Assembly (NCBI GenBank): GCA_002700385.1
Contig: PADC01000006.1
Span: 682,001-746,000, forward strand
Origin: Cycloclasticus sp.
GTDB taxonomy: Bacteria; Pseudomonadota; Gammaproteobacteria; Methylococcales; Cycloclasticaceae
Reading direction: 5' to 3'
DNA: 64,000 bases
The notes below the pieces were generated by a model. The model saw only the letters and a program-made list of their open reading frames with translations, had not been told where the DNA came from and made no database searches. Shown here one piece after another: positions 1 through 64,000 of the stretch; the first letter of the stretch is position 1, and every line of letters starts with the position of its first letter. The position numbers were made by a program, and so were the translations under genes.

Positions 1-482
1 CAATTAACAGTGTGTCCACCATGCCCGCTAATAAAAGGCATTTCATGGACTAAAATACCAATATCAGTCGATTCAGCTATAGCCAGATAGTGTTTATATA
101 CTTGTTCATTAGAATAAAATTTCTCTCTAAAAACTAACGAAATCATGTCTGCACCTATTTTCTCAGCGTGTCGTGCAAAATCTATCGACACCCTCGTCGA
201 GCAATGCAGTGGATCCGCTACAATTACAATGTTATCTTCATCAAGCGCTTTAACTGTGTCTACAACAAATTTATTGAGCTCCCTAATTTCCTGCCACGAC
301 AATTCACTAAAACGGCTGTTATAACCCATGACATAGAATATTTTTCCCCCATCATCAAATATTTTTCTTAGATAGCACTCCAAGGTTAGATAATCTATTT
401 CATCATCTACTTCTTTAAAGGGTGTCATAACAGAAAAAACAGGTCCGTTGATTCGAGATTTTAATAGTTCAAGTTTATTCAT
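1..482 (-). CDS. DapA/NanA-like (dihydrodipicolinate synthase / N-acetylneuraminate lyase family) aldolase, truncated by left window edge
   Basis: My own reverse-strand translation from ATG at 482: MNKLELLKSRINGPVFSVMTPFKEVDDEIDYLTLECYLRKIFDDGGKIFYVMGYNSRFSELSW..., open to the window edge; overlaps the next gene by ATGA. Confidence 0.75.
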   Translation of the reverse strand, partial: MNKLELLKSRINGPVFSVMTPFKEVDDEIDYLTLECYLRKIFDDGGKIFYVMGYNSRFSELSWQEIRELNKFVVDTVKALDEDNIVIVADPLHCSTRVSIDFARHAEKIGADMISLVFREKFYSNEQVYKHYLAIAESTDIGILVHEMPFISGHGGHTVN

Positions 483-1174
483 TTTGTGTTGTCCATGACA
501 AATTGTACATATTGCAAATCTAGTTCAGTATCAATATCAACTGAATCAAGACGCTCCATTTGATAACCCTTCACTTTACCTTTCCAAAAATTTTGATGTC
601 CAATAAATGACTTCATCCACTGAATATAAAAACCACCATTTGGCCTATATATATTTTTTTGATCTTGAGATCTTGTATCACCCGTGATCAAAGGCGAAGG
701 CTCAAAAACTGATTGTATTAAACCTTTCTCCTCTATCGTCACACTTAATTGAGGCGGAAACTCATAGGTGGTTAGACTCACTACGCCATCAATTGCAGGA
801 CTAAGAAGCTTAAAACCTTCTTGAATATGCTCTTGTGTTCTGAAAGGACAAGTTGGCAACAATAAAGCCACAGCATCATAGTTATCTCTATATTTTGGCA
901 TTGAAGTCAACTCACACACCAGCTCCAATGCCGTAACATGATCACCAGACATCTGTTTAGGCCTTTTTACAGGCTCAACATCCTTATATAGTGCAGAAAG
1001 CGTCAAAATTTCATCGTCATCAGAAGATAAAATAATTGTCGAGAAACATCCGCTGTTTTGAGCAGACTGAAGTGTATAATCCACTAAAGCACGTCCACCA
1101 AGTTGTCTAAGATTTTTTCTTTTTAGTCGTTTAGACCCGCCTCTAGCGGGTACAATTGCTAGCGCCTTTACCAT
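479..1174 (-). CDS. Acylneuraminate cytidylyltransferase family (CMP-nonulosonic acid synthetase-like)
   Basis: MVKALAIVPARGGSKRLKRKNLRQLGGRALVDYTLQSA: N-terminal ARGGSKxxxxKN motif of NeuA/PseF/LegF. Confidence 0.9.
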   Translation of the reverse strand: MVKALAIVPARGGSKRLKRKNLRQLGGRALVDYTLQSAQNSGCFSTIILSSDDDEILTLSALYKDVEPVKRPKQMSGDHVTALELVCELTSMPKYRDNYDAVALLLPTCPFRTQEHIQEGFKLLSPAIDGVVSLTTYEFPPQLSVTIEEKGLIQSVFEPSPLITGDTRSQDQKNIYRPNGGFYIQWMKSFIGHQNFWKGKVKGYQMERLDSVDIDTELDLQYVQFVMDNTK

Positions 1175-1221
1175 AATTTTCGGTTTTATGTTTTATATAA
1201 TGAAAGTAAGTTAATTGAACT

Positions 1222-1890
1222 TTAAGGAATTCGAATATAGGCTGGAATATGAGAAATGGGCAACTTCTCAATCAACAGGTTTTTGTCTCTAAGGAAATCA
1301 TCTATCGCTCTTGTTTCGCCAGGCACAGTTCCATAATCATCCATCATTATAATCCCGCCTGATACCACTCTGTCAAAACAGTTTTCCAACACGGTCATCG
1401 TCGGTTCATAAACATCAACATCAATATGTAGAAGTGAAATTTTTAGCTCAAGGTGCTCCTCCACATACTTCGGCAAAGTGGTCTTAATATCCCCTTGAAT
1501 TAACTCAAAATTCTCAACCCCTTTTTCTTTTAAAGAATCACTTAATTCTCTAACAGATATGCCTTCACCCGCTTCCTTTTCAAATTTATTAATAAATCCC
1601 ACATCACTTTCATCTCCATAACTTGGAAACTTTCCAAAAGCATCGAAACCTATCACCTTCCTAGAGTATGGGCTTTCGAGCATATCACGAAACGTACAAA
1701 ACCTAATAAATGAAGCTCCTTTAAAAACACCAAATTCAACTATATGACCAGGCAAAGCTTGAATTGATTTATATAGCTCATAGTGCGCCAATAGTTTGGG
1801 GATGCGAACAAAGTCACTGGTCAAATAAAACCCATTTTCATAATCCCATTTTTTTTTGGTTTCAAACCCTAAAAAAGATTTATCCAACAT
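1222..1890 (-). CDS. TylF/MycF-like (macrocin O-methyltransferase family) protein
   Basis: GHIVEFGVFKGASFIRFC...VIGFDAFGKFP...LLHIDVDVYEPTMTVLE...GGIIMMDDYG: TylF-type SAM-dependent methyltransferase motifs. Confidence 0.8.
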   Translation of the reverse strand: MLDKSFLGFETKKKWDYENGFYLTSDFVRIPKLLAHYELYKSIQALPGHIVEFGVFKGASFIRFCTFRDMLESPYSRKVIGFDAFGKFPSYGDESDVGFINKFEKEAGEGISVRELSDSLKEKGVENFELIQGDIKTTLPKYVEEHLELKISLLHIDVDVYEPTMTVLENCFDRVVSGGIIMMDDYGTVPGETRAIDDFLRDKNLLIEKLPISHIPAYIRIP

Positions 1891-1896
1891 TTCCTC

Positions 1897-4155
1897 CTAA
1901 AAATACTGCTCAAGCTTTTCTAAAGCACACCAAAACCCCTCTCCTGAATTTTCGTGCCCTTGCCAAACTTCTGGAATAAAGCTTGCCAAGGGGGCTTTTT
2001 GGTTCAAAATTTTTGCAAGGCTAGAAAAATCAACCTCCCCCTTTTCTATCTGTAGTCCTTCGTCATCGATGCCTTTAGCATCAGCAATATGAAGATGTGC
2101 CGTATAGGGTGACACCTTTTCCAAAAATGAAGAGAAAGAGCTTTCGCCAAAATTTGATGCTAATTTAGAATGCGAAATATCTAAACATATCCTGTATTTA
2201 AATTCCTTACAAAATTTTACAATTTCTTCTGCTTCGACAAAAATATTATGATAGCGTTGCCCCCCAAAATGCCACGGAAAAGGAGGCATAGTCTGAGGCC
2301 ATATTTCAACCCCTTCCGTATTTAACGTTTTTAAACTTAATATTAAGTTTTGTAGTCTGATTGCTTTTTGCTCTTTGGGCAAAAAACCCGATTCACTAAA
2401 CCCTCCTACATTGGTGATAATGCCTATTTTCTTTTGGGGCCTAAAAAAGTTGCTTAGCAATCGAGTAAAATTGATAACCCTTTGCATTTCCTTTATTGAG
2501 TGCAATCTATATTTTTCATCAGGACTGCACAGATCTAACACATGATCACCCGCAAATAACTCTGGACTGTGAACAACCAAATCGAGGTCAACCTTTTTAA
2601 TAAAGAAATTATTTAGCTCAACTTCTAAATCCTTATAACTAAGATGAAACTCTAACAACGAAACATTAGTTTTATTCATCAGTTCTGCATAGTCATGAAA
2701 ACGAACAGGCACTCCCCAATTTCTGGAAAATTCGTAATCTCTGGCTTCGAAAACTCGTTCATTTTCTAAATCAGATGGGTAAAAAACATCTCCTTTTTTT
2801 AAATCCCTTAATGCATCTCTACCTATTAATTCACTTTTATAGCTTGGCTGTAAGCCATGACCAGGAGATTTTACCTCCAACATCTCTGCCTCTATTATTT
2901 GGCCTTTTGACAATGCTTGGTTAATAAAAAGAGATTTAGCCAACGTTGCTCTATTCATTTCTTCTCCCTGAGATACCGAACGCTCATTAATCGAACCAAG
3001 CGCACTGTCGACTTGACGAACACCCTCCACTAGTTTTTTAAATTCGTCAGGTAATAGACTTACCTTGTGATCACTGCCTTCTAATGTCGTATCTTCTGTT
3101 AAATGTTTCTCTACTATTCTAGCCCCACAGGCTACTGCAGCAATTGCCACATTTATCCCTCTTTCGTGCCCAGAATAGCCAACAATAGTTTGACTAAGCT
3201 CCTTAAGCCTTGATATATAACTTAAATGTATATCTTTAAAAGGGGGCGGGTAACATGAATTACAGTGTAATAAAGCGTACTGAGCACCTCCATCATTTAA
3301 TAAAGTGACTGCCTTTTTAATCTCAAGCTCAGTTGACATCCCAGTAGATAATATAAGCGGTTTTCCCGTATCAATAAGGGTCTTGATTAAATCATGATTA
3401 GTTAAATCAGCTGATGCTATTTTGTACGCCGACATTCCATATTCTTCTAATACAGCTACTGAAGATTTATCCCAGGGAGTGCACAATGGAATAATTCCCT
3501 TGTCTTTACAATAATCAAAAGCCTTGAACATTTCATCGATACTTAATTGAAACCGGCTTAACAAATCTAAAGTATATTGTGATCCTAGGTTTTCTTTTGC
3601 ATCATCTGCATTCCCTGTGTTTGAATATAACTCTCCCATATCCCTAATTTGGAATTTGGCACAATCGGCCCCTGCCCTGATCGCTGCATCTATCAATCTG
3701 CGAGCCCTTTCCAGAGAACCATTATGGTTATTTCCTATTTCAGCAATTACGAATACAGGAGCGTTATGCGAAACTTTATAACCATCAATAAAAAATTCTT
3801 GTTCTTGCCTAGAACGCCTACAAACAACGGATATCAAATGAAACTGATTATCTAAAATAGGAACAAACAAAAATTCACTCAATAAAGCACGTATACTCTC
3901 TGAAGAAGCCCCCTCTTTGACATAAGCAAAATCTTTATTGAGTAAATGCTGAACAGAAATATTTAAATTAGCTTGGTTTTTTGTACGTGACAGCCAACGA
4001 ATTAAATCCCCATTTGTTAACACACCAATAACTCTATTCTGTTCATCCACACCGAACAAAACTCTTCCCTTAACTGTTGAAATTTTTTCAAGTACTGCAG
4101 TTAAAGGCGTTTCTATATGAACAATATATTTAGAAATATTTCGTTCAAAAATCAT
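1897..4155 (-). CDS. Three-module protein: N-terminal CBS-like pair, NeuB-type synthase with SAF-like segment, C-terminal sugar phosphate isomerase/epimerase-like TIM barrel
   Basis: 752 aa: TPLTAVLEKI...GVLTNGDLIRWL (CBS-like); VFVIAEIGNNHNGSLERARRLIDAA...YSGHERGINVAIAAVACGARIVEKHLTED (NeuB); ...CLDISHSKLASNFGESSFSSFLEKVSPYTAHLHIADAKG (xylose isomerase-like barrel). Confidence 0.85.
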   Translation of the reverse strand: MIFERNISKYIVHIETPLTAVLEKISTVKGRVLFGVDEQNRVIGVLTNGDLIRWLSRTKNQANLNISVQHLLNKDFAYVKEGASSESIRALLSEFLFVPILDNQFHLISVVCRRSRQEQEFFIDGYKVSHNAPVFVIAEIGNNHNGSLERARRLIDAAIRAGADCAKFQIRDMGELYSNTGNADDAKENLGSQYTLDLLSRFQLSIDEMFKAFDYCKDKGIIPLCTPWDKSSVAVLEEYGMSAYKIASADLTNHDLIKTLIDTGKPLILSTGMSTELEIKKAVTLLNDGGAQYALLHCNSCYPPPFKDIHLSYISRLKELSQTIVGYSGHERGINVAIAAVACGARIVEKHLTEDTTLEGSDHKVSLLPDEFKKLVEGVRQVDSALGSINERSVSQGEEMNRATLAKSLFINQALSKGQIIEAEMLEVKSPGHGLQPSYKSELIGRDALRDLKKGDVFYPSDLENERVFEARDYEFSRNWGVPVRFHDYAELMNKTNVSLLEFHLSYKDLEVELNNFFIKKVDLDLVVHSPELFAGDHVLDLCSPDEKYRLHSIKEMQRVINFTRLLSNFFRPQKKIGIITNVGGFSESGFLPKEQKAIRLQNLILSLKTLNTEGVEIWPQTMPPFPWHFGGQRYHNIFVEAEEIVKFCKEFKYRICLDISHSKLASNFGESSFSSFLEKVSPYTAHLHIADAKGIDDEGLQIEKGEVDFSSLAKILNQKAPLASFIPEVWQGHENSGEGFWCALEKLEQYF

Positions 4156-4221
4156 AATATCAATCTCTAATTATTCTATTAGGTTAAAAAGAAAAGTCCT
4201 TCAGAACCGCAAGCAAACTTT

Positions 4222-5130
4222 TTACTTTAATTTGCTTATAGCCGAATTCGCAACCAAAGCCGCTCCCCAGTGACTTAAATGTGTATGGTCAGAGTAAAAC
4301 AGCTTATCACCTTCTCGAACTATACATTCAGAATCTTTACACAAAACATCATACGGATCGATGAAAAGCACTTTATCTCTATGCTTTTCCGCGAAGCTTT
4401 CTAGCATCTGATTAAAATAAAAAAGCTCTCCCTCAACGTTTGCAAACTTCTCTGGGCATTTAGCATTAGTATGATTACGCATACATTCAATATAGCTGCC
4501 TTCCGATAAGAAATTAGATGTTGGTACATTTTCGATTAATATGAGTTTCCCCTTCACAGGGAGGCTCTCAATCAAAGAAAACAAATCCTCAATAATCAAT
4601 TTTGTACTTCAAAAAACTCTCCAAAACGACCAAGAACTTTACCTCCTTTTAACTGAATTAATTTATCCCAGAGTAAGTTAAATTAGCAATCGGTTTATTT
4701 GAATTCATTAAGAGAAAAGCAAGTAAAGATCGAGCTACTAATTCCCCTAGCCAAAGCAAGAATGTCCAAGCAAAAAAATAAAAACTTAAAATAAATAAAA
4801 CTGAGGCGAACAAACTGTTAGAAAATTCTAGTAACTCCACTTGAGTCAACCAGCTTAAAAAAAAACAATACTCACGATTAAAACAACCATCAATGTAGGC
4901 AATATTCGGCGTGCACGGCGCTCATAGAAGTGCAAATGGGGAAACTTACCTTGCCGCATGTCATTTATAATAATATTTGTTATTAAGTATCCACTAATAA
5001 CAAAAAACACATCGACACCAACATACCCACCACTAAATAAGGGATTGTCTAGGTGAAAAAAAACGACCGACAAAATGGCTAATGCTCGTAACCCATCTAT
5101 TTCAGGCCTGTATTGCAGATAATTATCCAC
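4222..5130 (-). pseudogene. Decayed OafA/YrhL-like membrane acyltransferase with C-terminal SGNH domain
   Basis: Three ORF fragments: 4855-5130 (YRPEIDGLRALAILSVVFFHLDNPLFSGGYVGVDVFFVISGYLIT, acyltransferase_3 N-terminus), 4658-4849 (next segment after a poly-A tract, shifted frame), 4222-4599 (SGNH-like end, FYSDHTHLSHWGAALVA). Most of the transmembrane region is missing. Confidence 0.75.
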
Positions 5131-5206
5131 TCAATAAATCACATGTTAGATCTGCTCCGCTACGCGGCTCAAACATTTAAGGAACATAGACATATCATGA
5201 ATAAGA

Positions 5207-5875
5207 CTAAAGCATCAAGCCTTTAACTCTACTGACTAACGAACGCCTTTGGTTATTAAACTGATAACAACCAAAATGATAATTAAACATCAGCAGTTGG
5301 CTTTGAAAATTTAATGATGTTGTATTATCCCTTAATAAATGGGACAAATACCTCACCACATTCGAATTAGCATGAATAATATCTTTTCGAAATTCGGGTT
5401 TCAATACTGCTTTATTCGAAATTTCATTATTAATATCAATCACCTCAAATAAAGAACGTTCTTTCAGAAGTTTGTTATACGCTCTTAAATAAACACCTTG
5501 ATTAGGGTTCTGAGTCATCATAGGCGCTAGAATACGCACATTATTACTAAACGTTTTAATAATTTCCTGCTGGACAAGCACATACCTGTCAACACAATTA
5601 TGAATAAAAGCGCTGTTATTCACATCATCAGGGTATTCATTATATTCCCAGCTGTGCCACGACTTACCTAAAGCAAATCGAGTATCTGGTTCTCCAAATA
5701 AGAGCAAAAGCTCTTCCCCTCGAATGAGATTAGCAATTTTTAACAGGCTGCTCTTAACTTTCAACGCGCTCTCATAAGAAGTAAAGTTATAACTTTTACC
5801 TGGCCCTAAGAAAATTGGTGTATAACCTTCTTGGAAACCAAAGGCCCTAACATGACTGTCGCCAACGATAACCAA
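5207..5875 (-). CDS. SGNH-like hypothetical protein
   Basis: Starts MVIVGDSHVRAFG (GDSH block I-like); 222 aa. Confidence 0.55.
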   Translation of the reverse strand: MVIVGDSHVRAFGFQEGYTPIFLGPGKSYNFTSYESALKVKSSLLKIANLIRGEELLLLFGEPDTRFALGKSWHSWEYNEYPDDVNNSAFIHNCVDRYVLVQQEIIKTFSNNVRILAPMMTQNPNQGVYLRAYNKLLKERSLFEVIDINNEISNKAVLKPEFRKDIIHANSNVVRYLSHLLRDNTTSLNFQSQLLMFNYHFGCYQFNNQRRSLVSRVKGLML

Positions 5876-6715
5876 TTATCTTCCTAAATTAGCTCGGGTT
5901 AATCTTTCTCTTGGCAATGTTCTAGAGCCCCTAGTTTTTAATATTTTCGACAAATTCAAACAACTTTGAATCCACCAATGTGCATCAAAAAGTCGAGAAT
6001 TATACCCACGAATAGGAATCGGGTGAGCATGCCCTCGAATCACCTTTCTCTCATAACCAACTGAAACGACACCGCCCTTATGAAACCCATCAGGATCAAA
6101 AATTATCAAATCACCTGCATTTACAGCAATTACCGTGGGATTATGCAATTCTTCAGCAGGAATATCATTGGGTATGTTTTTAATTTCAACCCCTGATAAC
6201 ACATAATAATTGGCTCGAAAGTGTCCCTCACGATGTGATCCTATATCATATTCAAGCGATCCATTTCTCTTACTTACATTAACTAGATTAATATAAAACT
6301 TCAAAGACTGCTGTCTATCAAAATGCCATGGTAGAATCTGTTTTTTTGAAGGCAAATCATGCGTTAAATAAATATCGTCGTTTATTTCACAATCGACCCC
6401 AAAATAGCCTTCAGCAACTTTTCTCATGAAATCAGATGTAAACGTAGACTTTATAGCTTTTACATCCTCTGTCATATTGACTGTTTTACACTTCGCAACC
6501 TGACCATTTTCGCCATAACTGAAATTCTTATTTGTTGTGAAATTAAAATGGTCTTCTCCGGCAGATAAAACTTGATCAAACTCATACTGTAAAGCGCTCA
6601 GTGTTAACTCGCTCAAAAAATTTTTAATGACACAAATCCCATATTTATCTAATTTCTCTAATACTAGTGATATTTCAGAATCTGCTTCAAGCATCAGCAA
6701 ATTTAAATTTTTCAA
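5876..6715 (-). CDS. Phytanoyl-CoA dioxygenase (PhyH)-family protein
   Basis: LPWHFDRQQSLKFYINLVNVSKRNGSLEYDIGSHREGHF...GDLIIFDPDGFHKGG: HxD...H Fe(II)/2OG arrangement. Confidence 0.7.
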   Translation of the reverse strand: MKNLNLLMLEADSEISLVLEKLDKYGICVIKNFLSELTLSALQYEFDQVLSAGEDHFNFTTNKNFSYGENGQVAKCKTVNMTEDVKAIKSTFTSDFMRKVAEGYFGVDCEINDDIYLTHDLPSKKQILPWHFDRQQSLKFYINLVNVSKRNGSLEYDIGSHREGHFRANYYVLSGVEIKNIPNDIPAEELHNPTVIAVNAGDLIIFDPDGFHKGGVVSVGYERKVIRGHAHPIPIRGYNSRLFDAHWWIQSCLNLSKILKTRGSRTLPRERLTRANLGR

Positions 6716-8067
6716 TTTTCATTTCTCCTCTTCAAACAAAATAAAGTTTTCGAGTAAACGGGCTCCATCACATTTTTCAAGGCTCTTAATCTACCCCATG
6801 GTTGGGGAAATAATTTTTGTGACAGAAGAAAAACTCCAAAAGCCATCATAAAATGGAAGCTAAGAACATAACAGGAAAAATCTATCAGTGTGATCGTCTC
6901 AATGTTTGCTAGCAATAAAATAAAATATACTACCGAAGAAATAAATGAGATATATGAGATCACACCAACCCTCTCAATAAAAAGCAGACCTTTAGCAGCT
7001 AAATAATATGCTAGCTTCAACCAACCTGCCCAGACAAGAATTAACGTGGGCACCAAGGTGTTCAAGAAATCATCCCCAACCAAATAATCAAAAAACACTA
7101 TTAAAAAAAATGAATATGCAATGGATAAAATAAACATTATGATTAATAGAAAATAGCTTCCCCCAACTACTTGCTCAAATTTGCTTTTTTGTAACTTATC
7201 GAATGACCATGGCATAAAAGCCCTATTAAATGATTCTGCTATCACCAGCATTGGCATCGCCAGTGACAAAGCCACTGCTACTTCACCCACCATTGACAAC
7301 CCAACAAATGAGGACAAAACCACTTTGTCAATGACAAAAACCGACGATAAAATCAACGAATGAGGTAAAGCTGGAAAAACAAAACCCATTATATGTTTAG
7401 CATAACTATTATCCCACGACAGGTTCAGCATAGAGTCTTTAGACAATGAAACTAAAGAGAGTAATGCTGCAATTACACAAGCCAAAACCATGGAATAAAC
7501 TCGTTCTTTTCCACCTCCCTCCAAATAAAAAATAAGGATCAGAACAAACATACCCTCCAATACCAACTTCAATAATTGCAATTTTGCAAATTCGTAAGGA
7601 TTTCGACTTGTTTGGTATATCACCAAGCGCATATTAATGACAAACATCGCTACTGAAACAAGCAAAGCTAGAAAAAGAAAATTAAAATACAAGCCCGTAA
7701 TTTTCTCTAGTACAGGGTTAAAAACAACTGTAAAAATTACCACCAATATATACAAAAAAATTGCTATGGAAAAAGAAATACCTACGTATTGCTTGAACTT
7801 ATTAACCTCAACTTTATGATATATAACCCTGATAAAGCCATGTAGACCTGTACTCCCGGCTAAAGAATACATCGCAACTAAAGTCGAAAACATAGCAATC
7901 AACCCATACTCATCCACTGTCAAAATTCTAGTCAAAAAAGGTAACAAGATAAAAGGTAATGCTTTTTCAAGCACTGAAGAAAGTAAATAAATCCCACCCT
8001 CTTTTAATATTCTCATTTTTACCTCAAACCGAACATTTAATACACTTAAATAATTTAACCACTTCAA
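6712..8067 (-). CDS. Polysaccharide flippase (Wzx/MATE-like)
   Basis: Polytopic; LKEGGIYLLSSVLEKALPFILLPFLTRILTVDEYGLIAMFSTLVAM, typical Wzx N-terminus. Confidence 0.85.
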   Translation of the reverse strand: MKWLNYLSVLNVRFEVKMRILKEGGIYLLSSVLEKALPFILLPFLTRILTVDEYGLIAMFSTLVAMYSLAGSTGLHGFIRVIYHKVEVNKFKQYVGISFSIAIFLYILVVIFTVVFNPVLEKITGLYFNFLFLALLVSVAMFVINMRLVIYQTSRNPYEFAKLQLLKLVLEGMFVLILIFYLEGGGKERVYSMVLACVIAALLSLVSLSKDSMLNLSWDNSYAKHIMGFVFPALPHSLILSSVFVIDKVVLSSFVGLSMVGEVAVALSLAMPMLVIAESFNRAFMPWSFDKLQKSKFEQVVGGSYFLLIIMFILSIAYSFFLIVFFDYLVGDDFLNTLVPTLILVWAGWLKLAYYLAAKGLLFIERVGVISYISFISSVVYFILLLANIETITLIDFSCYVLSFHFMMAFGVFLLSQKLFPQPWGRLRALKNVMEPVYSKTLFCLKRRNEN

Positions 8068-8159
8068 AGAGTTCAGAGAAAAAATATAATGTTCTCTATT
8101 GTAGGAATTTAACTTGCCTTCTATTTATGTGAAACACCTTTAAAAAATATATTGAAACC

Positions 8160-8179
8160 TTAGCACACGATAGTGCTAA
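8160..8179. repeat. Short perfect inverted repeat TTAGCAC-ACGATA-GTGCTAA
   Basis: Read directly; lies in the wzx-pilB divergent intergenic region. Confidence 0.4.
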
Positions 8180-8424
8180 GTCTTGTAACCAACACGTAAA
8201 TCCCGCTTATCACTTGCTTTTGTTGCTTATCTTAACACCAAGCCAATCAACATGATAAAACAGGAAAGCCTTATTTTCTCTCAACAGCTAAAAGAGTGAC
8301 GCAGGTTTCATACACTTAAATATGCATTTAAAGTAATAGTTACTGCAAAAACTCTTAATTTCTACTATATTTAAGTCACTAATAACATTTCGTTAATACA
8401 GTATAGGGATTTATTCGACTCAAC

Positions 8425-10134
8425 ATGGCAGTATCTAGCGATAAAATTTACTTGAGCGGCTTGGCGCGGCGGCTTGTTTTAGACGGATTAATAACTGAAG
8501 AAGCCGCTCGAAAACACAATGATGAGGCCCTAAAGAAAAAAAGGCCTTTCGTGACGCACCTCGTTGAACAAAATATTTTAGACAGCCAAACCGTTGCCCT
8601 CTCCGCCTCTGAAGAATTCGGTGTTCCGCTATTAGATATTAATGCTCTTAATAAAGACTTGATACCTAAAGGCATAGTGGATGAGAAAATTATTCGAAAA
8701 CACCATGCACTCCCAATGTTTAAGCGCGGCAATAAATTATTTGTCGCCGTTTCTGACCCAACTAACTTACAGGCCCTCGATGAAATAAAATTTCAAACAA
8801 GAATGAGCATTGAAGCCATCCTTGTTGAAGAAGACAAGCTGGCACAAGTTATTGATACGGCCATGGATGATGACGATAACGTCATGGCTGATCTATTGGA
8901 TGACGATCTCGATAATATTGATTTCGACACCTCTGATGAACTGCCGGAAGCTGATATAGATAGTGATATTGATGATGCCCCGGTTGTACGCTTTGTGAAT
9001 AAAGTTTTATTAGATGCTATTAAAAAAGGGGTCTCTGATATTCATTTTGAACCCTATGAAAAGAGTTTTAGGGTGAGAACACGCCAAGACGGTATTTTGA
9101 AAGAAGTGGCTTCACCTCCGATGAACATTGCCAATAAGCTTATATCACGAATAAAAGTGATGTCTCGCATGAACATCTCCGAACGGCGTATTCCTCAAGA
9201 TGGCCGCATTAAAATGGCTTTATCTAAAAAACGAGCTATCGATTTTCGTGTTAACACATGCCCTACTTTATACGGTGAAAAAATTGTACTGCGGATTTTA
9301 GATCCTACTAGCGCCCAAGTAGGTATCGAGCAACTTGGATTTGAGCCTGAACAGAAGGAAGCCTTTCTTGAGGCGATACAAAAACCGTACGGCATGATTC
9401 TTGTTACTGGCCCTACGGGCAGTGGTAAAACTGTTAGCCTTTATACTGCGCTCAATATTTTAAATGACCCAAACGTTAATATTTCAACCGCTGAAGACCC
9501 AGTTGAAATTACCGTTTCCGGCATCAATCAGGTTAACGTAAACCCTAAAACAGGTCTAACCTTTGCTGAAGCGCTACGTGCCTTCTTACGACAAGACCCC
9601 GATATTATCATGGTGGGTGAGATACGTGACTTGGAAACTGCAGAAATTGCTGTAAAAGCAGCTCAAACTGGTCACCTGGTTTTATCTACTTTGCATACAA
9701 ACGATGCACCACAGACCTTAAACCGCTTAAATCAAATGGGCGTTCCCCCATACAATATCGCCGCCTCTGTTTTATTAATTATGGCGCAACGTTTAGCAAG
9801 AAAGCTATGCGACAAGTGTAAAAAAGAAGAAAAGCTACCAACTGAACTATTAGTAAAAGAGGGTTTTAAACCTGAAGAGGCTGAAGGTTTAATAACTTAT
9901 AAAGCTGTTGGCTGTGACTCCTGCTCTAGTGGCTATAAAGGACGAGTAGGCATATTTCAGGTGATGCCGGTTTCTGAGATAATGGAAGAACTGATCATTA
10001 AAGGCGGCTTGACTACAGAGCTTGAAGAGCAATCAGCTTTAGAAGGTGTCTTAACACTTAGGGAATCGGGTCTAAAAAAAGTCGCCGATGGAATTACAAG
10101 TATTGAAGAAATCAATCGAATCACTAAAGATTAA
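8425..10134 (+). CDS. pilB: Type IV pilus assembly ATPase PilB
   Basis: GPTGSGKTVSLYTAL Walker A, DPDIIMVGEIRDLETAEIAVKAAQTGHLVLSTLHTNDAP, CDKC/CDSC zinc motif; followed by pilC and pilD. Confidence 0.95.
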   Translation: MAVSSDKIYLSGLARRLVLDGLITEEAARKHNDEALKKKRPFVTHLVEQNILDSQTVALSASEEFGVPLLDINALNKDLIPKGIVDEKIIRKHHALPMFKRGNKLFVAVSDPTNLQALDEIKFQTRMSIEAILVEEDKLAQVIDTAMDDDDNVMADLLDDDLDNIDFDTSDELPEADIDSDIDDAPVVRFVNKVLLDAIKKGVSDIHFEPYEKSFRVRTRQDGILKEVASPPMNIANKLISRIKVMSRMNISERRIPQDGRIKMALSKKRAIDFRVNTCPTLYGEKIVLRILDPTSAQVGIEQLGFEPEQKEAFLEAIQKPYGMILVTGPTGSGKTVSLYTALNILNDPNVNISTAEDPVEITVSGINQVNVNPKTGLTFAEALRAFLRQDPDIIMVGEIRDLETAEIAVKAAQTGHLVLSTLHTNDAPQTLNRLNQMGVPPYNIAASVLLIMAQRLARKLCDKCKKEEKLPTELLVKEGFKPEEAEGLITYKAVGCDSCSSGYKGRVGIFQVMPVSEIMEELIIKGGLTTELEEQSALEGVLTLRESGLKKVADGITSIEEINRITKD

Positions 10135-10140
10135 ATTATT

Positions 10141-11361
10141 ATGGCTACTAGCGCATCAAAAATTACATATATTTGGGAAGGAACCGATAGTAAAGGCAAT
10201 CGCAACAAAGGAGAAATAACCGCCCGCAGCGATTCCATGGTTAAAGCAGAATTACGCCGTCAAGGTATTCGCCCTATTAAGGTTAAAAAGAAACCAAAAG
10301 ACCTTTTAGGTAACCTCGGACAAAAACCTATTGTCGCTAAAGATATTGCCGTTTTCAGCCGTCAATTAGCCACTATGATGGCATCAGGCATCCCATTAGT
10401 TCAGGCTTTTGACATTATAGGAAAGGGCCACGAAAAACCGGCTATGCAAAACATGCTATCAAGTATCAAAGCTGATATAGAAGGTGGCTCCACACTCGCC
10501 GAAGGGTTAAGCAAGTTTCCACTCCAATTTGATGAGTTATTTTGTAATTTAGTAGAAGCTGGCGAACACGCTGGTATTCTTGAGGCCTTGCTGGTTAAGA
10601 TTGCCGAATATAAAGAAAAAACCGAGAGCCTGAAGGCAAAAATTAAAAAAGCCCTGACTTACCCTATTTCCGTTTTAGTTGTTGCTGTCGTCGTGACGGC
10701 CATTTTATTGATTTTCGTTGTTCCTCAATTTGAAAGCTTATTCAGTGGTTTCGGTGCTGATTTACCTGCCTTTACTCAAATGGTGGTTGAGCTTTCCCGC
10801 TTTATGCAGGAGTGGTGGTGGGCTGTCTTTGGCATTATGGGTGGTATCGTCTTTGCCATCATACAAATAAAAAAACGTTCTCGTAAATTCAACCATTTAC
10901 TCGATAGAGCGGTGCTTAAGTTGCCAATCATTGGCGACATTATGAACAAAGCGGCGATTGCTCGCTATGCCAGAACATTGTCTACCATGTCTGCGGCGGG
11001 TGTTCCTCTGGTTGAAGCGTTGCAATCGGTTTCTGGCGCAACAGGTAATGTTGTTTACTCTGAAGCGGTTTTACAAATGAGGGAACAAGTGGCTACAGGT
11101 GTTCAACTCCAGCAAGCCATGAAAAACACCGGTTTATTCCCTCATATGGTTGTTCAAATGGTCGCTATTGGAGAAGAAGCGGGATCTGTTGAGAGCATGC
11201 TAGCAAAAGTAGCGGACTTTTATGAAGAAGAAGTCGATAACGCTGTGGACTCCCTATCCAGTCTTATCGAACCGATGATTATGTCCATATTAGGTATATT
11301 AGTGGGTGGCTTAATTATTGCCATGTATTTACCTATCTTTATGTTAGGGTCTGTTTTCTAA
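10141..11361 (+). CDS. pilC: Type IV pilus inner-membrane platform protein PilC
   Basis: T2SSF-type repeats; FSRQLATMMASGIPLVQAFDIIGKG and ARTLSTMSAAGVPLVEALQSVSGATGN. Confidence 0.95.
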   Translation: MATSASKITYIWEGTDSKGNRNKGEITARSDSMVKAELRRQGIRPIKVKKKPKDLLGNLGQKPIVAKDIAVFSRQLATMMASGIPLVQAFDIIGKGHEKPAMQNMLSSIKADIEGGSTLAEGLSKFPLQFDELFCNLVEAGEHAGILEALLVKIAEYKEKTESLKAKIKKALTYPISVLVVAVVVTAILLIFVVPQFESLFSGFGADLPAFTQMVVELSRFMQEWWWAVFGIMGGIVFAIIQIKKRSRKFNHLLDRAVLKLPIIGDIMNKAAIARYARTLSTMSAAGVPLVEALQSVSGATGNVVYSEAVLQMREQVATGVQLQQAMKNTGLFPHMVVQMVAIGEEAGSVESMLAKVADFYEEEVDNAVDSLSSLIEPMIMSILGILVGGLIIAMYLPIFMLGSVF

Positions 11362-11390
11362 TATCACGAGTTAACGTTCAATCTTCTTAC

Positions 11391-12266
11391 ATGAGTATTT
11401 TTCAGGCGTTTGAACAACACCCGTATTTTTTGCATTTATCGATCGGCCTGTTAGGGTTGCTGGTTGGCAGTTTTCTCAATGTGGTTGTCTATCGACTTCC
11501 TATCATGTTACAAAGAAGCTGGCGAAAAGAATGTCTCGAATTTTTAGAGCAAGAGGAAACGAGTCCCGCATCACCTGAAGTTTTTAACTTATCCCAGCCT
11601 CGCTCACGCTGCCCTTTTTGTAACCACTCAATTACTGCACTCGAAAACATCCCTGTTCTCAGCTATCTATTGCTAAAGGGAAAGTGTAAAAATTGTAAAA
11701 AGCCCATTTCCATTAGATACCCCATCGTAGAACTCACGACGGCGCTTTTATCTGTACTCATTACCCTTCACTTTGGTGTGTCACTGCAAACAGTTGCAGC
11801 CCTTCTCTTTACTTGGACACTGATTTGCCTAACTCTGATCGATTTCGATACCCAGCTCTTACCCGACTCCATCACCCTTCCCTTGCTCTGGTTTGCATTA
11901 TTGGCAAGCTTATTTCACGTTTTTGTCACCCCTGAAACGGCCTTAATCGGAGCACTTTTGGGTTATTTAAGTCTCTGGTCTGTTTTTTGGTTATTTAAAT
12001 TACTCACTGGTAAAGAAGGGATGGGGTATGGCGATTTCAAACTGCTGGCCGCTATTGGTGCTTTGTTGGGATGGAAAATGCTCCCCTTGGTTATCATGCT
12101 GTCTGCTTTTGTAGGCGCTTTAGTGGGAATGACCCTCATTGTCCTTAAAGGTCGAGATAAAAATATTCCTATCCCCTTTGGCCCTTATTTATCAATTGCC
12201 GCTTATATCGCGCTTATTTGGGGAGATGATATAAACCGCACCTATCTCCAATTTGTTGGTTTATAA
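11391..12266 (+). CDS. pilD: Prepilin peptidase PilD
   Basis: GLLVGSFLNVVVYRLP, CPFC/CKNCKKP cysteine pairs, MGYGDFKLLAAIGALLGW. Confidence 0.95.
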   Translation: MSIFQAFEQHPYFLHLSIGLLGLLVGSFLNVVVYRLPIMLQRSWRKECLEFLEQEETSPASPEVFNLSQPRSRCPFCNHSITALENIPVLSYLLLKGKCKNCKKPISIRYPIVELTTALLSVLITLHFGVSLQTVAALLFTWTLICLTLIDFDTQLLPDSITLPLLWFALLASLFHVFVTPETALIGALLGYLSLWSVFWLFKLLTGKEGMGYGDFKLLAAIGALLGWKMLPLVIMLSAFVGALVGMTLIVLKGRDKNIPIPFGPYLSIAAYIALIWGDDINRTYLQFVGL

Positions 12267-12272
12267 CAAACC

Positions 12273-12878
12273 GTGCTGACCATAGGCTTAACCGGTGGCA
12301 TTGGTTGCGGTAAAACAACGGTTACTGACTTATTCAAAAAAAGGCATGTGCCTGTTATTGATGCAGATGTTATTTCCCACGCCCTTGTTCAACCCAATCA
12401 ACCAGCGCTTGTTGAATTAGAGTGCGCTTTTGGTCACTCAATTCTCTTACCTGATCATTCCTTAAACAGAGCCTATTTACGCGAACTGGTCTTTAACGAC
12501 CCCAGCAAGAAAAAAAAATTAGAAGCCATTATGCACCCGCTTGTGTACAAAACAATGTATCAGGAACTTGAAAAGGTTGATGCTCCATACGGCATATTGA
12601 GCATTCCTTTATTGTTGGAAACCCATCATCATAATAAAGTTGATCGCGTATTAGTCATAGACTGCCCGGAAAAAACACAAATAGAACGTGTTAAAGCGCG
12701 AGACCAATTGAGTGACTCGATGATTAACTCCATCATGGCTTCTCAGTGTTCACGGACTGAGCGATTAAATCTTGCTGATGATATTCTAGACAATAACAGT
12801 TCATTGGAAGACTTAGAATTAAACGTACAAAAGTTGCACAACGCCTACTTAAAAATGAGCACTGGCAAAAACGAGTAA
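12273..12878 (+). CDS. coaE: Dephospho-CoA kinase
   Basis: LTIGLTGGIGCGKTTVTDLF...IDADVISHALV; GTG start. Confidence 0.95.
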   Translation: MLTIGLTGGIGCGKTTVTDLFKKRHVPVIDADVISHALVQPNQPALVELECAFGHSILLPDHSLNRAYLRELVFNDPSKKKKLEAIMHPLVYKTMYQELEKVDAPYGILSIPLLLETHHHNKVDRVLVIDCPEKTQIERVKARDQLSDSMINSIMASQCSRTERLNLADDILDNNSSLEDLELNVQKLHNAYLKMSTGKNE

Positions 12879-12919
12879 TATCCTGCAAAATATAAGTTTT
12901 AAGGCCTAACTACCTAGTC

Positions 12920-13687
12920 GTGTCTGAACAAATAACTTACGAATTACCTCTTAGCGAACGCATCCGTACTTTTTTGAGGCTGGAGGATTTATTTGAACAG
13001 ATGCAACATTTTTCTCAACATGACGGCGAATGGCAAAACAGAGCTGAATTAAGTTGCCTACTTGATATTTTTGCTATTTCAAGCCGTACCGATTTAAGAA
13101 ATGAAATCGCCAAAGAAATCGAACGCCATACTAAATGTTTGGTTATTTTTGCCCAAAACCCAAAGGTTGACCGAGAAAAACTAGAGCAAAGTATTGAACA
13201 ACTCAATGCGCTCAACCGACAGCTCATTTCGTCGAGTGGACGAATTGATCAGATAATAAATCAGGTTGATTTATTGACGTGCTTATCGCAGCGTAATAGT
13301 TTACCAGGCGGCACCTGTGACTTTGACTTACCGGCTTACCATTTTTGGCTCAATAAACCATTAAGCACACGCCGTGAGCAGATTCAAAGCTGGACATCGC
13401 ACCTCAACCCCATTCGTCAATCCATCTCTTTGTTACTGCAGTTTATACGACTCAGCGCCGCCCCCACCCTAAAAACCGCTGAAAGCGGTTTTTATCAACA
13501 AAGTCTGGATACAAATCAACCTGTGCATTTACTACGTGTATCCTTAGATCAAGATTCGCCTTACTTTGCTGAAATAAGTGGCGGCAAACACCGATTCACT
13601 GTCCGTTTCATGCAACCTCTTGAATCAGAAAGACCTTGTCAAACACAGGCGGATATTGACTTCACCTTGAGTATTTGCCAACTCTAA
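12920..13687 (+). CDS. zapD: Cell division protein ZapD
   Basis: [23 protein letters not shown]; position between coaE and yacG is typical. GTG start. Confidence 0.92.
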
Positions 13688-13688
13688 A

Positions 13689-13877
13689 ATGACAATAAGA
13701 ACGGTTAATTGCCCTACTTGCCAACGACCCGTTGCATGGGATAAGAAATCCACCTTTAAACCTTTTTGCAGTGAGCGATGCAAACTGATCGACCTTGGTG
13801 AATGGGCAGACGAAAAGCATGCCATTGCCGGGGAAAAAGTTTATGTCGCTGACAATGATGAGTTTTCAATAGATTAA
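13689..13877 (+). CDS. yacG: DNA gyrase inhibitor YacG
   Basis: [41 protein letters not shown]. Confidence 0.95.
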
Positions 13878-13888
13878 ACCGCCTTAAC

Positions 13889-14851
13889 TCAAGCTTTTTT
13901 TAAAAACCCCCGGATACCGGCCACACCATAAGCCCCTCTTGACTGCGCTATTTGTATGTCTTTTGGCCCAACGCCACCTAAGGCAAAAACAGGCAAAGCA
14001 CTCGATTCAAGCAAGCGCTCAAAACATTCCCACCCCAGTGGGGAGATTTCAGGGTGTGACTGCGTTTTGCACACCGGAGATAAAACTGCAAAGAACGCCC
14101 CCAGTTCTTCAGCCAAACTTAACTCTTCAACATTATGGCAAGAAGCTGCGAAAGCGATTCCTTTCAATAAGGCAGGCGTTTTTTTCAAACCGCGTAGTTC
14201 TTTAGCGCTTAAATGAACTGCGTGAGCGCCCATCTCTATGGCATCTTTTATACTGGCATTAACAAATAAACGAACTTTATTTTGCTGACATACAGTCGTC
14301 GCTCGCCCGACTAAGCGTTTGTAAGCCTTTTTATCTAAGGATTTTGCACGTAATTGCACCATCGTACAGCCTTTCGCCATTAAAGCATTCAAATGGTTTA
14401 GCATCGCTTCTTCACCGCCAATACTGTCATCTACAATGGGGTAGTATTGCGGTAAATTCAGGGCATTAATAATCGCAACATTTGCCTCAGGAAATGAATA
14501 TTTCTTTAAATCTGAAATGGCTACCCATTGGATAGGTTGCCCTTCCATACCACGAGCCTTTCCTTGATACTCATTGACGATACGCACCTCCAGACATACC
14601 GAGACATCGCCGTAGTCGTGCCTTATTTTAAGCAGCGGACGTGATGACAAGACAGCTATATCCAGCTCTTCTCGCAACTCCCTTTTCAGGGCTGTGATTG
14701 AATTTTCGCCACTCTCAACTTTTCCACCCGGGAATTCCCATACCCCCCCCTGATGGACATTATCAGCCCGTTTGCTAATAAGCACTTCACCGTGTTGATT
14801 TTTTATAACCCCAACCGCGACTGTTAGCATTTCAGCCCGGCAACATGCCAT
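13889..14851 (-). CDS. Nudix (MutT-like) hydrolase fused to ThiE-like domain
   Basis: Nudix box GGKVESGENSITALKRELREELDI plus C-terminal ThiE-like barrel (MVQLRAKSLDKKAYKRL...GAHAVHLSAKEL...VFALGGVGPKDI). Start placed at MACCRAEMLTVAVGV rather than the longer ORF start. Confidence 0.85.
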   Translation of the reverse strand: MACCRAEMLTVAVGVIKNQHGEVLISKRADNVHQGGVWEFPGGKVESGENSITALKRELREELDIAVLSSRPLLKIRHDYGDVSVCLEVRIVNEYQGKARGMEGQPIQWVAISDLKKYSFPEANVAIINALNLPQYYPIVDDSIGGEEAMLNHLNALMAKGCTMVQLRAKSLDKKAYKRLVGRATTVCQQNKVRLFVNASIKDAIEMGAHAVHLSAKELRGLKKTPALLKGIAFAASCHNVEELSLAEELGAFFAVLSPVCKTQSHPEISPLGWECFERLLESSALPVFALGGVGPKDIQIAQSRGAYGVAGIRGFLKKA

Positions 14852-14862
14852 ATTGCGTTGGA

Positions 14863-16083
14863 TTAAGAGCGATATTCTGCATTGATTTTGACATAGTCGT
14901 ATGACAAGTCGCAGGTCAGTACCGTTGCTGAATAATCGCCTTGGGCTAAACAAATTCGAACCAGTATCTCTTCTTGATTCATCGCCTGCTGCCCCTGCTC
15001 TTCAGTATAACCGGCATATCGTTGGCCGTTTTTGACGATACATGTATCAGCCAAATATATTGAAACGTTCTCAACATCTAGCCGTTCAATATCCGCCCGA
15101 CCAATGGCTGCTAAAATCCGTCCCCAATTTGGGTCAGAGGCAAAAAACGCCGTTTTTACCAACGGTGAGTGAGCGACTGTATAGGCTACTTCTTTGGCAT
15201 CATGCTGACTCTGTGCTTGTTCGACCTGAATCTTGATCAGTTTAGTGGCACCTTCTCCATCACGAACAATCGCCTCTGCTAGAAAGTAACAAACCTCTTG
15301 TATAGCAGAGAGAATTAATGAATACCTTGGGTCTGCCGTAGCGTCTAGAGGAGCCACATCTGCCATAGCCGTTGCCATTAACACAACGGCATCATTGGTT
15401 GATGTATCTCCATCTACGGTAATACGGTTAAAAGACAAATCAACGGCCTCTTTAAGCATCTGCTCAAGCAAGGCCTTGCTTATGGGCATATCGGTGGCTA
15501 TATAAGACAACATTGTCGCCATATCCGGCTTAATCATGCCTGAACCTTTAGCAATACCAGTGACTGTTACCTCAACGCCCTCTAAATTGATTGAGCGAGA
15601 ACAGCCCTTTTCGCAGGTATCCGTCGTCATAATGGCTTGAGCAGCTTTTGACCAATTTTTTTCGCTCAACGTATCGACAGCCGTCTGTAAGCCACCCACC
15701 AGTTTTTCTACCGGCAATGGCTCACCAATTACACCGGTTGAGAAAGGTAAAACTTGTGTTTCTTTAAAACCCACTGCTTTTGCCAGTTCGTTGCAACACA
15801 ATTGTGCTGCCTGTATACCTGCATCACCCAATCCCGCATTGGCATTACCCGAATTTATTAACAAATATCGCGGGGTTGTGAGGGATAAATGCTTTTTCGC
15901 CAAGGTAACCGGCGCCGCGCAGAATTTATTATTGGTGAATACAGCCGCAACGCGTGTTTGCTCAGCCAGCTCAAAAAGCGTCAGGTCATCACGGTGCGTT
16001 TGAGAAATACCTGCCGAAGCTGTCCCAATTCGAACACCTGATATTGCTTTTAATTCCAGGGGGCTTGTTCCGCCAACCGGCAT
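14863..16083 (-). CDS. argJ: Glutamate N-acetyltransferase / amino-acid acetyltransferase ArgJ
   Basis: LINSGNANAGLGDAG, GIAKGSGMIKPDMATMLSYIATD, DPNWGRILAAIGRA. Confidence 0.95.
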   Translation of the reverse strand: MPVGGTSPLELKAISGVRIGTASAGISQTHRDDLTLFELAEQTRVAAVFTNNKFCAAPVTLAKKHLSLTTPRYLLINSGNANAGLGDAGIQAAQLCCNELAKAVGFKETQVLPFSTGVIGEPLPVEKLVGGLQTAVDTLSEKNWSKAAQAIMTTDTCEKGCSRSINLEGVEVTVTGIAKGSGMIKPDMATMLSYIATDMPISKALLEQMLKEAVDLSFNRITVDGDTSTNDAVVLMATAMADVAPLDATADPRYSLILSAIQEVCYFLAEAIVRDGEGATKLIKIQVEQAQSQHDAKEVAYTVAHSPLVKTAFFASDPNWGRILAAIGRADIERLDVENVSIYLADTCIVKNGQRYAGYTEEQGQQAMNQEEILVRICLAQGDYSATVLTCDLSYDYVKINAEYRS

Positions 16084-16144
16084 ACTGATTCTCCTAATAA
16101 CTGTCTACGCACTTCATTTAATGTCACGGCTTATTTCTTCTCGT

Positions 16145-18802
16145 TTAAAGCTTGCCGTGACACTGTTTGTATTTTTTGCCAGAACCACACGGGCAAGGTT
16201 CATTGCGACCTACTTTTTTATCGCCCCTTTTAAAGGGTTGGGCTTTTTCAGCTTGCTCATCGGGTACTTCATCTTCTAACGCATTGGCCTCTGCATGTCG
16301 AAATTCCATATTTTGCTGAAGGCGGCGTTGCTCATCAACTGCTTGCACATCTTCTTCAGCGCGAACTTGAACTTTCGTAACCAACATCACCACTTCGCGT
16401 TTTAAAGCATCTAGCATGCCGGTAAATAACTCAAAGGCTTCACGTTTATATTCTTGCTTAGGGTCTTTTTGAGCATAGCCGCGCAAATGAATCCCTTGCC
16501 TCAAGTGATCCATTGCAGCTAAATGATCTCGCCATAGCGTATCCAATGTCTGTAACATGACTGATTTTTCGAAATGTCTGAGTACCTCAGCACCTGCTAG
16601 CACCTCTTTTTTGGCATAGTCTTCCGTGATTGTCTTTAAAACCAGCTCGCGGATACCTTCCTCATGCAGATTATCATCGTTATCCAACAATTCCTGAATA
16701 TTGAGTGAACAGTTAAACTCGTCTTCAAGCGCAGCTTGCAAGCCCGCTATATCCCACAAATCATCTAAAGACTGAGGAGGTATGTACAAATCAATTAACT
16801 GATTGATAACATCTTCACGAATTGAAACAATGGTGTCGGCTATATTCGAGGCTTCCATGATTTCATTTCGTTGATCATAGATAACTCGACGTTGGTCATT
16901 CGCTACATCATCGTACTGCAGTAATTGTTTACGAATATCGAAGTTATGCCCTTCAACTTTTCGCTGGGCATTTTCAATGGCTTTACTCACCCACGGGTGT
17001 TCGATCGATTCACCTTTTTCCAAGCCTAGCTTTTGCATTAAGCCAGAGACCCTTTCCGACGCAAAAATACGCATCAAACTATCTTCCAACGATAAGTAAA
17101 AACGGCTTGAGCCGGGGTCACCTTGGCGCCCAGATCGGCCCCTTAATTGATTATCGATACGTCGGGATTCATGCCGCTCAGTACCAATGACGCGCAACCC
17201 TCCAACCGCTAGAACAGCTTCGTGCTTTTCTTTCCAAGTGTCCAAGGGAATTTTTTCATCACGTTTTCCACCTAACACGATATCTGTTCCCCGACCGGCC
17301 ATATTGGTTGCAATCGTCACCGCACCTAAGGCACCTGCATTGGCAATAATGTGAGCCTCACGTTCATGCTGCTTGGCATTTAAGACCTCATGAGGAACTT
17401 TTTTCTTATTTAAATTCGTTGAGATAAATTCAGAGACTTCTATCGACGTTGTACCGACAAGCACCGGCTGCTTACGCTGAAAACAATCCTCGATATCTTC
17501 TACAACCGCCTGATACTTTTCTTCCGCCGTTAGATAAATCAGATCACCCGCATCGTCACGAGCCATCTGACGGTGTGTTGGAATAACAATGACCTCTAAG
17601 CCGTATATTTGTTGAAACTCAAAGGCTTCTGTATCCGCTGTACCGGTCATTCCCGACAACTTTTCATACATCCTGAAATAATTCTGGAATGTAATGGACG
17701 CCATCGTTTGGTTTTCGCTTTGAATCTTTACTTTTTCTTTTGCTTCAACCGCTTGATGCAACCCTTCGCCCCAACGCCTGCCGGGCATGGTTCTTCCAGT
17801 AAATTCATCAACAATAACCACCTGGCCATTTTGAATAATGTAATCAACATCTTTGTGATAGAGGGCATTTGCACGTAACGCCGCATAGACATGATGCATC
17901 AAACCGATGTTAGACGCATCATATAAACTCTCATGATCACTCAGTAAACCACTCTGGGTTAAAAGTTCCTCAATTTTTTCGTGGCCTAACTCGGTTAAAA
18001 AGACTTGTTTTGACTTTTCATCAATCGTGTATTCACCCCCTTCAGTTGATTCGACTTCGGGTGTTAAGTCTTTTACCAGCTCATTCAGTTTTACGTATAA
18101 ATCACTTTTATCATCCGTTGGACCAGAGATGATAAGCGGTGTCCTCGCTTCATCAATTAATATCGAATCCACTTCATCGATAATGGCGTAATGCAGCCCG
18201 CGCTGCACTTTATCTTCAACGCCAAAAGCCATATTGTCACGAAGGTAATCAAAGCCAAATTCATTATTGGTGCCGTAAGTAATATCAGCGGCGTATGCTT
18301 CTCGTCGCTGCTCAGGGCTCATCGTGTTAACGATCACACCCGTGGTCATTCCTAAAAATGAAAACAATTGGCCCATCCACTCAGAATCTCGTTCGGCCAG
18401 ATAATCATTGACCGTCACCATGTGCACGCCTTTACCAGGCAGAGCATTCAAATACGCTGCTAGCGTGGCAACCAAGGTTTTCCCTTCCCCTGTCTTCATT
18501 TCTGCAATGCGCCCGTCATTCAGCACCATAGCGCCGATAAGCTGCACATCAAAATGTCTCATCCCCAGTGCACGAACGCCGGCCTCTCTTACCACGGCAA
18601 AAGCTTCAGCAATTAATGACTCCAGTGTTTCACCTTGTTCTATACGAGCTCGAAATTCTTCCGTTTTAGCTTTGAGCGCCTCGTCATCCAACGCTTTAAT
18701 CGATGCTTCAATCTCATTAATTTTCTTAACGGTTTTTTGCTTAACCTTCAACAAACGATCGTTGCGGCTACCAAAGACTTTCTTTACGATATTTGAAATC
18801 AT
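16145..18802 (-). CDS. secA: Preprotein translocase ATPase SecA
   Basis: 885 aa; [20 protein letters not shown]...[20 protein letters not shown]-terminus. Confidence 0.98.
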
Positions 18803-18940
18803 TACGGATTAATTGCTAGTGTGAAACGAAAGCCCAAATGATACCGCATATGGCTAATTTAGGCGTGCTTTTTAAACGTTTACAAAGGAATTTTCACAAG
18901 GCGACCAACTCGCCCTCAAAACAGCAGAGAAAAGTTTTAA

Positions 18941-19852
18941 TTACCGAGCGGCATAGAGATATTTTCTAGGGTTTACTTTTTTGCCATGCCGCAGCACTTC
19001 AAAGTGAACATGCGGACCTGTCGAATGGCCTGTAGAACCCATTTTAGCAATCACATCACCTTGCTTGACCAAGTCACCTGTGTTGACAACCATTTCTTTG
19101 TTATGTGCATATTTAGTGACATAGCCGGCACCATGGTCTATTTCAATTAAATAACCATAACCACCTTTCTTTCCCGCCCAAGTGACTAAACCGGATGCCG
19201 CAGCTAACACAGCGGTTCCACTTTTGCCGGCAATATCCACTCCATGGTGAAATTTTTTCTTACCCGTAAAAGGGTCTGCACGGTAGCCATAATGCGAAGA
19301 CAACCAGCCTTTTACTACAGGCAGCCCAGCAGGGCGAACTTCTTTAGACAATCGCCTGTTAGCTGAAAAAGTAGCCAGTAATTGCATTTGCTTTTCACGC
19401 AGGGATAACTGCTGATCGAGTTGATCAATCTCATCCATCAGTTGGTTTTGCGTAAAGCTTTCGTCAGATTCGTTGACATTGGCACCGCCAACAGCAGGAA
19501 ACTCATCAAAATTAAACTCTTGGGTACTCAGTTGAGCCTTTTTGGCCAAATGCTCTCCAACCGCATTTAACCTCATCATTTGCGCTTGCATTTGACCAAC
19601 ACGCAATGCCATATTATCTAGCGTGTTTCTTGTCTTTTCGCGCATTCGGTCAAGTTCAGCACGCTGCTCTATTAATTCTTCAACTGCCACTGTTGTATTT
19701 CGTACCGTTTGTTTTTTTTCTGCACTTGGCAGATAAAAATACCCAGCGAGTAATAAAACAAAGGCGCTTAAAAATAAAGACGCCACTTTCTTATGACTTC
19801 CAGAAACACGGATCGTTTTCTTTTTACCTTTTGTTAACAGTATAATTTGCAT
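18941..19852 (-). CDS. M23-family peptidoglycan endopeptidase
   Basis: SHYGYRADPFTGKKKFHHGVDIAGKSGTAVLAAASG...GSTGHSTGPHVHFEVLRHGKKVNP; N-terminal TM and coiled coil. Confidence 0.92.
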   Translation of the reverse strand: MQIILLTKGKKKTIRVSGSHKKVASLFLSAFVLLLAGYFYLPSAEKKQTVRNTTVAVEELIEQRAELDRMREKTRNTLDNMALRVGQMQAQMMRLNAVGEHLAKKAQLSTQEFNFDEFPAVGGANVNESDESFTQNQLMDEIDQLDQQLSLREKQMQLLATFSANRRLSKEVRPAGLPVVKGWLSSHYGYRADPFTGKKKFHHGVDIAGKSGTAVLAAASGLVTWAGKKGGYGYLIEIDHGAGYVTKYAHNKEMVVNTGDLVKQGDVIAKMGSTGHSTGPHVHFEVLRHGKKVNPRKYLYAAR

Positions 19853-19879
19853 ATTCTTAAATTTTTCAGCCTAAAAACT

Positions 19880-20317
19880 ATGTTTAGACAACCATTCAAT
19901 AATAAACAGCCCTTGAATGGCCTTCAACATATTCAACAAAACCTTAATCAGCAACACCAGCTACTGAAGCTTATTCAAACTGCTTTAAATGATCAACTTG
20001 CTGCCCATTGTATACACATAACCGCCAATAAAAAAACACTGACGTTATTTACCGACTCCTCCATTTGGGCCTCGAAATTACTCTACCAACGTCAATTAAT
20101 CTTAGACGTTCTTTCTGAGAACTTTGGTGAACCTGTTCAAACTTTAAAGGTAAAGGTGATTCCTAAACAATCCATAAGACAAAGGCGTCAACCTAAATTG
20201 CCATCAAATGGCATCATCAAGGTTTTAAAGGAATCAAATAACACTGAACAAACTGATAGTCTCAGTGCCTCAATGAATAAGCTCATTAAGACACTGCAAA
20301 AGAAAAAACTCGCTTAG
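19880..20317 (+). CDS. DUF721 / DciA-like protein
   Basis: Small basic protein opposite lpx[49 protein letters not shown]; start chosen at MFRQPF. Confidence 0.75.
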
Positions 20318-21228
20318 ACTGAAGCCGGCAAGGGTTCTATGTAAGAAATTGGAAATTCATCATCTTCTTCAAAGGTGACTTCTTCCCAGGCATCTTCTTG
20401 GACAAGCAATTCCCTTAGTAATTTATTATTAAGCTCATGCCCGGATTTGTGCCCATGAAATTCACCAATCAAGCTATGCCCCAACAAATATAAATCGCCA
20501 ATGGCATCCAGAATTTTATGTTTTACAAACTCATCTTCATAGCGCAAGCCATCTTCGTTGAGCACTCTAAAATCATCAACAACAATAGCATTATCCATAC
20601 TACCACCTAACGCAAGGTTACGCTGGCGCAGCATTTCAATATCTTTCATAAAACCAAACGTGCGAGCACGACTGATCTCTTTAACAAATGAGGTTGAAGA
20701 AAAATCAATAACAGCCTCTTGTGTGCGTGACTTGAAGACAGGGTGATCAAACTCAATACTAAAGCCCACCTTAAAGCCTTCAAAGGGCACAAAACTGGCC
20801 CACTTATCACCATCTTCAACTCGTACTTCTTTTTTTATGCGAATATAACGCTTCGCCACATTTTGTTCTTCAATACCTGCTGATTGCAGTAAAAAAACAA
20901 ACGGGCCTGCGCTGCCATCCATAATGGGCACTTCGGCTGCGCTTAAATCGATGTATATATTATCAATGCCTAAGCCTGCTATGGCGGAAAGAAGATGCTC
21001 TACTGTAGACACTCGAACACCACCTTGAATGAGCGTTGTGGATAATTGAGTATCGCCTACATTTTCTGCTTTTGCAGGAATAACCACCTCTTCGTCAAAG
21101 TCCACCCGGCGAAAGACAATACCAACGTTAGCGCCTGCTGGGCGCAATGTTAAGTAAACCTTCTCACCACTGTGCAACCCTACGCCTGTGGCACGAATCA
21201 CATTTTTCAGCGTCCGTTGTTTAATCAT
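20314..21228 (-). CDS. lpxC: UDP-3-O-acyl-N-acetylglucosamine deacetylase
   Basis: [31 protein letters not shown]...[17 protein letters not shown]. Confidence 0.98.
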
Positions 21229-21387
21229 TTAATACTCCCAAGCAGATGCTTCATGAATTTTTATCATTATTGACGCGAGATTTTAACACATTTTACACTT
21301 TTACAAATAACACGCCCTCCGCTTACATTTTTCACTCTTATTACCCCCTTGCCATAACGTTGAAACAGGAGGGTAATCTGCTACCCA

Positions 21388-22554
21388 TCAATCCGCTTGT
21401 CTTCTTAAAAAAGCAGGAATATCTAAATACGCCGGATCAACCGTTTCATCTGAACCGCTCACTTTTTGACCTGCCATCCTTTCTTTATTCTCACGCATAA
21501 TAGTTGGGATATCATAGTCTTCAACATCTATTTTTGGCGCTTGGACTGGCTCTTTTCTTACCTGCACAATAGGTGTTGGCTCTTCAACAGCCGCCGCTTT
21601 TCGCCCTAAACCCGTAGCTACAACCGTCACCCGCATTTCATCCGATAAATCCGGGTCAATCACTGTCCCCACCACAACATTTGCATCATCTGAAGCGAAG
21701 TCTCTTACTGCTTGGCCAACTTCTTCAAATTCACCAATGGACATATCCAACCCAGCTGTAATGTTGACAAGTATCCCACGAGCTCCTTGTACGTTGATAT
21801 CTTCCAATAAGGGGCTATGGATGGCTGCTTCAGCGGCTTCACGTGCTCTTGATTCTCCCCGCGCATTTCCGGTACCCATCATTGCATCGCCCATTTCAGA
21901 CATCACAGTTCTTACATCAGCAAAGTCAACATTGATGAGCCCTGGACACGTAATTAACTCCGCAATCCCTTGAACTGCACCTAACAGCACATCATTCGCT
22001 GCTTTAAATGCATTCAATAAACTCATGTCTTTGCCTAACACATGCAACAGCTTTTCATTCGGAATAGTGATTAAAGAATCAACATGCAGTGCTAATTCCT
22101 CAATACCTTTTTCTGCCAACAACATCCGTTTTTTACCTTCAAACGGGAACGGCTTTGTCACCACTGCCACTGTTAAAATACCCATCTCTTTTGCGATTTC
22201 AGCCACTATTGGCGCAGCACCTGTGCCTGTACCACCACCCATACCCGCGGTAATAAACACCATGTCTGAACCGCCGATAACTTCTTGAATTCGTTCTCTG
22301 TCTTCGATAGCCGCTTGCTTTCCCACGTCAGGATTCGCGCCTGCACCTAAACCCTTTGTGCTGTTATTGCCCAACTGTAGGACCGTTTTAGCGGATGTAT
22401 CTTTTAGCGCCTGAGCATCGGTATTAGCACAGATAAATTCTACGCCGTCTATCTCACTGCTCACCATATGGTTGACTGCGTTACCGCCACCGCCACCAAC
22501 ACCAATTACTTTGATGATCGCATTTTGTGTGTGTGCATCCATTAATTCAAACAT
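21388..22554 (-). CDS. ftsZ: Cell division protein FtsZ
   Basis: [17 protein letters not shown]...[21 protein letters not shown]-terminal [11 protein letters not shown]. Confidence 0.98.
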
Positions 22555-22591
22555 ATTATTTCCCCTGTCTTGTTTATCTAAAATTTAAGTT

Positions 22592-23821
22592 CTAAAAATT
22601 ACCCTGAAACCAGCTCTTCATTTTTTCCCACATGGCCAAAAATCCATTTTTCATTTCACCATTGTTCGCCACGCTGTTTTGTTGGCCAAACAACAACAAA
22701 CCAACGCCTGTTGCGTAAATCGGGTTACGCACAACTTCACTTAACCCGGAAACATACTGCGGGTGACCCAAGCGAACGGGCATATGGAACACTTCTTCCG
22801 CTAACTCCACTAAACCCTCTACCTTGGCGCTACCACCTGTCAGGACAATGCCGGCTGCAACAATGTCCTCATACCCTGATCGCCTTAACTCGGCCTGCAC
22901 AAGCATCATCAATTCTTCGTAACGAGGCTCGATGATTTCTGCCAAATTTCCACGTGATATTTTTCGAGCAGGTCGCTCGCCTATGCTGGGCACATCAATC
23001 ATTTCATCTTCTTGCACCAGTTGAGTCAGCGCACACGCATATTTCAATTTAATTTCATCTGCGTATTGGGTTGGCGTACGAAGTGCAACAGCAATATCGT
23101 TGGTGACTTGATCTCCCGCAATAGGAATCACAGCCGTGTGACGAATAAAGCCGTCACAAAAAACGGCTATATCGGTTGTGCCACCGCCGATATCAACCAA
23201 ACAAACACCTAATTCTTTTTCATCGTCGGTTAAAACTGAACTACTGGATGCCAATTGCTCAAGGATAATATCGTCCACCTCTAACCCACAACGACGGACA
23301 CATTTAATGATATTTTGAGCTGCACTGACTGCGCCGGTAACGATATGCACTTTGGCCTCTAACCGAATACCGGCCATACCAACAGGTTCTTTAATGCCTT
23401 CTTGCCCATCAATGATGAACTCTTGCGGCATGATGTGAAGAATTTTCTGATCGGCAGGGATAACGACCGCTCTTGCCGCATCAATAACACGTTCGATATC
23501 TGATGGAATCACCTCGCTTTCTTTGATACCCACAACGCCATTGGAATTTAGGCTACTAATGTGACTACCGGCAATACCCACATAAACAGAATTGATTTGA
23601 CACCCCGCCATCAACTCAGCCTCCTCCACTGCCCGTTGGATAGAATGCACCGTTGACTCGAGGTTCACCACCACACCTTTTTTTAATCCGCGAGAACCAC
23701 TTGTTCCTATGCCTATCACATCAATCGTTCCATCAGGGGTTATTTCGCCCACAATGGCCGCCACTTTAGACGTTCCAATGTCTAAACCAACAATTAAATT
23801 TTTATCACTGTTTTTCTTCAT
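22592..23821 (-). CDS. ftsA: Cell division protein FtsA
   Basis: MKKNSDKNLIVGLDIGTSKVAAIVGEI...VDIGGGTTDIAVF...VLTGGSAKVEGL; start moved to MKKNSD. Confidence 0.97.
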   Translation of the reverse strand: MKKNSDKNLIVGLDIGTSKVAAIVGEITPDGTIDVIGIGTSGSRGLKKGVVVNLESTVHSIQRAVEEAELMAGCQINSVYVGIAGSHISSLNSNGVVGIKESEVIPSDIERVIDAARAVVIPADQKILHIMPQEFIIDGQEGIKEPVGMAGIRLEAKVHIVTGAVSAAQNIIKCVRRCGLEVDDIILEQLASSSSVLTDDEKELGVCLVDIGGGTTDIAVFCDGFIRHTAVIPIAGDQVTNDIAVALRTPTQYADEIKLKYACALTQLVQEDEMIDVPSIGERPARKISRGNLAEIIEPRYEELMMLVQAELRRSGYEDIVAAGIVLTGGSAKVEGLVELAEEVFHMPVRLGHPQYVSGLSEVVRNPIYATGVGLLLFGQQNSVANNGEMKNGFLAMWEKMKSWFQGNF

Positions 23822-23826
23822 TGTTT

Positions 23827-24609
23827 CTAGCCCTTCGTTGGCTGATCTTTTTTCAATGCTTGCGCTGCCTTCACATCGTTGAACTGATAACCGTCTACCC
23901 ATTTAACAGCCATCCCATTCGGGTAGCGTAGATCTACCTCATCGAGATGCTCGATGAATCCCTCATCTACCGACGCTAATAACGTTAATGACTTGGTTAT
24001 TTTTTGAGCTGGCGACTCATCACCTACTTTAATTTTTGTGCCATTATTTAATTCCGCGGACCAACTTCCGTGCTCCGCTAAATTTAATGTTTTCACTAAA
24101 AAACCTGTTTGCGCTAGTGAGTGATTTAATTTTTTCAATTCCTCTAACATCTGTTGACTCTCCGCTTCTATTCCCACTAAATGCGGCAAGCTCAACAACG
24201 CTTTATCGAAGGTTGGCCTGAACACCTCACCCGCTTGATTTAATAAAGCAACCTCATTCCAGACGGCCATTGGCTTTTGCTCTTCTATAAACAACACAAT
24301 CGTGTCGGGCCACACCCGCCTTAACTTTGCTTTATTGACCCATTCCAGGTTTTTCACTGCTTTTACAATGTCATCGGCATCCATCGCAAAGTATCCGGTA
24401 TCCACCAAGGCAGATAACGAGGCAGATAATTCTTCTTGTGAGAGATGTTTCATTTCCCCACTAACACGCACGTACTTTATGGGCATCGTCGTTGGCTTGT
24501 TTAACCAGCCCAATCCTTGCCAGACGAAAACAGTTGCAACAACTAAAAATAAAACCGCAGTTACCCATGGTTTTGCTTGCTCAAAAACGTTCGTCGTCAA
24601 ATTTTTCAT
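23827..24609 (-). CDS. ftsQ: Cell division protein FtsQ
   Basis: POTRA/FtsQ pattern; between ddl and ftsA; start chosen at MKNLTTNVF. Confidence 0.93.
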   Translation of the reverse strand: MKNLTTNVFEQAKPWVTAVLFLVVATVFVWQGLGWLNKPTTMPIKYVRVSGEMKHLSQEELSASLSALVDTGYFAMDADDIVKAVKNLEWVNKAKLRRVWPDTIVLFIEEQKPMAVWNEVALLNQAGEVFRPTFDKALLSLPHLVGIEAESQQMLEELKKLNHSLAQTGFLVKTLNLAEHGSWSAELNNGTKIKVGDESPAQKITKSLTLLASVDEGFIEHLDEVDLRYPNGMAVKWVDGYQFNDVKAAQALKKDQPTKG

Positions 24610-25544
24610 CCGGCCGCCTGTTCGAAACTGGTTTCCAAAATAGTCCAAACCAGTTCGTTAAAATTAATCCCCGCCTGTTTAGCCGCCATGGGCACCAGAC
24701 TGTGGTCGGTCATGCCGGGCACCGTGTTAATTTCCAACAACTGTGGAGCGCCTGATTTATCCAACATTAAATCTACGCGTCCCCATCCTTCAGCACCCAG
24801 TTGATTAAAAGCTTTCAGTGATAGGTCTTGCAGCGCCTTTTCCGTCTCAACATCCAAACCACATGGGCAATGATATTGCGTGGTATTCAGCTCATATTTG
24901 GCTTCATAATCATAAAAATCATTTGGCGTTTCTAATCTAATCACTGGAAGCGGCTGACCCGCCAGGATAGCAACCGTGTATTCCTCTCCTTCAACCCATT
25001 GCTCGGCCATCACATCACAGTTAAATTTCGATGCTTTTGTATAGGCTTCATGAAGCTGTTCAGGATTATTGGCTTTCGCCATACCTATACTCGACCCTTC
25101 CAAGGCGGGTTTTACCATGAGAGGAAAACCTAAGGCGGTCGCACAAAGTTCAATATCCTTTGCGTTTTTTAATACCATCCATTTCGGTGTTGGCATGCCC
25201 AAACCCATCCAACAGGCTTTCGTTCTTAACTTATCCATTCCAAGGGCAGAGCCTAGGATTCCACTACCGGTGTAAGGAATCGCTAGTAATTCCAAAGCGC
25301 CTTGTAATTGCCCATCTTCTCCGCCGCGTCCGTGCATAACATTAAACACACGATCAACAGCCATTTCTTTTAATTCAATCAGGCTGATGTTTTTGATATC
25401 CAAGGCAACCGCGTCCACGCCTTGTGCTTTTAAAGCAGTTAAAACAGCTCGACCACTCAACAAGGAAATCTCTCGCTCAGCAGCAAGGCCGCCCATAGCA
25501 ACAGCCACTTTGCCAAACGCTTGAGGAGATTGGACTTTTCTCAT
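24606..25544 (-). CDS. ddlB: D-alanine--D-alanine ligase
   Basis: VAVAMGGLAAEREISLLSGRAV...LEINTVPGMTDHSLVPMAAKQAGI. Confidence 0.97.
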   Translation of the reverse strand: MRKVQSPQAFGKVAVAMGGLAAEREISLLSGRAVLTALKAQGVDAVALDIKNISLIELKEMAVDRVFNVMHGRGGEDGQLQGALELLAIPYTGSGILGSALGMDKLRTKACWMGLGMPTPKWMVLKNAKDIELCATALGFPLMVKPALEGSSIGMAKANNPEQLHEAYTKASKFNCDVMAEQWVEGEEYTVAILAGQPLPVIRLETPNDFYDYEAKYELNTTQYHCPCGLDVETEKALQDLSLKAFNQLGAEGWGRVDLMLDKSGAPQLLEINTVPGMTDHSLVPMAAKQAGINFNELVWTILETSFEQAAG

Positions 25545-26449
25545 GACGCCAACTCCTCGCCAATAATCCGAATTTCTGTTTCAAGCAACACACCGTGTTG
25601 TTCTTTGACCTGGCTTTTTACATCATCAATCAGGTTTTCGATGTCCTTAGCTGTCGCTTCTCCCGTGTTTAAAATAAAATTTGCATGTTTCTCAGAGACT
25701 TGCGCACCACCCAACCGATAGCCTTTCAAACCTGTCGCCTCAATTAAACGGGCCGCGTAATCACCCTCTGGGTTTTTAAAAACAGAGCCGCCACTCGGTA
25801 TATTGGTTGGTTGTGTTTTTGAACGTTTGGCGAGTAGTTGACGAATTTTTTCTCGACCTTCCTCATGAACGCCTTTGGGAAGGTCTAAATAACACGCCAC
25901 GAACCATTCATCTTCAGCAACCGAGACGCTTCGATACCCCACTGTAAATTCATTCGCTTGGCGTTCTATTAAATCCCCATGACGATTTAACATGACCACT
26001 CGCTTAACCAAATGCCATGTTTCTCCACCAAAAGCACCTGCATTCATCGCCAAGGCACCGCCCATTGTGCCAGGAATACCGGCCAAAAACTCAGCGCCTG
26101 ATAAGTTTTTTTCTGCGGCAAACTTAGCCACCAAGGCACAGGGCACACCGGCTTCTACCATCAGTAGTTCATCCGGTGTTTGCTCCATTCGCTTTAAGCA
26201 ACCTCGTGTATAAATAACCACTCCACGCACACCACCATCACGAACCAGCACGTTGCTACCCAACCCTAACCAAAGAACAGATTCATCACCTGAAAGTGAT
26301 CGTAAATAGCGCTGCGTATCTTCAATATTCGCGGGTTTATAAAAATAATCAGCTTCACCCCCTACGCGCCATGACGTATAACGCGCTAAAGGCTCTCTTT
26401 CCTTCAACTGACCAGCTAACGGCTTGATATTATTATTCACTGCTTGCAT
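25541..26449 (-). CDS. murB: UDP-N-acetylenolpyruvoylglucosamine reductase
   Basis: YTSWRVGGEADYFYKPAN...IPGTMGGALAMNAGAFGGE...IPSGGSVFKNPEGDYAARLIE. Confidence 0.97.
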   Translation of the reverse strand: MQAVNNNIKPLAGQLKEREPLARYTSWRVGGEADYFYKPANIEDTQRYLRSLSGDESVLWLGLGSNVLVRDGGVRGVVIYTRGCLKRMEQTPDELLMVEAGVPCALVAKFAAEKNLSGAEFLAGIPGTMGGALAMNAGAFGGETWHLVKRVVMLNRHGDLIERQANEFTVGYRSVSVAEDEWFVACYLDLPKGVHEEGREKIRQLLAKRSKTQPTNIPSGGSVFKNPEGDYAARLIEATGLKGYRLGGAQVSEKHANFILNTGEATAKDIENLIDDVKSQVKEQHGVLLETEIRIIGEELAS

Positions 26450-26451
26450 TT

Positions 26452-27924
26452 TTAGCTCAGCCCCTGTGAATCAAACATCTGATTTAATTGTTTTTCCAAC
26501 TTGGCTGAGGCGGCACCAATATCGCCAGCCCCCGACGTCACCACAATGTCATCCGCTAACAACACACCCTTTAACACGGTTGGCAGTTGTTCTATTTCTT
26601 TTACAAAAACAGGAATCAGTTTTCCTCGTTGGCGAATGGCCTTACTCAAAGCGGGGCCATCAGACCCAGCCATCGGTTTTTCGCCCGCTGCATATACATC
26701 CAGCAAAATCAACACATCTACTTCGTTTAGCACCTCTACAAAATCTTCAAATAAATCATGTGTTCTTGAATAACGGTGCGGTTGAAAAGCTAAAACCAAT
26801 CGTTTTTCTGGCCAACCTTCGCGCACTGCTTTTATTGTTGCCATCACTTCACGTGGATGATGACCATAATCATCCACCAGTAAAGCAGAGCCATTGCCCA
26901 GTTTTATTTCACCGTTAATCTGGAAACGACGACCCACCCCTTTAAAATGCCTTAAGCCCGCTGCAATAGCTTCATCAGACACACCCAGCTCGCTTGCTAC
27001 TGCTATGGAGGCAAGCGCGTTTAGCACATTATGTTTACCCGGCATATTTACGGTTAACGGGAGGACATCACTCTTGCCTAAACGCTTTAAGTTGAAGTGG
27101 GTACGAAAACCTTCCTGCTTCACATCGAGCGCTTGAAAATCTGCTGCCTGTTCAATCCCGTAGGTCAGTATCGGTTTGCCAATGGAGGGCGATAATTCAC
27201 GCACATTTTCATCATCTGCACACATGACTGCGAGCCCATAAAATGGGAGTTGATGTAAAAAAGATTTAAATGCGTCCTTAACCTGTTGAAAGTCACCACC
27301 GTAAGTGCTCATATGATCTTCATCAATATTCGTCACTACCGCAATCATTGGTTGCAAGTGAAGAAATGAAGCATCACTTTCATCAGCTTCTGCCACTAAA
27401 TAATGACTTTCACCTAACTTTGCATTGGTTCCAGCACTGTTTAATAGGCCACCAATCACAAACGTTGGGTCTAGCTCCCCCTCGGTCATCAGCACAGCTA
27501 ATAAGCTGGTTGTTGTGGTTTTACCATGAGTACCCGCTATGGCGATTCCAAACCTGAATCGCATCAATTCGGCGAGCATTTCGGCACGTGGAATCACCGG
27601 AATACGCTGCGCTTTAGCTGCAACGACTTCGGCGTTATCTTTTTGCACCGCGGTTGATGTCACCACGACATCACTGTTGTTGACATTGCCTGCCAAATGG
27701 CCAATATAAACAGTTGCGCCCTGCTCAACCAAGCGTTTTGTTACCTTGCTTTCACGTATATCAGAGCCAGATACCTTGTACCCTAAATTGATAAGCACTT
27801 CGGCAATGCCGCTCATACCAGCGCCACCAATACCAATAAAATGAATGTGTTTTAATTTACCAAAACCCAAATGGGTAGAATGGTGCCTGTGTGTGTCGGG
27901 CATCATAATGCCACCTCCAAACAA
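26452..27924 (-). CDS. murC: UDP-N-acetylmuramate--L-alanine ligase
   Basis: [28 protein letters not shown]...[16 protein letters not shown]. Confidence 0.98.
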
Positions 27925-28964
27925 GTATTGGCGACAAGTTCAGTCGCCTCCGGTTTTGCCAGCGAAAAGGCCTTAGCACGCATTTCTGATAAGCGTTTTT
28001 TATCCAGCAACAACGTCTTTAATGTTGTGGACAAGGCTTTTGGCGTAAATAACAGTTGCGGCATAACGATTGCCGCACCTTGATCGGCCAGATAAGCTGC
28101 GTTTTTGCTCTGATGATCATCAATCGCATGAGGTAACGGGACAAAAATAGCGGGCAAACCCATCACCATTATTTCAGATACCGTCATGGCACCAGCCCGG
28201 CAAATAACAACATCTGCCCATTGATAAGCTTGTTTCATATCGTCGATAAAGACACAAACTTCTGCCTGTACTTTTGTGTCCTTATACTTTTTATTGGCCA
28301 CTTCGACGGTCGCTTTTCCTGCTTGATGAATCACCTGAAGGTTCATTTCTTGTTGAATATCTTGCAGAGCGTCAGGTACCACTTCATTAAGCACCGAGGC
28401 GCCTAAGCTTCCACCCACGACCAAAACATTTGTATTGCTTTTAGTTTCTTTTAACGAATGGCCTAACAACTCTTTTCTCACCGGGTTACCCGTAAAGACT
28501 GCCTGCGTCTTATTCTCAAAAGATCGAGGGAAGGCTTCTAATACCCGTTTAGCGATATTTTTTAGCAAACGGTTTGTTGTCCCTGGCACACGATTTTGCT
28601 CATGGATTACCAACGGCTTCCCATGTAACCAACTCATCAAACCACCCGGTCCTGAGGCAAAGCCACCGAGCCCTAAGACAACATCGGGTTGACGCTGACG
28701 AATAATGATCGACGCCTGATAACAGGCTTTCAGTAACATAAACGGCGCTAATAATAAGCTCGCCAATCCTTTGCCTCGCAAACCCGATACACTCAACCAG
28801 TCAATATCGATACCGGCCTCAGGCACCACCCTTGCTTCAATTCCTTTTTTAGTTCCCAACCAACTCACTTCATGCCCTGCTTGCCGCAAGTACTCGGCCA
28901 CTGCTAAGGCTGGAAATACGTGCCCCCCTGTTCCACCGGCCATGATCATTATGCGTATTGCCAT
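27903..28964 (-). CDS. murG: UDP-GlcNAc--lipid I transferase MurG
   Basis: [27 protein letters not shown]...[26 protein letters not shown]; start set at MAIRIM. Confidence 0.97.
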
Positions 28965-30148
28965 GCCGACCTCCCTTTTAGCTGGCTGACATACTCTTGC
29001 TGCGTTTGATGGTGAATACGGCACAACAAACCCACAACTGCGCACATGATAATCATGCTGCTGCCACCGTAACTCATCAGCGGCAAGGTCAATCCTTTTG
29101 TTGGCAAGGCTCCCATATTAACCGCTATATTGACAAACGATTGCAGCCCAATCCAAACACCCAACCCATAGGCCAACAGTGAATAGAACCTGAGGTTTAA
29201 ACGTTCTGCTGCTTTACCAATTTGGAAGGCCCGCCATATCAATAAACCAAACAGTAAAATAACCGAAACCGAGCCAACAAACCCCAGCTCTTCACTTAAG
29301 ACGGCAAAAATAAAATCGGTATGGGCTTCCGGTAAGTAAAACAGTTTCTGAATACTGCTCCCCAAACCAACACCAAACCATTCCCCACGGCCCATCGCTA
29401 TTAACGATTGAATCAGCTGAAAGCCTGACCCTAAATGATCCGCCCAAGGGTCCCTAAAGGCTGTTACACGCTCCATTCGGTAAGCTGACGATGTAATAGC
29501 CACCACGCCTAAAACTACCCCCATCAGCACCAAAGTCACAAACTCTATTAAGCGAGCCCCGCCTAAAAACATCATGCACATCACACTAAAACCAATAACA
29601 AACGTAGCGCCGAAATCAGGCTCCGCCATTAACAGCCCAAACACGATACCTAACGGTAACATGGGGCGTATAACGCCTTTTATAGACTCACGCACATCAT
29701 TTACATGCCGCGTTAAGAAACCGGCCATATACAAAATACAAATCAACTTCACTATTTCCGATACTTGCAGTCTTGCAACGCCTACATTAATCCAGCGATA
29801 ACTCCCGTTCACTTTGACACCAATACCCGGGATAAAGACCAGCACTAATAAGGCGATAGCAATTAAAATTAAACTTGGCCCGCCTTGCTCCCAAACTTTC
29901 AAAGGCACACAGGCACCTATAAAAGCCAGGGTCAAACCAATCAAAATATGCACTGCTTGGCGGGCCGGATAATGCCAAATATTGTCGAACACCCTGTCAC
30001 CAAGGTGTAATGAGGCAGAGACCACCATCACATAGCCAACAGACAATAATCCTAAAGCAGCAAACAGCAACCAACCGTCTAAATAATAACGACCACGTTT
30101 GGCAACAACAACAGCAGCATCACCCATTTTTGGCATCGCGATACTCAT
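28949..30148 (-). CDS. ftsW: Peptidoglycan glycosyltransferase FtsW
   Basis: SEDS-family polytopic protein; GALPTKGLTLPLMSYGGSSMIIMCAVVGLLCRIH. Confidence 0.97.
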   Translation of the reverse strand: MSIAMPKMGDAAVVVAKRGRYYLDGWLLFAALGLLSVGYVMVVSASLHLGDRVFDNIWHYPARQAVHILIGLTLAFIGACVPLKVWEQGGPSLILIAIALLVLVFIPGIGVKVNGSYRWINVGVARLQVSEIVKLICILYMAGFLTRHVNDVRESIKGVIRPMLPLGIVFGLLMAEPDFGATFVIGFSVMCMMFLGGARLIEFVTLVLMGVVLGVVAITSSAYRMERVTAFRDPWADHLGSGFQLIQSLIAMGRGEWFGVGLGSSIQKLFYLPEAHTDFIFAVLSEELGFVGSVSVILLFGLLIWRAFQIGKAAERLNLRFYSLLAYGLGVWIGLQSFVNIAVNMGALPTKGLTLPLMSYGGSSMIIMCAVVGLLCRIHHQTQQEYVSQLKGRSAWQYA

Positions 30149-31542
30149 GCAGCCAGCTCCCTGACAGCGGCAATAAAACGATCACCTCGTTGCTGATAAT
30201 TTGCAAATTGATCTAACGATGCACAAGCCGGTGATAATAGAACCGTCTCACCCATCACCGCTCGACTGGCAGCTAATTGAACGGCTTCCTCGATATTTTC
30301 CGCCATGACAACAGGCTTGTCTCCAGCCGCTTCGGCTTGAAACCTTTTAGCATCTCGCCCTATTAAAATCAGCAGTGAAACATGTGCCTCAATTCCTTTT
30401 GCCAATACGTTAAAATCCGCGCCTTTCCCATCACCACCAGCAATCAAAATAATGGGGCCACCCAAGCCAGTTAGCGCGGCTAAACAGGCACCCGGGTTTG
30501 TCGCTTTAGAATCATTAATCCAAGTCACACCTTGAATATCAGCCACCCACTGCGCTCTATGCTCCAAGCCAGGAAACACCTTTAGCACTTCTATTTGCGC
30601 AGATTTCGGCAGGTTTAATGAATCTGCCATGGCCATTGCCGCCAACGCATTTTGTATATTATGACGGCCTTTAAGCTTTAATTCAGACACCGGTAAAATA
30701 GGGCTGTCTCCTTTCGACATCACCTCATGGCCTGCTGAAGCCACCAACCCATAATCGCTGGATTGAGGCTTATCCAAACCAAATGAAATAATTTTTCGCC
30801 CGGACGGTAATTGCATTGAGCTAACAACAGCATCCTGACGATTGATAACCGCCACACCATCACCATAAAAAATCCGTTCCTTTGCTTCACAATACGCTGC
30901 CAAGGTTTGATAACGATCCATATGATCATCACTGATATTCAATAAGGTGACGACGTCCGCTTTCAACTGAGAGGTTCTTTCAAGTTGAAAACTGGACAGC
31001 TCCAATACATACAAATCAGCGGGCTTTTCCGATAGCAGATCTAATGCGGGCGTCCCAAGATTACCTCCGGCTCGCACATCCCACTTTGCTTTTTCAGCCA
31101 TCTTAGCCAGCAACGTTGTCACCGTGCTTTTGCCATTTGAACCCGTTATTGCGGCGACCGGCGCATCGGCACACACAGCAAAAAGATCGATATCACCAAA
31201 AACAGGCACGCCTCGTTCCGCTGCTGTTTGAATCTCGTCCTCATCTAAGCTAACGCCTGGGCTAACAATGATATGTGTCGCGGCTTCAAAAACAGCGTGT
31301 TTAAAACCACCCGTGAATACGGCAATATCGCGATAAGATTCCTCCATGACATCTAAACCAGGAGGCGTTTCTCGACTATCAATCACAGCCACTTCAATAT
31401 GATTTTTTTCTAGAAACTTAATAACCGACAAACCAGTGACACCCAATCCCACAACAAGCACACGCACGCCTTCCTGATCTAAGCCTAAACGGTCTAAACC
31501 CGGACAGTGATGATGATTTTGATTGCGCATCAGTGGTTCCAT
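30145..31542 (-). CDS. murD: UDP-N-acetylmuramoylalanine--D-glutamate ligase
   Basis: VLVVGLGVTGLSVIKFL...ITGSNGKSTVTTLLAKM; start at MEPLMRN (TAATG overlap with mraY). Confidence 0.96.
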   Translation of the reverse strand: MEPLMRNQNHHHCPGLDRLGLDQEGVRVLVVGLGVTGLSVIKFLEKNHIEVAVIDSRETPPGLDVMEESYRDIAVFTGGFKHAVFEAATHIIVSPGVSLDEDEIQTAAERGVPVFGDIDLFAVCADAPVAAITGSNGKSTVTTLLAKMAEKAKWDVRAGGNLGTPALDLLSEKPADLYVLELSSFQLERTSQLKADVVTLLNISDDHMDRYQTLAAYCEAKERIFYGDGVAVINRQDAVVSSMQLPSGRKIISFGLDKPQSSDYGLVASAGHEVMSKGDSPILPVSELKLKGRHNIQNALAAMAMADSLNLPKSAQIEVLKVFPGLEHRAQWVADIQGVTWINDSKATNPGACLAALTGLGGPIILIAGGDGKGADFNVLAKGIEAHVSLLILIGRDAKRFQAEAAGDKPVVMAENIEEAVQLAASRAVMGETVLLSPACASLDQFANYQQRGDRFIAAVRELAA

Positions 31543-32624
31543 TATCTTAATTTCAACGTCGATAACCCGATCAACACCAAAATGACGGTGATAATCCAAA
31601 AACGAACGATAATTCTTGGTTCCGGCCAACCTTTTAATTCGAAGTGATGATGGATGGGTGCCATTCTAAAAACACGTTTGCCCGTCAACTTAAAGGAAGC
31701 CACCTGCAAGATAACTGACACCGTTTCCATGACGAACACGCCGCCCATGATGACCAACACTAACTCTTGACGCACCAGCACGGCTAACACACCCAAAGCC
31801 GCACCCAATGCTAATGCCCCAACATCGCCCATAAACACCATGGCCGGATAAGCGTTAAACCATAAAAAGCCCATGCCAGCGCCAACGATCGCGCCACAAA
31901 AAACAACCAATTCACCCGTCCCTTGCAAACTGGGAATAGCCAAATATTGAGCAAACTGCGCATTACCCGATAAATAAGCAAAAATACCCAATGCGCCCGC
32001 CACTAAAACTGTTGGCATAATGGCCAAACCATCTAAACCATCTGTCAAATTAACCGCGTTACTACTGCCGACGATGACAAAATAGGTCAATGGAACGAAT
32101 AGCCAACCGAGTTGAACACTCACGTCTTTAAAAAAAGGAACAAACAATGTTGTTTCCAATGGTGACGTCGCCGTGTAGTACAAAAACAGCCCTGCCCCCA
32201 GGGCAATAATCGATTGCCCTATATATTTTTTACCCGCTGATAACCCTTTAGGGTCCTGCAAAGCCACTTTTTTATAATCATCAATAAAACCAATCGCCCC
32301 TGTTAACAAGGTGACCAGAAGCACAACCCAGACATATCGGTTTGTTAAATCCGCCCACAACAGCGTACTTAACCCCACCGCCACTAAAATGAGCGTACCC
32401 CCCATCGTTGGCGTTCCAGCTTTTTGAAAGTGTGTTTCTGGGCCATCATCACGGACGGCTTGGCCAATTTTATGAAAGCTCAACTTACGAATCATTGCGG
32501 GCCCCACCAAAAAGGCAACGAACAAGGCCGTCAGGGTACCCAAGATTGAACGCATCGTCAGGTACTGAAATACCCTAAACCCGCTATGGTACTCCGTTAA
32601 CCAATCTGCCAACATTAACAACAT
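31542..32624 (-). CDS. mraY: Phospho-MurNAc-pentapeptide transferase MraY
   Basis: [13 protein letters not shown]...[16 protein letters not shown]...[22 protein letters not shown]. Confidence 0.98.
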
Positions 32625-34015
32625 GCGCTACCCTCTAATTGAGTTATTTTTTCTACGATCTTTTCCAAGCCTTGTGAGCGCGAACCTTTCACTAATACCA
32701 AAACGCCCGAGCTCAAGGTTTTTTGTAAGTGCGCCACCAGCTCTTCCTGACTTGCAAAGTGCACCGCCTGCCTGTCAGGCGAATCCGACTGTGCATTAAA
32801 AGCTTCAACGGCATGCTGCATTTGTTCACCCACTGCATAAAATTGCTGCACGTTACTTTTCACGATTTGCTCAGCCATCTGCCGATGTATTTGTGTGCTA
32901 TTAACCCCTAGCTCGGCAAAATCTCCCAGTACTATCCAAAAAGGTTGTTTTATATGGGTTAAACAGGCTAACGCCGCTTCAAATGACTTAGGGTTTGCGT
33001 TATAGCAATCGTTTATCACAATGCTTCCTGCAATCCCTTGTAAGGCTTGCATGCGGCCTTTAACCGCTGTAACTCGACCTAAGCCTTCTTTTATACGAGA
33101 CAGGGGTTCACCCAAACTCAATGCAGCGCTTGCAGCGGCCAGTGCATTTAAGACATTGTGTTTACCCATCAGGTTCAGCTGAATATCAATGTGCTGTTGT
33201 TGGTAATTCAGCACAAACGTGGTTTTAAATTGCCCCTTTAGCAAACTCATTTGAACTGAGTCGGCATCCGCCCAGACATCTGCCTCATCAGACCAGCCAA
33301 AAAGCATGAGTTTTCTCTGCGCCAACAACTCAAGCCATTGGTCTAACCAAGGCTCTTGCTGATTTAAAATAGCGGTACCGGTTGCGCTTAGGCCGGATAT
33401 AATTTCCCCTTTTGCACTCGCCACGCCTTGAAGACTTCCAAAACCTTCTAGGTGTGCAGAACCGACATTATTTAAAATGGCCACCGTCGGCTTTGCAATA
33501 TCACATAAATGCGCAATATCCCCTGCCTGACTAGCCCCCATTTCGATCACCGCCACTTCATGCGACTGCGTTAAATTCAATAAGGTCAGGGGGACTCCAA
33601 TTTGATTATTGAAATTACCCTCTGTTGCCAAAACCTGCTTGGACACATTTAAAATGCTGGCCAGTAATTCTTTTACACTGGTTTTACCGTTACTGCCGGT
33701 AATTGCTACCAAAGGAATATCAACACTCTCACGTTGTTGTTTGGCTAGCTGGGTTAACGCTACCAAGGTGTCATCCACTTTTACGTAAGGAATATCAGCC
33801 ACCACATCGGCACTGACAAGCGCGGCAATAGCGCCGTTTTCACTGGCCTGAGAAACAAAATGGTTGCCATCAAAGTGATCACCCTGCAAGGCAACAAAAA
33901 GATCATCTTGCTGAATACTTCTTGTGTCTGTGCTCACTGAATCAAAGCAAACATTTTCACCAACTAAATGACCGTTCACGGTTGTTGCTAACTGCTGAAG
34001 GCTCATGTCTTGCAT
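32615..34015 (-). CDS. murF: UDP-MurNAc-tripeptide--D-Ala-D-Ala ligase
   Basis: [18 protein letters not shown]...[17 protein letters not shown]. Confidence 0.97.
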
Positions 34016-35556
34016 GCATCGCCTCCTTTTTCCAACATTCGTTTCGCTTTCAGGGCGCTTTTTACCTGCGCAATATCACTGAAAGCAATTTTTTCACTGC
34101 CTATCTGCTGATATTCCTCATGCCCTTTACCCGCAATGAGAACAATATCGTCTTCCGCAGCCCGCATGATGGTGTCTTTTATTGCTTGGGCACGGTCAAG
34201 GACCACCTCTACTTCATTTGCTGCGTTAGCACCGGCTTTAATTTGCTCCGCAATATGCCGAGCCGACTCAAAACGTGGATTATCATTTGTAATCACAATC
34301 TGATCCGCCCATTCAGCGGCTATTGCCCCCATTAAAGGCCGTTTAGCTTGATCACGATTACCACCGCAACCAAAAACAAGCCTTAAGGCGCCTTGGCCGT
34401 GTTCACGCAGGCTCATCAAAGCGAGTTTTAAAGCATCCGGAGTATGCGCATAGTCAACAATCACTGTCGGTTTAACGCCAGCAACAGCAATATGTTGCAT
34501 ACGACCGCTTACGCCTTGAATAGCCCCAACTTTCTTAGCCGCCACACTAAATTCATCACCTATTGCGACCAATACCGCCAAGCTGGCAACAATATTATCG
34601 ACATTAAACGCTCCAAATAAAGTCGAGTGAATTGACACAATTTGCTTATTGAATGACACATCAAACGATAACCCTGTCGATACCAACTGCTCATTCGAAA
34701 TATAGAAACTGTTTTCAATACCTTGATTTTCCGCATCACGTGAAAAACTGTAAACAGCCACGCTCGGTGCTAATGCTTTTTCGATAGTCGCGCTGAACGG
34801 GTCATCTCTATTTAGCACAACAAACTTTAGCGACGGACATTTGAACAAGGCTAATTTAGCTTCTCCATACGCCTCTATTGTCCGATGATAATCCAGGTGA
34901 TCGTGGCTTAAATTAGTAAAAACCGCCCCTTTAAAATGAACGTCTTTAACTCGCCCTTGATCCAAACCATGCGAAGACACTTCCATCGCAACTTCGTTAC
35001 AACCTTCATCTCGAAGAACAGCTAATTGATTTTGAACACTGATCGCATCGGGCGTGGTATTCATTGTTCGTTTAAGCTCATTTAACTGCCCCCAACCTAA
35101 AGTGCCTATCAACCCGCATGATTTCTCATAGGTGTTGAGCGCCTGAGCAATAAAATGGCTCACTGATGTTTTACCGTTCGTCCCGGTAATGCCAATAACC
35201 GATAATTGATCAGAAGGGTGTTGATAAAAACGCGAAGCAATAGCACTGAGATGCCGACCTAAATCAGCTAATTCGAGCAAGCAAATACCCGACTGCTTTT
35301 TAACTTGTCTTGCGAGTAACTCACCGCCTGACGAAGGATCATAAATAATCGCTATCGCGCCTGCCTTAACGGCTTGGTCTGCATACATTAAGCCATGCTC
35401 TTTCGACCCCGCGACCGCGATAAAAACATCACCGTCCTGTATCGTTCGAGCATCTATTTTCAACCCTGTCACGAATACATCGGATTCCAGTTCCAGCAAA
35501 CCGTCCAGTAGAGTCTGTAAAGAAACCAACGTTAAATTTCGCTTAGCAGGCATCAT
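34003..35556 (-). CDS. murE: UDP-MurNAc-Ala-D-Glu:meso-DAP ligase
   Basis: IGITGTNGKTSVSHFIAQAL...TNDNPRFESARHIAEQI (DNPR motif). Confidence 0.97.
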   Translation of the reverse strand: MMPAKRNLTLVSLQTLLDGLLELESDVFVTGLKIDARTIQDGDVFIAVAGSKEHGLMYADQAVKAGAIAIIYDPSSGGELLARQVKKQSGICLLELADLGRHLSAIASRFYQHPSDQLSVIGITGTNGKTSVSHFIAQALNTYEKSCGLIGTLGWGQLNELKRTMNTTPDAISVQNQLAVLRDEGCNEVAMEVSSHGLDQGRVKDVHFKGAVFTNLSHDHLDYHRTIEAYGEAKLALFKCPSLKFVVLNRDDPFSATIEKALAPSVAVYSFSRDAENQGIENSFYISNEQLVSTGLSFDVSFNKQIVSIHSTLFGAFNVDNIVASLAVLVAIGDEFSVAAKKVGAIQGVSGRMQHIAVAGVKPTVIVDYAHTPDALKLALMSLREHGQGALRLVFGCGGNRDQAKRPLMGAIAAEWADQIVITNDNPRFESARHIAEQIKAGANAANEVEVVLDRAQAIKDTIMRAAEDDIVLIAGKGHEEYQQIGSEKIAFSDIAQVKSALKAKRMLEKGGDACKT

Positions 35557-37292
35557 TGAGCTCCTCCATCAAACGCAGCAAGAACTGTCGCATTTTCAAG
35601 ATTATCTGGCGCCACATTCATTAAGCGCAACGCGCCGGCCATGACTCTTGAAAATACAGGCGCTGCGACTAAGCCACCATAATAGTCACCTGCTTTCGGC
35701 TCATCAATAACCACCACCATCACGAGTTTTGGATCATCTGCAGGCGCCATACCTGCAAAAATTCCCAAGTACTTATCTTCAGCGTACCCTCCTGCAATCG
35801 CTTTCTTTACTGTGCCCGTTTTACCGGCAACTGAATAGCCATGAACCGTTGCTCGAGGCGCTGTCCCCGAACGACTCGTCACCCCTTTCATCATGTCGCG
35901 CAGGCTAACAGCAACCCATCGACTCATGACTCGAGTCTTCTCTAGCTCCTGCCCTTCCTGCACCAACGAAACAGGCTCTAAAAAACCATCATTGGCAATG
36001 GCCGTATAAGCATGTGCCAATTGAAGCACTGATGATGACAGGCCATATCCGAACGATAACGTTGCCGTTTCAATGGGGCGCCATTGTTCATACCTCGTTA
36101 ATTTTCCACGTGCTTCCCCCGGAAAGCCCGACCCCACGAGCCGACCAAAACCCAACCCGTTCAACAGACCCCACAAGCGTTCAGGCGCAATACCCAAAGC
36201 AATTTTTGCAGAGGCGACGTTACTTGATTTTAGAAGCAGCGTGGCTAAATCAATCTCTCCGTAATTACGGTGATCACGCACTTGACTGCGACCAACTCTC
36301 ATAAAACCCGGATTAGTATCAATAATCGTTGATTGATCAAACACACCCGACTCCATTCCAGCCGCTACAGTAAAAGGCTTCATCGTTGAGCCGGGCTCAA
36401 AAACATCTACAAACGCTCTGTTTCTGACATGGCTTGCTTTAATCTTGGACCGATCATTCGGGTTAAATGCTGGCTGATTGGCAACCGCCAAAACATGACC
36501 CGTTTCAGGGTTCAATAACACCAATGAGCCTGATGTTGCCTTTTGTTGGGCAACAGCGGCTTTCAATTCACGATAGGCTAAATACTGCAAACGGCGATCA
36601 ATGGTTAAACGAACATCTTGTCCCGAAATCGGCGCACGAATATCGTCAACGTGTTTAACCATCCGACGTTTCCCATCCCGCAACACACGCTCAACACCCG
36701 GCGTTCCTTTTAAACGCTCATTCAGCGCCAGTTCCAACCCCTCCTGGCCCTCGTCATCAATATTGGTAAAGCCCACTAAATGGGCAGCCACCTCACCATC
36801 TGGATAATAACGTCGGTACTCTTTTTGTAAATACACACCGGGAATCTGCAACTGATCGATCATTGCCGCTACTTGAGGATCCATATGGCGGCGTAAATAC
36901 ACAAAACGACGCGACGCAACTGTTTTTAATTTTTTATCAAGTGCTTTCGTTTTCAAACCCAGCAACTTTGCAAACTGTTTTTTATGCTGCCCCAGCTCCA
37001 ACTCCTGCGGGTTTACCCAAACAGAGCTCACCGGTGCACTAATAGCCAAGGCATGGCCATCCGAATCAGTAATTTTTCCACGGTATGCCGGCAATTTGAT
37101 ATCACGCAAATGCACGGCTTCTCCACGTTTTTGCAGATAACCGTTATTAATTACCTGCAAATCAACTGCGCGGTATATCAACCCACACATCACCATCATG
37201 AAACACGCCAAAATAAAACGACGCCGCCCAGCCAACTCCGGCACAATAATTCTTTGCGCTTTATCACCCGATTGTTTAGACGTGTAATTCAT
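35553..37292 (-). CDS. ftsI: Peptidoglycan transpeptidase FtsI (PBP3)
   Basis: FEPGSTMKPFTVAAGME (SxxK), SSNVASAK (SxN), VAGKTGTVKKA (KTG). Confidence 0.97.
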   Translation of the reverse strand: MNYTSKQSGDKAQRIIVPELAGRRRFILACFMMVMCGLIYRAVDLQVINNGYLQKRGEAVHLRDIKLPAYRGKITDSDGHALAISAPVSSVWVNPQELELGQHKKQFAKLLGLKTKALDKKLKTVASRRFVYLRRHMDPQVAAMIDQLQIPGVYLQKEYRRYYPDGEVAAHLVGFTNIDDEGQEGLELALNERLKGTPGVERVLRDGKRRMVKHVDDIRAPISGQDVRLTIDRRLQYLAYRELKAAVAQQKATSGSLVLLNPETGHVLAVANQPAFNPNDRSKIKASHVRNRAFVDVFEPGSTMKPFTVAAGMESGVFDQSTIIDTNPGFMRVGRSQVRDHRNYGEIDLATLLLKSSNVASAKIALGIAPERLWGLLNGLGFGRLVGSGFPGEARGKLTRYEQWRPIETATLSFGYGLSSSVLQLAHAYTAIANDGFLEPVSLVQEGQELEKTRVMSRWVAVSLRDMMKGVTSRSGTAPRATVHGYSVAGKTGTVKKAIAGGYAEDKYLGIFAGMAPADDPKLVMVVVIDEPKAGDYYGGLVAAPVFSRVMAGALRLMNVAPDNLENATVLAAFDGGAQ

Positions 37293-37567
37293 TTAACCTT
37301 TATGTAAACAACTTGTTCAGGCTTTGGTGCCTGTAAATTTAATTTTGTTCGCGCCAACTTTTCTATTCTGCTATTTGACGACCATGTATTTTGTTCCAAC
37401 TGCAAGCGGCTCCATTCAACACCCAGCCTGTCTTTCTCGCGCAGCTCTTTTTGTAATTGATAAAACATTAATCTCGCATCATATTTCACATACACTACAG
37501 CCAGGGCTGAGACCATGACTAACGCTAAAAAAACCATGCTAATGCCTGTTAAACCGTGCGTTGGCAC
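37289..37567 (-). CDS. ftsL: Cell division protein FtsL
   Basis: 92 aa single-TM coiled coil between rsmH and ftsI. Confidence 0.93.
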   Translation of the reverse strand: MPTHGLTGISMVFLALVMVSALAVVYVKYDARLMFYQLQKELREKDRLGVEWSRLQLEQNTWSSNSRIEKLARTKLNLQAPKPEQVVYIKVK

Positions 37568-38502
37568 TATATTTTCTCCGCGACACGCAACACCGCACTG
37601 CGACTTCGCACATTGCCAGCCACTTCATCCGCGTTGGCTTTAAGCGCCTTGCCTACTGGCTTTAACACTGGTTTTTTAGCGTCCACCGGCAGCGGAAGAT
37701 GACGCGGCACAACATCCCCTCGAGATTTTTCACGAATAAACCGCTTTACCCTTCTATCTTCCAGTGAATGAAAACTGATTACCGCTAATCGTCCACCTGG
37801 CTTTAAAATATCTATTGAATTGAGTAATGCTTGATCAAGATCATCCAGCTCTTTATTAATTTTGATTCTAATCGCCTGAAAACTTCTTGTTGCGGGGTGT
37901 TTACCCGGCTCGCGTCTTGTTACCACATTTGCAATCAAGCTGGCTAATTGCGCTGTTGTTTCAATCGGCTTTTCTTGTCGCTGAAGAACTATTTCAGCTG
38001 CAATTCTGCGCGCAAACTTCTCCTCGCCATATTCCCTTAGGACACCAATCAATTCATTTTCTTCAACGTGTGAAAGCCACTGCGCAGCCGACTCCCCTTG
38101 CGTTGTATCCATTCTCATATCTAAAGGGCCGTCTTTCATAAAGCTAAACCCTCGCTCCGCAACATCTAACTGAGGCGACGAGACACCTAAGTCAAGCAAA
38201 ATACCATCGACTTTACCCCGCCACTGCCGTTCATTCGCCAATTGATCCATATCCGCAAAACTGCCGTGCGCCAATTCAAATCGTTTATCTGTCAGTAATT
38301 TTTTTGCCTGAGAAGAATTCACAGCGTCCATATCCTTATCAATCGCCAACAGCTTCCCTTGCGATGACAAAACCCGCAAAATTGCCCCACTATGTCCACC
38401 ACGACCAAAGGTTCCATCAATATAAACCCCATCAATTTGTCGTATTAGCCCTTCTACTGCTTCATCCAATAAAACCGGCTTATGTAATTCACCAGCAGTC
38501 AT
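37567..38502 (-). CDS. rsmH: 16S rRNA m4C1402 methyltransferase RsmH
   Basis: HKPVLLDEAVEGLIRQIDGVYIDGTFGRGGHSGAIL...VISFHSLEDRRVKRFIRE. Confidence 0.98.
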   Translation of the reverse strand: MTAGELHKPVLLDEAVEGLIRQIDGVYIDGTFGRGGHSGAILRVLSSQGKLLAIDKDMDAVNSSQAKKLLTDKRFELAHGSFADMDQLANERQWRGKVDGILLDLGVSSPQLDVAERGFSFMKDGPLDMRMDTTQGESAAQWLSHVEENELIGVLREYGEEKFARRIAAEIVLQRQEKPIETTAQLASLIANVVTRREPGKHPATRSFQAIRIKINKELDDLDQALLNSIDILKPGGRLAVISFHSLEDRRVKRFIREKSRGDVVPRHLPLPVDAKKPVLKPVGKALKANADEVAGNVRSRSAVLRVAEKI

Positions 38503-38963
38503 TAAAGCGACAATGTACCCAGTTCAGGTGAAAGCTCACCTTCTTCTGCACTCTCCTCTTCAAACCACATGTCACGCTTGGCAACCCATGTTTGCTCATC
38601 CCAAATTTCGAACTTATTTCCCTGCCCAATCATGACCGTTTTTTTATCTAATTCGGCAAATTCACGCAGCGGCGGAGCAACCAATACTCGGCCCTGACCA
38701 TCAAGTTCACATTCGGTCGCATGCCCAATTAACAAACGCTGCAATCGTCTGGCCTGCTTGTTCAATGTGGGCAATTTAATCAACTTACGTTCTATATCTT
38801 CCCAAACCGGTAATGGATACAATAAAAGGCTATGCTCACGATCAACCGTCATCACCATCTGCCCATCGCAAGAGGTCTTCAATTGCGCACGGTAGCGCGT
38901 GGGGATAGACAATCTTCCCTTCGCATCCAACGTCACATTATTAACCCCTCTAAACACATTCAC
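38502..38963 (-). CDS. mraZ: Transcriptional regulator MraZ
   Basis: FRGVNNVTLDAKGRLSIPTRYRAQL...LDGQGRVLVAPPLREFA; GTG start. Confidence 0.96.
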   Translation of the reverse strand: MNVFRGVNNVTLDAKGRLSIPTRYRAQLKTSCDGQMVMTVDREHSLLLYPLPVWEDIERKLIKLPTLNKQARRLQRLLIGHATECELDGQGRVLVAPPLREFAELDKKTVMIGQGNKFEIWDEQTWVAKRDMWFEEESAEEGELSPELGTLSL

Positions 38964-38977
38964 CCCTTACCTAAAAT

Positions 38978-39003
38978 TTCCCTTTTCTACCACTTTACCC
39001 CAC
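38978..39003 (-). promoter_or_regulatory. Candidate MraZ-binding direct repeats upstream of mraZ
   Basis: On the minus strand GTGGGGTAAA-GTGGTAGAAA-AGGGAA: three GT/A-GGG-like boxes at 10-bp spacing just upstream of mraZ. Confidence 0.5.
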
Positions 39004-39514
39004 TTTTTTGCACTATAAGGATGAAAATACCACTCTGTCAAGCTTCCTGCTCCATAAATAGTTGCTTTATGAACAAACACTTAGCTAACTTTTATGTCAA
39101 AACATCAAAGACTCAATATTCAATAAAATAAAGGCAATAAAAATCATTGGCTTGCAGGGTTTTATTAAAGAAAATACTGATAAATCGATTAACGGAGACC
39201 GTTGACAAAGAAATGTCCTAGAACAAGGGAATTGTCGGCAAGCACTGCCAAGTAAAATCCAACTGTTTGAATTTAAAAGACATTATCCGCCAGCCTCACA
39301 CGGGTTATCAAATGATTAATTCAAACGAAACAGAAGCTAAGTTTTACACTTAATTAAGCTGCTTTATTTCATGAACAGCTCACGATAAGCCAATGCCTAA
39401 TAACAGGTAATAAGCACCCCTCACTTCGGATATACTGATTTACTACCGGTCATACGAACAACCAAGGCCCCTCTAGGCTGCCCCTAATATTTAACCAAAA
39501 ACAGGAAGCCATTG

Positions 39515-40744
39515 ATGGGAATTCGTGCAATCAGCTTCTTTACTCAACTTCCAACTCACCCTAGTTTGCAACAAATGAGGCAACACTTTGCACCCATCGG
39601 ACAACAAGCAGCACAAGTTCAATCTCTTTTTACCAAGGCAGGCTATGACATCCAAAGTTTGCGATTAGCAACCCAGCCCCTGGAACAATTGCTGCCTAAA
39701 GGAGCTACAAGTCAGCAACTGGCAACATTTGCACAACAATTTGAGCAAGCCGCTAGTGAGGCAGGCTTTAAACATATGGCCTTGGGCACGCTTGGAGCCA
39801 GTATAAAAACCCCGGCTGACGAGAATAAAAACGATGTAATACAACAACTAATGTGTGGATTGCCAGCCGTCATCGATGCAACCGACTGGGTATTTACCTC
39901 TGTGCAATTGGCCGATCAAATGACTGGATTTAAAGCTGACATGCTACCAATGGCAGCACAAATTGTACTTGAAAATGCACCAATGAAAGAAGATGGTTTT
40001 GGTAATTTGCGCTACTGCATGGTTGCTAATATGAAGGCATTTAGCCCTTTCTTTCCTGCTGCCTTGCACGATGGAAGCAGCTCACCTGCCTTTTCAATCG
40101 CTATTGAATCCGCCGATAAACTGGTCGATTTATTAGAAACCGCCGGCAAAGAGGCGTCACGCTGTTCAATGAGCTCAACATTCACACGCTATTTTAACAC
40201 CTTAGGTGCTGAACTTGATGGCTTAGCCGCCAAAGCCGCTGAATGCACCCATTTAGAATACCGCGGCATTGACATGACACCTTCGCCCTACCCAACTATT
40301 CCACGCTCTTTAGGCCGTATAGTGGAATTACTAAATAACGACTCTTTTGGAGGACCCGGGACAATTGCAGCGATAGCTTTAATTAAACAAAGTTTAGATG
40401 CCGCCGAATTTACACGGGCTGGTTATTGCGGAGTCATGCTACTGCCACTGGAGGACGCTGTATTAGCAGAAGGTGCCAAAAATCAAGATTACGATATTTC
40501 AACCTTATTAGCTTGTTCAGCGGTTGGCGCGACTGGCTTGGATGTAATACCTGTAAGCGGCAACATAACTAGACAAAAAATAGAAGGTTTAATGCGCGAT
40601 ATAGCACAGTTGGCCACAACCCTAAACAAACCCTTAACTGTCCGTTTATTGCCCGTACCCGAGCAACAAGCAGGTGAATTAACACAGTTCAATTTTGATT
40701 ATTTCGCCAAGACCCGTATATTCAATTTACCCAGCGATAAATAA
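39515..40744 (+). CDS. DUF711-family (UPF0210-like) protein
   Basis: MGIRAISFFTQLP...FGGPGTIAAIALIKQSLDAAEFTRAGYCGVMLLPLEDAVLAEGA...STLLACSAVGATGLDVIPVSG. Confidence 0.7.
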   Translation: MGIRAISFFTQLPTHPSLQQMRQHFAPIGQQAAQVQSLFTKAGYDIQSLRLATQPLEQLLPKGATSQQLATFAQQFEQAASEAGFKHMALGTLGASIKTPADENKNDVIQQLMCGLPAVIDATDWVFTSVQLADQMTGFKADMLPMAAQIVLENAPMKEDGFGNLRYCMVANMKAFSPFFPAALHDGSSSPAFSIAIESADKLVDLLETAGKEASRCSMSSTFTRYFNTLGAELDGLAAKAAECTHLEYRGIDMTPSPYPTIPRSLGRIVELLNNDSFGGPGTIAAIALIKQSLDAAEFTRAGYCGVMLLPLEDAVLAEGAKNQDYDISTLLACSAVGATGLDVIPVSGNITRQKIEGLMRDIAQLATTLNKPLTVRLLPVPEQQAGELTQFNFDYFAKTRIFNLPSDK

Positions 40745-40856
40745 ATTCATAAAATTTAAAAACACCCACAAATCGCGTAAATTAAAAGGATCATCTAGCG
40801 ACGAAGCCTAATTATTAAAATTTACCTTTAAATGCGGAACATCTTCAAAAGCCCAT

Positions 40857-41081
40857 TGGTTAATATCAACAAGGCATTGTTAAAGGAAAAATGCTCTTCA
40901 ATGCATTGGGGTTTACGCTGGGCAGATAAGGCTTAATCCGATTCTGTATTTTGGCAAACAAGAACCATTAAAAGAAAATTTAACCGGTTTTTGGTCTTTT
41001 GGAATTGATGATACACATCGCCTTATTTAGACCAATACAGAGGCACATAGTACTGTTTTGTCGTGCAGATACCATTATTCA
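40857..41081 (+). pseudogene. Degenerate YoeB/Txe-type toxin gene
   Basis: Own translation from 40953: GKQEPLKENLTGFWSFGIDDTHRLI*TNTEAHSTVLSCRYHYS, closely matching the YoeB C-terminal pattern GKPEPLKHNLSGxWSRRIxxEHRLVY...CRYHY; in-frame stop at 41028-41030, upstream part frame-disrupted. Confidence 0.8.
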
Positions 41082-41200
41082 TATATCCAGCTAACATCAA
41101 CAAAAATGTAACACCCGTGTAATATTATACTGCTAACCTTCAGTCGCTTAAAAATCCTTGATGAGCATTTTATATATGAACACCTATCCTAACTTATCAA

Positions 41201-42793
41201 TTGTGGAGTATTGGCATGACGATTAACAAACTCCCCTGCCATACAAGTATCGCTGTGGCGCTAATGTTGGCTTTTTCAGCCCCGATATTTGCTTATGACA
41301 CCTCGGAACCAGCTCAAATGAAAGGTTTGAAGGGGTGGACAACGAATCCGGTTTTCACAATTGGCGAAACTGTTGATGGTTATACTCCGCCGGGTGTTCC
41401 TGATGGTATGGGTGCCTTCGAACGTGAAGATACGGTTGTGATTGTCTCTAACCATGAATTGAGTGCGCGTCTGGGATACTCCTATACACTGGCGAGCGGT
41501 GCTGCATTAACGGGAGCGCGGATTTCATCTCTAACGTTTGATAAGGCGACGCGTGAACTGATGACGATGGCTCCTGCATACGACACCATTTATAACCGCG
41601 CTGGCGCTAGCGTTGATTTTGATAATGGGTTGGATTCTTCTGATTCCAATGGTCTTAATCGTCTGTGTTCTGCGGGATCGGTTGTTGCTGGTCAGGCGGG
41701 TTTTGTTGATGATGCTTTACTAACGGGCGAAGAAACTAACGGCGGTACTGGGTTTGCGCTGGATATTGAAGCCGGTGCGCTATGGGCCTTACCGGCAATG
41801 GGCAGAGCAGGCTGGGAAAGCGCTACAGCTCTTAATATTCCTGGGTTTAACGATACTCATGTTGCCATTCTGATTGGTGATGATCGTGCTGATGCGGCAT
41901 TGTTACTTTACGTAGGCAAAAAGCAATCTGACGGTAATTTCATTGAACGCAATGGCCTTGCAAACGGCACGCTCTATATGTGGGTAGCCAATGATGGTTC
42001 ATTGAGCCCTGCAGACTGGAATGGTACGGGTACATCACGCAGCGGAAAATTTGTGGCGGTGGAAAACTATAATGCTGCACAAGCCGGCACTGCGAATTTT
42101 GATCATTTAGGTTTTGCAACACAAGCCTATCTCGATAGCCAAAAAGGCAGCATCGGCGCGTTTAACTTTTCGCGCCCGGAAGATGTTCACACTAACCCAG
42201 CACCGGGCAAAGGCAACCAGATTGTCTTCGCATCAACGGGTCGAAATACCAGCATCAATCAGGGTGCAGACCTCTGGGGAACCACTTACGTTGTCGATGT
42301 GAAGATTAATTTAGGTCGCATCCAAGTAGATAACATTACAGCGGACATCTCCATCGTTTATGACGGAGACGATGCCGGTAAGCAGGATTTTGGTATTCGC
42401 AGCCCAGACAACCTGGTATGGGCCAAAGATGGTATGGTCTACATTCAGGAAGACCGTTCCATTAGTACTTTTGGTGCAGCTAGTGACGAGGAAACGTCTA
42501 TCTGGAAACTGAACCCAAAGACCAGCGCTGTAGAGCGTATTGGGCAAATAGATCGTACCGCTGTGCCAGCCGGACAAGTTGATTCTTCCCCTAGCGATCT
42601 GGGTAACTGGGAAAGCTCAGGTATCATTGACGTTACGGATGAGTTCAATGCCGAAGGAGAGCGTGTCCTGTTTTTCAACACGCAAGCGCACAGTGTCGGT
42701 GAAGGAACCATTGAGACCGAAAACCTGGTTCAAGGTGGGCAATACCTGTTCATAAGCAAGCCAGAAGTTAAAGGCAAGGGTAATAAAAAATAG
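41201..42793 (+). CDS. PhoX/DUF839-type secreted protein
   Basis: Signal-peptide-like N-terminus from MTINKLPCHTSIAVALMLAFSAPIFAYD; IVSNHELSARLGY, RPEDVHTNPAPGKGNQIVFASTGR, SPDNLVWAKDGMVYIQED. Confidence 0.7.
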   Translation: MWSIGMTINKLPCHTSIAVALMLAFSAPIFAYDTSEPAQMKGLKGWTTNPVFTIGETVDGYTPPGVPDGMGAFEREDTVVIVSNHELSARLGYSYTLASGAALTGARISSLTFDKATRELMTMAPAYDTIYNRAGASVDFDNGLDSSDSNGLNRLCSAGSVVAGQAGFVDDALLTGEETNGGTGFALDIEAGALWALPAMGRAGWESATALNIPGFNDTHVAILIGDDRADAALLLYVGKKQSDGNFIERNGLANGTLYMWVANDGSLSPADWNGTGTSRSGKFVAVENYNAAQAGTANFDHLGFATQAYLDSQKGSIGAFNFSRPEDVHTNPAPGKGNQIVFASTGRNTSINQGADLWGTTYVVDVKINLGRIQVDNITADISIVYDGDDAGKQDFGIRSPDNLVWAKDGMVYIQEDRSISTFGAASDEETSIWKLNPKTSAVERIGQIDRTAVPAGQVDSSPSDLGNWESSGIIDVTDEFNAEGERVLFFNTQAHSVGEGTIETENLVQGGQYLFISKPEVKGKGNKK

Positions 42794-42872
42794 TCGTGTT
42801 GACCGAATCAACTCGCCTTTTTTTTCTTTGAATGAGCGGCGATTGAAGATTTAACAACACAATAAGACTATT

Positions 42873-42906
42873 AGGGGGGGGGCATAAAAGCCCCCCCCTT
42901 TTTTTA
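42873..42906 (+). terminator. Rho-independent terminator with G9/C8 stem
   Basis: AGGGGGGGGGCATAAAAGCCCCCCCCTTTTTTT after the DUF839 gene. Confidence 0.85.
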
Positions 42907-43088
42907 TATCTGTAAATTAAACTGATTATCTGCCTGCGCAACCCAACTAAGCATAACTTATCATCACTAAGCGCGTAAAAACTACGTTACCAAAGCCTTA
43001 GAATATAGTTGTGTTATATTTATCTACGTAATCACTAATGTCTTATTAGCCAAAACATATCCATGTTTGGCTTTTAATATGACAATAC

Positions 43089-43565
43089 ATGGAAGTACTA
43101 TCCACCTATATACAATCAATACGTGGACAATGGCTTCCGCTTATTAACACTGTTATAGCTAAGGAGAGATCAGTGCCTTTTAACCTCTCAGAAGAGCAAT
43201 TGCTGCAAACTGAAAAAGAGTTGGGTTGCACTCTACCTAATGAATATCGCGAATCCATGAAATCGGAAAATGGTGGCGAAGCTCAAACGAAAGAAGATGA
43301 TTGGGAGTTCTATCCAATTAAAGACACCTCTGACAGAAAGCGTGTTTCACGCACATGTAATCACATAATCAAAGAAACTGATTCATACAAGGGCTTCCGA
43401 AATTTCCCAGAAAATGCTCTAGCCATAGCAAGTAATGGTCTAGGAGACCAAATGGTATTTATTATAGAATCAGGACAGTATCAAAGCACGGTGTATTTAT
43501 GGCTTCACGAAACTGGTGAATTACAAGAATTGGCGGCATCATTCAGTGAAATCGTAAAGCTATAA
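43089..43565 (+). CDS. SMI1/KNR4-family-like protein (cassette ORF)
   Basis: FNLSEEQLLQTEKELGCTLPNEYRESMKSENGGEA...FPENALAIASNGLGDQMVFI: SMI1/KNR4 (SUKH) pattern. Confidence 0.8.
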   Translation: MEVLSTYIQSIRGQWLPLINTVIAKERSVPFNLSEEQLLQTEKELGCTLPNEYRESMKSENGGEAQTKEDDWEFYPIKDTSDRKRVSRTCNHIIKETDSYKGFRNFPENALAIASNGLGDQMVFIIESGQYQSTVYLWLHETGELQELAASFSEIVKL

Positions 43566-43672
43566 CAAAAGCAAGCAGGGGAACCAGCTACGCTCCGCAA
43601 TTTTTGTGGTTCGCTTCGCTTATACCACAAAAACCGCTCCACTGCGCTGGTCCCATGTTGCTGGCGTTATGT
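43560..43672 (+). repeat. attC-like site 1
   Basis: CTATAAC ... GTTATGT; internal arms AGCAAGCAGGGGAACCAGC / GCTGGTCCCATGTTGCT and TTTTTGTGGT / ACCACAAAAA. Confidence 0.85.
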
Positions 43673-43688
43673 TTTCTAGGAGAAGTCA

Positions 43689-44072
43689 TTGGTTTATCTA
43701 GGAAGTTGTCATTGTCGAGCTATAACGTTCGAGCTAGAAGCCCCTGAAAATATAGAGGCTGATCGCTGCAATTGTTCCATTTGTTCAAAGTCAGGTTTTT
43801 TACATTTAATAGTTCCACTGAGCAAGTTTAAATTACTATCTGGCGCGCAATCGGTTTCAACTTATACATTCGGTTCAGGCATAGCAAAGCATACGTTTTG
43901 TAAAATATGTGGTGTTAAACCTTTCTACACTCCACGCTCAAATCCTGACGGCATTGATATAAATGTCAATTGCCTAGATACTAAAGCAGCGTCAATCAAC
44001 GTCACAGAGTTCGATGGGCAAAACTGGGAACAACATGCACACAAACTTGCAAACAAGAGCAAAGAAACATAA
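43689..44072 (+). CDS. GFA (CENP-V/glutathione-dependent formaldehyde-activating)-like protein (cassette ORF)
   Basis: GSCHCRAITFELEAP...CNCSICSKSGFLHLIV...TYTFGSGIAKHTFCKICGVKPFY: zinc-binding GFA motifs; TTG start. Confidence 0.88.
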   Translation: MVYLGSCHCRAITFELEAPENIEADRCNCSICSKSGFLHLIVPLSKFKLLSGAQSVSTYTFGSGIAKHTFCKICGVKPFYTPRSNPDGIDINVNCLDTKAASINVTEFDGQNWEQHAHKLANKSKET

Positions 44073-44171
44073 CCAGTGCCAGCAATCGGACTTGGGCAAG
44101 CTGTCACCTTTTGTGCAAAAATACGCACAAAAGCCGCCATCTCACCCAAGCCGTTGTGGCAGGCGTTATAC
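44067..44171 (+). repeat. attC-like site 2
   Basis: ACATAAC ... GTTATAC with arms CTTGGG/CCCAAG and CTTTTGTGC/GCACAAAAG. Confidence 0.88.
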
Positions 44172-44201
44172 AAACACCACAATCAACAACGGAGAGTGAT
44201 A

Positions 44202-44774
44202 ATGAAAAATACATTTAAATTAGTGTTAGTGGCTTTGGCCTTTTCTAGCGGCATTGTGCATGCAGGTGACAAATGGGAAAAGTCAAATAAACACAGCTTC
44301 TGTCAAAAATTTCAATCTGGTTGGGAAGCAGATGGAAGAAAGCTATTCTCAAGTATCGCCGGGCATGGTACATGGGAATTTGAAGCAAATGTAACTATTC
44401 TTGAAGATGGTTCAGTTCACCCTGGAGCAGGTATTCCAAGACAAAACGTAAGTTGGCATATAGGAAAAGCGGGAGTCCATTTAAAAGATGGAATGACCTA
44501 TTCTTATGGAGGCAAAGAAAAAGATTCAAAGAAACACTATGTATTTTGCCCTGATAATCCGGCTGAATATCATTGGGTGGCGGGAAGTAATGGTAGTTAC
44601 CCTGCAAAAGCTGTTAACGGCTGGCACTCTTCTGAAAACCAAAAAGTTTGTCGTGCAAATTGGGGTGGTGGAAAGCACCCTGGAAAACTGATTCCAAGTT
44701 CGGGAGCATGCTTCATTGGTTATGGTGGCGGTGAAAAAGCAGTCAAATCGTACGAGGTTTTAGTTCGTAAATAA
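44202..44774 (+). CDS. Secreted DM9 (DUF3421)-repeat-like protein (cassette ORF)
   Basis: Signal peptide MKNTFKLVLVALAFSSGIVHAG; C-terminal WVAGSNGSYPAKAVNGWHSSENQKVCRANWGGGKHPGKLIPSSGACFIGYGGGEKAVKSYEVLV resembles the DM9 pattern. Start placed after GGAGAG SD, not at the ORF-track start inside attC 2. Confidence 0.7.
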   Translation: MKNTFKLVLVALAFSSGIVHAGDKWEKSNKHSFCQKFQSGWEADGRKLFSSIAGHGTWEFEANVTILEDGSVHPGAGIPRQNVSWHIGKAGVHLKDGMTYSYGGKEKDSKKHYVFCPDNPAEYHWVAGSNGSYPAKAVNGWHSSENQKVCRANWGGGKHPGKLIPSSGACFIGYGGGEKAVKSYEVLVRK

Positions 44775-44776
44775 TT

Positions 44777-44853
44777 GTATAACAATGCCATGCACCGGAT
44801 GCAAAACCCTTCGCTTCGCTACGTATTTTGCACCGGTGATGGCGGCGTTAGGC
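44777..44853 (+). repeat. attC-like site 3
   Basis: GTATAAC...GCCATGCACCGG(A)TGCAAAA...TTTTGCACCGGTGATGGC...GTTAGGC; one extrahelical A. Confidence 0.92.
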
Positions 44854-44879
44854 AATTCATTTGATATGAGTCATATTTT

Positions 44880-45572
44880 ATGACACCTGAAGATTTCAAA
44901 AATATTTCGCAGGGAGTTCAAGCGATTTTCATTGCTTTAGCGGCTGGTTTTGGCGGCTTGTGGGCAGTTTTCAAACTATATAGCAGTAAAGAATTAGACA
45001 AGTCTAGAGCTGAAGCTGTTAAAGCAAAAAAAGAGATTGAATTAAAGCAAGGTCTAGAAGGTGTTATTAAAGTAGAGCTGGGAGAGGCATCAGAAAACGG
45101 AAACGTGCCTGTTCTTGTTGAAGTCATCATTGAAAACAAAAGCTCAGATACACATACATTAGACTGGGATGGTTATCCCTTGAAAATCGCAAAACTGGAT
45201 TATGATGATGACGAAATTAGCGTGAACTATAGGTGCACTCCGATTTCAAATCTACAATATCGAAGTATCGCACCAACTACTGCAAAAGCCTATTGGTCTG
45301 CTCACACAAGCACTACTCTATTGCCATTCTCTTCACATCAAATGAGTTTTTACTGGAAGTGTAAGGCAGAGGGGGTGTATTTGATTAGTGTAACTGCGCC
45401 ACTACCAAATTCATTAGCAAAATATAAAGAAGACAGCGATCTAGACAAGACAATACACAAATCGAAGGAGAAGTACGAAAATTCCCTCGATAACTATGTT
45501 CATGAATTCCGATTTGTTACCACAAAAATTATACAAGTGCCTAACAAGGCATTCCAGCGGACGGACCGCTGA
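44880..45572 (+). CDS. Hypothetical membrane-anchored protein (cassette ORF)
   Basis: 230 aa; N-terminal TM (VQAIFIALAAGFGGLWAVFKLY), then charged helix; last codons run into attC 4. Confidence 0.65.
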   Translation: MTPEDFKNISQGVQAIFIALAAGFGGLWAVFKLYSSKELDKSRAEAVKAKKEIELKQGLEGVIKVELGEASENGNVPVLVEVIIENKSSDTHTLDWDGYPLKIAKLDYDDDEISVNYRCTPISNLQYRSIAPTTAKAYWSAHTSTTLLPFSSHQMSFYWKCKAEGVYLISVTAPLPNSLAKYKEDSDLDKTIHKSKEKYENSLDNYVHEFRFVTTKIIQVPNKAFQRTDR

Positions 45573-45586
45573 ATGTGGCGTTAACT
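45539..45586 (+). repeat. attC-like site 4 (short form)
   Basis: GCCTAACAAGGCATTC(C)AGCGGACGGACCGCTGAATGTGGCGTTAACT. Confidence 0.93.
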
Positions 45587-45606
45587 GTCAGTAGGTATTT
45601 GAAGAA

Positions 45607-46662
45607 ATGAGTCTATCGAAGAGAATAACTAGTTTTGAAGGAATATTTTGTTCTGGCTTTTTGATTCCAGATCAAAGACATGTTACTGCTCTTTCTTTAC
45701 TCTTTGATAAAGTTCATTTTTTAAATCAACTTGAATATGTCGTTGAGTTTTCAAAAAGATATCGTATTTCTCTGAATAATGAAGAAAACCTTCCCGAACT
45801 TAGTTTAGTTCCCAGCAGTCCCGGATCAGATGAAGATCCTTTGAAAGATTTAACCAAAGAGCAAAAAGAAACTGTTAATAAATACCTCTTTCTAAGCAGT
45901 GAATTCTTTTACCGAAACTCACTGCTATTCTCAGATGTGTTTAGCTGTAGCCTTTTGCCTGATGATGGGCCAATGTCTGTGAAACTAATAAAAGAAGGGA
46001 AAAATGGAGAGAAAAACACATACGAAGTTACTAGAAATGATTTAGTAGTATGTACCGACTCAATGGATGAGATGGCAAGCTTCATAGACTCTGGTTGCGT
46101 TCCTGTGTTCATGAATGGTGCTAAATTTACACCTAGAAATACCGTGGTAGCCTCAGATGCAAAGCAAATAGCAGCAAACATTGCCCTTAGCTCCGTAGCA
46201 ATGGTCCTTCCATCGACTAAAGCAGCAAGAGCAGATGATATTATGGAGGCTAGAGAGAAGCTGAGTGATCACTTGCCTCACTTCTGGTCTGCAATGTTAA
46301 AACTATCTACAGAAATCAACTCAAAATTAGAGCCGGAAGCCTCGCCCATTGAGATTAAGAATCAGATAGACAACCTTGTTGCCAGCGTAGTGACACCAGC
46401 TCTAGTAGACTTGAGTCAAAAGCTTGAGATGGAACGAAAAAATAGATTTCGAAACATCTTAACATCTACAGCCAAAGGCCTGAGGGTTCTCGCTGGCCGG
46501 CCGCCTACAGATTTGGCTGGTTTAGTATCAGGTTCACTATTAGTTGGGGCTGACACGGCTATGGACTTTGCAAACCAACTTAGAAAAGTTGAGGCTTTAA
46601 AGAAAGAGTCAGGCATGAGTTATCTTATTGAACTGGATAAATTAACATCGAAAAACAGTTAA
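45607..46662 (+). CDS. Hypothetical protein, 351 aa (cassette ORF)
   Basis: Uninterrupted ORF filling the interval between attC 4 and attC 5; no family recognised. Confidence 0.75.
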   Translation: MSLSKRITSFEGIFCSGFLIPDQRHVTALSLLFDKVHFLNQLEYVVEFSKRYRISLNNEENLPELSLVPSSPGSDEDPLKDLTKEQKETVNKYLFLSSEFFYRNSLLFSDVFSCSLLPDDGPMSVKLIKEGKNGEKNTYEVTRNDLVVCTDSMDEMASFIDSGCVPVFMNGAKFTPRNTVVASDAKQIAANIALSSVAMVLPSTKAARADDIMEAREKLSDHLPHFWSAMLKLSTEINSKLEPEASPIEIKNQIDNLVASVVTPALVDLSQKLEMERKNRFRNILTSTAKGLRVLAGRPPTDLAGLVSGSLLVGADTAMDFANQLRKVEALKKESGMSYLIELDKLTSKNS

Positions 46663-46725
46663 CAAGGTGTTGCTAGGGACAAACTTACGCTACGCTTCAG
46701 TTTGCCCCAGAGCACGGCGTTAAGT
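46657..46725 (+). repeat. attC-like site 5
   Basis: AGTTAAC ... GGG(A)CAAACT...AGTTTGCCC...GTTAAGT. Confidence 0.9.
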
Positions 46726-46742
46726 GTACAAGGAGTAAATTC

Positions 46743-47138
46743 ATGAAGAACGTATTTTTCATAATCGCAATATACATGTCATCTATTGCAAACGCATTAG
46801 CCAACCAAGAAACGGATGCCGCCCTATCATGGCTAAAAGTGGTGGATTCAGGTCAATACATTGAAAGTTGGCAACAAGCAGCACCTTATTTTCAGGAGCA
46901 ACTTTCCAGCTCCGCATGGGAGCAAGCACTCAATCAAGTTCGTGCGCCGCTAGGCAAAGTAATTTCACGCCAAGTTAAAAATTCTAGCCAGCACTCATCT
47001 TTACCTGGTGCACCTACTGGTGAATACATCGTCATTACCACTGTCGCCAGCTTCGAGCATAAACAATCAGCAGTAGAAACAATTACGATCAGCAAAGTTG
47101 GTAACGAGTGGCGAGCGGTTGGTTATTTTATCAAGTAG
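46743..47138 (+). CDS. DUF4019-like secreted protein (cassette ORF)
   Basis: Signal peptide; AALSWLKVVDSGQYIESWQQAAPYFQEQLSSSAWEQALNQVRAPLGKVISRQV...VGNEWRAVGYFIK. Confidence 0.75.
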   Translation: MKNVFFIIAIYMSSIANALANQETDAALSWLKVVDSGQYIESWQQAAPYFQEQLSSSAWEQALNQVRAPLGKVISRQVKNSSQHSSLPGAPTGEYIVITTVASFEHKQSAVETITISKVGNEWRAVGYFIK

Positions 47139-47141
47139 CAC

Positions 47142-47231
47142 ACTTAACAAGTGGGTCAAGTTCGTTCGCTATCGCTCACTGGGACGCTCCGCTCGTTCCT
47201 CGCTCCGCGCCCCTTACCCAAAACGTTAGTG
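47142..47231 (+). repeat. attC-like site 6
   Basis: ACTTAAC AAGTGGGTCAAG ... CTTACCCA...GTTAGTG, with GC-rich loop arms. Confidence 0.8.
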
Positions 47232-47543
47232 TGCTTTGAGGGGTTTTTGTCTTTTTCAAAGTATTTAAGTTCGAAGCTAAACGTGCCGCATAACGCATTC
47301 AGGTGTTTTCCGGTTGGCTCAAACCAAAACCTGCAGTATGCTTTGGTTCATTAGTAAACGATATTAAGTGCCAAGGTTAGGCTATTCGAGATACATGGAA
47401 ATGAGTGCAAAAATCCAACAATCAATTACCACTCAGTCGCAGAGTTCACCTGCGTGGTTGTTGCCAATCTCAATCTTCAAAGCCTTTATTTCAATTGCCT
47501 GTAATACCGCAAAACCTCTGAAGCTTGGGCAGCGCCTAGCGCA

Positions 47544-47624
47544 CACTAACAAGCACATCAAAAACCGCTCCACTTCGTTGCGCTGGACGTCGCTGACGCG
47601 ACGCCTTTTATGTGGGCGTTATGC
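47544..47624 (+). repeat. attC-like site 7
   Basis: CACTAACAAGCACATCAAAA...TTTTATGTGGGCGTTATGC. Confidence 0.85.
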
Positions 47625-47661
47625 GCAAGCGTATCCAGTTCAGCATTCAAGGAGTAGATAA

Positions 47662-48081
47662 GTGATAGAAAGAATGGTACCTGCACTGTATGTCGATGAT
47701 CTAAATCGATCCAACGCATTCTATTGTGATCTCCTTGACCTGAAGCCACGCTTTGAAGCTGATTGGATTGTTCAGCTTTCGGATTCCGATAACGAGTCAA
47801 TTGAACTAATTCTTCAACCGAGAACTCATGATCTTGTACCAAAGCCATTTCAGAAGACCCCACAGGGTGCCAGTATTACTTTCGTCGTACCCGACTGCGA
47901 TGAACTGTTCGAGAGGGCTCTATCTATGGGGCTAGAGATTATCCAAGAGCCAAAGAATGAGCATTATGGTCAACGCAGATTCCTGACAGTAGACCCGGAT
48001 GGCCTGCTAATCGATATAAGCTCAAATTGTGAGCCATCACCTGAGTTTATGGAGAAATATTTTGGCACCGAAAGCACATAA
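47662..48081 (+). CDS. VOC-superfamily (glyoxalase/bleomycin-resistance-like) protein (cassette ORF)
   Basis: MVPALYVDDLNRSNAFYCDLLDLKPRFEADWIVQLSD...GQRRFLTVDPDGLLIDISS. Confidence 0.88.
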   Translation: MIERMVPALYVDDLNRSNAFYCDLLDLKPRFEADWIVQLSDSDNESIELILQPRTHDLVPKPFQKTPQGASITFVVPDCDELFERALSMGLEIIQEPKNEHYGQRRFLTVDPDGLLIDISSNCEPSPEFMEKYFGTEST

Positions 48082-48165
48082 CAATGCTCTGCACTTGACC
48101 GCCAAAAGCGCCACTTCGCTACGCTTCATTCTGCTTTTGGCGGCAAGTGAGCTTGGTCGTTAGGG
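48076..48165 (+). repeat. attC-like site 8
   Basis: ACATAAC...CACTTG(A)CCGCCAAAAGC...GCTTTTGGCGGCAAGTG...GTTAGGG. Confidence 0.92.
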
Positions 48166-48169
48166 CCAT

Positions 48170-48442
48170 TTAAAACTGATTGTAATGTCCACCAATGGCG
48201 TAAATATAAATATATTCCTTATCAAATTTATAAATAACACGGTCTTTCTGGCTTATACGGCGAGACCACAAACCAGAGAGGTTGTGTTTTAATGACTCAG
48301 GTTTTCCAGTTCCAGTGCGCGGGTCGTCACGGAGCATTTCCTTCAATAACCGACAAAGCACTTTGTGTAGCTTTTTGTCTTTTAACCTAAGTTCCTCATA
48401 TGCAGCCCAAGTATTACCTTCAAATACCAGTGATCTCATCAA
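48170..48442 (-). CDS. yoeB: YoeB/Txe-family mRNA interferase toxin (cassette ORF, reverse orientation)
   Basis: TWAAYEELRLKDKKLHKVLCRLLKEMLRDDPRTGTGKPESLKHNLSGLWSRRISQKDRVIYKFDKEYIYIYAIGGHY. Confidence 0.92.
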   Translation of the reverse strand: MMRSLVFEGNTWAAYEELRLKDKKLHKVLCRLLKEMLRDDPRTGTGKPESLKHNLSGLWSRRISQKDRVIYKFDKEYIYIYAIGGHYNQF

Positions 48443-48704
48443 GCTCTCTGGCTGTAGGTTTATATCCTTTGTTTTTTGTATTAGTAGATGCTGAAGCCGC
48501 TATTTGCTTCATTAAGTCATTGTTTTGCAAGATATATAATGTTTCTTGTTCACGCTCCCAATCGTCGGCGCTTAAAACAACAAAATCATCACCGCTTCTG
48601 CGTGTTACTTTAAGTGGCAGATGCTCAGTAATTACTTGTTCCACAAAGCTTTTTAGGTTATCTCTAAACTTGTTTACGCTAATACTATCCATTATCCTCT
48701 CCAA
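48420..48704 (-). CDS. yefM: YefM/Phd-family antitoxin (cassette ORF, reverse orientation)
   Basis: MDSISVNKFRDNLKSFVEQVITEHLPLKVTRRSGDDFVVLSADDWEREQETLYIL; overlaps yoeB start. Confidence 0.92.
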   Translation of the reverse strand: MERIMDSISVNKFRDNLKSFVEQVITEHLPLKVTRRSGDDFVVLSADDWEREQETLYILQNNDLMKQIAASASTNTKNKGYKPTARELDEITGI

Positions 48705-48742
48705 ATTGACGTACTGTGTTGCCGTACATAATAGTCGTAAAA

Positions 48743-48803
48743 CCCTAACAAGTCAATCAACAGCGACCACAAAAAGCGTGGCGCGTTATTTCAAACGTTA
48801 GGC
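48743..48803 (+). repeat. attC-like site 9
   Basis: CCCTAAC...AGCG(A)CCAC AAAAAGC GTGGCG...GTTAGGC. Confidence 0.75.
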
Positions 48804-48816
48804 CTACGCGGTTATA

Positions 48817-49167
48817 CTACCGACCACATGCCGCATCCATCATTGTTTTGTTGCCCGATGACCTTAACTTCCTGTATTCAGCAGCCCAAAAATCACACGT
48901 TTCTCGCTTAATTCTTTGAACATTTCTTTGATTTGCTGATTCAATGACTGCAATTCGCTTTTTTTCTTGATTCTGAATTTGCATTTCTTTCATTCGCTTA
49001 GCAGTTTCTATTTTCATTTTTTCAGCTGATTCCTTCATCATTTGAGCCGCAACTTTCAGTTCATAATGAGTCCATGCTTTTTCCGCTAATAACAACAGTC
49101 CATTGCCTAAAAATATGGCTATTGCTATTGTGAAGCATAAGGCCGTGTAATTAATCCTTTCTGGCAT
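48817..49167 (-). CDS. Hypothetical protein, N-terminal TM plus coiled coil
   Basis: ALCFTIAIAIFLGNGLLLL then MKESAEKMKIETAKRMKEMQIQNQEKKR; no attC seen after it. Confidence 0.6.
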   Translation of the reverse strand: MPERINYTALCFTIAIAIFLGNGLLLLAEKAWTHYELKVAAQMMKESAEKMKIETAKRMKEMQIQNQEKKRIAVIESANQRNVQRIKRETCDFWAAEYRKLRSSGNKTMMDAACGR

Positions 49168-49370
49168 ATTAAATTCCTTTTTTGATTTGATTGACCAGCC
49201 TCTCTATAGTAAATCTTTTTATATCTTTCACAACAGGCCGAATAAAGCCACTGCCCTATTCCCATTTCTTGAAAATAGGCAAAATCGTATGATTACGGTG
49301 TTCGACATCTAATCCACTTTTTACCAAAAGGCTCTAACAGTCGCGTAATTTGAAATGAAGGGGCTTGAAA

Positions 49371-49447
49371 TGGTGGTCATGGGTGGACTTGAACCACCGA
49401 CCCCAGCATTATGAATGCTGTGCTCTAACCAGCTGAGCTACATGACC
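49371..49447 (-). tRNA. tRNA-Met (CAT)
   Basis: Reverse strand GGTCATGTAGCTCAGCTGGTTAGAGCACAGCATTCATAATGCTGGGGTCGGTGGTTCAAGTCCACCCATGACCACCA; complete cloverleaf, encoded CCA. Confidence 0.96.
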
Positions 49448-49497
49448 ATATCTTGAAGACCGCGAATTTTCGGTGTTTCGCGGCATTTTGTCAAGGC

Positions 49498-50589
49498 TTA
49501 AACGTTAAATCTGAAGTGCGTTACATCGCCATCTTGCATAATGTAGTCTTTGCCTTGTACGCCTAGCTTACCTGCTTCTTTTGCGCCTTGTTCTCCATTG
49601 TATTCAACAAAGTCTTCATAGGCGGTAATTTCTGCACGGATAAAACCTTTTTCAAAATCGGTATGAATAACGCCCGCGGCTTGAGGTGCTGTTGCCCCTT
49701 GTTTGATTGTCCATGCTCTAACTTCTTTAACCCCGGCTGTAAAGTAAGTTTGTAAGCCAAGTAAATGGTAACCGGCCCTAATAACTCTGTTTAAACCAGG
49801 TTCTTCCATGCCCATTTCTTCTAAGAATTCGGCACGTTCATCTTCTTCTAATTGAATGATCTCGGCCTCCATCGCTGCGCAAACAGCCACCAGTTCAGCG
49901 CCTTGTTTTTTTGCTAAGGCCGTTACCGCATCCAAATGTTCATTATTTTCAAACCCATCTTCTTGCACATTGGCGATATACAGCATGGGCTTTAAAGTCA
50001 ATAATTGAAGGTCTGACAGTGACTTCAGTTCTCCTTCATCTAACCCTAGCGTTCTTAAGGTAATGTCAGAATCCAGATGTGTCAGCGCTTTTTCAATTAA
50101 CGCTTTACGTTTTAGCTCGTCTTTATTTCCCGATTTAGACCCTTTTGTAGCTTTTACCAAGGCTTTATCTAACGAGGCCATATCGGCCAGCGCCAGCTCA
50201 GTTTGAATAACTTCTATATCGGCTAAAGGATCAACTTTACCGGCCACATGCACTACATCGTCGTCTTCAAAACAACGCACAACGTGAGCAATGGCATCAG
50301 ACTCACGAATGTTCGCTAAGAACTGATTACCTAAGCCTTCTCCTTTGGAGGCACCCGCAACTAGCCCAGCAATGTCGACAAACTCAAATGTGGTGGGTAT
50401 GACTTTTTCGGGCTTCACGATGTCCGCTAATTTCGCTAATCGAGGGTCTGGCACGGGCACGATGCCCGTATTTGGTTCGATAGTGCAAAACGGGTAGTTT
50501 TCCGCCGCGATGGTTGCTTTGGTTAATGCATTAAAAAGGGTCGATTTACCCACGTTAGGCAAGCCAACAATGCCGCAATTTAAAGCCAT
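49498..50589 (-). CDS. ychF: Ribosome-binding GTPase YchF
   Basis: [40 protein letters not shown]; start moved to MALNCG. Confidence 0.97.
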
Positions 50590-50725
50590 AGTCGTTCTCT
50601 TTGAAATGTTATCAGGGCGGTGATTATACGTGATACCGCAATCAACGAATAGACGAGAAGTGGCGTGCCTAGGGTCAATCAAGTAAAATGCCACGCTTTA
50701 TACAAAACAGATCGTAAGGAATAAG

Positions 50726-51832
50726 ATGAAAAATTACAAAATTGCTGTTATGGCGGGAGATGGCATTGGCCCAGAAATTATGCAAGAAGCGGTGAAGGTT
50801 CTTAAACTGGTTGAAGAACGCAATGATGTAAGTTTTGAATTGATGCCTGCCCTATTTGGAGCCTGCGGTTATTTTGAGAAGGGTGACGCTTTTCCTCAAG
50901 AAACCAAAGACATTTGTGACCAAGCCGATGCCATTATCAAAGGCCCTATTGGTTTAAGCCATGAAGAGTCAAAAAAGATTCCTGTCGATAAACAACCCGA
51001 ACGCGGTGCTTTGCTACCTATGCGTCGCCGTTACAAAACATACGCAAATTACCGCCCTGTTTCACTGCCACAAAGTTTGGCCCACTTTTCTCCTTTAAAG
51101 CCCGAAGTTATTGGCGAGGGCATTGATTTAATTATGGTGCGTGAACTGGTCGGCGGCCTTTATTTTGGTGAAAAAGAAGTCGGTGTCAACGATAACGGCT
51201 TACGGTATGTAAAAGAAACCTTAGAGTATGATGAAAACCAAATTCGCCAAATTATGCAACATGCCTTCAAGTTAGCCAGTGGTCGAAAAAAAGTATTGCA
51301 CAACATTCATAAAAGCAATGTTTTAAAATCGTCCGTACTTTGGAATGAAGTCATGGAAGAAGTTGCAAAAGACTACCCAGAAGTTGAGGTGATCAATATC
51401 CTTGTCGATGCAGCTGCAACGTTACTTTGCTTGAACCCTACTCAGTTTGATGTGATGGTGATGGAAAACATGTTCGGTGATATTCTAAGCGACCAAGGCG
51501 GCGGTATTTTAGGATCACTTGGTTTAATGCCATCTGCTTGCTTGGGCGATGAAAAAGCTTATTACGAACCATCCCATGGCTCTGCGCCTGACATTGCCGG
51601 AAAAAATATTGCTAACCCCTATTCAATGATTGGCTCCGTTGCCATGATGTTGGAATACAGTTTCGATATGGCAGATGAAGCCAAAAATGTCTGGGCAGCC
51701 ATGCAAGGTGTTTTTGCTGACGGTTACTCTACTGCCGACCTATCTAAACCGGGCTCTGGTGTTAATATGATCAGTACGGTTGAATTTGGCGATAAAGTGG
51801 TAGAAAAATTAAAAGCAATGCCTACGGTTTAA
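50726..51832 (+). CDS. leuB: 3-isopropylmalate dehydrogenase
   Basis: YKIAVMAGDGIGPEIMQEAVKVL...MVRELVGGLYFG...ENMFGDILSDQGGGILGSLGLMPSACLG...EPSHGSAPDIAGKNIANP. Confidence 0.92.
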   Translation: MKNYKIAVMAGDGIGPEIMQEAVKVLKLVEERNDVSFELMPALFGACGYFEKGDAFPQETKDICDQADAIIKGPIGLSHEESKKIPVDKQPERGALLPMRRRYKTYANYRPVSLPQSLAHFSPLKPEVIGEGIDLIMVRELVGGLYFGEKEVGVNDNGLRYVKETLEYDENQIRQIMQHAFKLASGRKKVLHNIHKSNVLKSSVLWNEVMEEVAKDYPEVEVINILVDAAATLLCLNPTQFDVMVMENMFGDILSDQGGGILGSLGLMPSACLGDEKAYYEPSHGSAPDIAGKNIANPYSMIGSVAMMLEYSFDMADEAKNVWAAMQGVFADGYSTADLSKPGSGVNMISTVEFGDKVVEKLKAMPTV

Positions 51833-51841
51833 AAATATTTT

Positions 51842-51864
51842 ACCGAGCGGCTATGCCGCTCGGT
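51842..51864 (-). terminator. Terminator-like hairpin between convergent leuB and ytoQ-like gene
   Basis: ACCGAGCGGC-TAT-GCCGCTCGGT; on the minus strand followed by AAAATATTTTT. Confidence 0.6.
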
Positions 51865-52308
51865 TCACCCTTCCGCAACGACATACTTTAATACCTCAAT
51901 AACCTGTTCGGGTGTTCTTGCCCATGCCATCGCCGCTGCATCAACTTCTTTTAGTGGATGTACAATATCCTCATCATGAAGTGTTATATAGGGCGTACCC
52001 AGTGCAGCGCAATAACCGGCATCAAAGGCGGCATTCCATTGTTTGTATTTATCACCAAAACGCACAATGGCTATATCACATTGTTCAATCATCGTTTTCG
52101 TACGCATGGCATTTACTTTTGCAGATTTGTGATCGCGCCAAAAATGGCTGACCTCTTCACCCAGCACATCACCTGCCGCATCACTCGCTGCATGATCAGT
52201 AACCGCTGACGTAAAGACTATGGGCAGCTTCAACGCCTCGCACCCTGCTTTAATTTGCCTTCTCCAATCCGTGTGTATTTCACCAGAAAGATAAACCTGT
52301 AAACTCAT
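51865..52308 (-). CDS. YtoQ-like (nucleoside 2-deoxyribosyltransferase-like) protein
   Basis: MSLQVYLSGEIHTDWRRQI...DIAIVRFGDKYKQWNAAFDAGYCAALGTPYI. Confidence 0.75.
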   Translation of the reverse strand: MSLQVYLSGEIHTDWRRQIKAGCEALKLPIVFTSAVTDHAASDAAGDVLGEEVSHFWRDHKSAKVNAMRTKTMIEQCDIAIVRFGDKYKQWNAAFDAGYCAALGTPYITLHDEDIVHPLKEVDAAAMAWARTPEQVIEVLKYVVAEG

Positions 52309-52350
52309 TTTTATACCTACGCTCAGTTAAAAATTGTCTTCATTAAATAT

Positions 52351-52968
52351 TTAGCCTGTATTCTTTAGTTCAACTTTTGCTGAACAAATCACTCGGTATG
52401 ACGAGCGATACAATAAGATAACAAGCGCAAATGCTATTAACAGATCTGGCCAGCCCGAACCAAATAGCCAAACAGCGCCAGCAGCCATAATAATCGATAA
52501 ATCTGAAGCAATATCGTTACGGGAACATTCCCAGACGGAGCTCATGTTCACATCTTCATGACGGTGTCGCCAAAGAAGCAAAAGGCATAGAGCATTAGTC
52601 ATCAGGCTGAAAAAACCAAACACCCCCATCGTCTCAAAAACTGGAACACTTGGCACATAGAGTTTGTAAATGATTTGCCCCGTCACCATGAATGCAGCGA
52701 TAAGAATAAGGACGCCTTTAAAAAGAGCCACTTTCGCTTTTGTAGAAGCCCCACGAGAAACGGCATAGAGACTTAACGCGTAAGTCAACGCATCACCAAA
52801 GTTATCAAAACTATTCGCCAGCAGCGCAGTGGAACGACCATATATCGCTGCTGCTGCGATCATTAAAAACATAATCGCATTAATTACCAACACGATTTTA
52901 AGCGTACCGCGTTGGCGTTTTTCTTGAAGAGCATTTTCCGAGCACCCTCCATCACAGCACCCACTCAT
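52351..52968 (-). CDS. Cation-efflux-like (CDF fold) membrane protein
   Basis: IMFLMIAAAAIYGRSTALLANSFDNFGDALTYALSLYAVSR; Cys-rich N-terminus MSGCCDGGCSE. Confidence 0.75.
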   Translation of the reverse strand: MSGCCDGGCSENALQEKRQRGTLKIVLVINAIMFLMIAAAAIYGRSTALLANSFDNFGDALTYALSLYAVSRGASTKAKVALFKGVLILIAAFMVTGQIIYKLYVPSVPVFETMGVFGFFSLMTNALCLLLLWRHRHEDVNMSSVWECSRNDIASDLSIIMAAGAVWLFGSGWPDLLIAFALVILLYRSSYRVICSAKVELKNTG

Positions 52969-53042
52969 TTTTTAGCCTCTTCTTTCCTGATCTATTTGGT
53001 TCAGTATAAACGACTTTTACAAAACCTCTGTTTTATATCGCT

Positions 53043-54569
53043 TTAGGCTTTTTCGTGAAGTTGGATATTGATCATTCGCAACGCGGCTAAAATGGACGCA
53101 AACACTTGGTTAGAATGTACACCCCGTGTTTTACGCATTTTGAACTGGCCCTCCCAAGTGATAACACATTCGGTTAAAGCGTTGGTATGCCCACCTTTTG
53201 GAATCCTCACTTCATAATCAGCTAACTCAGGCAACACCGCATCATAGTCAACTAGAATGTTGTTCGCCGCGGCAATAAAGGCATCAAACCCACCATTACC
53301 TTTCCCGCTGGCTTCATGCTCATTCCCTTTTATATTGACGCTGATATTGGCCACAGACGACTGGTCTAAACGACTCGTAATAGTGCAATCGAGCAAACGA
53401 ATGTGTTTATAGTTTTCGCTTTCTAGCACGTCGGCAATAATAAACGGTAAATCTTCTGTGGTGATGGTTTGCTTAGAATCGCCCAAGCGCACAATGCGCT
53501 CTAACACCTTTTTCTGATTTTCTTCAGAGAGTTCAATACCCAAACGCTCTAAATTTTTACTGATCGATGCCTTGCCACTCATTTTTCCCAACGCATAACT
53601 GCGAATTCTTGAAAACCGCTCAGGGCTTAATTTGCTTTCGTACAAACCGCCTTTTTTATCACCGTCGGCGTGAATACCCGCTGTTTGGGTAAATACATCA
53701 TCGCCAATAATAGGCGTATTTGCAGCCACCCATTTGCCCGAAAAATTTTCCACCATATTACTCAAACGAACGATGTTACTTTCGTCTATGCCAAGCTCCA
53801 TGGCCATTTTATCGCGTAGAACAACCGCTACTTCAGATATTGAGGCATTACCTGCACGCTCACCCAAACAGTTTACCGTGCAATGGATCGCACTAATGCC
53901 CGCACGCACGGCCGCCATAATATTGGCTGTACCCAAGCCATAATCATTATGAGGATGAAAATCAAATTGCAGATCGGGGTAGCGTGTACACATGTCATTC
54001 AAGGCGACATAGACCTCTTCAGGTGACATGACGCCTAAAGTATCGGGCAACATAAAGTGATCAATGCCTGCCTGCCTTATGCTGTCTATAAAAGCAAAAA
54101 CATAATCGGGGCTATCGGCATAACCATTGGACCAATCTTCCAAGTAAACATTCACCTTCAAGCCTCGCTCGTGCGCATAACGAACTGTATTCAGCACCTG
54201 CTCAACGTGCTCTTCCAAGGTTTTACCTAACTGCTCCCGGCAATGCTTTTCACTGCCTTTGGTCAGTAAGTTAATCACTTGACCGTTAGCCGCTACGATC
54301 CAGTCTACGCTGCGCTGATGATCAGCAAAACCGAGCACTTCAACTCGGCCACCATAACCCTCGGCTTGCGCCCATTCATTAATGTTACGTACGGCTTCTT
54401 GTTCACCTTCTGAAACGCAAGCTGACGCCACTTCAATTCGATCAACGCGCAAAGATTCTAATAATGCTTTTGCGATACTTACTTTTTCGGCAGGCGAAAA
54501 TGAAACACCCTGCGTTTGTTCTCCATCACGCAGGGTTGTATCCATAATTTGGATATATCTGGATTGCAT
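53043..54569 (-). CDS. 2-isopropylmalate synthase / citramalate synthase-family enzyme
   Basis: IQIMDTTLRDGEQTQGVSFSPAEKVSIAKALL...FHPHNDYGLGTANIMAAVRAG; C-terminal LeuA-dimer-like region; precedes leuD/leuC. Confidence 0.9.
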   Translation of the reverse strand: MQSRYIQIMDTTLRDGEQTQGVSFSPAEKVSIAKALLESLRVDRIEVASACVSEGEQEAVRNINEWAQAEGYGGRVEVLGFADHQRSVDWIVAANGQVINLLTKGSEKHCREQLGKTLEEHVEQVLNTVRYAHERGLKVNVYLEDWSNGYADSPDYVFAFIDSIRQAGIDHFMLPDTLGVMSPEEVYVALNDMCTRYPDLQFDFHPHNDYGLGTANIMAAVRAGISAIHCTVNCLGERAGNASISEVAVVLRDKMAMELGIDESNIVRLSNMVENFSGKWVAANTPIIGDDVFTQTAGIHADGDKKGGLYESKLSPERFSRIRSYALGKMSGKASISKNLERLGIELSEENQKKVLERIVRLGDSKQTITTEDLPFIIADVLESENYKHIRLLDCTITSRLDQSSVANISVNIKGNEHEASGKGNGGFDAFIAAANNILVDYDAVLPELADYEVRIPKGGHTNALTECVITWEGQFKMRKTRGVHSNQVFASILAALRMINIQLHEKA

Positions 54570-54586
54570 TACTTTTTATTCGCTTG

Positions 54587-55201
54587 TTAAGCCCAAAGCC
54601 AAGGTAAGTGTTGTTTATGCTGTTCTTCAAACGCACTAATTTTATCTTCATGCTTTAGGGTCAATCCAATATCATCTAGACCATTCAACATGTTTTCTTT
54701 ACGGAACGGATCAATTTCAAACGAAAAACCATTGCCTCCAGGAGTGCTCACCGTTTGAGCTTCAAGATCAACAACAAATTTGACCCCTTCGTTGCCGTTG
54801 ATTTCGTCCATTAAAGCGTCTAATTGAGCGGGCTCAACAACAATGGCCAAAATACCATTTTTAAAACAGTTGTTATAAAAAATATCGGCGTAACTGGTTG
54901 AGATGATGGTGTTAAAGCCGTAATCAGCTATGGCCCAAGGCGCGTGTTCTCGAGAAGAACCGCACCCAAAATTATCACCCGTGACGAGAATTTTCGCCCC
55001 TTCAAATGCCGGTTTATTTAATTCAAAATCTGGGTTCTTGGTGACGCCATCTGCGTTATAACGCCAATCGTGAAACAAGTGCACGCCAAAACCTGTCCGC
55101 TCAACTTTTTTTAAAAACTGCTTTGGAATGATTTGATCAGTATCAACATTACTCCGGTTCATTAACGCCGCAATGCTTTCATGTTTTGTATATTTTTCCA
55201 T
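54587..55201 (-). CDS. leuD: 3-isopropylmalate dehydratase small subunit
   Basis: [17 protein letters not shown]...[22 protein letters not shown]. Confidence 0.96.
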
Positions 55202-55205
55202 GACT

Positions 55206-56606
55206 TTAACCTAATTTGCTGATATCAACGAAATGACCGGCTGCCGCTGCCGCCGCTGCCATGGCGGGAGAAACTAAATGTGTTCGCCCTCCTTTACCCT
55301 GCCGCCCTTCGAAGTTACGGTTTGATGTTGACGCACAACGCTGTCCTTCTTTTAGCTCATCGCCATTCATTGCTAAACACATTGAGCACCCTGGCTCACG
55401 CCATTCCCAACCTGCTTCTTTGAAAATTTTGTCGATCCCTTCCTTTTCAGCCTGAGCTTTTACGTGAAAGGAACCCGGCACCGCTATGGCTGTTACACCT
55501 TCAGCGACGGTGGTGCCTTTTGCCATTTCTGCTGCATCACGAAAATCTTCGATACGGCCATTCGTGCAGGAACCAATAAACACGTAATCGATGGCGATAT
55601 CGGTCATTTTCGTCTCAGCTTTCAAGTCCATATAATTTAAGGCACTTTCGCAGGCTAAACGCTTACCTTTATCCTCAAAGCTTTCTGGAGCAGGCACTGC
55701 TGCATTAACACCCACCACTTGCTCTGGTGAGGTTCCCCAGGTCACTTGTGGTGAAATGTCCGCTGCATCCAACGTAATCACCGCATCATATTCCGCACCT
55801 TCATCGGTAACCAATGATTTCCAATAGGTTTTTGCTTGCTCCCATTGCGCCCCTTTAGGGGCAAACTCTTTGCCTTCTAAAAAGTCGAAGGTTTTTTGAT
55901 CTGGCGCCACCATGCCGGCACGAGCACCCGCTTCAATGGCCATATTACAGACCGTCATTCGGCCTTCCATCGTCAACGCTTCTATGGCCTCACCAGCGTA
56001 TTCTATGACATAACCGGTACCACCAGCAGTGCCCGTGACACCAATAATCGCCAAGGCAATGTCTTTTGCTGTGCAATATTTTGATAACCGACCCTCTACG
56101 CGAACCAGCATCGTTTTAGATTTCTTCTGTGGCAAGGTTTGTGTTGCCATCACGTGTTCAACCTCAGATGTACCAATACCAAACGCCAACGCACCAAAAG
56201 CGCCATGCGTTGCTGTATGACTATCTCCACATACAACCACCATGCCAGGGTGTACAAAGCCGTGTTCTGGCACAACCACGTGAATCACGCCGTTATCTGG
56301 GCTTTTCATATCGTATAAATTTAAGCCGTTAGCCTCACAGTTTTCAGCCATCGTTTCAATTTGTTTTTTAGCAATAGGGTCTGCAATGGGTAGATCACGA
56401 TCTTTCGTTGGAACACAATGATCCATCGTCGCCAGGATACTGTGTGGGTTACGCACCGGCCTATTCGCCATACGTAAGCCTTCAAACGCCTGCGGGCTCG
56501 TTACTTCGTGCATCAAATGCCTATCGACATATAACAACGGGGCTTGACCAGGTTCTTGGTGAACAAAATGGCTATCCCAAATTTTTTCATACATTGTTTT
56601 TTTCAT
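55206..56606 (-). CDS. leuC: 3-isopropylmalate dehydratase large subunit
   Basis: [45 protein letters not shown]...[12 protein letters not shown]; start moved to MKKTMY. Confidence 0.96.
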
Positions 56607-56865
56607 ATTACTTTCCAAAGCTAGTTCTTCTAATACTTTTACCAAGTCCAGAAGAAAATGAACGACACTAATATTGCCAATTGAACCGCTCATTTTCGCT
56701 AATTTAGCGTTTTTTTGCAATTTAAGATTACATTTAAATGATCCAACACAATGAATAAAACGGCGGTTTTTATTATGTTTAGTCTTTTGATATCCAATGC
56801 TGTTACGCATTACACCCTAGTAATTTCATCGTTACATTAGTAAGATCTAATTTTAATACTTATAA

Positions 56866-57729
<864 letters not shown>

Positions 57730-57810
57730 TAGCACCCTCGAAGTTCGCTACGAGGCACATAAAAAAAGCGCCACTGAGTTATCTGGGCTTTTTTTAGTTC
57801 TTTCAACAAT

Positions 57811-57845
57811 AAAAAAGCCCCTTATTAAACTAAGGGGCTTTAAAA
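57811..57845. terminator. Bidirectional terminator-like hairpin
   Basis: AAAAAAGCCCCTTATTAAACTAAGGGGCTTTAAAA between the hydrolase gene and tRNA-Thr. Confidence 0.75.
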
Positions 57846-57846
57846 A

Positions 57847-57922
57847 TGGAGCTGGTGAGAGGATTCGAACCACCGACCGGCTGATTACAAATCAGCTGCT
57901 CTACCGACTGAGCTACACCAGC
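57847..57922 (-). tRNA. tRNA-Thr (TGT)
   Basis: Reverse strand GCTGGTGTAGCTCAGTCGGTAGAGCAGCTGATTTGTAATCAGCCGGTCGGTGGTTCGAATCCTCTCACCAGCTCCA. Confidence 0.96.
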
Positions 57923-57966
57923 ATCAGGGCGGGTATTCTAATCTAAATGACTACCTTGGGCAATGC

Positions 57967-58635
57967 TTAACATGCAATTTTACGCAGACGATTTAGCTCA
58001 TCGGGTCTGGTACTGTTTAAATAATTTTGAATTGGCTTTACATCACCTTCCGTTACCAATTTCACCCCATAACGATATTTTTCTCTGCTGATTACATCCG
58101 TTTTCACTTGCTTCTCTGCTAATTCTTTCACTCTCTTTTCTGTACTGTTTTGCGTGGCAAATAAACCTAAAGAAATAACCCCTTTATAGGGGCCACTGGG
58201 CACCAGCCATAAATCTTTAACGCCTTTTTCTTTCAGCTGCTCAACTTTAAGCAAAGATTGATTCCAATCACCCTCCGACGGCGATATCACCCAATACTCC
58301 TCATAGGGTTCCATAGGAACAACCAACACGTCCTTGACCAAACCCTTCAAACCATTTGACAGAACCTTTGCCTCATTTTCATCTTCAAAATCCCCCAATA
58401 AGAAGCATGCGCCAAGGGAGTCGACATCACGCTTTTCGATTTGCTCATCCGATAAGGCCTGGCTCGACACCATGTGAACCAACTCATTTTTTGAAACCGG
58501 TTTAAGCTCCTCTAATTGACTGTCTTTATACAAAGGAGCCACTTGATTTGCCGTCATTTTGTTTTCACCTGCTGTAAACCACCAAAAGAAATAAACTAAA
58601 TTTAAAAAAAACAGCAAAAAGAACAGTTGCTTCAT
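57967..58635 (-). CDS. SPOR-domain-like membrane-anchored protein
   Basis: N-terminal TM; C-terminal GPYKGVISLGLFATQNSTEKRVKELAEK. Confidence 0.65.
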   Translation of the reverse strand: MKQLFFLLFFLNLVYFFWWFTAGENKMTANQVAPLYKDSQLEELKPVSKNELVHMVSSQALSDEQIEKRDVDSLGACFLLGDFEDENEAKVLSNGLKGLVKDVLVVPMEPYEEYWVISPSEGDWNQSLLKVEQLKEKGVKDLWLVPSGPYKGVISLGLFATQNSTEKRVKELAEKQVKTDVISREKYRYGVKLVTEGDVKPIQNYLNSTRPDELNRLRKIAC

Positions 58636-59369
58636 TTGTAGGACTGAGACACTAGTTTTAACCCGTCTAATACAAGGTTTTTTTCCACATGCGCATTACC
58701 TAAAAAACCCTCCGCCAGTCTTGCAGAATGACCACCGGTCAACACCAAGGTTATCTCCTGCGAATGCTTTTTTTCAATTTCAGCCATTGTCTCCCTAACA
58801 AAAATTTGCAGCATTTGCTCTATACCAAACATCACCGCTTCACTCGTATTTTGTCCCAATTGATCAGATTGGCGTGCATGATCCACATGAATTTTTTGCG
58901 TATTTTGCAACAAACTATTCTTCATTAATTCTGCACCCGGCACAATAAAGCCCCCCATATGCTCACCATTTCCCCGCAAAAAATCCAGTGTCAATGCTGT
59001 CCCACTATCTGCTATGCATAACATTCCATCGTATTTATTGAATGCCGCTATCATTGCCAGCCAACGATCAACACCCAATTGCCTTGCTTCTTGATAGGCG
59101 TTAAGAACACCGCATGATTCGCGCACACTCTCCACAAAAACAGGCTTAGGTTGATTTTTTTCTTCCGCCCAGGCTAATAATTGGCGTTGAAAATTTGCAG
59201 AACCCACACTGGCAACAAAAAGATGAGATAGCGCCTTGTTTGTCAAAAAGGCCAGGCCCGTTTCCAAGTCGATATCATTTTTAAAAAAACCCGAATCAAG
59301 CAACACATCGTCTTCAAGCAACTGCCATTTAAGCGCTGTATTACCTCTATCGATATATAGCTGAGCCAT
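58632..59369 (-). CDS. coaX: Type III pantothenate kinase
   Basis: LYIDRGNTALKWQL...LGVDRWLAMIAAFNKYDGMLCIADSGTALTLDFL...GGFIVPGAELM. Confidence 0.93.
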   Translation of the reverse strand: MAQLYIDRGNTALKWQLLEDDVLLDSGFFKNDIDLETGLAFLTNKALSHLFVASVGSANFQRQLLAWAEEKNQPKPVFVESVRESCGVLNAYQEARQLGVDRWLAMIAAFNKYDGMLCIADSGTALTLDFLRGNGEHMGGFIVPGAELMKNSLLQNTQKIHVDHARQSDQLGQNTSEAVMFGIEQMLQIFVRETMAEIEKKHSQEITLVLTGGHSARLAEGFLGNAHVEKNLVLDGLKLVSQSYK

Positions 59370-60364
59370 TAATGATCGCTTAGCCTCAAACTGACTTCAC
59401 CCGACAGGATTCTTTTCATCTGCCCATTCGGCTTTAACAAAAGCAATTCACCGGTTTTCGAAATGCCTTTTGCAATACCCTCTTCGTACTCCCCAGCCGA
59501 TATTATTCGGACTTTTTTATCTCGATAACAATCATAATAATTCCAGTGCTGGGCATAAGATTCGAGTCCACGTGCTTCATACTGATGAAGCAAGCTTAAA
59601 ACATTATCCAACAACTTTGCCGCTAATACATTCCTGCTCATATCACCACCATAAGCACTGCACACATCAACCCAAGGTTGGTTTATCGTTTCGGACACAT
59701 CGGGGTTCATTTGGTAATTCAAGCCGATACCAACAATCGCGGTATAGCCGCCCTGACTCTCACCTTGAATGTCGACTAGAATGCCGCCCAGTTTTTTACC
59801 TTGCCATAAAATATCGTTTGGCCATTTCAAACCATGACCCTCCACACCCAGCCTCTTTAGCGTATGACAAACGGCCACACCGCAGGCAAGACTTAGCCCT
59901 GATAAGGCCGCTATTCCCCCCTTAAAATTCCACAAAAAAGAAACATACAGGTTCTGGCCGTAAGGTGACACCCAGGTTTTCCCTAACCGCCCTCTACCCT
60001 TTGTCTGCATCTCTGCCATACAAATTGACCCACTCGGTAATGGCTTAACGGCGTGTTGTTGAGCAAGAATCTGGTTTGTTGAAGTGCACACATCGAGGAT
60101 ATCTAATTGTTTTAGCAAATATTGGTTATCATTAGACAGGCCTGAAACAATTTGTTGCTTATCCAGCAGCTCAATAGGTAACTTTAAGCGGGTTCCTTTA
60201 CCTTTAACTGCATGAAACTCAAATCCAGCTTCTTCAAGTGATTTGAGATAATTCCAAATAGAAGCACGGCTTACCTTTAATTCTTCGGCTAATTGACGCC
60301 CGGAAAAAAATTGACCTTCTGCCATTCGCCGAATTATTGCTTTGTGTATCGCTGAGAGTTCCAT
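59369..60364 (-). CDS. birA: Biotin--[acetyl-CoA carboxylase] ligase / biotin operon repressor
   Basis: N-terminal HTH; MAEMQTKGRGRLGKTWVSPYGQNLYVSFLW...LKWPNDILWQGKKLGGILVD. Confidence 0.96.
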   Translation of the reverse strand: MELSAIHKAIIRRMAEGQFFSGRQLAEELKVSRASIWNYLKSLEEAGFEFHAVKGKGTRLKLPIELLDKQQIVSGLSNDNQYLLKQLDILDVCTSTNQILAQQHAVKPLPSGSICMAEMQTKGRGRLGKTWVSPYGQNLYVSFLWNFKGGIAALSGLSLACGVAVCHTLKRLGVEGHGLKWPNDILWQGKKLGGILVDIQGESQGGYTAIVGIGLNYQMNPDVSETINQPWVDVCSAYGGDMSRNVLAAKLLDNVLSLLHQYEARGLESYAQHWNYYDCYRDKKVRIISAGEYEEGIAKGISKTGELLLLKPNGQMKRILSGEVSLRLSDH

Positions 60365-60427
60365 TAAAAAAGCATAACAGCTTCAAAAGTTCAGCTAAAG
60401 AAAGGTGTTAAAAAAATGTTTTTCGGA

Positions 60428-60997
60428 CTAATCGCTTTTTTCTCTTATATCATTCATCTGCTTTTTAACAACATGACGAATTAATAGATCTCTATCCTCA
60501 TCACTCAAACGATTAAATTCAACCGCCACCCTGTATAAATCACCCTCCGAATGGCATGACACCACTCTTGAAAATGCTTTTATACTTGCAAGTGAAGGCC
60601 TCAAAATAAACTTTATTTCAATAAAATTGCCCGCACTCAACGGATCATCCGCATTAAATAAAATTCCAGATCCACTGATATTAACAGGCTGAGTCGTTTT
60701 CTTAAATAACTCATCCGTACTCTTCATGAGATGCTGAGCCAAAAAAGAAATTTTGGATTCTATAAAAGAAAAATAGCGCGCCACCTCGGGCGACTCCTTC
60801 TCCACATGACGTAAATGAATGCGTGATCGCTCGTTCATTTTTTCTAATTCCGTTGCCAAAGACAACGTAGCATCCGTCGTAACTTGTAACTTTTCATCAG
60901 CAATCGCCTCCTCTTCCGAGGCCAACCGATAACTTAAGGCAACTTCATCATCTATTCTAAAAAAACGTCTGCGCTCTTTCTCAGTTTTTTCACTCAT
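60428..60997 (-). CDS. PilZ-domain-like protein
   Basis: RRRFFRIDDEVALSYRL...PVNISGSGILFNADDPLSAGNFIEIKFIL: RxxxR and (D/N)xSxxG motifs. Confidence 0.8.
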   Translation of the reverse strand: MSEKTEKERRRFFRIDDEVALSYRLASEEEAIADEKLQVTTDATLSLATELEKMNERSRIHLRHVEKESPEVARYFSFIESKISFLAQHLMKSTDELFKKTTQPVNISGSGILFNADDPLSAGNFIEIKFILRPSLASIKAFSRVVSCHSEGDLYRVAVEFNRLSDEDRDLLIRHVVKKQMNDIREKSD

Positions 60998-61923
60998 TAT
61001 TGCTTCACCACATCTATAATTGGTTCGTTTAAATCTTGCGGCATTTCGCCCTGAATCAAAATAATTTCTACCCGTCTATTTTGCGCCCTATTTTCAGGCG
61101 TGTCGTTATCGACCAATGGCACTGTATCTGCATGCCCTCGGATAATAAACCGTTTTTCGTCCACTGTACCATCCCTCAGAACCGCCTGCGCAACCGTAAC
61201 GGCACGAGCTGCCGACAGCTCCCAGTTTGAGCGATACAACCCGGCTTTAATGGGAATGTTATCGGTATGCCCGGCTATGGTCACCGTCCCGACACTGCCA
61301 TTGACTACGGCCGTTATTTTATCCATTATCGGCAAAAACTCGGGGTTAAATTCAGCACTGCCGGATGGGAAAGAACCTTTCTCATGAATTCTTATCACGA
61401 CACGGGCAAGATCCGTTTCGACACTGACCATGTTTTGGTCAATCTCTTCTATCATAAAATCTGTTATTTCTTCTGCCAGTTCTTTTGCATCATTTATTTT
61501 TTGTTCTGTTGCTTCAACGTACTCCGTCACAATTTGTGCTTTGGCTTCTATTTCTTCTTGGTCCGCGGTTTCATTTTCTTTTTTTTCTTCAGACTCCGAG
61601 TCAGAGTCTTTACCCAGGAACTCACTTTCAGAATCAGTTGTTTGCTGCCTTACCTCATCAATAATCGTTGGCTCGCCCGCCGCAGGGCTAAAATGTTGCG
61701 CAACGACACTTGTGCCTTTAACGATTTCATAGGCTATAACCTCTCTTTGCACACCAAACGCATCATTGAGCGAGTCCGCCATTTTCTTAAATCGATTCGC
61801 ATCCATCGTTGCCATAGAAAGCAATAATACAAAAAAGCACATGAGCAGCGACATTAAGTCGGCAAAAGTCCCCATCCAGGCTGGGAGACCTTCCTCACAT
61901 TTAGGACAATTCTCTTCACTCAT
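60997..61923 (-). CDS. Flagellar stator protein MotB/PomB
   Basis: GLPAWMGTFADLMSLLMCFFVLLLSMATMD...GTSVVAQHFSPAAGEPTIIDEVRQQT; OmpA-like C-terminus; PomB-like. Confidence 0.93.
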   Translation of the reverse strand: MSEENCPKCEEGLPAWMGTFADLMSLLMCFFVLLLSMATMDANRFKKMADSLNDAFGVQREVIAYEIVKGTSVVAQHFSPAAGEPTIIDEVRQQTTDSESEFLGKDSDSESEEKKENETADQEEIEAKAQIVTEYVEATEQKINDAKELAEEITDFMIEEIDQNMVSVETDLARVVIRIHEKGSFPSGSAEFNPEFLPIMDKITAVVNGSVGTVTIAGHTDNIPIKAGLYRSNWELSAARAVTVAQAVLRDGTVDEKRFIIRGHADTVPLVDNDTPENRAQNRRVEIILIQGEMPQDLNEPIIDVVKQ

Positions 61924-61943
61924 TTTGAACAACAGCCCATATT

Positions 61944-62720
61944 TTAGCCTTCAGCTTCCTCTTGCGCGCCAACAGAAGAACGTTGATTTTCTGGCAAGTA
62001 AGTTTTAAGCAATGTTTCTAACACACGAGGGTTCATACCTTCTTGGATACTTTGAATCGTTTCCAAAATAAGCGTTTTATTTAACCGCTCATTATGGCTT
62101 ATGCTGCCTAATTTAGCCGCCATTGGTAATGCAAAAGCATTCGCTATAATGGCACCGTACAATGTTGTCAGCAAGGCCACTGCCATAGCAGGGCCAATGG
62201 CCGCTGGGTCAGACATATTTGCCAGCATTTGCACTAAGCCGACTAAGGTTCCGATCATTCCCATGGCAGGCGCCATATCGCCAACAGCCTTCCACATATT
62301 CTGGCCTACTTCATGACGGCCAATGGCTAAATCCATATCACGGCTCAAGAGTTTTTGCACCATTGCGGCATCGTGCCCATCAACACATAAACTTAAACCA
62401 CGCTTCAAAAACTCGTTTTCAACTTCTTGATCTTCTAATGCTAATAAACCATTTTTTCTAGCAATATCTGATAACTCAACAGCCTTTTCAATGAGACTGA
62501 TTGGGCTATCATTTTTATTCATAAATGCTTTAATGGCGACTTTAAAAGAACTTAAAAATTCTTTAATGGATAACTGCATTAAAGTCACCATAAAAGTACC
62601 TACCACCACAATCAATACCGAGGGAACATCTACAAACATGACAATATCACCGCCGGTTGCAATAGCGGCAATAATGATGCCTAACCCACCTATAAAACCT
62701 ATTAACGTCGCTAAATCCAA
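61944..62720 (-). CDS. Flagellar stator protein MotA/PomA
   Basis: MDLATLIGFIGGLGIIIAAIATGGDIVMFVDVPSVLIVVVGTFMVTLMQ...WKAVGDMAPAMGMIGTLVGLVQML. Confidence 0.93.
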   Translation of the reverse strand: MDLATLIGFIGGLGIIIAAIATGGDIVMFVDVPSVLIVVVGTFMVTLMQLSIKEFLSSFKVAIKAFMNKNDSPISLIEKAVELSDIARKNGLLALEDQEVENEFLKRGLSLCVDGHDAAMVQKLLSRDMDLAIGRHEVGQNMWKAVGDMAPAMGMIGTLVGLVQMLANMSDPAAIGPAMAVALLTTLYGAIIANAFALPMAAKLGSISHNERLNKTLILETIQSIQEGMNPRVLETLLKTYLPENQRSSVGAQEEAEG

Positions 62721-62969
62721 AACATTTCCTTCCTTTTATATATCAGACTTCTTATTACTAACAAATAATCGGCCCACCACCCTTAAAACTTTAGCAGATA
62801 AAACTGATTTTTAAAGAGTCACTGTTTATATATTTACCACTCGCTAACTGATAACTGACCCCCTCGGTGGATAATGTGAACGGTATTGCTGACTAACCAG
62901 CTCATTTTCTTACTTTTCTCAATTATTCGACTAACTACCATAACGAATGATTGGTTCATTTATAGCAAA

Positions 62970-63001
62970 CAAAAAAAAGCCCCAACATCCTGTCGGGGCT
63001 C
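62970..63001 (-). terminator. Rho-independent terminator downstream of porin gene
   Basis: Minus strand GAGCCCCGACAGGATGTTGGGGCTTTTTTTT. Confidence 0.85.
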
Positions 63002-63025
63002 AAAACAATATAATGTTTTAACTGC

Positions 63026-64000
63026 TTAGAATTTGGCTTTTAAATCAATTTGCCAAGTATCTACATCTAAATCACCGTTCAAGTCGCCAACATCTGTTGC
63101 AAAGTATGTTGTTCCTACACTGAAGTTTTTATCGATTTTGTACGATAGTTTAAAGCGATGTCCATCAGCGTCGGTACGACCACCAGCAAAATCAGAATCG
63201 TTAAATGCGCCATTAACCGCATTCAATTCAGTTTCTCGGTAGTCATAGCTGGCTTTCCAAGAACCGACTTTAGTGCCAAGACCCAACAACCAAGCAGTAT
63301 CTTCACCATCATTGACACCATTTGCATCGTTATTAGTCGCATATTGCCCGTAAAGCTTGATAGGCAAGCCTAAATCAAATGTTGTTTCACCAAATATCTC
63401 AGATATAGAAAATTCAGTTGAATCGTTACCGCCACCTGATGTCATGCCGCCATTTTCATCTTCGTCGTATTCGTAAATACTAACCCCGAGTTTTGTTTTG
63501 CCCATTTTAGCCGCTAACTGGCCAAACTGAACTGTTCTGTCTTCGTCAAAACTAAAACCATCAATATCATTTAACACTAAGTGGCCTGCTGTACCAATCA
63601 GCTTAGCACCACCTAATTTTGTTGTGTAACGTAACGCCACACCCTCTGGGTTAACGTCTCCATCCCAAACCAAGCCACCGCTCACTTCCTGCCAGGGTTT
63701 TTTGAATTTACCACCCATCAATTCTAAGCCTTCAACTGGTGCCCAGTTGATGTAAGCTAAATCAAAATACACGGGATCATTTGAAAAATTATCGCCTAAT
63801 GTTTCATTAGTCGATGTTGCCCCACCGGCAGAAGCTAATCGGACACCCGCTTTAACATTGTCTGTCACATCAGCATAAACGCCTATCCTGGCGCGGTAAC
63901 GTTGACGATCTTCACCATCGCCTGAACCAACACCTGTATCCTCGGTTTGGTATTCCTGACGAACTCGTAAATCACCTTTAATCTTAATTTTCCCAGCCCA
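63026..64000 (-). CDS. Putative outer-membrane porin, N-terminus beyond right window edge
   Basis: My reverse translation stays open to 64000: WAGKIKIKGDLRVRQEYQTEDTGVGSGDGEDRQRYRARIGVYADVTDNVKAGVRLASAGG...; terminal aromatic DLKAKF. Confidence 0.85.
   Translation of the reverse strand, partial: WAGKIKIKGDLRVRQEYQTEDTGVGSGDGEDRQRYRARIGVYADVTDNVKAGVRLASAGGATSTNETLGDNFSNDPVYFDLAYINWAPVEGLELMGGKFKKPWQEVSGGLVWDGDVNPEGVALRYTTKLGGAKLIGTAGHLVLNDIDGFSFDEDRTVQFGQLAAKMGKTKLGVSIYEYDEDENGGMTSGGGNDSTEFSISEIFGETTFDLGLPIKLYGQYATNNDANGVNDGEDTAWLLGLGTKVGSWKASYDYRETELNAVNGAFNDSDFAGGRTDADGHRFKLSYKIDKNFSVGTTYFATDVGDLNGDLDVDTWQIDLKAKF

Follow-up and report, generated by a model that had tools for sequence, protein, structure and literature searches.

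DM9 lectins have been studied as animal immune receptors, and the oyster protein CGL1, or CgDM9CP-1 (Crassostrea gigas; PDB 5id8 and 5mh0-5mh3), is the closest described relative of the protein considered here. Mannose is held by CGL1 at sites between its repeats: one is made by Asp22, Lys43, Glu59 and His52 together with Ala127/Phe126, and the second by Lys114, Glu130 and Tyr123 together with Ala56/Phe55 (PMC4932603). Mannose binding by CgDM9CP-1 is abolished by the replacements D22A and K43A and not by H52A (PMC5712788). The family, DUF3421, has been placed in an oyster-lectin class by LectomeXplore (PMC7778903), and for most DM9 proteins other than those of oysters no clear function is on record (PMC10377782). 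Prokaryotic DM9 proteins have already been mentioned, in Legionella and Enterobacter (PMC5712788). A second body of work concerns integrons. Vibrio integron cassettes have been linked with surface properties, including a haemagglutinin (PMC3856429), and a study of macroalgal biofilms links integron cassettes with predicted extracellular interactions (PMC10963911).

Below, we describe a gene cassette for a DM9 protein in the draft genome (2.52 Mb, 13 contigs) of a species of Cycloclasticus. The window, that is, the whole stretch of DNA that was analysed, comprises 64,000 nucleotides of contig C12; its features are listed in Table 1. Pfam DM9 (PF11901) is the single family found in the encoded protein, at 62.2 bits (E 5.7e-17, residues 84-180) against a gathering cut-off of 26.2 bits; a search of NCBIfam matched no family. 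The original prediction had proposed a likeness to DM9 (DUF3421) from the letters of the sequence, with an HMM search set beforehand as its refuting test, and the Pfam result upholds it. When the whole genome was scanned with the DM9 profile, the gene scored 61.4 bits, and no signal appeared in any of 14 control genomes. Amongst all PDB chains, those of the oyster mannose lectin CGL1/CgDM9CP-1, which carry the deposited name 'Natterin-3', were the only significant matches (E 1.6e-5 by phmmer from the protein sequence alone, 2.4e-11 by hmmsearch from a profile of two rows). Chance resemblance to DM9 is ruled out by the Pfam, PDB and whole-genome scans. An AlphaFold2 single-sequence model of the protein reached a pLDDT of 33, too low for fold comparison.

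The reading frame had been placed correctly by the original prediction, as had the Shine-Dalgarno-like element ahead of it. A start at GTG 44076, giving 232 residues, was rejected because the frame would then cross attC 2 and the cassette boundary. The proposed signal peptide is likewise plausible (residues ~1-21): the N-terminus, MKNTFKLVLVALAFSSGIVHA followed by GD, begins with MKN, continues with a hydrophobic stretch (Kyte-Doolittle mean +2.1 for residues 5-19) and reaches a cleavage-like motif, VHA/GD. Export by the Sec pathway is strongly indicated, and the mature protein would have 169 residues (18.5 kDa, pI 9.1).

Table 1. Features of the DM9 gene, its product and the surrounding cassette array (nucleotide positions are those of the window; residues are those of the DM9 protein).
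Feature	Position	Strand	Basis or remark
attI copy heading the array	43057-43156	+	blastn, 91% over 100 bp against L031:8958-9057, contig C8
attC 1 (SUKH cassette)	43560-43672	+	sequence, core match
attC 2 (ends the preceding GFA cassette)	44067-44171	+	R''/R' boxes; bottom strand folds, -31.8 kcal/mol
DM9 gene cassette, 682 bp, including attC 3	44166-44847	+	G^TT of the R' boxes of attC 2 and attC 3
Shine-Dalgarno-like GGAG	44190-44193	+	sequence; ~8 nt ahead of ATG
DM9 protein gene, 190 aa	44202-44774	+	ATG at 44202, stop ends 44774
Repeat 1 of the DM9 protein (probable)	residues ~25-115		alignment with DM9 repeats; insert of ~27 aa at ~57-84
Repeat 2 of the DM9 protein	residues ~123-189		alignment with DM9 repeats
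attC 3 (attC of the DM9 cassette)	44777-44853	+	R''/R' boxes; bottom strand folds, -20.0 kcal/mol
attC 4	45539-45586	+	attC array analysis
attC 5	46657-46725	+	attC array analysis
attC 6	47142-47231	+	attC array analysis
attC 7	47544-47624	+	attC array analysis
attC 8	48076-48165	+	attC array analysis
attC 9 (last)	48743-48803	+	attC array analysis; downstream segment occurs in relatives

The C-terminal half of the protein is unambiguous as repeat 2 (hhalign score 99.3, 99.4%), and a DM9 fold for this repeat is strongly suggested. The likeness had originally been confined to this half; that restriction was revised, as the Pfam match spans residues 84-180 and the N-terminal half resembles a DM9 repeat into which an insert has come. 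Aligned with other bacterial DM9 proteins, it reads GWEADGRKLF ... HIGKAGVHLKDGMTYSYGGKE, with ~27 residues interrupting. It aligns in register with DM9 repeats at an hhalign score of 19.9 (probability 10.7%), which was reached by none of 300 column shuffles (maximum 19.7). With statistical support this modest, the alignment is a hint and no proof; a divergent first repeat bearing the insert is the probable identity of the N-terminal half, and the whole is probably a two-repeat, CGL1-like protein.

Read from the alignments, the residues that correspond to the first CGL1 site are Glu42, Lys89, Glu106 and Thr99 or Tyr100, with Gly175/Tyr174, and those that correspond to the second are Lys162, Glu178 and Phe171, with Gly103/Tyr102. 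Both pairs of charged contacts are kept by alignment (Lys43/Lys114 of CGL1 as K89/K162, Glu59/Glu130 as E106/E178), and repeat 2 aligns without gaps, so that K43/H52/F55/A56/E59 of CGL1 become K162/F171/Y174/G175/E178. The aspartate is not retained: Glu42, a conservative change, occupies the position of Asp22, and its counterpart in repeat 2 sits in a loop of different length. Because of this replacement, and because a CGL1 fold is putative here, we do not call the protein a proven N-type mannose lectin. It could instead be a secreted protein of DM9 fold that binds no sugar and serves as a structural or protein-binding module of the envelope. The presence of Glu42 in place of Asp22 would fit such a role, as would the basic character of the mature protein, the insert in repeat 1, which may sit near the presumed pocket, and the many DM9 proteins that have no known ligand (PMC10377782). 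However, the lysine and glutamate contacts are retained at both sites, and position 42 is also Glu in a full-length homologue of 54% identity (see below), with D or E common there in other bacterial DM9 repeats. We therefore consider a module without sugar binding rather unlikely, while giving it more weight than the other alternatives discussed below.

The gene is carried as an integron cassette unit. In a true array, each cassette opens with a stretch of R' core, and this stretch corresponds to the R'' in the attC of the same cassette. Over the eight complete cassettes, leading (GTTANNN) and trailing (NNNTAAC) cores match by 6-10 nt in every case, and the sum of 67 is reached by the observed pairing alone amongst the 40,320 permutations of the trailing ends (mean 38.75). 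In the DM9 cassette, the leading GTTATACAA is the reverse complement of the trailing TTGTATAAC, and these cognate cores, matching over 9 nt, bear out the earlier placement of the gene exactly between attC 2 and attC 3. A search of Rfam gave no match that would account for the attC sites.

As regards the other cassettes, the sequence places the start of the first at 43153, following the crossover G of attI; this cassette carries a SUKH-1 (SMI1/KNR4) protein (43173-43565), alone and with no partner toxin within the cassette; its true start is probably GTG 43173. The SUKH family includes many immunity proteins. Cassettes 4 and 5 (44880-45572 and 45607-46662) encode proteins of 230 and 351 aa without Pfam match, and cassette 7 (47226-47618, 393 bp) is without a convincing gene. 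A YoeB toxin and YefM (Phd) antitoxin (Pfam 73.5 and 57.8 bits) are encoded by cassette 9 on the minus strand (48173-48692), reversed with respect to the array; toxin-antitoxin cassettes are known to stabilise arrays.

The sequence that heads the array is a copy of the one lying, on contig C8 of the same genome, between intI and its first cassette. This intI is full-length, scores 442.7 bits (cut-off 265) and has cassettes of its own; the integrase search found no integrase gene adjoining the array in the window. Given the attI copy and no adjoining integrase, the array is a cassette cluster without an integrase of its own, headed by a second attI, and IntI would presumably act upon it in trans. 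A match to intI above the cut-off occurs in 13 of the 18 genomes of the genus. Copies of the attI-like leader turned up in four congeners, one of which has two (L062). In another of these genomes, or the same, that consists of a single contig (G405), intI lies ~650 kb from the leader, so that draft assembly does not by itself account for array and integrase lying apart. Downstream of attC 9 come a gene (48817-49167) and then a tRNA; the tRNA-ychF flank is present in most congeners. Ten congeneric regions were extracted, and the cassette proteins of the window were not found in them, bar the beginning of the long SUKH frame, which the leader encodes; the flank has been conserved, the genes of the array replaced. 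Independently of the DM9 gene, the attI copy atop an array that lacks an integrase offers a case in which the idea of a secondary integration platform can be tested.

The DM9 gene is present in the source genome and absent from the sampled relatives, DM9 being missing from 17 congeneric genomes. Further afield its occurrence is sporadic: 3 of 399 genomes of the phylum and 8 of 369 of the class (both counts including the query genome) and 7 of 150 of another order, that is, about 1-5% of the sampled genomes per group. A full-length homologue with the same layout and 54% identity occurs in a distant part of the same phylum (G774:C1:459161-459724), adjoining a gene like those of the metallo-beta-lactamase fold; no further one was found in 385 genomes of the class of that organism, nor in 231 of the order of the window. 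The scattered hits in the 15 kb around this homologue do not chain into cassettes, and the surroundings of other bacterial DM9 genes showed no convincing cassette context. Plasmids, phages, viral contigs, GTDB-220 contigs and E. coli gave no matches to relatives of the protein, the contig scans depending on short peptide patterns.

Several architectures were met amongst the bacterial proteins. In one frame of 391 aa (L065; G1080:C15:85444-85857), a ricin-type beta-trefoil lectin domain precedes two DM9 repeats. A recurring protein of ~380 aa (L012, L076, L077) starts in the manner of a signal peptide, has a conserved N-terminal region, for which the L012 member gave no Pfam match, and carries a C-terminal DM9 repeat. 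Others, of ~540-565 aa (L014, L016, L019), have many hydrophobic segments and degenerate DM9-like repeats at the C-terminus.

It is conceivable that the cassette is a silent passenger, unexpressed and under no selection in the source strain. In third place within the array, the gene may go unexpressed, as promoter-like matches are not above chance, and DM9 is absent from the congeners. Against this, the frame is intact, with its Shine-Dalgarno-like element and signal peptide, and the 54% homologue in a distant lineage implies that the protein is maintained somewhere; we regard a silent passenger as unlikely. Still more improbable is a role in defence, in which the exported lectin would shield surface glycans from phages or grazers. 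The link of Vibrio cassettes to surface polysaccharide (PMC3856429) speaks for it; against it, the locus gives no direct sign of such a role, and neighbouring cassettes, being independent, need not share a function.

The best-supported reading, which we hold with fair though not high confidence, is that of a cassette-encoded, secreted, two-repeat DM9 protein that would bind sugar in the manner of CGL1 and the N-type lectins. It is favoured because a ricin-type lectin domain is joined to DM9 in one bacterial protein, and because of both the LectomeXplore class of DUF3421 and the surface properties with which integron cassettes have been linked. Carbohydrate binding as such is suggested by homology and by the conservation of residues. 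The protein would be exported to the periplasm or outside the cell, where the first repeat with its insert and repeat 2 would form two pockets at the repeat boundaries. In these, Lys89/Glu106 (with Glu42 for Asp22 of CGL1) and Lys162/Glu178 would hold a hexose, against which aromatic residues would stack: Tyr174 in one pocket and Tyr102 and Phe171 in the other. The ligand may be a mannose-type or other sugar, borne by the polysaccharide of the cell itself, by bacteria nearby, or by the surface of an alga or animal; its binding might help with adhesion, aggregation, or resistance to phages or grazers. The gene itself could be gained, moved and lost through the action of the genome's IntI on the attI copy and the attC sites.

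A bacterial lectin-like protein of this kind had been called unusual. This holds for the cassette, of which no earlier report was found, and not for the protein, since bacterial DM9 proteins are known (PMC5712788); amongst the papers listed first in the literature searches, likewise, none joins DM9/DUF3421 with integrons. The novelty thus lies in the cassette as carrier and in the variant with the insert. The compact, secreted protein should be easy to express and test. To our knowledge, bacterial DM9 members have been noted and none assayed. The cassette bears on the bacterial origin suggested for the DM9 domain (PMC5712788), and it supports the view that integron cassettes provide surface-interaction functions. 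A bolder proposal is that the insert-bearing bacterial DM9 proteins are a subfamily of true sugar binders spread by integrons, with the array served in trans through its second attI; this is a tentative idea, and doubtful as a whole. If true, bacteria would own an exchangeable surface lectin akin to those on which animal immunity draws.

The protein belongs to the DM9 family, and it may work as CGL1 does. The two have DM9 repeats in common, with the lysine of a PGK-type and the glutamate of a GGKE-type motif at both sites and the aromatic stacking positions largely kept; in contrast to CGL1, the cassette protein is bacterial and cassette-borne and has a signal peptide, the insert of ~27 aa in repeat 1, Glu for Asp22 and four cysteines. 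The G774 homologue shares the signal peptide and insert layout but has no convincing attC sites around it. Other bacterial DM9 proteins (G796, G012, G1080, G703, G1262) share the repeats, and many have signal-peptide-like N-termini, but they lack the insert or have other N-terminal regions, with no cassette context detected. Finally, the chromosomal integron of Vibrio also carries surface and adhesion genes as attC cassettes, including that of a mannose-fucose-resistant haemagglutinin (PMC3856429); it is a different integron, and the DM9 cassette resembles its cassettes in the kind of gene carried.
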